NCBI GenBank assembly: GCA_023078555.1
Contig: CM041201.1
Span: 5,587,172-5,651,171 of the forward strand
DNA length: 64,000 bases
DNA from: Ulva prolifera
Taxonomy: Eukaryota > Chlorophyta > Ulvophyceae > Ulvales > Ulvaceae
Direction: 5' to 3'
How positions within the stretch are numbered: the stretch's first letter is position 1; each line of letters starts with the position of its first letter. The notes beneath the pieces were generated by a model, which was not told the DNA's origin, made no database searches, and saw only the letters and a list, made by a program, of their open reading frames with translations. This document shows, piece after piece, positions 1 to 64,000 of this stretch. The translations under genes and the position numbers were made by a program.

Positions 1-162
1 TCAGTGTGCATATATGGATGTGATGTGTAACCTTTTCTCTCTACCGTTTCACGGAACTAGCGTCTCCCTCTTGAATTCCTCGGTTCTACCTCTGTGCGCA
101 GAAGGTGTGGAATGCTGGCTGTCCTGGCATGATCTGCATTAAGATAGCGTTTTTGACAGACA
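1..162 (-). repeat. Truncated copy of a 330-bp solo-LTR-like repeat
   Basis: The sequence up to about 162 resembles, in the same orientation, 36656-36833 and, inverted, 39768-39915. All share a stretch that in the repeat's own sense reads about GGACAGCCAGCGTTCC and then GAGGTGGAACCGAGG. Read on the minus strand it begins TGTCAA, consistent with an LTR start. The rest of the element lies beyond the left edge of the window. No coding potential is visible, and the assignment to an LTR class is inference. Confidence 0.5.
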
Positions 163-350
163 TCACACCACGAGCAGAAGTGAGAGCATGTGCGGAGCCA
201 ACCGCTCGTTGCCATAGAACGACACGGGTAGGTGAAGAACGCCGTTGTGATACATCGTGTTTCAAAGGAGTAGCTCTGTTCGTAGATCACAAAAGATTTT
301 GTCCTCTCACACCGGACGAATATTCGATATATACACATGCGGCAACACCA

Positions 351-1045
351 ATGACCTCTCGCTGCTTATTGGCCATCCGGCCTGAGCGGTGGGTTGCCCC
401 TCGGGAGGCCCGTCCGCTTGACGCCACCAACCGATGGCCTCTGACTCCAGCTAGGCCGGGTCCGATGGGCGTGCAGGATGCCTTCGTTGGCGTGTGCAGG
501 GATTGCGGAGACGGCTTGGGCGATGCATTGTCATGGGTACGGTGCGGCGTGGGCCGGCGAGGCTGCGCGGCGGTGTGCCGGGCTGGCGTGGTGTGCTGTG
601 GCTCAGGGGGAGGTGGGGGTGTTACAAACTAGGTGTTTGTTAGAGGTGCGAGTAGCTCTCGCTGCACAGTGAGTGCTTTGACTCGCTTTGACCTAGTTTC
701 GACGGAATTCATGACGGGGGGTGGGGTTTGGGGCTAGGGCGGGCCCCGGCAATCGGGCGGCCATGATGGGCGGCCTCAGGCAGCAGTGTGTTGGGTATGG
801 CCCTGTCGTACGGCGGCGAGCGTTGTGGTGTTAGCGGATGTGTTGTGTGTAGGCCGTGGGGTCTGTGCGTGCGTGTATGGGTGTGTGGGTGTGTGCTTGG
901 CGGTCTGCGGATCTGTGTCGTTTGCTGCGCCGGTGATGGGTTTTCTGGGCGTGATGGGTGTCGCGTGCGTGGGTGTCTGTGTGTTTGCTTCGTATGTTTG
1001 CTTCGTTCGCGGTGCTGCCCGCCTTGCTGCCTTTGTCCTTGTAAC
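351..1045 (+). mobile_element. 5'-truncated LINE-like element, copy 1
   Basis: This 695-bp insert is bounded by a 20-bp direct repeat at 331-350 and 1046-1065 (19 of 20 identical, core ACACATGCGGCAAC), the long variable target duplication expected of target-primed reverse transcription. It matches the distal part of the element at 61157-61956 and ends in the same CTTTGTCCTTGTAA, which contains TGTAA, the green-algal poly(A) signal. The 3' half is a G/T-rich untranslated tail. About 94 bp at 618-711 are absent from the other copy. Truncation at different 5' points with a fixed 3' end is typical of non-LTR retrotransposons. Long ORFs here on both strands reflect base composition. Confidence 0.65.
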
Positions 1046-1065
1046 ATACACATGCGGCAACGCCA

Positions 1066-2308
1066 TCTCATGGTGTGCCCTTTGGACACTTCTTTCACTC
1101 TTTCGGAGTTGCACTAGTATCTCACAACAATGGAGCAGCGTCCGGTCAAAATGGGGGCTGCGAATGTGTTGAAAGCCACGTTTGACAGTTCGCAATACTA
1201 GCAGAGTGTGACGATACGTCACGGACATGCATGGAGATGCATAAGAGTGTTCCGGAAGCATCCGGAATGACCCCCACGTCAGCGCATGAGCTCATGCCTT
1301 ACGGCGCGCGGGTCTCTGTTAACAGTGGTCGCCAGACCGTCTTGCTTATGCAAGACGAGCTATCGCAAACATCCTGGATATGTCTCCTACGATATTTGGA
1401 GCTCCTTACTGAGCTGCCTACCGTAGTGAGAGCTCTGCCGGATTAACGCGATGGGAGTCTCTGGTGTGTACGGGGATCAGTGCGCTGAGCGTAGCGCACT
1501 GTGGCCGGTGTCGTACACAGGCTTGCTTGTACTATATAACCAGCTGGACCTTACAGGCTAGACGACGGATCTCATACTCCATGAATCTTGACTTAACAAG
1601 TCTTTACACAGAGCGCTAGCATGTACAAGCCAGCATGGGATGCCCGTTCGATGGCGCATGCTACAAGCTGACCACGTAAACCTTCCATTATCAGTCACTC
1701 CGATGTTCTGTCGATTTATTGCCTTGCTGCCATGTCTCTATAGGCTAGGATTAGCTCGGTGCCCTTGAAGTAATTTTAGGAAAGAACGGGGAAGTTTGAG
1801 TGCGAGCAGTCAAGCGGTTTCGCGTCACTGTAGTTTGCTCCCTCGAAGGCGCTCAATCGAGGTTGCAGATTGCCTCTTGGCTACTGACCAAAGTGGTTGC
1901 TTTCTCGTTAATTTACCCCAATAATCAAAGCGTCTACCAAAACAACGAAGCACTGCCCTGCAAGCTCGAAATGTCCAGTCACGACACCTCCATATGGTCA
2001 TATAGTTCAAGCATTTGTGAGACAGACAACACCATGTGACGGACTGGGACAAGAAATTGATATGCAACATGGCGCAATGCAACATCTTTGCTCATTTCGG
2101 CGAAGAGCTGAGATTCAGTAAAGTCTGATTCAACTTGGATGTCCTACATCTACATGGTCCACATGCAATGAAGCTAACATGTAGCGAAAAGTTTCACAGG
2201 CTGCCCGATGCCAAAGTCTGTCCATGAAGTACTGTCAGACTCTTTTATAATAAATGAAGTACTGTCAGAAGTTGGCGACCTATGGTAGCCACCTGCCTCG
2301 TCATGCAC
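1066..2308. other. Intergenic stretch without a recognised gene
   Basis: No reading frame here resembles a known protein. The only structure noted is a short perfect hairpin at 1478-1501 (stem CAGTGCGCT, 6-nt loop). The sequence ATCTCACAACA at 1116-1126 resembles the ends of several LTR-like repeats in the window. Confidence 0.4.
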
Positions 2309-3387
2309 TCAACGTTCATCTCCGTCGTAATGCTGATCCTTCTGAAAATCTCCCCTGTTCGTTTTGCCATGCTGTGGGTCTTGTCCTTGCAAGATCTCAT
2401 CTTTGCCATTTTCGCAAAAGTCTTTAACATACATTCTTTCATCATCTTCATCGTGAGGCTCGTGCTTATGATGACCTGAACTTTTTGTGCTGCCATGGTG
2501 TGGCACTTGTCCTTCCATATGTGCTTCTTCCCTATCATCACCACATTCTCTGCTGTACAGCTTCTTCCCACTGCATCATGGCATCGAGTTGTGAGATTCT
2601 ACAGAATTCCGTTCAGCGCCACCAAAAAGCAATGGATCAGTCCATCGATATCCAGGAGCTGATGTGGCTCATTGTTTCCTACTCGGATCCATCACATGCG
2701 CACAGTCTGAACACTCACAGACGAAAGACATCAACACAAGAAGCATACAGCGCAAGGGCAGACTTCATGTCGTAATGTTTTAGTCTCTTCTTGGAGAAGT
2801 CTCCCTGCAAACTGTTACATCTTGAGTGGTAAAGCGATGAAATTAGAACACTGGCTGCCACTGTCCCATGGAAAATTCAGGCCCCCACATGACATCCAAT
2901 TGCCCTTCATGCTGCGGTCAGGATACTGCACCTTTGAGACTTCGGGCACGACTTCTGATGGCCTGCAACAGGAACTCCAGTAAGGACGGGTGCAGCCAGT
3001 AGAAGCCAAGCTCTACAGAGGAACAAATCGCACCCATCCGACACATCTGGGACCATAATCGAGGCTTCAGCATCCTCAAGGTCAAGAGGCTCGATGTCTG
3101 CACAATATTCACGTTACGGTATCATTGCTGGCCCACAGGTTGACAGGTTGCAGCGCTGCAGATAGCCTGTGAACCAGCACCAGCAAACGCGTATCACAGG
3201 TCCAACTGGCACCAGATGTACCTACGTCGATGTCCAGCGCGGACCAGTATGGGGTTTTGGGTTCATCTATCTTGGTCGGATTGAGATTGCTCTTGATCAC
3301 CTCATTTGCTTCCAAGTTGTCCTCATTCCACCTGGCCCTGCGACCAGATGACGATCCAGGAGCCGTTTTCTTCAGGATCCCCTTCAT
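2309..3387 (-). CDS. Protein phosphatase inhibitor 2-like protein
   Basis: Inhibitor-2 proteins bind and inhibit the catalytic subunit of protein phosphatase 1. Exon 1 (3387-3222) starts MKGILKK, the N-terminal PP1-binding KGILK motif, and contains RWNEDNLEAN followed by KIDEPKTPYW, the family's K(I)xEPKTPY motif that carries the regulatory phosphothreonine. It ends at a GTACATC donor. Exon 2 (3097-3034) adds the acidic DIEPLDLEDAE stretch, and exon 3 starts at 2962 with PSEVVPEV; phases agree. The 3' end is uncertain: a frame ending DFQKDQHYDGDER at 2309 resembles the conserved C-terminal HY(N/D)E segment, but the splice joining it to exon 3 is not resolved. The gene is divergent from TOP6B. 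Confidence 0.62.
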
Positions 3388-3919
3388 AATTGCGTGAAGA
3401 GGTTTCTAGCCATAGGCCAAGCGGTGCCTGATCCTTCGATGGGCAGGGATCCACCCCGCACACATGTGATGTGTAGTTTAAAAGTTCTTTTCGTCTCGGG
3501 GGCAACTGCGCAACAGGTCGGTAATCGCGGCCACCACAGGTCGGTAACGCGTGCAAGTGCGGGAACAGATGTTGGTTAGCGTGCATACATCTGTTCATGA
3601 TGCATGAACCTTTGCAGAGCTGTGTCGACGACCGGCGTTCAAAGGTGCGCCGTGCCACGTATTGTGTCCGCTGTTCTGAGCCCAAGTGTGAGTTGCGGCC
3701 TCAAACACAGCGGTGGCTCGATGCTGCTCAAAGACATCTACTCGTCGCGTGATGTAATTGAGGATTGCCGCGCAAGTCTTCCATTCCAGCAGAGTGTGAT
3801 ACAGAGATATACCGAAACAAACGCAACCACATTTCTATCAGGACGATTGGACTCCTTGATTCTTGTATCCGACATTTGCGTCTCAGTGATACCATTAGGC
3901 GAAAAATTATCCCTCCCTG
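3388..3919. promoter_or_regulatory. Shared divergent upstream region of inhibitor-2-like gene and TOP6B
   Basis: About 530 bp separate the two start codons, which point away from each other, so this stretch should hold both promoters. I see no TATA box or coding exon I can support. Frames at 3604-3987 read through but do not resemble any protein. An upstream TOP6B exon cannot be excluded, because the family usually has a longer, poorly conserved N-terminus. Confidence 0.4.
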
Positions 3920-6900
3920 ATGGGCATGAAGACCAATCTTCCTTGTCTGAAGTCGAAGAGTCCGGCAGAATTTTTTGCGGAGAATAAAAACATAGCAGGC
4001 TTTGACAATGTACGCCACCTGGAACTTCAACTTTACGGTGCTCTTAGTGGGCACATGGCAGTCGAGCGTGTACACAGTTCGGACAATGCTGATGTTCATG
4101 GTCTTGGCATGTGTTGCCTATGCACACTTTCGACCAGCATTCAAGTGAACCTGCACGTTGGGGCCCAGATTTCCGAGCCCTACACTCACAGTGGGATTTT
4201 GCTTTTTGTGCCGTGTACTGTCACTGAAGGGCCATTGGAGTGGCAGTGCGTTTCCATGTCCGATCCGGTGGTGTCATACAAGTAATGAATGGAGTGCATT
4301 TTGAGGGGTTTCGGACCAGCCACGATGAATGCCTTCCAGGACAAACAAAGACCTCTGAATGGGTAAATCATGGTGCCTATGAATAATTGATGTCTAGAAT
4401 TGTTGCACGCAGAGACAAACACATGCAACAGGCCACGTCGAACAGAGTTTTACACCCTATTCAGCATGAAAACGAGCGAACTGTGGTGTGGCAGTTGGCA
4501 TGATAACTCCGCTGTTCTGCAGCCTGGCAAGAGCTTGTACACCACAGTTCGGGAACTGGTGGAAAACGCACTGGACTCATGTGAGGGCATTGGAGAGCCT
4601 CCAAACGTTGCGATAAACATGTATGTTTCATTCCTATGCGGCAGATTGCAGGCTGCACCTTCGTTAGGTGTAGCCTCATGCTGAATTTCATCTACCTTTA
4701 CAGCTCGTAGATCTGCTGTTGCCCATCAGATTTCCTCATACAGATCAGAGGTATCAAGCTCACAGCTGAATGATCTGAGGGGTGTTGCCAATACTCAACG
4801 AATCGATGAAGACCTGTACCGGGACTCCAAGAGCACGTCAAAGGGGAATGTACGGATATGTGACACCCTGAACCCAAACAGCATGCTTGATGTAGCCCTG
4901 CTCAGACACCCCATCACCAGTTTGACATCAGTGTACGGAGCTATGTAGGCTGGTGAAATAGATGAGCAAGGTCAGTCAAATATGGTACAATGCCTCCTTA
5001 CTGTTTGGATGCAGCTAGCCACATGTCCCAACCTGCACAATTGCTGAAGGTGATATAGTGCCGTAGCTCAGGTTGCTTGGTGAACATGCGTCAGCATGAT
5101 CCCAGTGGCACACGGGCGTACTTGATCCTGTGAGCTTGAGGGGCAGCACATCGCATTTCCTACCAACGTGCTCTTGCTGCCCCACTCTATGAAATGAGGT
5201 GCTGCTGCATACCTGTTTGTCGCTGATTGCAGGAAACTGCTGCCACAGCAAGGCCTGCGCCAAAACATGTGGTTGCTGCCGCGAAAGGGACAGCAGCATA
5301 TTATCGAGTGTCTGTGGAGGTGAGCTCTTCAGACCCGTGAAGCAGCATGCGTCAGCATGCTTCAGTGTCGCTCTTGTGGCTCATAGGCTGCATTGTACTG
5401 CATCTTGTCACCCTGGCGATGATCACCTGTGCAGGACAATGGATCTGGAATGCCACATCGCGAAGTTCCAGACATGCTTGGCCGAGCTCTTTCTGGAACC
5501 AAGTATGGCGTCAGACAGACTCGTGGAAAATTTGGACTGGTGTGTCTTGGTTTTCTGTAAGTATGATTCTGCTGAGGGACATGCGGCAGATGCATGTGAC
5601 TAAAGTTTTGCCCTGATGTCCTTCGGCGGGGTGAGACCTATACAGGAGCTGTGTTGGACCTTGCGCTGCGATCAAGCTTGTGCCCCCTCTGACAGAGACT
5701 TGAACGATATAATTGGTTACAGGGTTATGTTGATGCTGCAGGGTGCAAAGATGGCGTTGATCTGGTCAAAGATGACTACAGGAATGCCTTTCCAGATCGT
5801 CACTGCCCAGGTCGGGCAGCAGTTCCGCAGCGAGTACACACTGGACATGGACATCCACAAGAATGAGCCACATGTTCATGCTGTTGCAGTAAGCCTCCAA
5901 CATCATGCACAAGTAACTGAAGCTGTCAGTTTCCGGCCTCATCAGATGTGGCAAGTTGCCTGTCTGTGGCGATGAAAATGGACGTCTGTAAATCTGCTAA
6001 GACTTGGTCACCAGCCCATGATTGTATTGCAGAAAGTTGATGATGAGGATCCTTGGCATGGTACCAGGCTCGGCTTAATCATCCAGGGCGCTTGGGCAAG
6101 CCACAGAGCATTCATATTGCGATACCTGCGGCAGATAGCAGTCATCACTCCTTATGCACAGATTTCGTTTGAGTTTTCTTCCCTTGATGGGCGGAACGAT
6201 GTCTCAATGATGTTCAAGCGTCGAACGACAATTATGCCGGATCCACCGCGCCAGGTGCTCCGACCCTCTCAATGCATGGGTAGCATGTGTCCTATACTTA
6301 TACGATTGTCCGATACTTATACGGTGCTGCATGTATGCACCACGGAGCAAATGTTGGAGGTGGGAAGGTGGGATCGCTTGGCCGGTCTGCGTGGCAATGC
6401 CTGGTGTTGCTTTGTCAGTGCGGCCGGCCCATTATGCATGAGTGACCTGACATGCACTGCTACAGCTGTTGTAACCAATCATGTGAGAAGTGGATAATTT
6501 CGCCTCTGTGCTACGACCCGCTGATGTATGCATGTTCCTACCCTGTGAACAAAGCATGCTGCAGGTTCAGCACCATCCAAGCTCTGTTGATCTAGAGCTC
6601 GTCAAGCGCCTGTTGAAGGACACCAGATGCAAAAATCTGAAACAATTTTTGAAGAAAGAGTTCTCCAATATCTCTGGAGATTATTCAGGTATGAGTTTAC
6701 CAGGCTTCAAAAGTTACAGGCTGACGGCCAGGATGATCATCCAAAGAGTGGCCTTGCATATGTGTAAAAAATTATCATCCGCATGAGTGTAGGCCGCCTG
6801 ATTCAAGAGTTGCAGACCAAATTGTCAGCAGACTCTTCACCGCAGAGCCTGTCAGCAGCAGATGCAACAAAGCTGCATAATCTCCTTCGATCGGCCAAGT

Positions 6901-8571
6901 TCCCAAATCCTGATGGCGTTCATCTGAGCAGTGCTGGCGAATACAATTTGCGCCTAGGCGTAATCAAGGAACTACATCCGGATTTGATTGCAACCCACCA
7001 AGGTGTGTGCTGTCATCATGCAATTTTCATTATCATAAGTGGCTTTGTATGCCGTCAACTTGATATGATGTTGGCAGGCAGAGAAGCTTGTACTCTGGAA
7101 TGCTACTCCTGTGGATGACACATAGCCTAGTGCTATCGGAAAGGTAATACTTCTGGTCATTGTGTAAAGTAGCAACGTTATAACTGCAGGGGAAGTGGGT
7201 GTTTTTGAAGGCCATGCGTTCATCATTGAGGCTGCGATCAGCCTGGGAGGTAATATGAGGCCTGGTATCAATGTACATCGATTTGCCAATCGTATTCCTC
7301 TGCTATTCGAGGGTGGATCTGATGTTGTGACACGCACTGCGACCAAACGTATTTCCTGGTCAAATTACCGTATCAATCATAGTTCTGACAAAATTGGTGT
7401 CTTTGTGAGCATTGTCTCGACAAAGATTCCATTCAAAGGGGCAGGCAAAGAGTACATTGGTGCGCAAGTCTGCTATCGATTCTGTTAGGAATTCACGTAA
7501 GGAGTACGAATGGTCATGAAATCGGTGATGTCTGTCAAGCCTGTTCACCGTCTGCGTGTGTCCGTCATGGTCGACCAACGGTACACTGACAGCTGCTGTG
7601 GAAGCAATCATTGTGTGGCATCATCCCTGTATAGAGCTGTTTGAATCTCCACAGTCATTGACCATGGGATCTTCTATTTAATGGACATCGCACAGGCAGT
7701 TACTGTGAGGTACTCAGGAGCTTGGCTTGCACTCAGGAGATGATATCGAGGAGATGGTGCTGGCCGTCAAGCACTCGATGCAACAGTGCTGCCTGCAGCT
7801 CAAGGCCAAGCTTGCGAAGAGGCAAGCAGCACAGCAGCAGCGGGAACGTAAGCAGATTCTCGCAAAGCACATACCAAATGCAGCTCAGGCATTCATGGAT
7901 GTATTAAATGTGTGCTACTCTCTAATTCTTGCAAGATCCCTTGTGATGCTTGTAACATGTGCCAGTGTATCGTTGGACACATCTAGATAGATGCAAGTGT
8001 GTGTAACCATGCGCATGTTGGCAAAATAGTTTAACCTGGGCAGGGCATGCGAGATACTCAAGCAGGACCCAAGAGGAAAAGAATTTTGGATGGGCAAGAT
8101 CTTGTTTCACAAGTGGACACCGGCACTTTGTCCCAGGCTGTGATTGCTCACAAGCTTGCGGATCATGTGGAATCTGTAGATGCTGATATGGTTTGCAATC
8201 CCTCTTCTGCAATGCACAGTGTCGGCACATCTGCACACATCATCCAAATATGCGGAACATGTCAACTTCACCGTGTTTTTGCTTGTGGTGCCTTCCATGG
8301 TCGCCTGGGTAGAGCGCTGCTCAGGCTGTTTTTAGCAGTGTGGCTTCTTCGTCAGCTTGCTCATATGCCTAGAACTGACCCCAAAAAAATTTTTGTTCGA
8401 TACCTGCAGATGATGGAATATCACATGCAACGTGGGCTGAGAGAGAAGGGGGCATCCGAGTTGTTTTTGGTGCCTGGTCGGGAGTGGAAAGATAATGGAG
8501 ATGTGTCTGTGCTGTGGGCACCTGGGTGTACAATTCGCATTTGTCCTGAGGATGAACATCAGATACAGTGA
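3920..8571 (+). CDS. TOP6B: DNA topoisomerase VI subunit B
   Basis: This is the ATPase subunit of the type IIB topoisomerase shared by archaea, plants and algae; in plants it works with TOP6A in the nucleus during endoreduplication. Proposed exons: 3920-4009, 4523-4620, 4744-4849, 5233-5319, 5435-5539, 5742-5888, 6033-6254, 6565-6688, 6793-7002, 7190-7459, 7737-7909, 8044-8190, 8410-8571 (1941 nt, 646 aa, phases consistent; the Arabidopsis protein is about 670 aa). Visible motifs: KSPAEFFAENKNIAGFDN at the N-terminus, GHKL N-box RELVENALDS, G1 DNGSGMP, G2 GTKYGVRQTRGKFGLGAK, HHPSSVDLELVKRLL, LSSAGEYNLRLGVIKELHP and transducer IVSTKIPFKGAGKEYIGDD, where the ATP-contacting lysine lies. The start could lie in an upstream exon. 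TOP6A is not in the window. The 3' end converges on the cyclin gene. Confidence 0.93.
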
Positions 8572-9136
8572 GCCACGTGATGGTTGTTACATGGGTTTGT
8601 CATGCATCAATCAAAGAGTGTACATGCTAGTAATTCCAGATTGCAGCTGCATCACAAAGTCTTATGTAACGTGCTGATATTGGCATGCACACCTTAAAAT
8701 CCGTTCGCAACATTGTACAATACGATGCTTATACCTAGAATACATGTAGTTAGGAACTGGATATGTCGGTGGCTGTGACTGGACTCTGCAACGGACTGCT
8801 TTTCCCCATCCCACCAAACCACAATGAAACCCTGACCAGAAAGACACCACAAGATGTGAGAACCTCCTTAACACGCTGGCCGCTTTCCATCGGCACATGG
8901 CCCGTCCTGTGCGGCCTCAGATTGCATGCCACCTGAAGGTTGCTCTTTGCCTAACTTGCCCACTGGCTGGCCAAGGGTACATGAAATCTGCAGTCACCAC
9001 TTGCCCATGAATTTTCGATGAAAGGGGTCGGCATCCGCTTCAGGGCCATGCTCAAATGTCAATTCACCAATGGGTTTGTGTTGATTTTCGGTTCGAGCTA
9101 TGTGACCTAACAAACCAGTGAGCACCAGTAACACGT
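8572..9136. other. Intergenic region between convergent TOP6B and cyclin genes
   Basis: There is no coding signal. A TGTAA poly(A)-type signal occurs at about 8664 on the plus strand, roughly 90 nt past the TOP6B stop. Otherwise nothing is recognised. Confidence 0.5.
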
Positions 9137-10408
9137 TCACAAGGGGCATGCCTGCTTCAAGATGGTGCTGGCATCATCATCAGCCATGTTGAACCGAAAA
9201 TCCAGCAAGGCGCACATCGTGAGCTCCATCTGATTCAGATCAGACAGCGTCACACCGCCTACTTCCGCATAGTGCATGTTCACGAAGCATTGATCCTCAA
9301 TGACCTTGATGGCAACAACGACAGCTGTCAATAGCAATCTGTATGCACGATGCAGCGTCACGGCTGGCTGCGGCTCCTCAAGATGTAAGCAGCACCAGAT
9401 ACGATTCTGAGATTCATTGTCCGAACGAATTAGCTGAGACACCTGCGGATTCCTCAGCCAATTCCATGTGTACAGCTCAATGCACGGCAGGAAATGCTGA
9501 AATCTACACAGTAGGAAAGTTTTGAAAGCCACGAACGCACTGCTTACCTGTGCACCGATCCTTCATTTAACACCACAGTGCCTTGGTCGCGAATGCGAAG
9601 AATGTATGACAGAGCATACAGAAAACAAGCAGCAGAACAGCCAGAATATCGTGCTAGCCTGTGCACGTATGCTGAAAGAGAGAGGACTGGAGTGTTTTGA
9701 CCTGTGAACGCCGCCCCACTGCTGGAGCTGCTCTGGGCAGCAGAGCCAGCCGATGTCATGGTGTCAGTAGGCGGGCCTGATGAGCTGGGCTCGGGCGGGA
9801 GCAAAGCCGAAGCCCTGATGGGAGACAATTCTGAGCTCCGTGGCGGAATAAGATCATTCAGTGCACATGGTTGTGCATCATGGGTGTGTCCACCCACTAC
9901 GTGATCGCAGCGGGTTACGCCACATGTGGCAAGGTCTTGTTCCGGGTGCACCCATGAAAGCTTACGATTCAGCGCGCTCTTCACCTGTTCGTCGGTGTAG
10001 GTCGATTTTGATATAATGGCCAGGTACTCGCCTAGTACGTCGAGAAAGGGTGCATAACATGCCCTGCTCCACGTCGCGGGCTGAAACAAGTCGCGCGCGG
10101 GCCAGGTACCGCGCTGATCCTGCAAAAGGAATAGCATGCTTGGCCCACACAGCATGACTGGGATGATTTCGATGAGATAGAAGGCTGTTGATCAGGTAGT
10201 TTGAACCTAATACAGCCTGATGAACGGGTGTCAAGAGGGAAAGCCAATATCCAAGCCAGCCACACTGACGCATCGCAAAACACACGCGACATTCAGTTGT
10301 GAACATCAGCCTATACCATGAGAAAATGGATATCTCAATTAGGTTAGCAAGCCTGCGAACGCCGCGGACTCTGGGCGATGCCCGCACCTGCGGTGTGTGC
10401 TCGATCAT
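9137..10408 (-). CDS. P/U-type (PHO80-like) cyclin
   Basis: Cyclins of this class bind small CDKs and link nutrient or phosphate status to the cell cycle. The cyclin box is split by a clear intron: exon 9548 and upstream carries LSAYVHRLARYSGCSAACF and ALSYILRIRDQ, and exon 9338-9137 carries LLLTAVVVAIKVIEDQ, YAEVGGVTLSDLNQMEL and LDFRFNM, all in the family order. The donor CACAG/GTAAGC and the acceptor TACAG/ATTGC restore HRLLLTA. For the 5' end I prefer a third exon 10408-10388 (MIEHTPQ) joined to 10119, because a pyrimidine-rich TTTTGCAG precedes 10119; this gives 264 aa. Reading straight through to an ATG at 10155 gives 269 aa and is the alternative. The region before the box is Ser/Pro-rich. 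Confidence 0.8.
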
Positions 10409-10935
10409 TCAGGAAATTACACCGACTGCAATAGGCTGTGCTTGTTGTAATGTCAGCAGCCAACCATATCATCACGAATACATGTATTAATTAATACAGG
10501 ACTAACCTCGGGCTCGGTACTGATAGCGGTCTCGCGACGCCCGACAGTCCCCGGTACATTATGTGGTCACTCCAGGGAAACGTTGCATCGGACGCATGAG
10601 CTGACATCATAGCAGCATGATGCCATGAATTACTGAGACAGCATCATCAGGTTCCGTGTCAGATTTCAGTTGCCAAGCCCGCATGCTTCTCCTTCATCGC
10701 CTGTGGGCGTCGAGGACAGGAAGGGTGCACTGGAAGCCACACGGCAGTCGCATGAGGCCGCAGCACAGCACGTCCAGCAGGCTGAATTGGCTGCAGTGCA
10801 CTGGTCACGTACTTAGCACGCCGTAGAAATTGCTTCTGGGAGCTGTACTGATCTTTTACGTAGGTCACTCCCGCAGTCACAGCAATTCCTGTGACGCTGA
10901 CACACAGCCGCGCCTGCAAGCCGTCCCTCTACGAC
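10409..10935. promoter_or_regulatory. Divergent upstream region between cyclin and SerRS
   Basis: This stretch of about 530 bp lies between divergent starts and must hold both promoters. No coding frame or clear TATA element is evident. An AT-rich patch with ATTAATTAAT is at about 10484. Confidence 0.35.
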
Positions 10936-13776
10936 ATGTTGGACATCAACATTTTTAGAGAAGGTGTGCTTGCGTGTGATCGTGTCTTGATTGATTGTTG
11001 GCGTTTCTTCGCCATTACGTGGACGTCAACCTGAACGGCCCTGCAGAGAGAGGTGGCGACCCTAAAGTGGTCAGAGAATCACAGAGACGAAGGTATGCGG
11101 ATGTAGATGCCGTGGACAAAGTGATCGAGCTTGACAAAGTATGGAGGGAAGGTGGGCTGCGAACACGCTTGTGTGTCGCGCGCCCGTTCTCCCGGAACGC
11201 ACATAGCATATGACAGCGCGAACTGCACCAAATTCATTCCACGGAGATCACTGCATATGTTGTGTGCCCAAACTGTGTTCATACGCGGTATCTCTCCTGA
11301 TCTCATGCGTAGGTGGCGATCAGCTCCGTTGGCCTACACTGCATCACACTTAGGCAATTGTACGTTTGCAGCCCTTTTCAAGATGGAGGGTGTAAAGAAG
11401 GAGATCAATGCACTGAGTAAGGCGATCGGCCAGAAGATGCGGGTGCGCGCTGCTTTCTCACATGATCACCCATTCCATCACAGCTGGACCATCATATCCC
11501 ACAGTTGGGAAAGCTCTTCACAGTGACCTCGATGCCACAAGGTCAGTACGTCAGGTTATTTGTCTGCTCAGTCTTTCTGAGGGTCCTGTGTTCGACATTG
11601 CTCGAGCGCGTGCACAGCGTTGGGTGATTCACTGTCGCAGGTGCATGGATGCCAGCCTTTTTCAGTCAAATTTGAAAAGTACTGCAGTAGTCTGCAGTGG
11701 GGGCCCTGAATGGTCTTACGCATTCCTGCTCAAGTGTCCTGTGCGGTGTCAGTCATGTAGTAGCAGAGGTTACGGTTGCTCGACATTGACATGCTTTTAG
11801 CTGTCCTCATATCGTGCAGATGGGCTCCTTTCGCTTTGCAGGCAAACGAGGATGCATCTGAGCTCAAGCAACAGTCGGTGGCATTGAAGGAGAAACTTGC
11901 CTCGACTGAGGCAGACGTCAAGCTTGCGGCCGAAGAACGTGATCGTGCCATTGCACCGATCGGAAATCTTGTGCACGACTCTGTGCCGATCGACGACGAC
12001 GAGGTAAGCCGTGCCAGTCACAAATGCATCAGACTTATAAGGTGCTTGCTGCATCAAAGCTCTGCCAGTGGGTATGGCATTCACGGGCATGCGCATGAGC
12101 ATGTGACACTGTCAACCTCCCCTAACACGCGGCAATTAACACTTCTGCACAGTTCCGTAGAACCGTATGGAATTATAGAGAATCATGCACATATACGTCC
12201 ACTCTGACCACAAACTGCTCTACAAAGTGCTGGAGTCCTGTTGCTATCATGGTTCGCTTGGCTGTGTGTAGGACCACAATACCGTGGTCAAGGAGAGTGG
12301 CAAAGCAGAGAAGGGCCCTCATCACAAGTACAACCACGTGGATTTGGTGCAGCTGCTTGGAATTGCAGATCTTGATGCTGGCACAAAGGTTGCAGGAGCC
12401 CGTGGCTTCTTTTTGAAGGGAGCTGGTGTGCTCCTGAATCAAGCTCTCATCAATTGCGGCCTCCAGTTTGCTGTCAAGCGGGGATATGAGCCTCTGCAGA
12501 CACCTTTCTTCATGCGCAAGTCCATCATGGCTGAGTGTGCCCAGCTCTCCCAATTCGACGAAGAGCTCTACCATGTGCGATACGCTTTTGAACTGTCACT
12601 TCACCTGGTGCCCTTACCTTCACACTCGATCTTCCGCCGGCTCGCTGCATTCGCTGGATCTAATTCGTCTGTCAAGGATCTTTGCAAGGGTGATGCCATG
12701 CATTGAGACTAATGGATGTCTAATGCGTCCGTGTACGTTTCTTGTGTGTGTGTTGCTTCTGATGCTATTCCCAAGATAAAGGATTTGGGGTAAATAAGAT
12801 TCTGATCAGAACGGCTGTGCCTCGATGATGCATCTTTGTTACTGTGATACGCTGGCGGTATGCTTGATAATTGCCAAATGAAGATATCTTGACACCAGCA
12901 GGCATGTGTAGGTTTCTGGGGAAGGTGAGGACAAGTATCTCATTGCTACCAGTGAGCAGCCATTGTGCGCCATGCTTCGGGGATGTTGGCTTGAGCCAGA
13001 TCAGCTTCCGCAGCGGTACGTGGGCTACTCGACATGTTTTAGGAAGGAGGCAGGAGCGCATGGCCGGGATACCCTAGGCATTTTCCGGGTGCACCAATTT
13101 GAGAAAGTGGAGCAGTTTGTGGTGTGCTCGCCCGATGACGGCCAGAGCTGGGAACTGATGGAGGAGATGCTTGCAAATGCTGAGACATTCTATCAGGTGT
13201 GACCCAGGTCAAAACTGTACACATGCGGTATGGCTTCGTCACTACAAAATTGCGCTGTCACAGCGCTGAGGTTTCAATCAGGATGTCAACGTGTGCGGCA
13301 CATATGAGTGCTTTGAACAGCAGAAGTTTGTGCTGCAGGCGCTAGGAATCCCATACCGAGTGGTGAATATTGTATCTGGTGCTTTGAATGATGCTGCTGC
13401 GAAGAAGTATGATCTGGAAGCTTTCTTTCCGGGCGCAAGCCCACCCGCATTCCGCGAGCTTGTTTCTTGCTCAAATTGCACCGACTTCCAGTCTAGAAAC
13501 TTGGAAGTTCGTGTGCGTATGCCCAAGATAGCTGGCCAACCGGAGCGCAAGGCTTATGCGCACCTGCTGAATTCAACACTCTCTGCAACTGAGCGCACAA
13601 TGTGCTGTGTATTGGAGAACTACCAGACAGAAGATGGTGTCAGGGTTCCGGATGTGCTGCAGCCATTCATGATGGGGATGGACTTTATCCCGTTCAAGTT
13701 TCAGTATGACGCCAAGGGCAAGGTAGTGCCTCGCAAGCAACAGCCCGCAGGATCTGTAGACATGAGCATGTCGTAG
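10936..13776 (+). CDS. Seryl-tRNA synthetase (cytosolic)
   Basis: This class II synthetase charges tRNA-Ser. Proposed exons: 10936-10963, 11053-11151, 11313-11327 (a 15-nt microexon, tentative), 11372-11442, 11842-12003, 12272-12574, 12912-13196, 13339-13776. They give 466 aa, against about 450 in plants. The N-terminus [16 protein letters not shown] and the following [17 protein letters not shown] are the start of the tRNA-binding coiled coil, with the second helix in [20 protein letters not shown] ends the arm. The catalytic core shows motif 1 ([13 protein letters not shown]), motif 2 ([27 protein letters not shown]) and motif 3 ([19 protein letters not shown]), with [11 protein letters not shown] between. 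No organelle transit peptide is visible. TGTAA lies at 13782, six nt past the stop. Confidence 0.93.
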
Positions 13777-13968
13777 AATCGTGTAACATCAAGACCAGTT
13801 TCGTGGTCCGACATTTGAACAACCAACTATAACGGAGTACATGAGCATCCTACAAAACTTTTGGCTTCTGCATTCCCCGTGATCTGTCTGAGTATTATTA
13901 CTCCGCCCTCATGCAAGCAGAACCCACAGGCATAAGCCGTCAAGCAACAAGCATATCACTGTTACACC
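13777..13968. terminator. Convergent 3' ends of SerRS and SF3B1 with TGTAA signals
   Basis: TGTAA occurs at 13782-13786 on the plus strand, just after the SerRS stop, and at 13966-13962 on the minus strand, just after the SF3B1 stop. TGTAA is the known poly(A) signal of many green algae. The 192-bp spacer holds nothing else recognisable. Confidence 0.5.
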
Positions 13969-16900
13969 CTACACGAAGACATCCAGTTCTTCTCGGGAGA
14001 ATTTACTGTTGACATAGACACTCTCTGAATCTTGATCTTCAGGAATTGCCGGGTAGCATGCCGTCATTGCATCCTGAGACCCTATGTATAGATTGTTATA
14101 AAGCTTCCAGTACACTGTACGGACTTTGCGCGCTGGATGAAAAAGACCCTGTATGACATATGCCATCACAACTGGCGGTCCCAATGACAATCGTGCACCA
14201 TCGATGGCCCCCGCTACAGCCTGCATGAGGTGTGGAGACTCCTCAAAGATGTTAGGCCATACATAGTTGAGCAGGTGCATGATAATGTCCTCGCATCCCA
14301 GACCGACGACGCCAAGGGACACATGCATGATGACACTGGTAGCTGTCTGCCGGTGCACCAGGTCTCGGTCCATCATCGCATCCTCTAGGAGTGGGGCCAC
14401 TGCATAAATGTAGTCTCGGCCCATCTCTCCAATATATTCAAACATAAAAGACAGGGCCTTCAAGACCCCATTCTGCACATTCAACTCTGGGACCCTGTAC
14501 TCATTCATAAGCCCAGGCAGGACTGTGAATGGGTGACATGTCTCAGCAACGATTGCGATTGCAACCGCAGTGCACACACGATTTTGACGTTCCTGTACCT
14601 TAAGGTTGTCAAGAAGTGTTGCAAGCACCTCGCTTGGGCCGATGGCCTTAGCGATGTAGCCAAATGTGTTGTTTGCTGCACGCCGAATCGCTTTCTTGTG
14701 CGCATTGAGCATGTCAAGCAGGTCAAAGCATACACGCATCCACTCGCGTGCAGGAACATGCTCAGCACCGCGGTCAGCAATGCGGCCAACAAGATCAATG
14801 CAATTCTCCTGTACCTTCTCGTGCCTGTTCCGCAGGATCGGCGTGAGCCGTGGCAGCAGGTCCTTGATTGGAGGCTGCATCTGTTCCATGCCGACCACAT
14901 TCACAATTGATTTGATGGCGCCAAGAATGGAGCCCAGTACCTCTGGATATTCTTCCCCAATGTTTTCATACAGCACAATTCCCAGATGGGTCAGCAGCTT
15001 CTCGTCTCCGCACTGCTTCATAACAACCGCGATCCGAGAAATGAGGTCTGCCGCCTGCTGCCGAGTGCGCGGTAGCTTGTGGTTGAGTCGCCACTTGATC
15101 GTGCCATTTATCTGAGGGAGGTAGGGCTTGGCGCGCTTGCCCAGCGCATTCACGACAGTACCGAAACCGTTCAGCAGCACAGCAACGCTCTCATCCTGCA
15201 GGTGAGCTGTGACGTGTTGATGTCCATTTAAAACTGTTGAAGATGCAATAGGTATGCAAACCACTTGCGGAGCATGGGGCGCTTGTCACCCAGCATAAGA
15301 AAATACATAATACCGGGCCAGTTCAATCCATTGCAAACTCAACATACAGCCATGAATGCATGCACTTTTCAGCGGTCAGCGAACCTGCATTTGCTCCTGG
15401 TAGGCATAAAGCACTCCATCAATTAGGAGCTCCTCCAGGCGCGCATCGACATCAGCTGCACCAAGGGCACCAACGACTTTGTCAACAGTCTCCATTACCA
15501 TGCGCCGGTATGGCTCGGACTCATCCTTGAGGTCATCGACGATGCGGCCCACGATCTCTGCAGCGCCTACCTTGTCCGCAATTGAAACAGTGGTCTCTAC
15601 CAGTGCACGGTAATTCCGCCGGTCCATAGCCATCTTTCTGTTCCAGAAGTTACTGAAGAAAGGGTTGATGACTTCGGCTCGGACATACGCGGCATCGACA
15701 CCATCACATGAAACAGTCTGCTGAATGACTTTCAGAACTATCTTCTTCATCTCCTCATCTGAAGTTTGGAACTCACGCACCAAAACCAGCATGAGCTCCT
15801 CCGTGAAGAACCGCGCAGGCTCGTTGTCCATCAGTGGGATAATGTGGCCGACTGCTTTGAGGTATGCTGCAAGGACCTGCAGAACACATTGGCGACGCAT
15901 CTACAGCAGTTTTCACAGCGTGAATGCCACACGACCACAGTGAGTCATGCAATCATGCTTGTTGTTATCGGTGTGTCATCTCTAACATGCCGCAATGAAC
16001 CTGATAGTTGACCAGAGCTGAAAGGACTAGCATAGCAGAGCAACACCTTTGTCACCCGGCCCTTCAGCTGTGCACAATTGATGACAAGTAGAAGGGATCT
16101 CACCTTGCCCTTTAATAGTTTGATATCTTTCCAGAGCTGTGTGAGGACAGCATCAAATGACTCGATTCCATACGGCGCGGCCGCCTCAGCAAGAGCTGCC
16201 AGCGCTAGGGCTGTGATAGTTTTCACCTTCTGATTCTCGTCCAGAAGTCCATTCATTATGGCATGAACAAGGTCTGTGAGATGAGGCAGCACTGCACAGC
16301 CCATCAGGATTGCAATCTGCTGAACAGATTTGATGCCTGTGTGCCTGGCTTGCCAAGATTTCTTAGAAGCGCACACAGCTTTAATGAATTTGATAACCAT
16401 AGGGATACCCATCGCCTGCATAGCAATCAGTGAAATAGGATGAACAAGTTCAACCACTGGCGGCAGCATGCATGTGCCTGGCAATTTGACACGACGTCAT
16501 TCATGTTTCTGTGATTTGGTGCCCAGACACTGCAAATCCAAGGAACCACTTGATGTAGCACAGATGATGTAGACGGACAAGCACACCTGTGCCATGACGC
16601 TAAGTGTGCGTGCAGTGCAGTTACGCACATACTCATCCACATGATCAATGTCTGGACGAATGGATGCAAACATGGTCGGCAAGCCAGCAGCCTTGCAAAG
16701 GTTGCTAATGACCTCACGGCCTTCTACACGGCCATAGTAATCTTCATCAATCAGCAATGGTTGAGTGACTGCCAGGATCTTGTGCACCCAAGGCCTGACC
16801 AGTTCATCCAGCTTGAACAGCACACGATCCATCACCTTCACCAGCAGGTGTCGCTCCTGGTCCTCCAATGCTGGTGACATCATCAGTGGTAGAACCTTTT

Positions 16901-18484
16901 CGAAAATGGCCTTAGGGCCAAAGTCTCGAGCCTTGTCAGTGAGGTGCCGCAGAGCTGACTTCCTTTGTGCTGGCGTCCCATTTTTAATCTTCAGCAGGAG
17001 CTTCAGAACCTTCTGCTCCTTCTGCTCTTCGACTGACAAGCTAGCTGCCTCTACATCTTGCAACAGGCTGCCAAAGTGCTCCATGTCCTCCTCTCGCAGG
17101 TCTGGCAGGCCCTCAACTGATTGTGTGACGCCATACCCTTCAATGCCCTGAGGATTATCCGCAGGCATAACATAACCGGGCGTCATACCAGGAGTTGACA
17201 ACTCGTCAGGGGCACCAACAAGCTTTCGTGCAGGTGTTCGAATGGGCTGATACCCATTTGGCGGGGGGAGTACTTTATATCCCTCTGTTTCACCGGGCAT
17301 AATCGAGTCAAGTTCAGCATCAGAGAGGTACTTATTCCGAACGCTCATCTCTCGAGAGGCCTTGTAATCCTTGAACTGTTCAGGGGTCATCTGGCTGGGG
17401 GTGAGGCCTGTTGGAGTTGCCAAGGGCGTGGCCGCGAAGTTGTACACCGGTGTGGGCCCGACCCCTCCTCCAGGAGTTGCTCCAAAGGGAGTTGCACCAG
17501 CGGCTGGAGTCCCCATACTGGCTGCCATACCTGCTGGAGTTTCGTCCCACCTGTACGTATGACTGAGACATTAATCTAGGATAGATGAAAGCTACGGACA
17601 AAGCTGCGCGAAATGGAGGCAATCTACATGTATAAAGCCTAGTCACAGCACTCACTAATGAGTCGCATTCTGTTGACAGGCATGCCATAACGAACGTGAA
17701 ACACATACCTGGACCGTTTTGACCGGGCTGGCGTTGCATCTACACCAGGTACTGCTGCCAATGGCGTTGCGTCCCATCGATTACGCTTAGGGGTGGCAGA
17801 TGTCGCTGACGGGCGCACTGGAGTGGGTGTAGCATCCCAACGATTAGCCGCTGGTGTTGCTGCGCCTGACATGTAGGCTGGTGTTTGATCAGCTGCTTGT
17901 TCTTGAGCTGCAGCATTCCAGCGGTTGTGGGCAGGCGTGGCATCACCCAGTCCCCCGTACGCTGGAGTTGCATCTCCCGGCGCTGGATATGCCGGAGTTT
18001 CAGAAACATGTGGCTTCGTCGCCGGCGCTTCTCCCCAGCGATTTCGGCGCTGTCTAGCCTTTTCAGGTTCTGACGCAGCTGGAGCTACCTCCTTTCCCTC
18101 CTCAGCAGCATCTCGCTGCTTCATCTGTATATTGCGATACGTATTATCAGCCTCCCTACTGAGCTGCGCTCTGCGGAGTGTGTCAGCGTATGTGGACACA
18201 GCTGCGTCGGGTGTCTGATCTCCCATTGCATACGGATCGGCGCGGGCAGGAGTCATGCCGCGCAGAAGCCTTCTCCTCTGATAATCTGTTTCCCTGTCAA
18301 TGATTTTCCCCGCCCTGCCCATCGTATCAGCAGGGGCGCCCTCGGGATCAGGCAAGGTCTCCCGAGCCCGGGCTTGTGCCTGCATATTTGCCCTAACCTC
18401 CCTTTCAACATCGTCCATACCCTCGTCATCGACTGTGCCGTTGTAGGCCGGCGTCTCGGCGAGACCGTGCATCGGCGTCGCCAT
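13969..18484 (-). CDS. SF3B1: Splicing factor 3B subunit 1
   Basis: SF3B1 is the HEAT-repeat scaffold of the U2 snRNP SF3b complex; it clamps the branch-point helix and contacts PHF5A and U2AF. Five exons: 18484-17709, 17550-16587, 16415-16104, 15876-15385, 15195-13969. Together they give 1256 aa with phases closing exactly, close to the usual 1300. The first 400 residues are low-complexity with repeated RWDATP-type motifs, the Trp-containing ligands for U2AF-homology-motif proteins, and TP-rich phosphorylation sites. The rest is HEAT repeats with near-invariant runs such as [19 protein letters not shown] and [15 protein letters not shown] [16 protein letters not shown]. The lysine in DENQKVKTI is at the position of human K700. 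The C-terminal tail is divergent and ends LDVFV. Donors are GTATGT, GTGTGC, GTGAGA and GTTCGC. Confidence 0.96.
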
Positions 18485-18699
18485 GATCCTGGCTGCACCG
18501 ACGCTACCTCAAGGAACGAAAGTGATCGCCACGACCGCAACACAATTGTGTGGCCTGTTCATCGCATTGACAGCGACCGAAAAGATACAGTGTCCCGAGG
18601 TTGGCAACGGCCACCCGAGTAGAGCGCAGCCGCGCTCATGAACGCGGCTCCGCCTGACGGGAGTGTGACGCTCCCGCGGAGCCCAACAAAAGCATCCAC

Positions 18700-18730
<31 letters not shown>

Positions 18731-19080
18731 GCAGCACAGAAGCTCACGTCACACAGACCGACTGCTAGGCGCATGCACACAAAGTTCGTTGTTCACCCAT
18801 TTTTTTTGCATCCGCGTTATGCTGGCATTATTGGAAAATCCGCGCTCTGTCGCTTGCTGATAAAACACTCTGAACACGATGTGAGTAAGAATGCGGCGAA
18901 CTGAAATCTCCAATTGACTGGGCGCCTGGGCCAGCCTGGCAAGCCCATCCTAGTTCCACGAGTCATTCTCACCTCCCTATAACATCAAATTCAGCTCTGC
19001 TTTCGCAGTCAACACTCGACCCAATTCTGCTTTAGAAGCTCGCGTTTGATTGATTTTGGGTTGCACACTGCACCTTGGGG
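18485..19080. promoter_or_regulatory. Divergent upstream region of SF3B1 and Dr1 with a 29-C tract
   Basis: The two genes are transcribed outward from this 596-bp interval. It contains an uninterrupted run of 29 C at 18702-18730, which is potentially i-motif/G-quadruplex forming and also prone to assembly or polymerase slippage error. No exon is recognised. Confidence 0.5.
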
Positions 19081-20006
19081 ATGGACGAGGATATTGCATT
19101 GCCCCGAGGTGAGGCGCGAAATCTTCTGGCCCAACCTGAACATAGAAACCTGGACCAGCGTGCCAGATGAATCATGTCGTGTGTGTTTCTATACCTAGAG
19201 AATGGGTGTTTTCTGCATCTTGTGAACACATGCAAATCACCTGCAGCAACGTTAAGCAAATTGATCAAAGACTGCATATCCGGACAAGACCTTCGCATAT
19301 CGGCTGAGACAACTGATATCGTGGTAGATTGCTGCGGAGGTATGAGGCCGTGCATGTGTAAAGTCCCCCTGCCTGGTTTTGTGAGCCTCCAAAGCTTCGC
19401 TTTTTGTAGAGTTCGTTCGAATGCTATATACACAGGCCAATGAGATCTGCACACACGAGGAGAAGAATACGATCATTGCTGATCATGTCATAAAAGCACT
19501 GGAACAGCTAGAACTTCAGGAGTGGATTGAACCTGTTGAGCAGGCTCTTGCAGAGTTCAAAGATGCGAGTAAAGGTAACTTCCACAGCAACATACATGCT
19601 GTAGCTGCGTGAAAGAAGAGGATCATCAGCAACATGTAGAAGATGGTATGGCGGCTGTTTGCCATGATCACCTACGTGACGCAAGATTGACTGACACGGA
19701 ACCTGCCATGCAGCCAGTAAAAACAACAAGCCATCTATGTCTACCCAGGAGATGGTGTGTTTGCGTCATGTGCATTCTTTCAGTAGACATGCAGCAAACA
19801 CCCTTAGATTACATTTTATGGCACAGGATGAGCTGCTGCAGGTGGATCTACAAGATAAACTTTTCGCAGATGCCCGTGCACGCAATGCTTCGATGCACTT
19901 GCTTGCGTCTGCTGATCTGGGCCAGTCAGCGGATCTCCCTCCATCAAGTGCAGCCCCAGCAATGGATCCACCTGCATCTCAGGGCGTTGCTCAAGATGAC
20001 TCCTGA
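19081..20006 (+). CDS. Negative cofactor 2 beta (Dr1), TBP-associated repressor
   Basis: NC2beta pairs with NC2alpha through a histone fold, sits on TBP at the promoter and blocks TFIIA/TFIIB entry. Exons: 19081-19108, 19247-19339, 19410-19574, 19714-19754, 19827-20006 (168 aa; phases close). MDEDIALPRATLSKLIKD is the canonical NC2beta start, followed by ETTDIVVDCCGEFVRMLYTQA and HEEKNTIIADHVIKALEQL, which span the three histone-fold helices. The C-terminal exon contains DKLFADARARN, resembling the plant tail motif. A Ser/Pro-rich extension ends the protein. It lies 240 bp upstream of a PRCC-like gene on the same strand. Confidence 0.92.
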
Positions 20007-20246
20007 TGTATCAGGACTTTCCCGAACTTGTTTAGGCAAGATGCTGATTTGCCATCTGTGCGTCCTGAGTTGACGTGTGATTACAACGGATTGCAATGAA
20101 CCAGGCGGTGGTGAGAGGTGTCATCTGTAATCTGCAAGTTCCAATGGACCAGGGTGGACAAGAACTGCCCGTGCTCACATCTGAGTCCTTCCACAGACCT
20201 ACTGATTTCATTCCCGGTATACATTGCATCGTGAGAAGTCTGTCAC

Positions 20247-21324
20247 ATGAGCGCCATGTCCGCGCTGGGCCTGGCAGGCTACTCGTCTTCCGACGCAGAA
20301 GAACAGGATACCGGACTTGGGCTCGGTACTGATATGACCAATGCGTCCCTCGCGAATGCTTCAATCCAGATGCCTGCTGCAGCCGAACACATTCGCGCGA
20401 CAGCTTCAGAGCCCATTGCAAGTGACACATTTGGTCGATTTGGTAGATATAAAAAACGAGTCAAGGTCACACGACGTGGACTTCCTCTATTTTCGGATCC
20501 CGTTGACGCAGGCGACCGTTCAGACAGCGGTGACGAGGTGTGGGGCGTGTGCCGCGCATTGGGCATTCGCCATCAAAACAGCATCATGCTCCATGCACTG
20601 AATTATGTTGGGGATTTCAGGCTCAGCTCTGTCGTAAGCGCACCAGAGCTGTTGGGACCGAGGGGCTCTCGTTTTTACCTGCGCCAATACGCGCACTGCC
20701 CATACACGAACAGGAGCAAGCACCAGAGCAAGTGGTATCGCCATCTGCAGACCTGGCTCCCGCAGAAACGTCAGAAATGTACCGGGTTGGTGTGACGTCA
20801 GCTGGGTTGCCTTCTGTATCAATGAATACCGCGTGTGCTCCTCCCCCCCCCCCACACACCGACGGTCCTCCTATTCTGCGACAAAGCAACGGGCTATGAC
20901 CTCTCCACCAAGGGATGCTTCAGCACAATCTAGTTGTGCATTTGCATGTGTTCATTGTGCATAACGCGATGGTTGGCCTAGCAAGCTATATTTCTGCAGG
21001 TCTACGACTCCTGAAGCCTTGCTGGCAAAATCCATAAAATTCGGTCAACATGTGGAACTCAAGGATATTAGGGCTGATGAAATTCAACGAGCTGCGCCAC
21101 ATGAAAAGAGTGAAATTGATGCACTCAGGACAGCAATGGGCTCAGAACACGCAAAGAAAGTGCAAGAATCCGCAGGCCATCACATGCCATCGAAGCGGCA
21201 GAAGCAAAGGCATCAGCTCAATTCTCTGTTCCACAGGTCACAAATGACAGAGTTGCATGATATGGAGCGCAAACTAACACATACAAGGTCCAAAGCCCAG
21301 ACCGCAGCCAAATATGGATGGTGA
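20247..21324 (+). CDS. PRCC-like nuclear protein
   Basis: PRCC family proteins are nuclear and associated with splicing and, in animals, a mitotic checkpoint. The N-terminus LGLAGYSSSDAEEQ matches the family's (L)xxYxSSDEEx start. The C-terminus PSKRQKQRHQLNSLFHRS followed by TRSKAQTAAKYGW is the diagnostic KRKHQ...TQAKYGW block. Proposed exons: 20247-20537, 20621-20805, 21000-21324 (266 aa). The first junction (GACGAG/GTGTGG to TTTCAG/GCTCAG) is good; the second donor (GG/GTTGCC) is chosen by phase and is weak. The central part is low-complexity, with FLPAPIRALP resembling the LLPxPK motif. A run of 11 C is at 20843-20853. Confidence 0.78.
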
Positions 21325-23060
21325 CAGTAACCAAATGAGCCTTTGTGCCTTGATGCATTCCATCATCGTGTGTAGTACTATGGTTGCCAATGAATCCTTC
21401 AAAACAATATATCATTGCTCTCGTTGTAATGCTCAGTGTCGATGCCAGCATCATTCATGTATGGAAGGTTCACCCTCGCACAGGAGTGCCTCGCTCAGAA
21501 GAAGAGTCAGCAGCATTTGTTATACGGAAAAAGCAGGCGCATTGCAATGTTGACAACTCCAATCTGTGGGGTCCAAAAACACAACTGAATGCCTTCTCGA
21601 ATGGCTTGAGATTATGAACAGGTAGCAATGAAGAAAAACGCCCATCGTGAATGAGTTCCGACATGCAGAGTATCATGAGAGCTGTGCACCTTGTCCAGGT
21701 TCGAATTCCCTCCTCGACACACTTCGTCTATGGACTAGCAAGTCACCTCATGCAATGTGTTGCACCGGGGACAAGCTTGTTCCAGCCGACCAGGATCCCC
21801 GTGAAGAAGGCGTGGTGCTGCGTTCCCATTGGCCGGTACCCCCGACCTTCGGGATACACCCAAGTTGCTCACCGGTGAAAGCCCGGTGAGCCACATGTTG
21901 TTGTGTGCCAGCTTGTGCACAATCATGCAACATGATTGACATGCAAGGTATCGCATAGCGCGCTGAATGTCTAGGACGCAAAGTCCCTGGTCTCTGAGCG
22001 GAGTACCTTGGAATGAACAACAGTGGAAGTTGGGCTTACGGCCAGGCATGAGGACCTGTGCGGCAAGAGTACAACAGGAATTTGGATGCGTGGACGCACG
22101 AGAGTGGAAGGTATGCTCAAATAGAAACGCCCCATCCGAAGCTGTGTCAACTGTGTCGGACCTAGCAAGCGCGTAGCAAAAATGCTGCTTGTGATGCGCC
22201 CAAGACTACTCCTGCTATGGCGGGCCTCGCCAAGATGTTGCGCACCCTATGCAATCATCTGATGGAATCCCCAAAAAGTGAGGGATCTCAACTACCTTGT
22301 GGTGACACGCTGAAATGCGTGAGTGTTTGACGGTGTTATGTGTGCAGTGCATGGTGCATGATGATGTCTGTGAGAGGCCGTGCATGCTGCAACCCCATGA
22401 GCGGACGTGGCGTACGCGTGGTGCGAACCAGAGATCGACACGCTGGACGCTGGATCTTCTCTTGAGATTGTGCGTGAATAATATGCAGCATCTTGACCTA
22501 GCCGCCACAGTGTGTAACTAAAGGGGCGCCGGGACTGATCTATCCGTGCATGTGTACGTTTTGAAGTGTACTTCCAAGTCTGACAGCGAGCAGGATCCGA
22601 CAGGTGCGGCTGTCCGATCTAGCGGATGTTTATAAGTTGTCGTACATGCGGCCTCATAAGCTGAGATCGCGTGTGTTCGCGTGCACGGCCTTTTGCAAGT
22701 TGGCTTTGTGAAATCAAGTCCATTGTGTGACTCTATGTATGTATGCGGCGCATGCGCCACATGTGAGTATCTTGTGATAGTCTAACGTGGTGATCGTCGT
22801 ATAACACAAGGATCTTACCATATATAAGTGTACCTGTGAAGATACATGTATATGAGTGTGCATCATGACTCAATGAAATATTCACATGCATTAATTGTGA
22901 CCAACAATTGTGACCACCGGCCTGCGCCAGCGTGAGATACTATCTCACAACACTGAATGTAATGCATGCGGCACATGCATAGACATAATGCCGTTGTGTG
23001 TACGAGATGACCAAAATTGTCTCCATGCTTGGTCGGTTCCACAACTAATGCGCAACGAGC
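21325..23060. other. Non-genic transition from gene island to repeats
   Basis: No protein-like frame is found. A stretch at about 22120-22210 (GCCCCATCCGA through TGTGTCGGACCTAGCAAGCGC to GCGCCCAAGACTAC) recurs at 58045-58130, so part of this interval is a dispersed repeat. A short hairpin (CTCACCGG/CCGGTGAG) lies at about 21870-21890. TCTCACAACA near 22946 matches other LTR-like ends. Confidence 0.45.
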
Positions 23061-23065
23061 GCTGC

Positions 23066-23345
23066 TGTTCAAATGCAAGCGCGAGTGGAAGCGTCATACC
23101 GTAAGTTTAGTTGGGCGAAATGTTAAGTATGTGTGCGGAGTACTTAGCACATGACGCCTGAGATCTGGGATCACACCTGCATGGTCAGTATCTCAGCCAG
23201 ATACCATTGAACCATGACCTTGTTCGACCTATACAGAGAGCTGGAGTGTGTCTTCTCATTCGCGGGCTGGTGACTGCCACGTGTCACCCCGTGCGTGCAT
23301 CCGCATGTGCACATGCTTTGGGCGCTACGAGGCACTTTCACAACA
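23066..23345 (+). mobile_element. 280-bp solo LTR, copy 1
   Basis: The element begins TGTTCAAATGCAAGCG and ends GCACTTTCACAACA, so it has TG...CA termini. It is flanked by the perfect 5-bp target duplication GCTGC (23061-23065 and 23346-23350). Full-length copies are also at 37651-37930 and, interrupted, at 24636-34749. Size, termini and 5-bp duplication indicate a solo LTR from LTR-LTR recombination; the internal region of the parent element is not in the window. The ORFs crossing it are incidental. Confidence 0.8.
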
Positions 23346-23827
23346 GCTGCTACGTTACGTGTAGTACGGTAGGGCCAACTGCGATGTGCCCGCCCCTCCC
23401 CGAGATTTGATATGGTGTCATTTTCTGTCACATTATGCATCAAGGTGGTGCTGCATGGAGACGCAGTCAAGGGAATAGCTGGCATGGTCGCGACGTTGCT
23501 CCCTTGGCGTACGCGAGCGCGATTCCGGACTGTGTATGCGATGCATGCATGGCCTTCATCGCATTGTGATGGCACGCCATAGTGCCATATTTCTGCGGCA
23601 TTCCGTGGCACAACCTTTAAGATTTGTATGTGAGACTAGTCACATTGGGACATTACGGTGGCGACGACTTGGGCATGTCAAGCTATGAAAAGCTGCATGG
23701 ATGTAGCAGATGTGCAATGTTGTGACACGGTCCGATGCTGGTATTGTGAGGTATGAATCGCCTTTAGGATGTATTTAGGAAGGCTGCTTAGGGAGGAATA
23801 CTTACCTCAAATAACCTCGAAGTCAGG

Positions 23828-24104
23828 TGTTGTGCAAGTGCCTCGTAGTGCCCAAGGCATGTGCACATGAGGATGCACGCACGGGGTGACACGTGGCAGT
23901 AACCAGCCCGCGAGTTGGAACACGAATTGCAGCGTGCTATATAGGTTGAGGTCACGGTCCAAGTATATGACTCAGATACTGACCATGCAGGTGTCATCCT
24001 AGATCTTCAACGTCATGTGCTACGTACCCCGCACACATACTTAACATGTCGCCCAACTCAACTTACGGTATGAAGTATCCACTCGCGCTTGCATTCTGAC
24101 AACA
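23828..24104 (-). mobile_element. 280-bp solo LTR family, older inverted copy 2
   Basis: Inverted and diverged relative to copy 1: it begins TGTTGTGCAAGTGCCTCG on the plus strand and ends near GCATTCTGACAACA. No target duplication is apparent (TCAGG before, GAGCT after), so it is older or rearranged. Confidence 0.65.
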
Positions 24105-24762
24105 GAGCTCTTTCGTTGTGGATCGGAGTCCGTTGCCGACAAGATGAGTACGTTGCAACAGTGAGACATGGATGATAAAACAATGTGTGATGCAGAAACA
24201 CATGGCACTTGGACAATAACTTGTGTTTCCCGAACCAACAAGCACATGTCATAAATGCCACATGTACAACATATATCTCACAACATTTGCTAAGACGTTG
24301 CACAATTGCAAGCACCTGATAGGAATCACGAATAACTGAGGGATATCCAAAATGTTCGTTGGTCTAGCACGCATTGGCCAAGGTCCTCCAGTATCTTTGA
24401 GGGTAACGTGCATGCCGGAAAAGGATTCGCCGTGACCATTGTTCACGATTGTATCACACCTCGGACCACGATGGCCCCGTGACCAACTAGATCCAGTACT
24501 CGAGTAACGTATGGCTTGAGTTAACCTCTCATGCACATGTGCGCATATGCACATGTCAGTTAAATTGGTAAGCGCGATGGACCGCATGACTAGTGCCGAG
24601 TTGAACTCTCGCTTGGTGTTTGTATGATATTATTTTGTTCGAATGCAAGCGCGAGTGGAAGCGTCATACCGTAAGTTTAGTTGGGCGAAATGTTAAGTAT
24701 GTGTGCGGAGTACTTAGCACATGACGCCTGAGATCTGGGATCACACCTGCATGGTCAGTATC

Positions 24763-25556
24763 TGTTGTAATGGCCAAATCTGTCTGCTCAGAAGCACATA
24801 TATTCCAGATATGCAGGCACCAATTGTGGATACATGTGTATGTATCTCAGGCTAGTGCCTTGCAAAACTTGAGCCAGGCGAAAGTATACCAAAGAATACC
24901 TCAGAATGCCAGCATGTACCACGTCACAGCTGTGCACATGAGCTGCATGCATACAGCTACATGTGCATAATTCCACATGCCCAAAAGTGCCACTAGCATT
25001 CCTCAACATGTATAATCTCACATACCAATCCCATGTATCATGCCACCTTTTGCCACAGCCTTTTGGCAGTGCGAAGTGCCAGCTCAGTGCATGACACGTC
25101 ATGCATGCGGCGCATGCATACTCCTGGTCTGCGCTTGCGCACGCCAAGGGTGCAGCGTCAAAGACCATGCCAGCCAACCTACGTCTGCGTATCCATGCAG
25201 CACGATGTTGCTGCATTGGATTGACGGAGGATGATACATGCCAAATCCCAATGCCCGCAGCAGATCGCCAGATCTCGCGGGATGCTACACCCTGATCCGT
25301 ACAGAGATCAACGAGCAGCGCGATTCCACAGTTCCACAGAGCTATCAGTAGCGAGGACAGCACAAAGCAGGGATGGGCGTGGGCACGTATATTCCAAGTG
25401 TTTTGCTGTGATCGACACAATTACCTTTGGTCGATTGGGGCGCTCATGTTCCAGTCATTCCACTGTGTGCTACATTGTTACCCGAGTCCTTCTCTCCTGT
25501 CGTTTCTGTACGCTCGCTAGGGTGCCCAGCTCCCTGCGCTACCCGACAATTCAACA
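24763..25556 (+). repeat. Chromovirus 5' LTR
   Basis: It starts TGTTGTAATGG and ends CAATTCAACA. It matches 33800-34593 except for five single-base differences (three transitions, two transversions). The 3' portion from ATTACCTTTGGTCGATTG recurs in a diverged fragment at 42748-42890. Confidence 0.95.
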
Positions 25557-25568
25557 GGTATCGGTGAG
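25557..25568 (+). promoter_or_regulatory. Primer-binding site of the chromovirus
   Basis: GGTATCGGTGAG directly follows the 5' LTR and precedes the gag ATG by 12 nt. The same 12 nt follow the 5' LTR of the TRIM at 47076-47924 (minus strand). The implied tRNA acceptor strand CACCGAT plus A and CCA would pair with AUCGGUG, giving the A1-U72 pair typical of initiator tRNA-Met; this primer identity is inference. Confidence 0.7.
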
Positions 25569-25580
25569 AGGTTCTCTGCC

Positions 25581-27947
25581 ATGGCCGATCCTAGCGAGTA
25601 TAGTCAGTTTTATGCGGCTGTCGTTCAGCCTCCAGATGACGATGGCGTACCTCCCGACCTCATCCAACTGTTAGGCTTCAACGCTTTGCAAGCAGCAGAG
25701 CGCGAGGCAATCCGCCTGGCCATATCCCTCCTGCTGACACTTACGAAGGCTTTCTTCGAAGCGACTCGACACTCGTCTGTCGAGGTGCTGAAGTCGTACG
25801 GCCAGGCTTCCCGCACCCTGCTCCAGATCCTCGTCCAAAGCACCACCGACCAGACGCCCCCTCCGTTCGAAGCTCTTCGACGAAGGTCCCACCTGAATGG
25901 CGACCAAGTGCGCGAGCAGCTGCGAGCAGCCACTGTGACAACCTGCGCCTCCAACTGGGGTCCACCTGTGGGCTGCGTGCGCGATCTTCTCTCCGTCAGC
26001 GCGATGGCCTTCTACACCTGGACTGGGGGCGCCCTCGCTGCCACCATTCTGGACTTCGTATATTCCTTCTCTACAGATGCTGCCTGGGCAACCGTATGGC
26101 TACAGTGTCCTGTGGACCACTCCCACCTGGACTTCCCTGCCCTCGCCTTGCGCGTCACGTCGCATCGCGCAAGAAGCACCAGCTCCAGCCCCGCGGCCAT
26201 GGTGTCGCAGCTCGCCACCCTCGCCGTCAGCGCCATTGAGCCGATCGTACGGTCCATGTACACAGCAGCGTCTATCCTACCTGGGACTACAGCGAACTAC
26301 TTCGAGGAGCAGCTGTTCCGCGCGACATCCGCGCAGGTGGTAGCAGCGCCCGCGCTGCAGTACGCCGGCATCGTGCGATCGAACCTGGTACTGTCATCCC
26401 TGCCTCACGTGTCGAGCCTGCCATCGTACACCCCGAACTTCACAGACGACTCGAGTGCAACCTGGTTTAGGTCTGCTGATTATTTCTTCGCATCCATACA
26501 TTTTCCTTCGTCTGATGCGGTTCGCGGCGATGCATCCGCTGAGCGAAAGTGGCATCACTACGTGTGCGAAGTTTTGAACAACCGCGTCTTATGCATGAAA
26601 CTATCTGAGGCCTAGGTGATCAAACATTTGTCCAAGGGTTTCACTCGTGATGCCATGCACTACCAGGTTGCCACAGAAAAAGCCATGTCTCCTGAGTGCA
26701 CCGTTCGTGAATGGCTGGATGCCATACGTGACTTTTTCTTTACCAACGGGCAATTCAGAATGCATATCGAGGGAGCCTGGAGCAAATACCGTGCTGGAAA
26801 ATGCTCCAGCTTCAATGACTTGGTGCATCATGTCCGCATATATTACCAATTGATCTTTCTCGATTATGTGGACTTGCCAGGCAAAATGTCCCTGCAAGAT
26901 TTTGCATGGAACTTGTTTGACAAATTGCAGCACCTCATGTCCCCTGAGTGCACCTCAGAATTGTCAGCCACAGTCAAAATGTTCATGCCACTACCATACC
27001 TGCTACAAAAATTGACCACACATCTGGAGAACAGCCACACATGGCCGACCGAGCGCGCAAATTCACATGCCATAGCATTTGTCACATGGTGTGTGGACAA
27101 GCTGAACAAAGCCAAGGAGACAGCCAACACAGCCAAGCGCTTTGCCACATTCTCTGCCAACCATTACCAGGGTGTAGATTTTGCATCCACCAGCACCCAT
27201 ACCACCCCCACCCGTGAGATGCCAGCCCATGGCCACACATCAGCACCAAAACGAGGCCAGCGGCAGATTGCCATGGCATATACCAATACCCAAAGACCAG
27301 GCCAGAGTCGCAGCCAATTTTCCAACAACCGTTCAACATATGTGCAGCCATCTACGCCATGTTCCAGCGTCACCCGGGAGCGCTTACCAGGCCTCCGGGA
27401 CGCCCGTAAGCTTCCATTCCAACAGAAGCAGGCTTGGCTCGATAATGCCATGGACAGCCCCACCGTGCCACAGTGGATCAAAGATGTGTATGCGTTTGAA
27501 GTTGCCAACCACAACGCGCCATTCACCATCCACGGTCTTGCGGCAGCCTGCCGTAAAGAGCTCCCTTACTACCTTCCATTCACACCCGTGGCCGTCGGGA
27601 TATTCCTCTTGGAAGCAACTTTCCACCACCGCAAGCGAGTTTGCGGCATCTGCCCCTCCTCCATGCCTGACAGCGACAGGTACCACCGCATCGCGGACTG
27701 CCCTACCGCGCGTTCCATTGCGCCGGAGGCACTCGCAACCTGGGCGCAACACCCTGCCAACAAGAACAAGTGCCTGATGGCAGTGGAGCCCGCCGACGAG
27801 CTACCGCCGCCACCACCCCCGCCGCCGCAACCGCAGAGCGCGGCAAACACTCCAAATTCCGCGGGCCCCCGCAATCGCAAACGGTATGATGATACCCCTC
27901 AGACTCCGAACAAACGAGCACGTGCCCCTGGCAACCATATCCGTTGA
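25581..27947 (+). CDS. gag: Chromovirus Gag, interrupted by an in-frame TAG
   Basis: A 344-codon frame from the ATG at 25581 ends at TAG 26613-26615; the same frame continues open for 443 codons to TGA 27945-27947. The second segment has typical Gag helices (VREWLDAIRDFFF, WSKYRAGKCSSFNDLVHHV) and then a CCHC-like cluster CGICPSSMPDSDRYHRIADC with unusual spacing (C-X2-C-X10-H-X4-C), followed by a Pro-rich tail. The capsid region straddles the TAG, so the stop lies inside the protein rather than between domains. It may be a nonsense mutation (one step from TGG or CAG) or a readthrough site. I describe the break only. Confidence 0.8.
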
Positions 27948-30900
27948 GAAACTGGCAAGCCGCCTCTTGGCTGCCCATCTTGGGCGGTGGAGCCTTTTGT
28001 ACTAGCGGCTGACCACGCCTCAGGCCACGGCATTGTTTTTCCTTCCTCACTCAGCACAGCTGACAAGTCATTATTCGATATTTCCACGCTATCCTGCCCT
28101 ATTGTTGTTACCTTGCCATACACTGATGAGGCACACGTAGCATTGAGACATTTACATGCCATCAACCTGAATGGGCACCATGTCACAGTAGCCATCCCTG
28201 GCCGCTTGTTTGATAGTGATGCGTTCGTGCCGTACACTAGCAGACACAGCTACATCACAGTAGACAAAGCCAATGCATTGTTGTCCTATACGGACGGCCG
28301 CCCAGTGCCAGGTCACCAGACGTTCCATGTTTTGCGATTGATGTCCAACCAGCAGAGCCTAAATACATCTGCTATGTCTTGTGCTAGTCAGAAAATTGAC
28401 GCTGTCGATCTGATCTGCACAGTCCCCATCCACATCAAAGGCAGCCGCTTGAAGGCGCTTGTAGACACAGCCTCCAATCACAGCATGATTACAGTAGAAT
28501 TCCTACAGGCCAATGCCATACCATATCACCAAAGTGCATCCACGTCGCATGGCATCTCTGGGAGTGCAGCACCCTGCCTCGGTACTGTCACATTATGCAC
28601 AAGCATAGGCCGCCAGCGTCACGATGTCACGTACACTGTGGTAGCAAGTTTGCCGGCTGCAGAGTGGCATGCACCCAATCACGCGCTATTGGGTCTTGAT
28701 GTGATTGCCGTCACGCACATGAAACTCGAGTTTGATGATCCGGACATTCGCATCATCGTGCCTGGCCGTAAGGCTGGCCCCCGAAAGCATTCTCGTGATT
28801 GGCAGCATGTCGTGCACATACCCAAACGCACACCTGCTTCACAGGGAACATCAGATGAGTATGCATGCACCAGCCGTAAGCTGAAATCTATGGTCAATCG
28901 TGCTAAATGTGGTAAGTCGCCTCTGTACGTGGTGCATGTCAAACCAGCACATGCACGCGTCGAGCCTTCCAGCGATATGCATGTATGTGCGGCGTCGAAA
29001 AAGAAAGGTTTTCTGTCCCAGCAGCAAGTACCAGCACCAGTCCAGCAAGATGTAGCCACCATCCCACAGTGTGTTCAAGAGATAGTACACAAACATTCTA
29101 GGTCCGGAGGCACGCTCGGGCCTGCACCCCCAAATACCACAGCCTTAGGCTTTGAGATGAATATTGAGAATCTGCCTGGCACCAGACCACGTGCTGCCCG
29201 CCAGTACAGATTGACTCCACTGGAACACTCTGAACTGGAAAAGCAGGTACAACACTTGCTTGACATGGGCTGGATTCAGCCGTCCATCTCCCCTTGGGCA
29301 AGCAGCGTCCTTTTTGCTCCCAAACCCGGAGGTAAACTGAGACTGTGTGTCGACTACCGCTACCTGAATGAGAACACAGTAAAGAATACATACCCATTAC
29401 CACGCATAGATGCCTTGCTTGATAAATTGCAAGGCCAGAGATACTTTTCTTCATTGGATCTTGCTTCTGGATATCACCAGATCAGACTAGCCCCGACATC
29501 CCAGCCAAAAACTGCATTCCGCACCCCTGATGGCCTGTACGAATGGACGGTGATGCCATTCGGTCTCACCAATGCACCGAGTGTTTTCCAACAAGCAATG
29601 CACGTGGTTTTGCGTGGACTGATTGGCAAGATTTGCCTTGCATACCTCGATGACATTATCATCATTTCCAGAACTGCTGAGGATCATGCCATCAATCTTG
29701 ATCATGTGTTGACTAGGCTGCATGAACACAACTTTTTCTGCAATGCTGTCAAATGCCAATTTGCCATGCAAGAAGTCAAATACTTGGGCCATATTGTTAC
29801 AGCAGATACCGTGAAGCCAGACCCACACAAGGTTTCAGTGTTGCAACAATGGCCTGAGGCTGATTTAAAATCGTCAACCAATACCATCCGATCATTCTTG
29901 GGTCTTGCTGGCTATTTTCGCAGATTTATTCCGAAATTTCCCACCCTTGCTGCCCCACTCCTCGAGCGCATGAAAGCCAAAGGCAAGAGCGCATGGACTG
30001 AACAATGCACTCGAGCATTCAATGACATCAAACATGCTCTGATCAATGCCACAGGCCTGCGCCATCCCAATCTCAACCAGCCCTTCCATGTATACACAGA
30101 TGCCAGTGATTATGCCTATGGAGCTGTCTTGATGCAAGACCATGAAGCAGCTCTGCATCCCATTGCATGGGTAGGCCGAAAAATGAATTCCTCTGAGGTC
30201 CACCATGCCACTTTTGAAAAAGAGCTGGGCGCCATTGTTTTTGCTGCACGCCAATGGCGTTGCTATCTGGAAAATGGCCACCCCGTGTATGTCCACTCTG
30301 ACCATAATCCACTGAGATACTTGCAGACCCAGCAACGCTTGAATAACAAGCAAGCGCGTTGGGTAGAGACGCTGTCCCGCATCAACTAGCACATCATGTA
30401 CGTGCCTGGTAACAAGAACGTGGTGGCCGATGCAGTGTCTCGTGCCACGCACCTGCCTTCCATGACAGTACAACTGCATGATGACCATCCCATTTCTTGT
30501 GCCTCTCGTGCGGGAAATGCCATTCCAGTGCAAGTTTCTTATGCATTTCCGGCCGTAAGTCTGACCACGGCTATAGCACGCAGATGCCACTCTTCCCCAT
30601 CCCCGGATCCAAGCGGATACGAGCTTCCAATCGCCAGCACTGGATCAACGGCCATATCATCTGGCCAGTCGCCGATGAATCAGGCCATCCCATACCACCA
30701 GACGTTGCCAACAATCTCTCCCCAGCCCTGCGACTACTCCCGGCTACGGGAGAAGTTCGGTTCACCCCCGCCCGGCCTGTCCCCGCCCATGCCAGACCTG
30801 CGTTCCCAGTCGCAATTTCCACCTCTGTCCCAGCCACAGGACCCACGGCGGCCCACGCAGCCGCCGCCATCAGTGATTTCCATCAGCTCGGGGTCCAGCC

Positions 30901-33056
30901 CCCGCATGGGCGAGCAGCTGGAGTCTCAGCGGTCCCCGGTGTTGATGCCAACGGGATCTCCGCCAGCGCTGCCACCGCCCCCATCCCCACTTCCCCGCCG
31001 GCCCATGCCAACGCCGACCCGCCGCCGTTCTCCGCGACCGCTCCTGGTTGCCTCCGCACCCCATCTCCAATGTCAGACATTGACTTCGCGCCTACAGCGG
31101 AGGAGGCCGAATTCCTCGGCCTCACCCCTCCACCAACAGCCCGCGCGTGAGGACGACGTAGCGACCGCGCAGCCGGATGCTTCCGCGGTGGACTGGGTCG
31201 ACCAGGAGGACCTGGTGTGTGACGGCCGCGCAGTCGACGCACAGCGTGTGGGTACGCACTCACAAGCAGAGCTGCTTCTGAAACAATCCAACAAATACTT
31301 GACTCTAGATCTGCACGCGGACGACTTCTGGCAGCGATTGCGTAGTGGCTATGCACATGATTCTGATTTTGCCGAGCCACCTGCATCATACCATTACGAC
31401 CCGAAGCACCAGATTTATCTGCACAAGAACAAGATTGTTGTCCCTGATCATGATCACTTGCACCGGCAAATTCTGTTGTGGCACCACGTACACCCCTGGC
31501 ATGCACACATGGGTGTCTCTCGCACATCATCATTGATCACAGACTCATTTTACTGGCCAGATATACACAAAGATGTCAAGAAGTTTGTGTCACAATGCCA
31601 TAGCTGTCAGACCATGAAGTCCCCGTCGGAGCGGGAGGCAGTCATGTCCCCACTACCTGTACCTTCTGCATGCTGGCGTGTCGTGAGTGTAGACATGATC
31701 ACGCAACTGCCTAACTCCACGTCTGGTCACAATTGCATTGTTGTATTTGTTGATCAATTCAGCAAGATGGTAAGATTGATCCCCACAGTGTCTACTCTGA
31801 ATGGTCCCGGATTCGCTGCATTGTTTTTCCAGCACATATACCCCCATTATGGCCTGCCACTTGGCATTTGTAGTGACCGCGGTACGCAGTGGAACAATAA
31901 AATTTTCACATCCCTTTGTGATCACCTAGGCATTGCATTGCAGCTGACATTCTCCTACCATCCTAGAGCCAATGGGCAAGTTGAGCGTTACAATCGCGTT
32001 GTGGAAGAAGCTGTTCGGCATTTCATCGGTCCTGCACATGATGATTGGGATGCATTCCTGCCACATTTCGAGTTCAGTATGAATAGCTCCAAGTCGGCAG
32101 CCACGGGCTGCACGCCGTTCTCTTTGAACCGTATCACTCCGCCGCTGTCTCCCACAGCCCTTGCGCTCAAATTGCCACAGCATCAGAAACCAGCTCCAGC
32201 TGTGATGCACCGCATGTATTACTTCCTAGCAAAGCAAGCTCTGGTAGAGGCCAAGCAGTCAATGTGGTCGGATTTCAACAGGAAATCTGCTTGGCCAACC
32301 TTTTCTGTGGGTGATTTGGTCCTGCTATCTATACGTAAGGTTGCTCTGCATCATCCATCTCTCCGAAAGAAGTTTACTCCGCGTTGGTTGGGTCCCTGTA
32401 AAATTCTGGAAGTAGTGGGCCGGGCCGCGGCCCGTATATCATTGCCGACCACGCTGCAGCGCCTAGGTCTACATGATGTCGTTCACTTCTCTGTGCTGAA
32501 ACCTTACAATGAGTCCTTCGATGCTGCATGCGCCACCAGCCCTGAAGCTGCCAAGTCATCGGCCACTGTGGACACGACCACTTATGAAGTTGAATGTGTA
32601 GTCAATTACATGCAGTCGCGGCATCGCGATGACGACATCTCCATCGCGTGCCCTCACTACCAGGTGCGCTGGGTTGGCTACGATGCATCTCATGACTCTT
32701 GGTTACCAGTTGATGAGTTGTCCGAATGCCTGGAGAAAGTTGCCGATTATCTGTTCCACAATGCCTCCAGTACTCAGAGAGCGCGCATGATTCATGAGTT
32801 TCCGCGTGAAGCGCGGCTGCATCTGTCCCATATAGCAGCCAAGGCTGAATCCACCAGGCGTCCCGTCGCTGGGGGGAAGGTGCCCGCGGGTGGCAGCAAC
32901 ATCGACGATCCCAAATGCAAACCGCGTAGACGTAGTTCTCGGTTGAGCGAATCCCATAAGGCAGCACTTTCCAGGGTCACCTATTGCAGTTATTGCGGTA
33001 GGATGCGGACTGAGTCCGCAAAGCGCATGTGCGCTAATGCTGCCCCCCCGCTGTGA
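27948..33056 (+). CDS. pol: Chromovirus Pol (PR-RT-RH-IN-chromodomain), interrupted by TAG
   Basis: Pol lies in the gag frame directly after the TGA at 27945. Aspartic protease: VDTASNHS at 28461, with DTA in place of the commoner D(S/T)G. Reverse transcriptase: FSSLDLASGYHQIRL, VMPFGLTNAPSVFQ and the catalytic YLDD at 29643-29654. RNase H: VYTDASDYAYGAVL at about 30090 and HSDHNPLRYL. TAG at 30387-30389 falls between LSRIN and YVPGNKNVVADAVSR, inside the connection to integrase. A Pro/Ser-rich linker of about 250 residues follows. Integrase: HHCC zinc finger (HHVHPWH..CHSCQ), catalytic Asp in VSVDMITQ, SDRGTQWNN and the Glu in GQVERYN. Chromodomain: YEVECVVNYMQ..YQVRWVGYDASHDSWLP. The TGA at 33054 ends it. 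Confidence 0.92.
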
Positions 33057-33270
33057 TGCTGAAGGGGACGCCTGGATGTAAGCAGACTGCCTCTGTGAGG
33101 CCGGGGATTTCCAGGCAATAGGTGATGTGAGGAGGGGGCTCCCGGGAGCAAGGCCAACCCCTGCCTAAATCTGATCCGCCAGGTTGCATGTCGCGGGGCA
33201 CCAACCTGTTTTTCCATCATGTGACTTCCATAAAACCCGACAGACCCAATTCCATCATCTGAACCCACCT

Positions 33271-33585
33271 ATGTGTGCAGTTAGAAACTTGCCAGTCCCT
33301 GAGATCCCACAAGATCCGACATCCCATTCCCTCGTCCAGCGTCGACGCTTTCTCCAGAACGTCCGCCAGTTGATGCTAGATGCCACTACAATGCCAGCGC
33401 TTGGAGACTACCACTCTCAGTACCTCACTGACCTCTGCCATGTCAGAAGAGTTACTCGCAGGCTGCATGATGCAGTCCTAGACCTAGATGAGGCCATGAG
33501 TGAAATGATAAACCGCTATTCAGGTCGACAATTGTTGCCAGAGTATTTCCACGATCTCTGCGATGAGTTCCCCAGCCAGCTCTAG
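33271..33585 (+). CDS. Small third ORF between pol and the 3' LTR
   Basis: An ATG-started frame of 104 codons (MCAVRNLPVPEIPQ... to stop at 33583-33585) lies 215 bp after pol. It reads like a soluble helical protein (FLQNVRQLMLDATT, LHDAVLDLDEAMSEMIN). I do not recognise it. Its position recalls the extra 3' ORFs of some plant Gypsy elements, but an internal-region relic is equally possible. Confidence 0.4.
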   Translation: MCAVRNLPVPEIPQDPTSHSLVQRRRFLQNVRQLMLDATTMPALGDYHSQYLTDLCHVRRVTRRLHDAVLDLDEAMSEMINRYSGRQLLPEYFHDLCDEFPSQL

Positions 33586-33790
33586 AACTAGCCTTAATTC
33601 CAACAAGGTCACTCATCCGTATTCCAGATGAGTAGACCCTTCTCTGTAAATACCACATTGCCCCGGTCTTATGATGTACCCTACCATTCAAGTCAATGTG
33701 CTGTCTCCATTTATCTGCTTACCTGAGCTTCCAGACTTGCCCTGAGCTTGTAGAGCATACTCTTGTTTGCCCTGCTCCGCTCCCGTGTGT

Positions 33791-33799
33791 GGGGGGAGG
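33791..33799 (+). promoter_or_regulatory. Polypurine tract
   Basis: GGGGGGAGG lies immediately before the 3' LTR start TGTTGTAATGG at 33800, the expected position for the plus-strand primer. Confidence 0.8.
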
Positions 33800-34593
33800 T
33801 GTTGTAATGGCCAAATCTGTCTGCTCAGAAGCACATATATTCCAGATATGCAGGCACCAATTGTGGATACATGTGTATGTATCTCAGGCTAGTGCCTTGC
33901 AGAACTTGAGCCAGGCGAAAGTATACCAAAGAATACCTCAGAATGCCAGCATGTACCACGTCACAGCTGTGCACATGAGCTGCATGCATACAGCTACATG
34001 TGCATAATTCCACATGCCCAAAAGTGCCACTAGCATTCCTCAACATGTATAATCTCACATACCAATCCCATGTATCATGCCACCTTTTGCCACAGCCTTT
34101 TGGCAGTGCGAAGTGCCAGCTCAGTGCATGACACGTCATGCATGCGGCGCATGCATACTCCTGGTCTGCGCTTGCGCACGCCAAGGGTGCAGCGTCAAAG
34201 ACCATACCAGCCAACCTACGTCTGCGTATCCATGCAGCACGATGTTGCTGCATTGGATTGACGGAGGATGATACATGCCAAATCCCAATGCCCGCAGCAG
34301 ATCGCCAGATCTCGCGGGATGCTACACCCTGATCCGTACAGAGATCAACGAGCAGCGCGATTCCACAGTTCCACAGAGCTATCAGTAGCGAGGACAGCAC
34401 AAAGCAGGGATGGGCCTGGGCACATATATTCCAAGTGTTTTGCTGTGATCGACACAATTACCTTTGGTCGATTGGGGCGCTCCTGTTCCAGTCATTCCAC
34501 TGTGTGCTACATTGTTACCCGAGTCCTTCTCTCCTGTCGTTTCTGTACGCTCGCTAGGGTGCCCAGCTCCCTGCGCTACCCGACAATTCAACA
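33800..34593 (+). repeat. Chromovirus 3' LTR
   Basis: It is 794 bp, the same length as the 5' LTR, with five differences. It is followed by the target duplication GTATC and then the right part of the split solo LTR. Confidence 0.95.
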
Positions 34594-34754
34594 GTATCTG
34601 AGTCAGATACTTGAGCCATGACCTTGTTCGACCTATACAGAGAGCTGGAATGTGTCTTCTCATTCGCGGGCTGGTGACTGCCACGTGTCACCCCGTGCGT
34701 GCATCCGCATGTGCACATGCCTTGTGCGTTACGAGGCACTTTCACAACATATTT

Positions 34755-35110
34755 TCCGCTGAAGCGTCTTCTTTTGTATAGGTGCATGCTTAAATGCGAG
34801 ATGGTTGGATTTGATAGAGTATGAGAAACATCTCACAACACCACCCCTTCTCGTGTTGCTGGAGACTCTGCGCGCATGAACGAATACGATTCCTCCACGA
34901 GTGTGCAACCCCGGGCTAGTGGCATTAGGCCACGGTGGTGTTGTCCTTAACGTTGCAAGTGGGCATATAAGCCCACGTCCGAGTTGAACACTCTCTTGCA
35001 ACTATATCTGTGGAAGGGTGTTCAAGCTAAGCAAGGTATTAGGGATAGCTCATCCACGCCAGCCCCTCTTCAAACATAGATAGACACAAATGATCGATGT
35101 GGATGGTATG
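34755..35110. other. Unassigned repeat-like sequence
   Basis: No gene is seen. CATCTCACAACA at about 34830 resembles LTR ends seen elsewhere, followed by sequence with GGGCATATAAGCCCA at about 34960, which may be part of another LTR-like element. I cannot define its ends. Confidence 0.3.
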
Positions 35111-35118
35111 ATATGAAC

Positions 35119-35995
35119 CAGAGTTGCATTAATACGCGTATCTTTCGATTTCTGTACGTTTAATACGCGTATTTTATACTTACGTACTTTATTAGCGTAC
35201 AATACACGCGTACGTTTCGGACTTTCGATTTCGGAGAGCCTGGAGCTCTGCACTGTGGTGCACCCGTTATAAGCAAGGACCTATGCGCAGCATTCATATA
35301 GCTAGCTAGTGGGCTGCAGAGCCGTTACTTGTGGAGCACTCAGGTCGTACGTCGGCAATGCACAAGTCAGGGGATGTACTGTAATGCAGTGAGGCAATAC
35401 AGGAACCACGTATGACTGTAAGAGAATGGTTACAGTAGACTTGGAGGCACACGACTATATGCCACCGATGAGTCAAGTCTACGGCGGTCAATCACAATGA
35501 CCGCACACAATCCTCACATGGATTGTGCTGGATTATGCTCATGCATATGATCATGCATATGTCCTAACATAACATGATAACAGGAGTTGGGCCCGTGGCC
35601 ACCACTCTCATATGCGTACTTGCACGTCATGCATTTTATCCCAGGATGGACCTCATTTATGACAGCATCTCTAGCCACAACGCCAACGAAAGTCTCCAAC
35701 GAAGGTCTTGAACATCCCTTGCATTGCATGATGAATCTGCGTAACCTGATCATCTGATTGACTGCTAGTTCATTGTACTATTCTCTGCAGTATAGTGTGC
35801 CTACGCATAGATGACAGTGACACTGGCACTTTCAAGTCTAGCCATCACGGGCTTGGCGCCTCTGGCGCCATGGCTTACAAGCCAGCAAGGTAGCCTATAC
35901 AGCGTACTTTTCAATCCCCCCTGATTAGAGCCAACATACCATACGCGTATTTTTGCTTAACGTACTTTATCACGAAACGTACTAATGCAACCCTG
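35119..35995. mobile_element. Non-autonomous hAT-like element A
   Basis: The terminal inverted repeats are CAGAGTTGCATTAATACG at the left and, read inverted, CAGGGTTGCATTAGTACG at the right. The element is flanked by a perfect 8-bp duplication ATATGAAC (35111-35118 and 35996-36003), the hAT signature length, and the CAGRG ends also fit hAT. Subterminal regions repeat AATACGCGTAT and CGTACTTTAT. There is no transposase. The 300-bp dispersed repeat 35262-35660 lies inside it. Confidence 0.82.
35262..35660 (+). repeat. Dispersed repeat, copy 1 (within hAT-like element A)
   Basis: Shares with 43010-43320 the succession CTATGCGCAGCATT, GTGGAGCACTCA, ACGTCGGCAATGCACA, ACTGTAAGAGAATG and CACCGATGAGTCAAG. 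It continues into a segment (TGCGTACTTGCACGTCATGCATT to CCTCATTTATGACA) that matches 44086-44150. In the second copy about 760 bp separate these two parts. No coding capacity is seen. Confidence 0.65.
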
Positions 35996-36507
35996 ATATG
36001 AACCGTGTGCCACTGCGCTTCAACGCGTTGCAGCGCGACAAACGACAAACAAGCGCTGGTGCAGCAGCTTGCGTGCGTTGCATGCCTGCCTTTGACATGA
36101 GTAATGATCAGCCGTTGCGCGAAGTCACTAGAAATTAAAAAACAACAGTACCGCATAACGGTGGCCAGATTGTTGTTTCTCGAACAATTTGTACACAATC
36201 ACGTTGGTCTCCATGTCGATGCACTTCATTTAGCAGTCGGTTTCAATCACAATTGCTCTCTTTGCGTCAGCACCATGTATCATGCCACCCCCCGAAATTC
36301 AGCCAAAAAGTACTAAGCATAATTATATTCAGCACGACGCGAGATCAGCAGCAATGAATTCCACGGAAATGACTGATGTGTTACTTGAATTCCGGAGGTG
36401 CGGATGTAGCTTTGCGCGCAACGAATGAGTGATTATGCAACATGCACGTGTAGATGAGAGTCGAAGTCGTGGGATTGCGGATTTTAGGGATGCGGGTGAT
36501 ACAAGTT

Positions 36508-36833
36508 TCACAATGCATGCGCTTGTGGGCAGCAGTGTGGTGACATGTGCATCCATGCACGATCGATCTGCGGATCGAGTGCAGGGTTAAGCCGCCAGCG
36601 TGATTGTCCCGGTGTAGCGAGGGAGATCCTGGCGTGGATCTCCCGCCGTAATCTTGAGGTGTAGGTGTGCATATATGGCTGTGCACACTGTGATATGTAA
36701 TCTTTCTCTCTACTATTTCACGGTGCCACTATCTCCCCTTTAGCGTTCCTCGGCTCTACCTCTGTGCGCAACAGGTTTGGAACGCTGTCTGCTCTGACGT
36801 GACCTGTACTAAGACTGCGCGTCTGACCTGACA
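36508..36833 (-). mobile_element. Solo-LTR-like repeat, 326-bp copy
   Basis: In inverted orientation it matches 39768-40101 over its whole length, from CAGGTCAGACGCGCAG to GCATTGTGA. On the minus strand it starts TGTCAGG, compatible with an LTR. A hairpin-rich centre (GGGAGATCCACGCCAGGATCTCCC in inverted sense) is conserved between copies. No target duplication was established. Confidence 0.6.
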
Positions 36834-36909
36834 AGATAGAGTTTCTGATAGGAAGTACTGATTGTGAAGACCTGAACACATCTGCTGTTGGTTTTGGCAG
36901 AAGCTGCAC

Positions 36910-37194
36910 ATGGCAGACCCGACATTGTTGCAGCCCCACAACAACCTGAAATTATCATGCAAGTACATCGGGTGCAGTGATGGCGGCCATGAGTACCCAA
37001 CAGTTTCTGAGGCTGAACTAGCCATTTTGGACCACACATTTGGCAGGCTGAGCTACAACATGCCTCAGCTTCAAGGCACCAGTCTGTCACATCCACAAAG
37101 CAACCGCATTGGCTACGGATTTCAGGCGCCAGGAGACCATATGTATCTCACGCAGGATCCACTGGAACTCCCGTCAAGTCGGGCGTCGGTGTAA
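36910..37194 (+). CDS. Hypothetical ORF of 94 codons
   Basis: An ATG-started frame (MADPTLLQPHNNLKL... PLELPSSRASV) lies between two repeats. I do not recognise it, and it has no obvious splice partner, signal peptide or motif. Its composition is more protein-like than the GC-rich frames nearby, but chance cannot be excluded. Confidence 0.25.
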   Translation: MADPTLLQPHNNLKLSCKYIGCSDGGHEYPTVSEAELAILDHTFGRLSYNMPQLQGTSLSHPQSNRIGYGFQAPGDHMYLTQDPLELPSSRASV

Positions 37195-37650
37195 CACTTG
37201 ACAAAATAGAGCAAGAAGCAGCAACGGTCCTTCAAGGCACACGCGGACATATAAAGCTAATGTCCGCGATGGCTGTGACCCGCATCGATCGCATAGCCCA
37301 CGGGCGTGACACCCGATGATACGGTTTATGCCGGGTACCCGTAAGGGATGACACTTGACCCCCGCTAGCCACCACTTTGCCTAGCTTGCTTGACCATGAC
37401 ATGTGTCACATGACACTATGCATGACAGTCGGAGGGCAAATATAAAAAAGTGACAGGTAGCACGGTATCATTTAGGGATGGCACAAAGGCGAGGTCGAGG
37501 ACCTCGTTCCAGTCCGAGGTCAATGAACTCGGTACGAGTCTCGTACCGAGGCCGAGGTGAAAAAAAGGCCCACCTCGGATGGGTCTAGGTCCCGTTATGT
37601 CGAACTCTGCTTAAAGTCTCAGACACACTACTAGACACTGATTGGAGACC

Positions 37651-37930
37651 TGTTCGAATGCAAGCGCGAGTGGAAGAGTCATACCGTAAGTTTAGTCGGG
37701 CGAAATGTTAAGTATGTGTGCGGAGTACTTAGCACATGACGCCTGAGATCTGGGATCACACCTGCATGGTCAGTATCTGAGTCAGATACTTGAACCATGA
37801 CCTTGTTCGACCTATACAGAGAGCTGGAATGTGTCTTCTCATTCGCGGGCTGGTGACTGCCACGTGTCACCCCGTGCGTGCATCCGCATGTGCACATATG
37901 TCTTGGACGCTACGAGGCACTTTCACAACA
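37651..37930 (+). mobile_element. 280-bp solo LTR, copy 4
   Basis: It runs TGTTCGAATGCAAGCG to GCACTTTCACAACA with the perfect 5-bp target duplication AGACC (37646-37650 and 37931-37935). It is nested in hAT-like element B, so it postdates it. Confidence 0.88.
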
Positions 37931-38269
37931 AGACCACATATTGCGGAGACAGGTGCACAAGCCCAGGGCATGAACAAACTATAATTAAATTACTCACATT
38001 GATTACCACTGGCGAGCCTACAATTGAATTAAACAATTGCCCGGCATGGATGGTGTTTGTCGCACAGTACAGAAATGCATCTGTGGTGGAAGCCTGTGGT
38101 GAGGAGGTTTGAGTAGTGGACATGGAGGCACTTGCACATGAGGATGCACAGAGGGAGGTGGAATCCATTGAAGGACTATTGTAAGGTTTGTATATCTACT
38201 GTATTGCATTGCAATGCTATATACTGATCGAACAAGCGTAATGCTGCTTTGTACATGCCTGCACACCCG

Positions 38270-38400
38270 ATCCGAGGTGAATTAGTGCAATCCGAGGTGA
38301 ATCGTACGAGTCCGAGGACAAATCGTACGAGTCCGAGGTCAAATGGTACGAGTCCTAGGTCAACTCGTACGATTCCTAGGTCACCTCGGTTGATCTCGTG
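38270..38400. repeat. Subterminal tandem repeats with TCGTACGA palindromes
   Basis: About five diverged units of some 20 bp (consensus near TCGTACGAGTCCGAGGTCAA) lie in tandem near the right end of hAT-like element B. A related array at 37490-37560 marks the left end. hAT transposases bind subterminal repeat arrays, so these are plausible binding sites. Confidence 0.6.
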
Positions 38401-38623
38401 CCACCTGGACCTCGGCACGAGACGAGATGGACACCCACCTCGGCTCTGTGCCATCCCTATTATCATTAATATATTGAACACATTATTATTTTATACTTTA
38501 ATTTGGCGCCGGAATCGGATTTCAAGCAAAATCCACCTCCAATCATCGTGCGCTCCGGCGGTACATTCCGAAGAAATATAAATTGTATTTATATTATACT
38601 AACAGGTCAAGCTTATAACAAAT

Positions 38624-38695
38624 GGGGCTTTAGCTCAGTGGTAGAGCGCCTGCTTAGCATGCAGGAGGTCGAGGTTTCAACTACCTCAAGCTCCA
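38624..38695 (+). tRNA. tRNA-Ala (anticodon AGC)
   Basis: A 72-nt intronless cloverleaf. The acceptor GGGGCTT/AAGCTCC contains G3-U70, the alanine identity pair. The D arm is GCTC-AGTGGTA-GAGC, the anticodon stem CCTGC/GCAGG with loop TTAGCAT, the T arm GAGGT-TTCAACT-ACCTC, and the discriminator A. The CCA is not encoded. It is followed directly by a GC-rich repeat of the TTTAGCAC family. Confidence 0.93.
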
Positions 38696-38699
38696 TATT

Positions 38700-38960
38700 C
38701 TCGTTACTTTTAAGCTTTGCCCGCCGCCCCCACGCGGCGTCGGGGGTGGTTTCTAGGACTGTTGCCAGCTTTTTAGCACCGCCCGCCGCCCCCACGCGGC
38801 GTCGGGGGTTGAAACCCGCGGCCAGGCGTGGCGGGGCGCCGGCCAGGGGCCGGCGCGCCCGTCGAAGGGCGGTCCACCCGGTGGGTGGTGGCGGAGGGGA
38901 TACCGCAGGAACAACCGCGCACTGCAGCAGCACGCGCCGGAACGCGCTTGAATTCTTCTT
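38700..38960 (+). repeat. GC-rich repeat after tRNA-Ala, two tandem heads
   Basis: Two units headed TTTTAAGCTTTGCCCGCC (about 38708) and TTTTTAGCACCGCCCGCC (about 38771) each continue CGCCCCCACGCGGCGTCGGGGGT. They belong to the loose family described at 39353, 52028, 58137, 62033, 62071, 62253 and 63914. The reading frames across them are a base-composition artefact. Confidence 0.5.
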
Positions 38961-39352
38961 CTAGACTGAGTAGGACGACCTGGGTCGGTGTTTAGCGATC
39001 CGGGCGAAATAGTACTGCCTAGGAACAAGTTGCTGAGGACACCATCCTGGCTTCGAGCTGAAAGCTCGATAGCACGACTCAATCTGCGCGAATTGTACGT
39101 GGCACTTTGCGATCAGTACCTGGCCACTTGGCAAGACGCGGTCCATTACCGGCTGTGCAGAGGCCAAGCCTTTAGCATTGATCTGGCGACGACTCGGCAG
39201 CGTGGCCAAGGCGAGCGACCAGCTCGCCGGGGCTGATCACCACGATTACGCATGTATTGCTGAATACTACGTCTGTTATCTACTCTACGAAGTGGTTGGA
39301 TGGAAGGGTTCTTACAATTTTTAAGCTCCGCCCACCGATTCCATGGAAGAGT
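38961..39352. other. No recognised gene
   Basis: A frame at 38988-39236 (LNLRELYVALCDQYLATWQDAVHY in part) looks protein-like but matches nothing I know. It could be an eroded exon of the recombinase-like family or unrelated. Confidence 0.25.
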
Positions 39353-39435
39353 CCTTTAGCACTTTTCGCGGCCGCCACGCGGCGGCGGCGTCGAAACCGC
39401 GGCGTTTTCGCGGCCCGGCCGGGACTGGCGGGGCG
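39353..39435 (+). repeat. TTTAGCACTT GC-rich repeat truncating recombinase copy 1
   Basis: TTTAGCACTTTTCGCGGCCGCC leads into GGCGTCGAAACCGCGGCG, the shared head of the GC-rich family. Homology to the recombinase exon starts at about 39436 directly after it, so the repeat marks the truncation point of that gene. Confidence 0.55.
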
Positions 39436-39767
39436 CGGTCGAAACGTGGGCCATGGCGAAGGACCGCTTCGTGGAAATCCTCCATATGCTGTTGTACACG
39501 AAGGTCATCGGCAACAAGGGGTCGCTGGAGGAAGTGCAGAAGAACGTCGGCAACCTCATATCGCAGTATTATGCCGCGGCGAACGAGGTGCGGCGCCGTC
39601 TCGGCTCCGACTGTGTCACAAAACGTTCCGCTGCATGTTCCGGGGAGCTTCATGCGCAGCCACGCCTCCGTGTGCGGACACGGATCCCGCCAATGGCGGA
39701 TGAATGACCGGAGCGGCCGCTCACATGCGACGGGTGAAGGTGGTGGACGCCAGTGTCAGAAATGCTT

Positions 39768-40101
39768 CATTCATGCAGGTCAGACGCGCAGTCTTTATGC
39801 AGGTCATGTCAGGACAGCCAGCGTTCCATACTTGCTACGCACTGAGGTGGAACCGAGGCACGCTAAACGGTGAGATGCTAATACCGTGAATCAGTAGAGA
39901 GAATGGTTACAGATCTTAGTGTGCACATCCTTATATGCACACTGAACACTCAAGGTTACGGCGGGAGACCCTCGCAGGGTGTCCCTCGCTACACCGGGAC
40001 AATCCCGATGGCGGCTTACCCATGCACTGGGTCCGCGGATAGATCGTGCATGGGTGCACCTGTCACCACACTGCTGCCCGCAGCCTCATGCATTGTGACA
40101 G
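39768..40101 (+). mobile_element. Solo-LTR-like repeat within recombinase copy 1
   Basis: Inverted relative to 36508-36833 and similar along its length. It runs from GCAGGTCAGACGCGCAG to GCATTGTGACA, where homology to recombinase exon B begins almost at once, so the insertion removed or overlies the splice acceptor and first codons of that exon. Confidence 0.6.
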
Positions 40102-41163
40102 CCGGCCCCTTCACGCGCTACCGGAGCGTCGTCAAGGTGGTCACGAAGTTCATCAAGTCGTCCGGCCTCGGGGGGGTGCGCAAGATCACGCCCCTGTCCG
40201 AAGGCCAAATCCGCCGGATCGTCGAGGCCATGTACGTCGGCGGCTTCGGCATGTTGCAGACGCGGGTCGTGTTCTCGCTGACCGCCATCATGGCCGTCAG
40301 GAGGACCTTCTTCCAGTTCAAGCAGTGGCAGGTTGTGTACCTACAGAAGGTGCTGCTGTGTGACGGGGAGGAGGTGCCGACGACGGCGGAGAACATCAGA
40401 CGCACGGACACCTTGGTGCGGCTCTTTGCACCGGCGCTATGCATCGGCGGCCGTGCGGCTGCGCGGCAATCGTGCGCATGCCTGTGCCTTGTCACTCTGG
40501 CACCGTAGCGAGCATTCACGGGATCCCATGGCAATCTAGCCTTCGTGCATATCTCTGTCGATCCACATGTTAATTGCTGACAGTCTACCGCACCAGCACC
40601 TCTGCGACTGTGTGAATCCAGCATGCGACATGTTGTGCAATCAGCTTCACACGATAGCAGGCTCCGCAGGTCTGCCTCAGGAGGTGTGCATGGCAGGGCT
40701 GGCATGGTACGGTGCTTCAGGCTCCGACTCACGGATGTTGGTGCTTTGCTTGCGTCTCATGATCACGGCAGCCGGGGCTTGAGCACGGTGAGCAGTAGCT
40801 CTGATGTCGCCCTGCATGTGCAGATCAGCTTCGCCCTCATCACTCGCCACGTCGTCACGAAGTGACGCGTACGTCGTGAACGTCCTCGCGCTTGACCCGA
40901 ACGGCCTGCGCGAGAGGCAGGGCCTACCGCTCGTCGGGAACGCCATGGTTGAGCTGGGACTCGCGATGGGCGTGTTCGACAGGAACTCGATCGTGGGCCT
41001 GTTGTACGGAGATCTCGTGCCGCACCTACCGGGTACCCAGGATTGGTCGATGACACCGGCCCGAGGGCCCCGGTGCTACCGAGCTGAAGCACGGGCGCTG
41101 CCAGAGTGTGTGGGGCAGCCGGCTCAGACGGTGTTACCCGGTAGAGCATGTTGTCGTTTATCG

Positions 41164-41305
41164 TCAGGATGTGGCGAATCATGGTATCATGCCGCGTGGC
41201 CGTCGCCCCCCTGCCGCCCGGTTGAAGCGGAGTCACGGGAGGCGGCCCCGGGCGGCAGGGGGGCGACGGCCACACGGCATGATACCATGATTCGCCACAT
41301 CCTGA
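41164..41305. repeat. 58-bp near-perfect inverted repeat
   Basis: The left arm 41164-41221 and right arm 41248-41305 are complementary with one mismatch, separated by 26 nt. The right arm is the expected recombinase exon D sequence (it reads on into LMQVTS), so the left arm is an inverted duplication of gene sequence rather than a transposon end. Confidence 0.9.
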
Positions 41306-41541
41306 TGCAGGTTACCTCGGACCGCGCGCCGAACGATATGGTCATGCGGCAAGCGGGCGCCTGGGTCCAGAGCGGCAGCAACACGGCCGTGGTGCATTAC
41401 TTCGCAAACCGCGCTGCCGCGACCACGCTCGGTGGCATGGGGCGACGCGTCCCGTTTGAGGCTGCTCAATCACATTGGACCCGACCTAACCAGCAACCCA
41501 TGCCCTTCCGGCTAGGATGCTATGAACAGCATCACATGTGA

Positions 41542-42475
41542 GTGAGTTACAGAATCACAGAGCAGGTACCCATGCCAGCTGCATGGTCTCTCGCAAGTGT
41601 TTGGTACGCAAAACGAGTCAGCCACATAAGCTTTCAAAATATGCACACGTCATGACCGTCACAAAGAAGCCATCTAACCTGATAGGTTGCATTTGCTGAC
41701 ATGAACCTGTTGGAAGCACTCTCCCTCTTCTTGCGGACCCCTGACACCTGTCCGTATGTGATGCTGTTGCTTCACCACCGTGATTCGAGTGCCTGCTACG
41801 TTTCCCCCGGTCCGGTGTGCCCACACAGGTGATGGAGCTGCCAACTGCTTTTGTTCGGCACTGACTGCCTGCGAATGAAGCGCTGCAGCACTCACATGAT
41901 GTTGCAAACGACGTGTACTTGCACACTAGCATGCGCGATGAATGAACGGGAATTGTAAGCAGGATTCCCTTGTCACTTTTCCGTGCCCATCTGTCCATCG
42001 GTGTCGCGCGGGCCCCGTTGCCTGACTCCTCCGTGCGTTGTGCAGCAGCAAGCGTCCGTGACAGGGGAGCTCCCATACATGGAGACGGCGCGCCACGGTA
42101 CAGCGCGTCTGCCGGCACGATCGTAAAATACGTGCATCATACTCACTGCATCAGAAACAAATCGCAGCGAGCTTCGAGCATCACGCATCGAGCAGCGGAG
42201 CGTCGCAGCTTCGCTGCACCTCCGGCGACGCCTGGCTCCTACGCTCCGCCATGGACGCGGCTGTTTCAAGCCCAGGTGGGACATCACAAAGCGAATACTA
42301 AACACTAGCATCATTCTCGGTGCGACAGTTGCTCATTGTATCGAGCTTCAAGCATGTAAGCGCTGTAGATGCATTGCATTTCCGTGGCTACGCAAGTTGC
42401 AGCGCTTTGCCGCGGCCGCGACCGCCGCACGGCCAGCTATGGAACAACAAACTATGAAAAACTAGTTGGCATAGT
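41542..42475. other. No recognised gene
   Basis: Mixed-composition sequence. Minus-strand frames of 80-166 codons occur but resemble no protein. A GC-rich patch at 42160-42260 contains CGTCGCAGCTTCGCTGC. Confidence 0.3.
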
Positions 42476-42479
42476 GCTC

Positions 42480-42747
42480 TGATGACTCTGCGTTGTATGT
42501 ATACTTCGACCTGATTTCTCTACGCTATAGATGTCCGAAACTGCTTCGAAGCTATATTCTAGCGAGGAACGTACCTTGCCGCGTAAGGTATTGTGTAGAA
42601 ATGAATGAGTGTGATTCGAACCGGTGACCTCTACAGTGCTCACTACCACTGGGGCCCACCTGAAGCAACGAGTCCTTTGTTAGATGACTCATCCCTTGAT
42701 TTTGGCGGCTATATAATAACTTCGTCTCGGATTCTTAGATATCCCAC
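42480..42747 (-). mobile_element. Diverged TRIM-type solo LTR with tRNA-like segment
   Basis: On the minus strand it starts TGTTGTGGGATATC, as do the LTRs of the TRIM at 47076-47924, and keeps the same landmarks (AACAAAGGACTCGTTGCTTCAGG; GCGGCAAGGTACGTTCC). The tRNA-like part reads CCCCAGTGGTAG and then GGTTCGAATC, a perfect B-box core, about 45 nt apart. It abuts a fragment of chromovirus LTR at 42748. Confidence 0.6.
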
Positions 42748-42890
42748 AACAATTACCTTTGGTCGATTGGGGCGCTGCTGCTCCAGCCATTCCACTATGT
42801 ACTGCGTTGTTACCCCTGTGTGTCATGTTTGTCGATTTCGTATGCTCGCCAAGGTGCCAACTCCTGGCGCTACCCCATCAGTGAACAAGG
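42748..42890 (+). repeat. Diverged fragment of the chromovirus LTR 3' half
   Basis: From ATTACCTTTGGTCGATTG it follows the chromovirus LTR (compare 25419-25550) with many substitutions. It is an older relative of the element at 24763-34593. Confidence 0.7.
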
Positions 42891-43009
42891 GGGGACTTTG
42901 TGAGCGCCGCACCCCGACCCAATATCATCGAGGTAAAGGGGCTCGCCCTTCTAGTCGTACATAGTGATATGGATCCAAGTCACTATAGTCATTCGTGATG
43001 AACAAGCTA

Positions 43010-44150
43010 TTGTAATCAAGGATCTATGCGCAGCATTAGTCAAGCTACCTAGTGGGTTGCAGAGCCGATACCTGTGGAGCACTCAAGTCATACGTCGGCA
43101 ATGCACAGATCAAGGAAATGCTGTACTGCAATGAGGTAGTAGAGGAATCAATAAGACTGTAAGAGAATGATTACAGTAGACTTGAGGCACATGATTAGGC
43201 ACATGACTATATGCCACCGATGAGTCAAGTCTACGACGGTCATAATCACAGTGACCGCACACGATCCTTGCATGTATTCTTCTCATGCATATGCTCATGC
43301 ACATGTCCTAATATACAGGCAAAACGGAAGCTAACCATCGAGATAAGAATTCGAGCTAGAGCAGATGCTCAGCCTTTTATATGCTTCGCCCATTCTAACA
43401 GCATTCAGTGACGATGTTGAGGTTGTGCTGTGATGCTCATGGCCTGTGGACTCACAAATGCGTGCAATGGGTGCCCGGCCCGAATTTGCAGCACGCATGA
43501 ATGGCATCACATACTATACATGTAGCAGCTCGGTGCTCGCAGCCCGGCATTGCCCAGCCTTTTGACAAATTGTCACACCTGCTCTTGTCTCTCCACTGTG
43601 ATGCAGGTTCGTCTACTCGTGCAAGAATCACAGTAACACCGACATCGACAATCACATCACTCAGCAATATTTTCACACAGTCAAGCGAGGCACTGCAGCG
43701 GCCGTGATCGCATCAGAATGCAGCAACACGCTATTCCTGCTATGTGGTGAAAGGGTGGCTACAGCCCACCATCTCATGCTCTACAAAGTGCTGTGAAATC
43801 GGGGGCCCGTTTGCACTTCACTGTTCGTCCGCACCAGCCATCGCTGCGGATCAGGCGTGCCCTCGCAATTTTCACGCGGTGTTTACAAGTTCTCCCCTGC
43901 TCTGTGGTGGCTGGGGGTGCGCTGTGCACGTCTGCTGGCTGCTCTGATGCTCATTTGCCGCATGCTATGGGATCTCGATGGTTGGCTTCCATTTTGCCCG
44001 CATAGCAGAAGTTGGGCCTATAAGTTGGGCCTATAAGTTGGGCCTATAAGTTGGGCCTATAAATTGGGCCTATAAGTTGGGCCACCACACTCATGTGCGT
44101 ACTTGCATGTCATGCATTGTGTCCCGGGATGGGCCTCATTTATGACACAA
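43010..44150 (+). repeat. Dispersed repeat, copy 2, with internal insertion
   Basis: 43010-43320 matches 35262-35580 and 44086-44150 matches 35590-35660; the intervening 760 bp is not in copy 1. That interval has a possible exon-like stretch after TGATGCAG at about 43605 (FVYSCKNHSNTDIDNHITQQY) that I do not recognise, and ends in a 13-bp tandem array at 44009-44083. Confidence 0.55.
44009..44083 (+). repeat. 13-bp tandem repeat, about 5.8 units
   Basis: The unit is AAGTTGGGCCTAT; five complete units and one partial, one with a G to A change. A single related unit (AGTTGGGCCCGT) sits at the equivalent place at 35586, so the array grew within the dispersed repeat. Confidence 0.9.
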
Positions 44151-44560
44151 GCTTGCATTGCACTGAAATTGTACAGCATCTGACATGTGCACCTTGCGGG
44201 AAGTTCATCGGGGTGAACGGCCGCCAACCTCACAATCAGACGTGGTTGCGCATATCAAACTAGCGTGAACAAGCATATCATACTCAATGTACGAACACCA
44301 TTTGCAGCGCAGTGATCCCCACACAAAATTCACCGCTTATACACACAAAACGGTACACTTTACTGAATTATGATGTTCGCCAACTTGAACTGCATTACAT
44401 CGGGTCTAGGTAAAAAAAAATCACATCTTTGTTGGGCCAGTCGCGCCGAAAATCATGACCCTGTACTCCAAGCTGAGTACTTAGAAGACCCATCGTCACG
44501 CATGTCATGTCATGCATACGCACATTTTGATTTTAAAATATATAACTATATATACTATAT

Positions 44561-45542
44561 ATCTCGGGTCGGGGCCGAATCGGGTCAGTTGTCAGCACGA
44601 GCGATTGCGTGATACAAATCGAAATCTGACTGCGGAGTATCCATCACGAAACCGAACCGTGCCCAATGCATCGCGTAGCTGACGTGAGTCGCGTTGTGTG
44701 TGACGGCCGAGAACGTAACAGGTTGATACCCGGTAGCCACAATTTTAATCACGGGTCAGCGGGTTTAGCGATGAGCACAGGAGCCTGTCGACCCCGTGAA
44801 TCCCTGGAGATAGTGACTATAGATACATTGTTTGCTTTATTTGATGTTCGTGCTACGTTGTACACGCGAAGCGTGACAAGGCACCGATTTAAAGCCAGGC
44901 GTCAGTACGCCCTGCGACACCGGGCCTGAGGCCTGATCTCTGCAAGCTCGGCCCATTAAATCAGGAAATAATGTTCTGATATCTGTTGAACTGCAGCTTA
45001 GCGACGATTGGTCACATCGGCCAGCGCTGCTGTCCTACCAACACGGACTGTACTGGTGGGAACTAAACACACAGACCCACAACAAATGAAACCTATTAGT
45101 ATAGCTTTTATCAAGTTACAATAAATACTTCTGTATGATATTGCGTGTCTTTGTGCGTGCGACTGTTCGTTTGGTGTCGATTCAGCGAGGCTGGCGTTTG
45201 AATCGCCACCACGCGCACCGCGATAGGGCCCTTGGCCACACTAATACACAGTCAATACCTGACAAGTTTGCTATGAGGCGTGGCGTGGTAATCTGTGGCG
45301 CGTCTGGCGCGTACTATGAGGCTACCTTGTCATCAGGATTGGAGTTCGACGGGTACTTTTGCCGCTCACAACCACATCCGGTGGCGAAACGGCACCAATT
45401 CGACGTGGAGAGGTAGCCAACACATGTAGGCTGCCCTTGACGCGGCGGTCAGTCCTGCGGGGCTCGTAACTGCCGTCAGTGTATCTGAATTTTCAAAAAT
45501 GACCCGTCATCGGGCCGACCCGATTCGGCCCCGACCCGAGAT
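44561..45542. mobile_element. Non-autonomous TIR element
   Basis: Perfect inverted repeats of about 28 bp close this 0.98-kb segment: ATCTCGGGTCGGGGCCGA at 44561 and its complement ending at 45542. The flanks are AT-rich (TATATACTATAT) and I could not settle the target duplication, so the superfamily is open. There is no transposase frame; a 93-codon ORF at 45135-45416 is unrecognised. tRNA-Ala(UGC) lies 62 bp downstream. Confidence 0.6.
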
Positions 45543-45603
45543 ATTGTTATATACAAAAACATAAAATGATTATATTGTAATATTGTGACTACTTTGACAT
45601 CAT

Positions 45604-45675
45604 GGGGCTTTAGCTCAGTGGTAGAGCGCCTGCTTTGCATGCAGGAGGTCAGGGTTTCGATCACTCTAAGCTCCA
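45604..45675 (+). tRNA. tRNA-Ala (anticodon TGC)
   Basis: 72 nt, intronless, nearly identical to the AGC gene in the acceptor, D and anticodon stems. Loop TTTGCAT gives anticodon UGC; G3-U70 is present. The T arm AGGGT-TTCGATC-ACTCT has one G-U pair. TTTT follows at 45676-45679 as a Pol III terminator. No CCA is encoded. Confidence 0.93.
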
Positions 45676-45677
45676 TT

Positions 45678-46467
45678 TTGTCGTGTCATTTCAATAAGCA
45701 CTTAGGAGGTCAGTTTTTGCGTCGAAAACGCGGTGCGGAGGAGGTCGTGGAACGTCGACCGACGAGGCGGGTCGAAGCCCGGCCCCAGCGAGGCGAGGGA
45801 GGCTCGGGGACGGCGCCTGGATGCACGAGACAGGCAAACTGGCACGCGGAGGCCCTTTTTGGACAGGGCTGCGCGTGTTAGGGGTGCCGAAGGCAGCGTG
45901 GGGCGCGCGGCGAGGGGACAGCGGGCGGGACGTGGGTGGCGGAGGTCCCAGGCGCGCGGTGCGAGGCGAGCGGGCGAACGCGGGGCACAGAGGGTCAGAG
46001 AGACACGGATGTTTGCGCTGGCCGGTGCTGAGCGGCGTGGAAGGCGGCGTGGAGGGATGCAGGAGGTGGACGAGGTCGTGGCGAGCTGTACGCCGTGCGG
46101 TGAGCGCCGAGGCGCAGCCGGCGCCGTGAGGGCAACAGGAAGATGCAGAGGTCGTTGGAAGAGACACGATCGAGCGCATATGGCGTCGCAGAGCTGGCGG
46201 TCGTGCGTGCAGGCGTCGCGGTGCGTGTCGTGTGAAGGCACCAGTTCAGGCCTGGTCGCAGTGGCAGGAAAAGAGCCTGCGAGCAACAGGAAGATGCAGA
46301 GGTCGTTGAAAAAGACACGATCGAGCACATGTGGCGTCGCAGCGCTGGCGTTCGTGCGTGCAGGCGTCGCGGAGCGTGCCGTGTGTATGCACGAGCGCAG
46401 GCCTGGTCGCACAAGCGGCGTGGCAGGAGCCTGCGAGGTCAGCTCGAGGACGGAAAAGATAACCTTC
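45678..46467 (+). repeat. 790-bp direct repeat, copy A
   Basis: It is near-identical to 63115-63904 (differences only noted at the first 20 bp), 17.4 kb away. It is GC-rich, starts TTGTCGTGTCATTTCAATAAGC and contains GCGTCGAAAACGCGG, relating it to the TTTAGCACTT family. An internal tandem duplication of about 150 bp is visible: GCAACAGGAAGATGCAGAGG starts at about 46130 and again at about 46283. Long overlapping frames on both strands (for example 359 codons from 45733) are Arg/Ala/Pro-rich composition artefacts. Confidence 0.85.
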
Positions 46468-47070
46468 CAAGAGCTAATTACCTTTGCGCGACAGGATGTG
46501 GTGTATGCGACGTGGGCGGACGGGGACGCAGCGCAGAGGCGATCGCGGCATTGCAGCAGGTGGCGACAGGCGCAGCTACCGCAAGGTTCGGAGATGTACG
46601 CCATCGCGCGAGCAACGACCGCGGACGTGTCGGGATACATCTATCAACGCAGCACGGGCGACGGTGCTGTATTGCGTATATCCCGGGTCGCAGCGGGAAA
46701 CCAGATAACACATTCAGGTCGTCGGCCAACTCTACCGGCGCCGTTGCAGCGCACCGGTAGCAGCGTTCTTCGTAACACCGCCGCTGTCGTGTTCTCGGTG
46801 GGTAATTGGTAATAGGGGTCGTTCTGTCGTGTGGCACGGCTGCGTCAGGCGTCGTAGCGGTCGGGGCGTTCGACGCCAGCCTCGCACGTGTGCGACCAGG
46901 TCCCAGCGAGGTCACCACGGTGGCGCGCCCTTCGTGAAGCCCGATCCCCAGCATACGCACGCAGTCACAGAGGGTGACGTTCTTACACCGCTTGCAAGAG
47001 GCCGTGTCCGTGGGAGCAGCGGATCGTCACACAGTCGGTCGGGACGACCTAGGTCAACCGGGCGAGCAGA
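46468..47070. other. GC-rich sequence without recognised gene
   Basis: Continues from the repeat into unrelated GC-rich sequence with long Arg-rich frames on both strands. No domain, splice pattern or RNA is recognised. Confidence 0.3.
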
Positions 47071-47218
47071 CCGTCTGTCAAGACGCGTGTTAGTCTCATC
47101 GAGTGTGCACAGGGGTTAATGCGCGTGCCTGAGCTGGTAAGCATGCTGACTGTGCATGACGACGTGGAGGGGAGCGTACCTTGCCATCGCGTAAAGTCGC
47201 GTGGCAGAAATGAAAGTA

Positions 47219-47280
47219 AGAATTGAACCGGTGACCTTATGAGTACACACGACATGCTCTACCGCTGGGGCTCACCTGAA
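47219..47280 (-). promoter_or_regulatory. tRNA-like A-box/B-box segment in the TRIM LTR
   Basis: On the minus strand CCCCAGCGGTAGAGC (D-arm/A-box-like, 47257-47271) is followed by CTCATAA, which looks like a Met anticodon loop (CAT), and by GGTTCAATT (B-box-like, 47221-47229). Spacing is right for a Pol III internal promoter. The second LTR has the same at 47818-47835 and 47782-47790; a relative at 42608-42660 has an even better B-box. The A-box start is degenerate and the anticodon stem is not fully paired, so it is tRNA-derived, not a working tRNA gene. Confidence 0.6.
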
Positions 47281-47624
47281 GCAACGAGTCCTTTGTTAGA
47301 TGACTCCTCCCTTGATTATGTCATCTATATTCTTGGATCCCCAGATATGGATATCCCACAACACTTCCCCCCTTAACGAGGATCGAGCGTAGGGAGATCC
47401 AGATCTGATAACTGTGGGATATCTTCGATGCTCCTGATGGAATGTTGGAACCTTCTCTTCGCGTCCCGAGTCCACGGGGGCCCAACCCGCTATAACCGAA
47501 CTCATATAATTGGGACTCCCTTAAGCTCGAGAGCTATGCTGACTGGGATGCGATCGCTCGGGAGGAGCTCACACAGCGGAAGGTGTAATGAAGATGGAAG
47601 CTGTAAGGCAGATTACGAAGTCTG

Positions 47625-47636
47625 CTCACCGATACC
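47625..47636 (-). promoter_or_regulatory. TRIM primer-binding site
   Basis: On the minus strand GGTATCGGTGAG abuts the end of the 5' LTR. It equals the 12 nt after the chromovirus 5' LTR, so both elements are primed by the same tRNA. Confidence 0.8.
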
Positions 47637-47929
47637 TGTCAAGACGCGTGTTAGTCTCATCGAGTGTGCACAGGGGTTAATGCGCGTGCCTGAGCTGGTA
47701 AGCATGCTGACTGTGCATGACGACGTGGAGGGGAGCGTACCTTGCCATCGCGTAAAGTCGCGTGGCAGAAATGAAAGTAAGAATTGAACCGGTGACCTTA
47801 TGAGTACACACGACATGCTCTACCGCTGGGGCTCACCTGAAGCAACGAGTCCTTTGTTAGATGACTCCTCCCTTGATTATGTCATCTATATTCTTGGATC
47901 CCCAGATATGGATATCCCACAACACCGTC

Positions 47930-48884
47930 GCCTACACTGGCCACGACGGCTCCGCAGGCGTGCACAGGCGCAGTCTGTCGTCGTATATAGCCGCGGGAGG
48001 AAGGCATGGCGACTGCAGAGGCCGAGGAGTTGTCCAAGCGGTGCGTTCCGTGGCAAGGCGCCCAGCCTGGTCGCGGCTGGTTGCGTAAGCGCATGCATAA
48101 GGGGCGCGTCGGTACGTAAGGGTCGCTGTCGGTCAGTGGCGAGCTGGCGACGATGCAGGCGCTACACAAGGCAACGTAGGCATAGGCTGCATTCGTGTTT
48201 GGCACACCAGCATCATCCGGGCGAACGGGAAGATGTTTATCGTGCGACCTTGAGCGTGCCGCTCGTCCGCCGATGGCATGGCATGCGCGCGCGTTGGTAA
48301 ACTTGCCCCGTGTGGGCGCGGCTGTAGTGTGATCGTGTGTGTCTCGATGATGGTTCGGATGAGATCCTTCTGCGGTATTTGTCTTTTCCCGTTCACTGTC
48401 GCCGCGGTTTCAGGTCCGGTATACATACCAGTCTCGTCTCTCGACGCAGGTTATCTTGTTTAACAAAAGAGTGAACTGGAGAAGACAAACGCCGAAACCG
48501 AATCTAATTCGAATCAACAGCCTTATCTTATCTCGCAGACAGCTGCGGTGCATTGCTATGCCAAGCATGTATCTGCGCAATGCATGTACACACGTCTGCG
48601 GCATCACAACTCCACCCACACACAGATGCAAACTTGTCTCCACCATGTTCTTTGCCGATGGATGGATGGGACTCATCAGACTGGTCACAAAAGAGCCCGA
48701 CCCCTACTCAGTGAGCGTCGGCCTGTACAGCTACACCAAACAATTTGACCACTCTCCTACCCCCCGTGTCCGCTACTACATTCGTCTGTTATTGCAATGC
48801 ATTGTGCAGAGGCACCTGCCGTTTTTATGCGTGAGGCATGTACAAGTGCTAGTATGGGTCTGGTTGGGCCTGGTAAGTCAAGCA
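47930..48884. other. No recognised gene
   Basis: No convincing protein. A dispersed motif (CAAAAGAGTGAACTGGAG then ACAAACGCCGAAACCGAATC) is at 48464-48505; related copies, some inverted, are at 48376, 49149, 51073 and 59842. Confidence 0.35.
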
Positions 48885-49410
48885 GGGCAGCCATGCATGT
48901 AACGATCCAGGCGCTCGAGAATGGTCGGTGGGGCACCAACCATTCGGGCAGTCATGCATGTAACGATCCAGGCGCTCGAGAATGGTCGGTGGGGCACCAA
49001 CCATTCGGGCAGTCATGCATGTAACGATCCAGGCACTCGAGAATGGTCGGTGGGGCACCAACCATTCGGGCAGTCATGCATGTAACGATCCAGGCGCTCG
49101 AGAATGGTCGGTGGGGCACCAACCATTCGGGCAGTCATGCATGTAATGTACAAAAGAGTGAACGGGAGAAAACAAACACTGAAACCGAATCACATCCGAA
49201 TCAAGTCATGCATGTGACGATCCAGGCGCTCGAGAATGGTCGGTGGGGCACCAACCATTCGGGCAGTCATGCATGTGACGATCCAGGCGCTCCAGAATGG
49301 TCGGTGGGGCACCAACCATTCGGGCAGTCATGCATGTGACGATCCAGGCGCTCCAGAATGGTCGGTGGAGCACCAACCATTCGGGCAGTCATGCATGTGA
49401 CGATTCATGC
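48885..49410 (+). repeat. 60-bp minisatellite
   Basis: About seven units with core AACGATCCAGGCGCTCGAG and TCGGTGGGGCACCAACC. Four consecutive units from 48892 are nearly identical; a 66-bp interruption carrying the dispersed AGTGAACGGGAG motif at about 49141-49206 is followed by three more units with ATGTGACGATCC. The unit keeps an open frame (NGRWGTNHSGSHAC), but 60 is a multiple of three and no gene context supports translation. Confidence 0.92.
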
Positions 49411-49644
49411 GTGGCGTGGCGACTAAGAATGACTGGTAAGGGTCTGGTCTGGCAGCACGCGGGTTTTTTGTTACCGTATCTTGCTGCTGGGTGTGTATTC
49501 CCCAGCCCCAGTTACCTGCACTCTGCCCTCGCACCAGCTGCAGCCTCCCGCCCCTGACCGGTCCGCTCGCGTACTGAATCGGCCCCGTGCGTCGGTGTGA
49601 TCTAGCCGCGTCGGCGCATGTGCCAGAGACGGACTCTTGTGTAG

Positions 49645-52026
49645 GGAGCGCTACGAGCTCAACCCCGCGGGCGAGGCGCTGATTGAGGAGCTGGAACGGA
49701 AGGGCATCACGCTGCCGCGCATCCAACAGGCCCGCGCTTGCATCAATGCGGCTGCGGTCCGAGCTGGCAACCGCGGGGAGCGGTCGCGTGCTGTCTTTGC
49801 CGCCGTCAGTGGCGTTTCCTTGCCGACGTTCTCTCTACCCCAGCTCGATGACTGGCGCCTGCTGATGAGCCACCATTACCGAACGTTGCCGGGGCTCGAG
49901 AATGCGGAGCGCAACGTGCTGCGGTTTGCGCGGGCCCACTATGCTTTGCTGAGCTCGCGCGCTCTGGAGACTGAACACCTGCTCAGGCCTGACACCATGC
50001 AGGTGTGTCACTTTTTGGGGGCTCGACGGCGCTTCCAGGTAACTGTTGCGTGCATTTGTGATGCCAGTGTTTGTACTCGCGGAGTTGTTAGTCCACCGCG
50101 AATTGTCCTTGTACACTCGCAGGTCATACGTACCTATGAGCTGACACGGTGTCATGGTGTGCAGCTGGACATGTTCAAGGTGATTGAGTCGTGGCGCGTG
50201 ATGCCGAAGGATGTCTTCACCGCGACGCTGCACGTGATGCTATATACAAAGCAGATCGGCAGTGACAAGGTGCTGGACGCGTACGAGCACACGATCAGCT
50301 GCTTGTGCAGAGATTACTATGCGGCCAAGGATGAGGTGCGTGTGTCCATCAGCTCTGACAGTAGTTCTTGATGTAGTTGCTATGACTGCTGCAGTGTGAG
50401 GTGTGTTATGTAAGTGCCCGTCGCATGTGGTGAGGAGATCGTGGCATGTGTAGGTCCTCGGGTGCGGCGCTGTATACATTTTTTAAACAGGCGAGTGCCG
50501 CAGTGCAGGTCGTGGAGTTTCCGAGTCCGTTCAAGCGTTTCAAGGCGCTGGTGAGGAGCGTACTTATGTACATCAAGGCTTCGCCGCTCGGAGGTGTGCG
50601 CAAGATCACGCCCCTGACGCAAGGCCAGATCATACGCACTGTGGAGTCGATGTACGTCGGGGGCTTTGGCATGATGCAAGTGCGCAGCGTCCAATCCGCC
50701 CATGCCGATGCAGATGCTTGCTTGATCAACCATCCTGCCCATGCCGATGCAGATGCTGGTCTCGAGAGGTTTGTTTGGCGCATATGACTTGGCCTCACTT
50801 TTGCAGGCGCGTGTTGTGTTTGCGCTAACTGCGCTTGCTGGCCTGCGCACGACATTTTTCCAGTACTGGCGCTGGCGGGACGTGGAGCTCGTGAAAGTCC
50901 CTATGCTGCGAGGACAGGTGAGGGAGGCGACTGAGGAGGTGGTGCACGATGACGACACGCTGGTGAGCACTGATGTCCTAGTTGAAGCCGTTGCAGAATA
51001 GATGTGTGAACATCCATCGGGCTGCCTGTCCCAGTCTGTATATCATGTGACTGCCGGATGAGAGTCGGTGCCAGTATTTGTTTTCTCCCATTCACTCTTT
51101 TGTAATCTCATGTGACTGCCAGCTAAAGGTGTCTGGCTGTACCTACACATGGCTGTGCAGAAGTATGTTCGTCCACACTGTGTGACTCTGGCGATGTCCC
51201 CCACGTATTGCCTCACCCGTACAAGCATTATTTCGCATCGTTCTGGCACAGCTGTGTCACTTGTGGATCGCTGCTGCTGATGCTGTTGCAGCGCTTAATG
51301 TGCACTGCACTTATTGGTGCTGTGCAGATTGGCTTTGCCTTTGTGAGCCACCACGAGGTCAACAAATGTCCCAATTCGTATGGTGTGCCGGTACTGGCAC
51401 TGGACCCGACGGGCCAGCCAGTCTCGCCGTCCATGCCGGTCATCGGCAGCCTGCTTGTGCAATTGGGGCTGGCCATGGGGGTGTACGACGCGGACCAGAT
51501 CCAGAAGTTGCAGTACAACCAGCGCCTTTGCCCGAAGGAACATGCACAGGACTGGTGTGGTCCTCGGTCAGTGTTGTTGTCAGGGATCACTACGCTGGTC
51601 AACCTCACTTGTGTGCCCATCCATTGTCAACGTGACATCCCACCTGACCCCTTGCCCAATCCTGACATAGAGCATCTCTATGATATCGGCATTTCGGTTC
51701 AGCACATATAGCAGATGCATTTTTACACTGTCTTCTAACATGCAGCTCGGTGTTGCAGGTATGTCATCTGCACGCAGCATGACATGCTGTTCTTGCCCTA
51801 CATCAATGTTCCGGGACCTCGGATCTCGTGGCTGGTCGCCGTGTGTGGACTTCTCGCAGAGCCTGAAGGCGGAAACGCCGAGCAGGAGAAGCCTACTGGC
51901 AAGGGTGTTCGCATGGGGCCGAGGGCGCTTCGGTCCTCCATGGTTCTGCGCATGGTCTTGTCAAGGATCGTGTCAGATCGAGCCCCCGATGAGGTTCTGA
52001 TGCGCCACATTACGGCTGACAGGTAG
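49645..52026 (+). pseudogene. Tyrosine-recombinase-like gene, copy 2 (3'-truncated)
   Basis: Proposed exons: 49645-50002, 50165-50335, 50509-50679, 50807-50962, 51328-51554, 51759-52026. It encodes the same domains as the copy at 54240: RYELNPAGEALIEELE, SWRVMPKDVFTATLHVML, RKITPLTQGQIIRTVESMY, box-A arginine in LTALAGLRTTFFQYW, NSYGVPVLALDPTGQP and YINVPGPRISWLVAV..RALRSSMVLR. It has two introns that copy 3 lacks (after TMQ and within GMMQ/ARVV). The first, 162 nt, is open and a multiple of three. The reading ends at TAG 52024 straight after LMRHITADR, where a TTTTAGCACTT repeat begins, so the H/W..Y catalytic tail is missing. The enzyme is expected to be inactive. Confidence 0.72.
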
Positions 52027-52027
52027 T

Positions 52028-53160
52028 ATTTTAGCACTTTTCGCAGCACCGACGCGGTGCGGGCGTCGAAAGCGCGGCGATTTTGGCGGCGGCGGCGGCG
52101 GCAGCGGCCCGGGGGCGGTGCGGGAAGCGCGCGAAACCCGGACCATCTGGGCGTGGCGCAGGGGGGGCGCGCGTTCCGCGAGACCGACGGGAGACCGACG
52201 GGAAACCGACGTTTCGCGGCGGGCGAGGCCCGTTAGGGACGGCTGGGGAGCCTGCGGATGGCATTCGCGTGCGTTGTTAGCACAGGCGAGCGTGCATCCG
52301 AGAGGTCAGCGTTGTTACGGACCCGGGCGAGCGACAGCGGCGTAGAGACGGCGCGGCGGCGGGTATTTTTCGCGAGAATAGGTGATACAGCGTTTGATAG
52401 TGTTTCAGAGGCTTCGTTCCGAGCGGTCGGAGGCAGGAGCGGCGGGGCGAGCGCCGAGGCAGCGCAGCGACGTGCAGCGGGTGGCGTGGCGGGCGAGCGG
52501 CGCACGGCGCGGCGAGGAGCGGTCTATCAGAAGAGAATAATCGGTATTCGACTCTGTAGGCGGGCGTAGGGCGCGAAGCAGGCGTCGCGGGGCGCAGTGC
52601 GGGACGTGGGCGGTCTCCGAGGCAGCGAGGCGCGGGACAGCCCGCCACGGCCGGCAGCCGGCCGGCACGGGCAGGAGATCATCTAGGAAGAAGAGATGGA
52701 GCAGGATTCAGCCGCAGAGCAGCGGAGGAAGGCCGCGGAGAGGTGCGCGAGGTGCTGCAGCCCGTGGATGCGTGCGTAAGGCCGCGGCGTCAGCAGGGTC
52801 GCCGCGGCGCGTGCATGCGCGACGCGCACGCGCGCCGCGCGCTGTCGACGCACCGACCGCTGCCCGCTGGCGCCGCTGCGTGGCCGTGGCGGCCGCGCCG
52901 GCGAGGTCGAGCGCACGACGGCCTCCTGTGAGGCCTCGGAGTGCCCATGTCGCCGCCAGGGCGGCGGTCGCTGCGGCGATCCGGGATATAGGGCGCGCGG
53001 ACGGGGCGAGGTCGCGGTCGCGCGTGGCGTATCCGCATGCATATCGCGCGGCAGCCGCGCCGGCACCTGCCGACCCCGCTTCGCCCGGCGATAGGGCCAC
53101 GCTCGCCGTGCACGCCTGGGTCGTTCGCGTGGCAGGTGCACGGTCACGTTCTCAACAGGC
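52028..53160. repeat. GC-rich TTTTAGCACTT repeat cluster
   Basis: It begins TTTTAGCACTTTTCGCAGC with GGGCGTCGAAAGCGCGG, the family head, and continues for about 1.1 kb at very high GC. The long frames on both strands are Arg/Ala/Pro-rich and show no domains. At 53024-53390 a unit of roughly 250 bp is tandemly duplicated (GTATCCGCATGCATATCGCGCGGCAG and its diverged partner at 53283). Confidence 0.5.
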
Positions 53161-54239
53161 GGTGTTTCAGCACCTTTCGCGCACCGCAGTGTGGTGAAGG
53201 GTGCTGCTGTCCTAGGAGCAGTCCCGCGCTGCATGCATGCGCCGTCAGAACACGCGTCCGCGTAGCCCCCGAGGGCCCATGTGGCATATCCGCACGCATA
53301 TCGCGCGGCAGCCCCGCCAGCACCTGCCCACCCCGCATCGCCCCACGCCAGGGCCACACTCGCCGTGCACGCCCGGTCCGCGTGGCGGGCTCCAGTTTGC
53401 AAGCACATTCGGGCTGTTCAGAGCCAGGTTTGAGGTGTCTGATCAGACTGGCCATGGGGCAGTCCGCCACGCCAGCCCCGAAATGCAACAGGTCATTGGC
53501 TTGTGTGACACCTAGAGGAGTGCCACGTGTAAATATTGCTGTTGATGGCTGCTATTCGTCATGCTGTGCGGCTCCAAAACGCCCCAAGAAGCATCATCTT
53601 CAAGCCTGGGCTGTGCACCTCTCCTAGAACGCAAAAGCAACACCCCGAATTGCATTCCCACTGAGGGTGTGTCGCCAGAGTTGGCTCCCTCAAGGCCAAA
53701 TTTCCAGCATGCTGCATCTCCCAAGCCCGCCTGACCAGAGGTTCATACTTACATCATGTGACAGTGATGCCCTGCTGCAAGCAGAGCCTCTCACTCTGCA
53801 CATCCACCTCCAGATGGCATTCTGCGTGTGGTATCACCCCCGAACATCTGTGTGCTTCACCGTTTCTTGTGCGGAAAGTTGCTATGCACTCAGTCTCACT
53901 CAACAAAGGCATTCACCGGCAGTTTTTTTCGCGTGCTTCGCGAATCCGCGATCCAAGTGTCAACAACGCTGCTGTGAAGTGCATGGCGGAGCAGTGTGGT
54001 GAGTGGTGTCGCGTGGCGCATGCTGCATGCGTGATTCCAACACCCCGAGTTTGGCTGAGGTGCACCGGTGGCATTGCAACACTTGTCGCGCGTCGCTGTG
54101 TGGTGGAGGGTGGTGCTGTCCCCGGAGCAGTCCCGCACTGCATGCATGCGCCGTCCGTACACGCGGCCGGGTCCCCCCCGTACACGGGGCGTCTGGTCGA
54201 AGCAGCAGCGCATGTGGCCCGACCTGTCGCCGCTCGCAG
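53161..54239. other. Upstream region of recombinase copy 3
   Basis: 53165-53280 and 54070-54190 are related (GCTGTCC..GGAGCAGTCCCGC, CTGCATGCATGCGCCGTC), another local duplication. The frame of exon A stays open upstream to 53758, but I see no conserved residues before RRYELNPAG, and a CTCGCAG acceptor precedes 54240, so an upstream exon is likely but not located. Confidence 0.4.
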
Positions 54240-57200
54240 GCGGAGGTACGAGTTGAACCCGGCGGGCGAGGAGGCCTTCAGGGCGCTGGAGGGCGCCGGC
54301 CTGACGAGGGAGCGCATGGAGAAAGCCCGCGCGTGCCTGAACCGCGCGGCGGAGGAGGTCAGCCGGATGGGCGAGCCGTCGCGCGCGGTGTGCGCGGCGC
54401 TGAACGCCACCGAGAAGCCCGACTGCGTCCTCCCGGACCCCGCGGAGTGGCGCCTCCTGCTGTCGCGCTTCCACCGCACGCTGCCCGGCCTCGAGGACGG
54501 CGAGCGCGGCGCGCTGCGTTTCACCCGCGCCCACTACGCAGTCATGTCCCTCCGCGGCGAGGACACCGACGCCTTGCTGCGGGAGGAGACGTCCGACGAC
54601 GGGCAGAAGAGCCTCGTCGTCGACATGTTCGAGGCCGTCAAGTCGTGGAGGACCATGACGAAGGACCGGTTCGTCGAGGTCCTCCACGTGCTGCTGTACA
54701 GCAAGGTCATCGGCAGCAAGGGCTCGCTGGACGGCATCAAGTACGCGGTGGGGAACCTCATGGGCGAGTACTACGCGGCGACGAACGAGGTGCGTGCCCC
54801 GTCCGGCGTCGCCGCGCCGCTCACGGGCGGCCGCGTGGCTGAGGGCCTGCGCCTGTGGGCGACGGTGGTGCGGCCTGTCGTCCGCGGCGTCGCGGAGGGG
54901 CCCGCAGTTGTGCTCAGAGGGGCCGCCCTGCCGCGCCGCTGGCCTGTCAGCCGCCGTGGGCGGGGGCCTGCAGTCTCACGGCGCATGCGACCGCCCTGAC
55001 CCCGCTGCCTGTACAGGTGGTGGAGGCTGCGAGCCCCTTCCAGCGCTACAAGAGCGTCGTGAAGGGCGTCGCGATGTACATCAAGTCGTCGGGGCTCGGC
55101 GGGACGCGCAAGATCACGCCCCTGACGGAGGGCCAGATCCGGCGGACGGTGGAGGGCATGTACGTCGGCGGGTTCGGGATGCTCCAGGCGCGCGCCGTGT
55201 TCGCGCTGACCGCCATCGTGGGCGTCCGCAGCACGTTCTTCCAGTTCTGGCGCTGGCAGGACGTGTTCCTGCAGAAGGTCCTGCTGCTGGACGGCGAGGC
55301 GGTGCAGGCCTCTGAGGAGAACATGGCCCGGAAGGACACGACGGTACGCAGCTGCTGCTCCAGACCCGCCTGCAACCCGCCGTCCGGGCCGCCTGCGCCG
55401 GATCCGCCCGCTGTGCCTCCGCCCGCCGTGCCTGCGTCCCCTGCGCTCACCCGCGCCGTTGCCTCCGCAGATCGGCTACGCTCTCGTCACGCGCCACGTG
55501 GTCACCAAGGCGCCAAACGCGTACGGCGTCAACGTCCTCGCGCTCGACCCCACGGGCCTGCCGGCGAGGCGGGGCCTGCCGCTCGTCGGAAATGCCGTGG
55601 TCGAGCTCGGCCTGGCGATGGGCGTCTTCGACTGGGCGGCCCTCGACGACCTCGCCTTCGGGGAGATGCTGCCGTGCAAGCCCGGGACGGAGGAGTGGTG
55701 CGCCGCAGCCTGTCACAGACTCCTGTCAACTGCCAGTCAAAGATCCTGCAGCATAACTATGCCGTGTGTCCCACGTGTGGCAGTCTGAGCTCTGTTAGCT
55801 GCTAGGATCACCATTCATACAGTACAGACTCCTGCTCCACGTATCACGCTCAGCACTCTGATCTCTGCTGTAGTCGGTAGAGAGACACACGGAAACAGCA
55901 AAGCATTCTCACCTGCCAATTGCCAGTCAAATATGACCTGGAATTGACAGCTACGGCCTGTATTCTGTGCTCTGGGCTGCTGACCTACGGGCTGCCCGCA
56001 GACTCACACCGAAATGCATGTGATCTGCTGCACTCGTGCATCACAGCTAAGACACGCTTGCACCAGGGGAGCTCTGCTCCCCACACACCCCCTCGTGCGC
56101 TGTCGCTCGGAGATTCAACCAGGAATTCATCCACTGCCTTTCCCAGCGCTGGACCAGCCAAAGCCTCGGCCAGCATATCAGCCTCCTGCTCATCTGTCGG
56201 CACAAACTGGACATAAATCTCCTGTCGCGCACATCTGTTCCTAATGAAGTGATACTGGATGTCGATGTGCTTGCTCCTTCCTGGGGCGCCAGCAGTCCTC
56301 CGCTTCAGCAGATGCAAAGCACTCTGATTGTCACAATATACAGTCATCTGCTCAAAACGACCATAGGTATCACCCAGCAACTTCCTCAGCCACAGTGCTT
56401 CTTTCACTGCCATGGCAGCTGACATATACTCAGCCTCTGCGGTGGACGTGCAATCCCACATGTTGGCCCTCTGTAGCGCATTCTTGGCATACTGAGGCTG
56501 CTTCAATAGCAGGCCTTCTCCAGCCAGTTGTTCAAATTCCTGCCTCAGAAAGAAATGCAGCGGTCCCGGATCCTTCACCTCAAATTGCTTGCCCAGCATC
56601 TACAGATTCTTCATCACTCCACCTTCTCCTGCCAGGATCTCAGAATCATCCACATGCACCAGCACATATCGCTCGGAGATTCAACTAGGAATCCATCCAC
56701 TGCCTTTCCCAGCGCTGGACCAGCCAAAGCCTCGGCCAGCATATCAGCCTCCCGCTCAGCTGTCGGCACAAACGGTACATCAATCTCCGGTCGAATAAAT
56801 CTGTTCCTAATGAAGTGATACTGGATGTCGATGTGTTTGCTCCTTCCTGAAGCGCCAGCAGTCCACCGCTTCAGCAGATGCAAAGCACTCTGATTGTCAC
56901 AATATACAGTCATCTGCTCAACCCGACCATAGGTATCACCCAGCAACTTCCTAAGCCACAGTGCTTCTTTCACTGCCATGGCAGCCGACATATACTCAGC
57001 CTCTGCGGTGGACGTGCAATCCCACATGTTGGCCCTCTGTAGCGCATTCTTGGCATACTGAGGCTGCTTCAATAGCAGGCCTTCTCCAGCCAGTTGTTCA
57101 AATTCCTGCCTCAGAAAGAAATGCAGCGGTCCCGGATCCTTCACCTCAAAATGCTTGCCCAGCATCTCCAGATTCTTCATCACTCCACCTTCTCCCGCCA

Positions 57201-57827
57201 GGATCGCAGAATCATCCACATGCACCAGCACATCTGAGTTGTTCTTTCCTTCACCTCTGATGAACAGACATGGGTCATTCTCTGACACCAAGAATCCTTC
57301 TGACAACATGTCCACATGCTGCAAACATGCAGTGCAGAGCGCACGGGATGCCGAACGCTGTTTCGTGCATGATGTCGATCTGGAACACTTAAAATTTTGA
57401 CTCCATGTAGCTGACAGAGCAATCACAATTTGAACGAACGCAAGCTGTGGAGCAGAGGAGTGGTCTCAGCCGAGCTGCCGTGTCCACTCGCAGCTCACGT
57501 TTGACGTTTTGCAGGTACGTCATCTGTGCCCAGGACGACCTGCTGATGCTGCCCTACATCAACGTGCCGGGGACGCGGATCTCGTGGCTGGTCGCGATGG
57601 CGGGCGTTCTCGCGGACGTCGGTCCGCCTGGCCGCGGCGTCAAGGTCGGCGTCCGGGCGCTGCGTTCCTCGATGGTCTTGCGGCAGGTGCTGATGCAGAT
57701 CACCTCGGATCGCGCCCCGGACGAGACCGTCATGCGGCACGCGGGCGCCTGGGTGCAGAACAGCAACTCTGCCGCGATGGTGCACTACTTCTCCAACCGG
57801 GCGGCCGCGACCACGCTCAGAGGCATG
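54240..57827 (+). CDS. Tyrosine-recombinase-like protein, copy 3 (best preserved)
   Basis: Four exons with consistent phases: 54240-54789, 55017-55343, 55471-55697, 57515-57827 (472 codons; both ends may extend). Exon A ends and exon B begins a core-binding-type helical domain (DRFVEVLHVLLYSKVIG, MGEYYAATNE, VKGVAMYIKSS). Exon B then has RKITPLTEGQIRRTVEGMY and ALTAIVGVRSTFFQFWRWQD, matching tyrosine-recombinase box A with its catalytic Arg at 55227-55229. Exon D has RALRSSMVLR (H-x-L-R position, with R for H), MRHAGAW and AMVHYFSN with the presumed nucleophile Tyr. The pattern resembles DIRS/Crypton enzymes; no reverse transcriptase adjoins. The C-D intron was expanded to 1.8 kb by a Copia relic. 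A multi-intron domesticated host family is the alternative. Confidence 0.65.
55985..57426 (-). pseudogene. Degenerate Copia RT-RNase H fragment with tandem duplication
   Basis: Minus-strand frames show Ty1/Copia reverse transcriptase (VSENDPCLFIRGEG, VHVDDSAIL in place of YVDD, FEVKDPGPLHFFL) running straight into RNase H (STAEAEYMSAAMAVKEALWL, YCDNQSALHLLKR, HIDIQYHFIRNR). The segment normally between them is missing after YAKNALQRANMWDC. A 566-bp unit is present twice in tandem (56105-56670 and 56671-57236). It lies in the last intron of recombinase copy 3. No LTRs were identified. Confidence 0.85.
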
Positions 57828-58136
57828 GTACGTCGCCAGCCCATCTGTGCTCCGGTTCCACTGCCTGCTGTCTAGGACTAGTTGTCCGTGGTCACTGAGC
57901 GGACCTCGATGTGCTTGATGCTGGGAAGTTGGAGGGGTATGGCCCCGGCGCGGGGACCGATATGAGCACTAGAAGTTTATGACAAGAGAGTCAAGGTTAA
58001 GAATGCGTGATAGTCAAAATCAGAACAGAGTGCATAAATGGTTGCGCCCCATCCGACCAGTAACTACTGTGTCGGACCCAGCAAGCGCACAGTATAAATA
58101 CTGTTGTGAACGCGCCCAAGACTACGTCTCACGACA
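57828..58136. other. Downstream of recombinase copy 3; dispersed repeat
   Basis: 58045-58130 shares GCCCCATCCGA, TGTGTCGGACC, AGCAAGCGC and GCGCCCAAGACTAC with 22120-22210. No continuation of the recombinase frame was found after the GTACGT donor at 57828. Confidence 0.4.
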
Positions 58137-59660
58137 CTTTAGCACTTAAGAGCCTCTTTTGGCGTCGAAGCCGCGGTGCGGGAGCGGCGGCGGCGGGCGG
58201 GGGGTCGAAGCGGGGACCCCGGGGGCGCCGCGCGCGGCGCCGCGGCACATGGGACGCGACGTGACGTGAGGGAGGCGCGTGGCACCGCGCGGGGCAGGTG
58301 GCGTCGCGACGCACGAGGGCTATGGGATCGTTTTTGGAGAAGGCGAAAGGACCGACGGTGAGCGAAGCGAGCACACCCAGGCGACTCGTGAGACGTGGCA
58401 GGAAGATACGGACGATCGCATCGGGCGTGCGGGCCGTGGACGTGCGCGCATGTGTTACATGTACAGGGGAGCGGGATAAGGACGCGGGCGCGGCAGTGCA
58501 CTGCCATGGGGCGCGGATTCGTACATGGAGATGGATATGGACGTCGACGCGGGGCGCGGCAGCGTGAGGCGTGGGCGTGACGTGGCAAGGATACCCAGCG
58601 CGCGCGCACCGAGGCCGGCCGCTGTAACGGCCAGCTGCGGCGACGATCCTGCGGCGGTCGCAGAGGTACATACACCGCACTGGACGCGGGCGAGGCCCGG
58701 GGGGCCGCGGCGAGGCACGACGGGAGGCGGCAGGTGCATGCAGCTGCAGCGACGCGACCGCGCGGGACCCGCGAGGCCTGCCGGATGGGGGCACAGCCAG
58801 GGATAACGGTGATGGGACGGGGATAAGGGGGATAGGGCGGGGGTGGCCCAACACGACGGGCGCGGATGTCATCCGAAACAGCAGCCGCTCACTATAGGGG
58901 CGCCCAGGCCTCAGGCCGGCAGGCCCGCGGGCTCTGGGCGCGCGCGACACGTGGGTGGCACCGAGAAGGCGGGGTGACGTACGTGCGAGGTGGCCACGCG
59001 GGCCGGGCTCGGCAGGCAGGTGGCAGGTAGGCACGTGGATTGCAGGCAGCGTGCGGCAGCACGCAGGACGCGGGGCCGGCAGCGGGCGGCGACGCGCCTC
59101 GGCACGGACGTATCTCGAAACACGCCGCCCTGGAGGCGGGCGAGGTCCGGGAGGCGGCACCGGCGGGCCACGGCGGGCAGGGGCGCCTCCAGCGACGCGA
59201 CCGCGCGACACCCCATCACCGTAGGAGCGTGAACACGGGCGGGCTCCCACCACAACAGGGGGAGCTTATCCGGATCGAAGGGCTGAGACACACGGCTCGC
59301 AACAGCGGCGCCCAGGCCTCCGGCCGGCAGCGCCGCGTCCTCGGCGCCCGCGTGACATGGTGGTGGCAGCGAGAGGACGGGGTGACGTACGTGCGAGGCG
59401 GCCACGCGGGCCACGCGCGGCAGGCAGTTATCCACGGCAGGCGTGGACGACCTCTGCAGCGGCGTGGGCGTGTGCGCGGAGTGGGGGCGAGGCGAGACGG
59501 GAGGCAGCAGCTGTGGCGCCGCGAGGAGCGGCCGCAGCCGATCGGAGCCCAGGTGGCACCGGTGTAACGGGGCGATATCGTCGACCGCTCGCACCCTCGT
59601 TCACAGGCGCGAGTGCGGGTTCGCGGACAGAGGGACGGACTGCATTCGAAGGGGGGGCGC
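58137..59660. repeat. GC-rich TTTAGCACTT repeat, about 1.5 kb
   Basis: It starts CTTTAGCACTTAAGAGCC then GGCGTCGAAGCCGCGG, identical in outline to 63910-64000 and 62071. The following kilobase is about three-quarters GC. A block with GTGACGTACGTGCGAGG and CCACGCGGGCC occurs at 58975 and 59383, showing internal duplication. Long Arg/Pro frames on both strands are not supported as genes. Confidence 0.5.
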
Positions 59661-59667
59661 GATTGCT

Positions 59668-60500
59668 ATAAAAGGGGCGACGCGACGGAGAGAGCGTGTG
59701 TACATCAGCTTGGGTCGCCAGCGACGGTGACTCGCAAGCAGAGTAGAGCAGCGCGGACGGGGTGAATCTGTCGTCAGACGGCATCTGCAGCGTCGAGCGA
59801 CGTGCCCGGAACCCATCGAACTGCCATCAGTGGAGTCGAGGTTTCAGTGTTTGTTTCCTCTCCCGTTCACGCCTTGCGAAATTGTGTCCATCAGTGGAGT
59901 CGAAGCGTCGCGCCGTCGTTAACGCGAATCGTCGGTCCTACACGCCATCGACCGGCGTCAGCCGGTAGCACGCGGGCACACGACACACCGCCCCAGGGGG
60001 CACCGCGACGGAGAGAGGGAGGCCGGGATGGCCAGCGACGACGCCGGCATCGCCGCGATGAGGTGCGTTTATTGTTAATAACGTTCGGTGTTTGCAGCGC
60101 GACCCGGTGCTCGCGGCTTGTGCACGCGTGCGTACGAGGTCGTTCGACGCCTCTTTTTGCCACAAATATGTCATGAAATTTATACATCATATGTTGTTGC
60201 TGATTGACTGACCGGGTTGGGGGGGCGTCACAGGCTGTGCTGGCTCGTTCGCGCCACGAGGACGTACCGCACCACCCTTGGGCCCTCCGCGACAGTAACC
60301 GCATAATGCTATATGACTTCTCAGTCATCAGTGAGATGGGCGCAGTTTGATTTCTCCATGGCGCCCCATTTTTTACGCTTTCGCGTTGTTGGGACCTCTC
60401 CTTCAACCCTCGTAGCCACCCTTGTTCGGCTGGCACAGGCTTCTGCCTCGTCGCTCCAGGGTCGGCCACATACATAAGTTATGAAATAAAACGTTGAAGT
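59668..60500 (+). CDS. Possible short TATA-driven transcription unit (35-aa ORF)
   Basis: GCTATAAAAGGGG at 59668 is the best TATA box seen in the window. A start codon at 60028 gives MASDDAGIAAM, then a GTGCGT donor at 60063. A CACAG acceptor at 60233 joins in frame to a 73-nt exon ending TAA at 60304-60306. AATAAA is at about 60486. The product would be 35 residues, unrecognised. The untranslated part repeats CCATCAGTGGAGTCGA twice (about 59825 and 59890). It is equally possible that this is LTR or other element promoter sequence. Confidence 0.25.
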
Positions 60501-61144
60501 TGAGGGTTTTTGTTTGTTTTTCGTCCTTTGGCACGCTGACAACCACGATTGTCAAACGTCGGTGCATGGTGCGTGGCACTACTCTGGCACCCCCCTAGCC
60601 ACTGAAGCCTGCTCACCGTTTACGGACACGCCGAGCGTGCAGAACGACAGCACACGCATTGTAAAGCGATGGGCAATTGCTCAGGCGATGAAGCGTGATT
60701 GTAAGGGACAGGTGTACATATGGGAGGTACCTTCAAATCTGATGAATCAACTGGGCAATATTGAGGGCCGCGGTTTATGCATAAATCGATTCATGATCAT
60801 GGCCATGGCCAGGTGCTATCCTACAAACCATGGCCAGGTGCTATCCTCTGCAAAGACACTCCACATCCTGCTCTCAAGCAACGGCATCAGCAGCAAGGCC
60901 CGGGCATACAGAAGGCAGTGGCGAACCTAATTATAATGGCGGAGAAATATGTAGCAATGAATGGTGTTGAGGTCGTGACCGCTCGCGCCGCCAGTGCAGC
61001 TGGCGGGTGGTTGCAACTGTGCATGAATGCGCGCACGCACAACACACCACTTGCACACGGTTCACAGACATGCTTGGACATTCCCGCATGCCTGCAGGGG
61101 TGCGCTGCCAGTGTAGACATGTCCCTCGTGGTACAGCCAGCATG
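60501..61144. other. No recognised gene
   Basis: Frames at 60514-60930 (STRIVKRWAIAQAMKRDCKGQ in part) look mildly protein-like but match nothing known to me. A 20-bp direct repeat CCATGGCCAGGTGCTATCCT occurs at about 60802 and 60828. Confidence 0.3.
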
Positions 61145-61156
61145 CACAGCAGCTAG

Positions 61157-61956
61157 TTGCATTCCTCAATAGGCTTGCTGATGTGGCTGCAGGGTCTGGC
61201 GCGGCCTCTCGGCGGCGTTTCCTGGAGAACGCAATGCGCGATCTCTCGACGACGCTCTGTCGTGCAGTGGCGCGCCAGGTGCGCGCCGCAGCCCCGCTGA
61301 TGGCACGTCACTCGGGCAAGGCAGTTTTGGCGGGACTCACAGTCCCGTCTGATGACCTCTCGCCGCTTACAGGCCATCCGGCCTGAACGGTGGGGTGCCC
61401 CTCGGGCCCCGTCCGCTTGACGCCACCGACTTGTAGCCTCTGACTCCGGCTACGCCGGGTCCGATGGGTGTGCGGGGTGCCTTCGTTGGCATGTGCAGGG
61501 ACTGCGGAGACGGCTTGGGCGGTGCATTGTCCTGGGTGCGGTGCGGCGTGGGCCGGCGAGGCTGCGCGGCGGTGTGCCGGGCTGGCGTGGTGTGCTGTGG
61601 CTCGGTGGGGTGGGGGTGGGTCTTGGGGCTAGGGCGGCCCCCGGCAATCGGGCGGCCATGATGGGCGGCCTCAGGCGGCGGTGTGTTGGGTTTGGCCCTG
61701 TCGTGCGGCGGCGGGCGTTGTGGTGTTGATGGTTGTGATGTTGTGTGTTGGCCGTGGGGTCTGTGCGTGGGTGTGTGGGTTTTGGTTTGTGGGTGTGTGG
61801 GTGTGTGCTTGGCGGTCTGCGGATCTGTGTCTTTTGATGCGCCGGTGGTGGGTTTCCTGGGCGTGGTGGGTGTCGCGTGCGTGCGTGTCTGTGTGTTTGC
61901 TTCGTCTGTTTGCTTCTTCCGCGGTGCTGCCCGCCTTGCTGCCTTTGTCCTTGTAA
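61157..61956 (+). mobile_element. 5'-truncated LINE-like element, copy 2
   Basis: An 800-bp insert between a 12-bp direct repeat CACAGCAGCTAG (61145-61156 and 61957-61968). Its first 230 bp hold an open frame ending near 61386 (RRRFLENAMRDLSTTLCRAVARQV), probably the C-terminus of the LINE ORF. Then comes a G/T-rich 3' UTR ending CTTTGTCCTTGTAA. The distal 600 bp match 351-1045. No poly(A) tail follows. Confidence 0.7.
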
Positions 61957-61974
61957 CACAGCAGCTAGAAGGAA

Positions 61975-62013
<39 letters not shown>
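61975..62013 (+). repeat. 39-G homopolymer
   Basis: Uninterrupted run of 39 G just after the LINE-like target duplication. Length in the true genome is uncertain because such runs are error-prone in sequencing and assembly. Confidence 0.85.
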
Positions 62014-62014
<1 letters not shown>

Positions 62015-62032
62015 CAGACGTAGGTTTGGTTT

Positions 62033-62270
62033 AGCACTTAAGGGCCTCCTTTTTGTCGTCTCATGACTCTTTAGCACTTAAGAGCCTCTCTTGTCGTCGA
62101 AGCCGCGGTGCGGGGGCGGCTGCGGCGGGCGGAGGGGTCGAAGCGGGGACCTTGGGGGACCTTGAGGGACGCCGCGCGCGGCGCGGGGGCGCATGGGACG
62201 TGACGGGGGCCCGAGGAAGGCGTGCGGTGCTACGCGGCAGGTAGCGTAGGTTTAGCACTTAAGAGCCTCC
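62033..62270 (+). repeat. Clustered TTTAGCACTT heads
   Basis: Three heads in 240 bp: TTTAGCACTTAAGGGCCTCC (62033), TTTAGCACTTAAGAGCCTC (62071, continuing to GTCGAAGCCGCGG) and TTTAGCACTTAAGAGCCTCC (62253). The unit GTCGTCTCATGACTC precedes the second, resembling CTCACGACAC before the copies at 58137 and 63914. Confidence 0.6.
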
Positions 62271-62697
62271 TTTTTGGGGGGGTCCAGGCGGGCCGGGCTG
62301 CGGATTGGGGATTGGGGGTCTGGGTTTGCGGGTGGGCGGGATTGTGTCGGATGCTGGGCGGGGTGGGCTTTGCTGGGGGAGGCTGGGGCCTCCCCGGGGG
62401 GGGGGGGGGGGGGGGGGTTGTTGGTGGCTCGGTGTGTTCAAGTTGGGCTTCGCGGCCTCGGCCGCGTGTGCTTTCGGGGCTCTGGCGCCGCGCTTGTAGG
62501 CGGGGGGTGAGTGCGGCTGGGCGTGCGGTTGTGGGGTGTGGGGGCTTGTGTGTGGTTGTGTGGCTGTGGCCGGCGCAGGTGCTGAAGATGCGTACGTGTG
62601 ATGATGTGTGCTGCGTGTGGCTGGTTGAGTGGGTGTGCGGTTCCTCTGGTTGCTGCTCGCGGTGCTACCTGCCTTGCGTTCTTTGTCCTTGTAACAC
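62271..62697 (+). mobile_element. LINE-like 3' UTR, related copy 3
   Basis: G/T-rich sequence ending TTCTTTGTCCTTGTAACACAG, the same terminus as the copies at 351 and 61157, with GCGGTGCTACCTGCCTTGC before it. The 5' limit and target duplication are not clear. A run of 22 G at 62396-62417 lies within. Confidence 0.5.
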
Positions 62698-63114
62698 AGA
62701 AATACCGTATTTGCAGTGACTGCAAACAGAGCTCCCCCGATAACTCCCTGTGTGTAATACACGCACATGTATTGACTTGAGGTTGCCACATGTTGTACGT
62801 CAAATCAGGGTTCGAGGCTGCACTGCCGTGGTGTCCTAGATCCACTGCACATCCACATGTACTCATTCGGTATGAGGCTGCATATGGCTCTGGAAGAGTT
62901 GTACATCAATCTACACGCCCTATTGGATATGGCTATGTACATATATCGGCATATGTGGTCCCGTTAACTCGGAGTCAACAACGTTGTCAATGTCCAATAG
63001 GATACGGCTCAGTAAATTTAGATTTACTTTTACTTGACTATATATCACATATATATATATGTACGACTGCTTGTGAACATCTTCATATCCGTGACCATGT
63101 GCACCCCGTGCCCA
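62698..63114. other. No recognised gene
   Basis: Moderately AT-rich spacer with an (AT)n stretch at about 63045-63060. CGTCAATGTCCAATAGGATA-type sequence recurs inverted near CCTATTGGATATGG (62919 and 62988), a small hairpin pair. Nothing else is seen. Confidence 0.35.
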
Positions 63115-63904
63115 TTGTCGCGTCATTTTAATAAGCACTTAGGAGGTCAGTTTTTGCGTCGAAAACGCGGTGCGGAGGAGGTCGTGGAACGTCGACCGAC
63201 GAGGCGGGTCGAAGCCCGGCCCCAGCGAGGCGAGGGAGGCTCGGGGACGGCGCCTGGATGCACGAGACAGGCAAACTGGCACGCGGAGGCCCTTTTTGGA
63301 CAGGGCTGCGCGTGTTAGGGGTGCCGAAGGCAGCGTGGGGCGCGCGGCGAGGGGACAGCGGGCGGGACGTGGGTGGCGGAGGTCCCAGGCGCGCGGTGCG
63401 AGGCGAGCGGGCGAACGCGGGGCACAGAGGGTCAGAGAGACACGGATGTTTGCGCTGGCCGGTGCTGAGCGGCGTGGAAGGCGGCGTGGAGGGATGCAGG
63501 AGGTGGACGAGGTCGTGGCGAGCTGTACGCCGTGCGGTGAGCGCCGAGGCGCAGCCGGCGCCGTGAGGGCAACAGGAAGATGCAGAGGTCGTTGGAAGAG
63601 ACACGATCGAGCGCATATGGCGTCGCAGAGCTGGCGGTCGTGCGTGCAGGCGTCGCGGTGCGTGTCGTGTGAAGGCACCAGTTCAGGCCTGGTCGCAGTG
63701 GCAGGAAAAGAGCCTGCGAGCAACAGGAAGATGCAGAGGTCGTTGAAAAAGACACGATCGAGCACATGTGGCGTCGCAGCGCTGGCGTTCGTGCGTGCAG
63801 GCGTCGCGGAGCGTGCCGTGTGTATGCACGAGCGCAGGCCTGGTCGCACAAGCGGCGTGGCAGGAGCCTGCGAGGTCAGCTCGAGGACGGAAAAGATAAC
63901 CTTC
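63115..63904 (+). repeat. 790-bp direct repeat, copy B
   Basis: Near-identical to 45678-46467, but with no tRNA gene upstream. It is followed directly by a TTTAGCACTT head at 63914. Confidence 0.85.
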
Positions 63905-64000
63905 TCACGACACTTTAGCACTTAAGAACCTCTTTTGGCGTCGAAGCCGCGGTGCGGGAGCGGCGGCGGCGGGCGGGGGGTCGAAGCGGGGACCCCGGGG
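63905..64000 (+). repeat. TTTAGCACTT GC-rich repeat, cut by window end
   Basis: CTCACGACACTTTAGCACTT then GGCGTCGAAGCCGCGG; 58129-58222 is almost the same, one A/G difference in AAGARCCTC. It continues past the window. Confidence 0.65.

Follow-up and report, generated by a model that had tools for sequence, protein, structure and literature searches.

Within the window, by which we mean the whole 64,000-nucleotide stretch of Ulva prolifera DNA that was analysed, direct reading places a TRIM of 849 bp on the minus strand, running from 47924 to 47076 in element sense. Its parts, together with two other LTR-bearing features of the window that are relevant to its origin and mobility, are the following:

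24763-34593, plus strand: Ty3/Gypsy chromovirus-type element with an LTR pair, PBS and domains; candidate mobiliser type
42401-42757, minus strand: diverged relative LTR, solo or truncated, with its start at 42751; aligns to positions 1-193 of the TRIM LTR
47071-47075, no strand: left target duplication (TSD), CCGTC, by direct reading
47076-47363, minus strand: 3' LTR in element sense, 288 bp, 0 differences from the 5' LTR
47222-47278, minus strand: tRNA-Thr(UGU)-like segment of the 3' LTR (LTR positions 86-142), gap-free 57-nt alignment with 42 identities
47364-47374, minus strand (47374-47364 in element sense): PPT, AAGGGGGGAAG, at the end of the interior, adjoining the 3' LTR
47364-47636, minus strand: interior, 273 bp, genome matches at 95-100%
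47625-47636, minus strand (47636-47625 in element sense): PBS, GGTATCGGTGAG, complement of the initiator tRNA-Met 3' end
47637-47924, minus strand: 5' LTR in element sense, 288 bp, 0 differences from the 3' LTR
47782-47790, minus strand: box B, GGTTCAATT; the 10-mer scores 15.1 bits, and GGTTC is present in 66 of 70 family LTR sequences
47783-47839, minus strand: tRNA-Thr(UGU)-like segment of the 5' LTR, 57-nt alignment; candidate Pol III promoter
47831-47859, minus strand: best-conserved 29 nt of four diverged LTRs (LTR positions 66-94; 24 invariant columns), covering the CAA at -16 and the first bases of the tRNA-like part
47884-47890, minus strand: TATA-like TATAGAT, some 50 nt before the tRNA-like part begins
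47925-47929, no strand: right TSD, CCGTC, by direct reading

The element is short (<1 kb) and non-coding, and LTRs, PBS, PPT and TSD are all present within or around its 849 bp, which supports the identification as a TRIM made in the initial annotation of this DNA; the paired 288-bp LTRs, the perfect CCGTC duplication, the minus-strand PBS and PPT and the 273-bp interior described there were all confirmed at the positions listed above. All 12 nt of the PBS are complementary to the 3' end of the genome's own initiator tRNA-Met, leaving out the final A of CCA. A pattern search of the genome gave one gene for this tRNA (L119, G000:C10:1882405-1882476), with the 3' end CTCACCGATA, and the PBS 12-mer itself occurs 134 times in the genome, versus 18 occurrences of a reversed control pattern.

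We searched the genome (88.9 Mb in 44 contigs) for further copies. The whole element as query gave at least 42 genomic matches (40 scored of 163 candidates), and the interior gave 33, all 33 at 95-100% and 29 of them full length; the counts obtained with the LTR as query are lower bounds (40 scored of 183 candidates). Copies were read at 40 places, which with the window copy makes 41: 26 have an interior and 15 are single LTRs; three copies of the 41 are missing one end. A perfect 5-bp TSD flanks 33 of the 38 two-ended copies, the other five being without any match of 4-6 bp, and six more LTRs (L121-L126) are each flanked by 5-bp direct repeats. Among 21 complete LTR pairs, 13 are identical, five have one or two differing sites, one has nine, and two are unequal in length. 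The family includes solo-LTR forms and also tandem forms, as at L042 (G000:C7:4650261-4651974), where an LTR-interior-LTR-interior-LTR array of the TRIM has a single outer TSD. From these observations, the TRIM family is young, multicopy and recently active. At L129 the list of open reading frames contained an antisense frame only. We also observed that at L128 (G000:C1:12436900-12440300; C1:12438518) an interior of about 95% identity has a foreign LTR-like 5' neighbour related to window 21968-22892; a TRIM LTR lies 3' of this interior, with about 1.26 kb between them resembling an insertion flanked by two GGGGAAGTG copies, and L128 is possibly a recombinant copy.

When the LTR was aligned with the tRNA genes predicted in the host (57, of which 48 are distinct), its best match was to tRNA-Thr(UGU), a gap-free alignment with 42 of 57 nt identical over LTR positions 86-142. 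The score is 54, versus 35 for the next tRNA type, 26 for the reverse strand of the LTR and 28 for the interior, while 300 dinucleotide-shuffled LTRs gave a mean of 25.2 (s.d. 2.7) and a maximum of 40. The segment is present in all 70 family LTR sequences. The tRNA-like part proposed in the initial annotation is thus borne out by homology but not by structure: cmscan against Rfam over 46800-48200, up to E = 10, found no tRNA and no 5S rRNA (a sub-threshold L19 leader lies outside the element only), and ARAGORN called no tRNA in the LTR. Judging from the alignment, we take the segment to derive from a host tRNA-Thr(UGU) gene, which supports the idea of a captured tRNA-gene-derived segment; it is not a tRNA gene itself, because neither Rfam nor ARAGORN sees a tRNA there. 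The CTCATAA stretch, which had been likened to a tRNA-Met loop, aligns with ATCATAA, which forms the 3' side of the anticodon arm in tRNA-Thr, and just 4 of 70 family LTR sequences read CTCATAA here (35 have CTCTAGA, 29 CTCATGA and 2 another sequence); given the gap-free tRNA-Thr(UGU) alignment and the lack of conservation of the stretch, we rejected a tRNA-Met origin. Two D-arm subtypes, GGTAGAGC and GGTTAGAGC, coexist in the family LTRs (e.g. L042_2 vs L040_1); they mostly pair with two versions of the Thr anticodon-arm stretch, and they resemble D-loop variants of real tRNA genes.

We hypothesize that the element is a non-autonomous Helenus-type (TRIMp3) TRIM whose tRNA-Thr(UGU)-derived LTR segment is most likely a tRNA-type Pol III promoter, a reading in which we have reasonable, though by no means complete, confidence. 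A promoter role is the best available reading of the segment, and it is one that we infer from sequence. The strongest alternative is an ordinary Pol II TRIM, in which the TATA-like site would serve Pol II as its TATA box, and the tRNA-Thr segment, captured once, would be carried along as a passenger that has no promoter function. We regard this alternative as rather unlikely, and the properties of the boxes, the diverged LTRs and the sequence context bear on the choice between the two.

The boxes themselves give a divided picture. Box B, GGTTCAATTC, is strong, at 15.1 bits compared with a mean of 13.2 for the host tRNAs (46 of 48 distinct sequences used), and its core is GGTTC in 66 of 70 family LTR sequences, GATTC in three and GGTAC in one, a constancy that counts against a passenger, although the family is young. 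In contrast, box A is degenerate. What had been read as box A, CCCCAGCGGTAGAGC, is its 3' half plus the D-arm, the 5' half (TRGY) being lost; in the LTRs of the family and its relatives YGG is retained (as CGG or TGG), and TRGCY is missing, the sequence there reading GAGCCC or GGGCCC. Among 45 distinct LTR sequences, the 44 others lack the C that the window copy's CCCCAGCGGTAGAGC has in AGCGG, though one further genomic copy shares it. No host tRNA has an A+B score lower than 17.7 (mean 23.8), whereas the best A+B pair in the LTR reaches 11.8, with its A site away from the tRNA-like position. The claim of A and B boxes spaced as in a tRNA therefore holds for a strong box B, but not for box A or for the combined score, and the weakness of both counts in favour of the Pol II alternative. 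Scores as high as 11.8 also turned up in 19 of 886 overlapping background windows, and every host tRNA lay above that value; for these reasons we rejected the A+B box PWM alone as a discriminator of such LTRs.

The same alternative gains from the distribution of variable sites. The initial annotation had suggested examining whether the boxes are better conserved than the remaining LTR sequence; within the family this fails, with 12 of 21 box sites and 117 of 267 other LTR sites varying among 55 distinct LTR sequences (Fisher p = 0.26). Stronger within-family constraint on the A and B boxes is therefore rejected, box sites varying as often as others, and as a passenger would they are not preferentially conserved; we stress that this comparison has little power because the family is young.

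Older LTRs extend the comparison. The relative at 42401-42757 contains TATATAG, CAA and a box B, GGTTCGAATC, in the same order as the TRIM LTR, with a shorter A-B spacing, and it adjoins an inverted fragment of the Gypsy-type LTR. By itself it gives no clear match to a host tRNA (score 31, shuffle maximum 40), and no second near-identical copy of it was present among the best 40 of 179 candidates. Further relatives were found at L120 and on the minus strand of L144 (72% and 78%, respectively), and the tRNA-like segment, variably decayed, is also found in all three of these diverged LTRs. A passenger would be less expected to recur across several diverged LTR types, and box B GGTTCGAATC in the relative at 42401-42757 likewise counts against it. 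On the other side, box B is damaged in two old relatives, reading GGCTC in L120 and GGTTTA in L144, and among the four diverged LTRs compared the invariant columns number only 4 of 10 in box B and 6 of 17 in the A-B linker. The most conserved block in these four is LTR 66-94, with 24 of 29 columns invariant versus a mean of 15.2 over 165 windows; it spans the putative start site and the first bases of the tRNA-like part, and the fact that it lies mostly upstream of the tRNA body again suits a Pol II TRIM with a passenger.

The sequence upstream of the tRNA-like part can be compared with that of host tRNA genes. In the long flanks of 30 such genes TATA clusters between -60 and -31, where 38 of the 80 TATA occurrences within 150 nt are found. 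The LTRs carry TATA-like sites at similar distances: TATAGAT at -50 in the window LTR, TATATAG at -52 in 42401-42757 and TATCTAG at -52 in L120, so that the site of the TRIM LTR falls where host tRNA genes carry TATA. CAA is found at -35 and -16 in all three LTR types measured (the window copy, 42401-42757 and L120). We read CAA as a candidate start site because of its conservation between LTR types and of the plant literature (PMC11700998); in the last 14 nt beside host tRNA genes CAA shows no clear enrichment (19 of 58, with ACA in 29 of 58).

Downstream, a T4 run lies within 40 nt of 49 of 58 host tRNA genes. No T4 terminator is present in the window element, nor in 25 of 26 multi-part copies, an absence that would allow Pol III to traverse the element from end to end. 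We did not, however, retain it as strong evidence: in mononucleotide shuffles 1.5 T4 runs are expected in the 561 nt of LTR plus interior, with a probability of 0.21 of finding none, and A4 is missing too, so the absence is not strand-specific.

A different origin would be a tRNA-derived SINE that recently inserted into one LTR and then spread with it, which would make the family a SINE-in-TRIM composite and not an old family. The tRNA-like part could indeed be a SINE head, and Kojima 2024 (PMC10886601) proposes SINE insertion as the general origin of Helenus. The segment also occurs in the diverged LTRs at 42401-42757, L120 and L144, however, and is therefore not recent; insertion in a single lineage, which the initial annotation had named as the refuting case, was not seen, the segment being in all 70 family LTRs as well as in these three. 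Searching for the box A-box B pattern gave 43 matches, all 43 with the 45-nt spacing and near-identical letters, as expected in part of a pattern that was modelled on the family and could miss other SINEs, and the 125-nt core matched over 122-126 nt at >=95% in 40 of 40 scored candidates (of 183). Direct repeats inside the LTR are all shorter than 7 nt. With uniform pattern matches, no such long internal direct repeats and the segment in diverged LTRs, we rejected a recent SINE insertion in one LTR, and consider it very improbable. That the tRNA resemblance arose by chance, with only the box B-like letters real, fits the empty covariance-model and ARAGORN searches and the unexceptional A+B score, but we dismissed it as barely conceivable, the alignment score standing well clear of the shuffle maximum and of those of the next tRNA type, the reverse strand and the interior.

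Returning to the Pol III reading, we propose a model that starts from direct observations (the anatomy, the copies, the TSDs, the match of the PBS to initiator tRNA-Met and the tRNA-Thr homology) and continues with steps that we infer, namely the use of Pol III, its start site, its read-through and the identity of the partner. TFIIIC would bind mainly to the strong box B, box A being weak, and TFIIIB would be placed close to the TATA-like site at about -50. Pol III would start near the conserved CAA block of the 5' LTR. Without a T4 terminator, Pol III would read through the interior and the 3' LTR and on into flanking DNA. An autonomous LTR element, probably a Ty3/Gypsy chromovirus, would supply the proteins that package the element RNA, and reverse transcription of this RNA would be primed by initiator tRNA-Met at the PBS. 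Ordinary LTR strand transfer would follow, with the PPT priming the second strand, and integration would generate the 5-bp duplication.

As to the partner, the window contains a candidate in the element at 24763-34593. Its LTRs (24763-25556 and 33800-34593) are 794 bp long and ~99% identical, with the TSD GTATC; it has a PBS at 25557, the PPT GGGGGGAGG, the LTR start TGTTGT and the junction CAACA|GGTATCGGTGAGAGG, and it encodes RVT_1, RNase H, H2C2, rve and chromodomain domains. We also observed that its first open reading frame (25581-26615) ends in a stop that is followed by a same-frame open stretch (26616-27947). The TRIM has in common with this element the LTR start TGTTGT and the junction ACA|GGTATCGGTGAG. 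Copia elements are abundant in the genome (150 scored of 676 candidates), and we sampled PBS sites at three Copia-associated loci, picked for an RVT_2 match a few kb downstream. Two of these (L138 and L140) have TGACA|TGGTATCGGTGAG, where an additional T precedes the PBS, and Copia-type LTRs there start with TGTCACAATG; at the third, L142, the PBS belongs to a different LTR, with AACA|GGTATCGG. No Copia LTR pair with a PBS was seen within the short stretches of Copia loci L132-L137. The PBS and the 5-bp TSD alone do not separate Gypsy from Copia, and the interior DNA revealed no autonomous relative, all 33 genomic candidates belonging to the family at 95-100%. Because the TRIM shares the Gypsy-type LTR start and junction, its partner is probably a Ty3/Gypsy chromovirus, as suggested by a very small sample of junctions.

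A more specific version of the Pol III reading would make the LTR a complete host-style tRNA-gene promoter, with the TATA at about -50, a CAA start block and box B in the tRNA-Thr body; lacking terminators, the element would be transcribed by Pol III into a full-length template RNA, which Ty3/Gypsy chromoviruses would mobilise. We put this forward tentatively, as a possibility about which we have more doubt than confidence. If it is true, the family would be the first algal Helenus and would pair Pol III with Ty3/Gypsy at 5-bp duplications, a pairing of which we found no example in the literature searched, as far as the accessible parts of those papers extend.

According to the initial annotation, no established LTR element is known to have a tRNA-type promoter in its LTR, a view that is now outdated. 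Kojima 2024 (PMC10886601) describes Helenus elements as TRIMs that carry tRNA-derived sequence in their LTRs and places them, together with Cassandra and Ajax, in TRIMp3; the hosts reported there are fungi, animals of six phyla and, of the plants, Selaginella alone, and the TSDs are 5 bp in fungal and plant families and 4 bp in animal ones. Compared with that description, the Ulva family is like Helenus in its tRNA-derived LTR segment, PBS, PPT and 5-bp TSD (as in the fungal and plant families), in the GGTTC of box B, in its solo LTRs and tandem array, and in having a PBS for a cellular tRNA (initiator Met) other than that of the LTR's own tRNA-like part (Thr). It differs in four respects from what is described there: its host is a green alga; its PBS pairs with the 3' end of initiator tRNA-Met, whereas the majority of fungal Helenus pair with the anticodon loop; its likely partner is Ty3/Gypsy despite the 5-bp TSD, whereas fungal Helenus with 5-bp TSDs are tied to Copia; and its box A is without the TRGCY that most Helenus keep. 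With Cassandra, in the same source, it shares an LTR region derived from a Pol III gene, here a candidate promoter, a non-coding nature and a similar length (565-860 bp for Cassandra). The promoter of Cassandra, however, is a 5S rRNA sequence, with transcription ending in the 5S part of the 3' LTR, whereas the source here is a tRNA gene, and there is no T4 terminator and no 5S rRNA sequence in the LTR.

Gao et al. 2016 (PMC4717578) reported TRIMs in Chlamydomonas, Volvox and Chondrus, and the Ulva family resembles these ordinary plant and algal TRIMs as a set of short non-coding LTR elements. The accessible main text of that paper contains neither 'tRNA' nor 'RNA polymerase III' and thus describes no tRNA-type LTR in those terms, and among the papers listed in our literature searches no title or beginning of an abstract named an algal tRNA-type TRIM. 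The Ulva elements are thus a new family of the known Helenus kind, likened to Helenus by its description, and green algae are probably a new host group for tRNA-type TRIMs. The family would extend tRNA-promoter TRIMs to a green alga, with young, near-identical copies, so that whether Pol III makes such templates becomes directly testable. It also indicates that tRNA-type LTRs can be recognised through homology to a named host tRNA gene, even where tRNA finders make no call.

Several minor features were seen in passing. Telomere repeats, looked for by eye in the 80 bases at each edge of 13 contig-end sequences, were not found. The genome gave 38 matches to chlorophyll-binding antenna proteins; for one of these the top PDB hit by total score is a chain called LHCI-2 (413.6 bits in two stretches), ahead of chlorophyll a-b binding proteins with at most 317.8 bits in a single stretch. 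Together with the plant-like AUC...GAUA ends of the initiator tRNA, this points to a host of the green lineage, probably an alga. The window contains a 790-bp direct duplication (45678-46467 and 63115-63904) of 99.7% identity and, at 48885-49411, a tandem repeat array with a self-match offset of about 61 bp. It also contains two tRNA-Ala genes, at 38623-38696 (AGC) and 45603-45676 (TGC), which are 88% alike over 84 bp including some flank.
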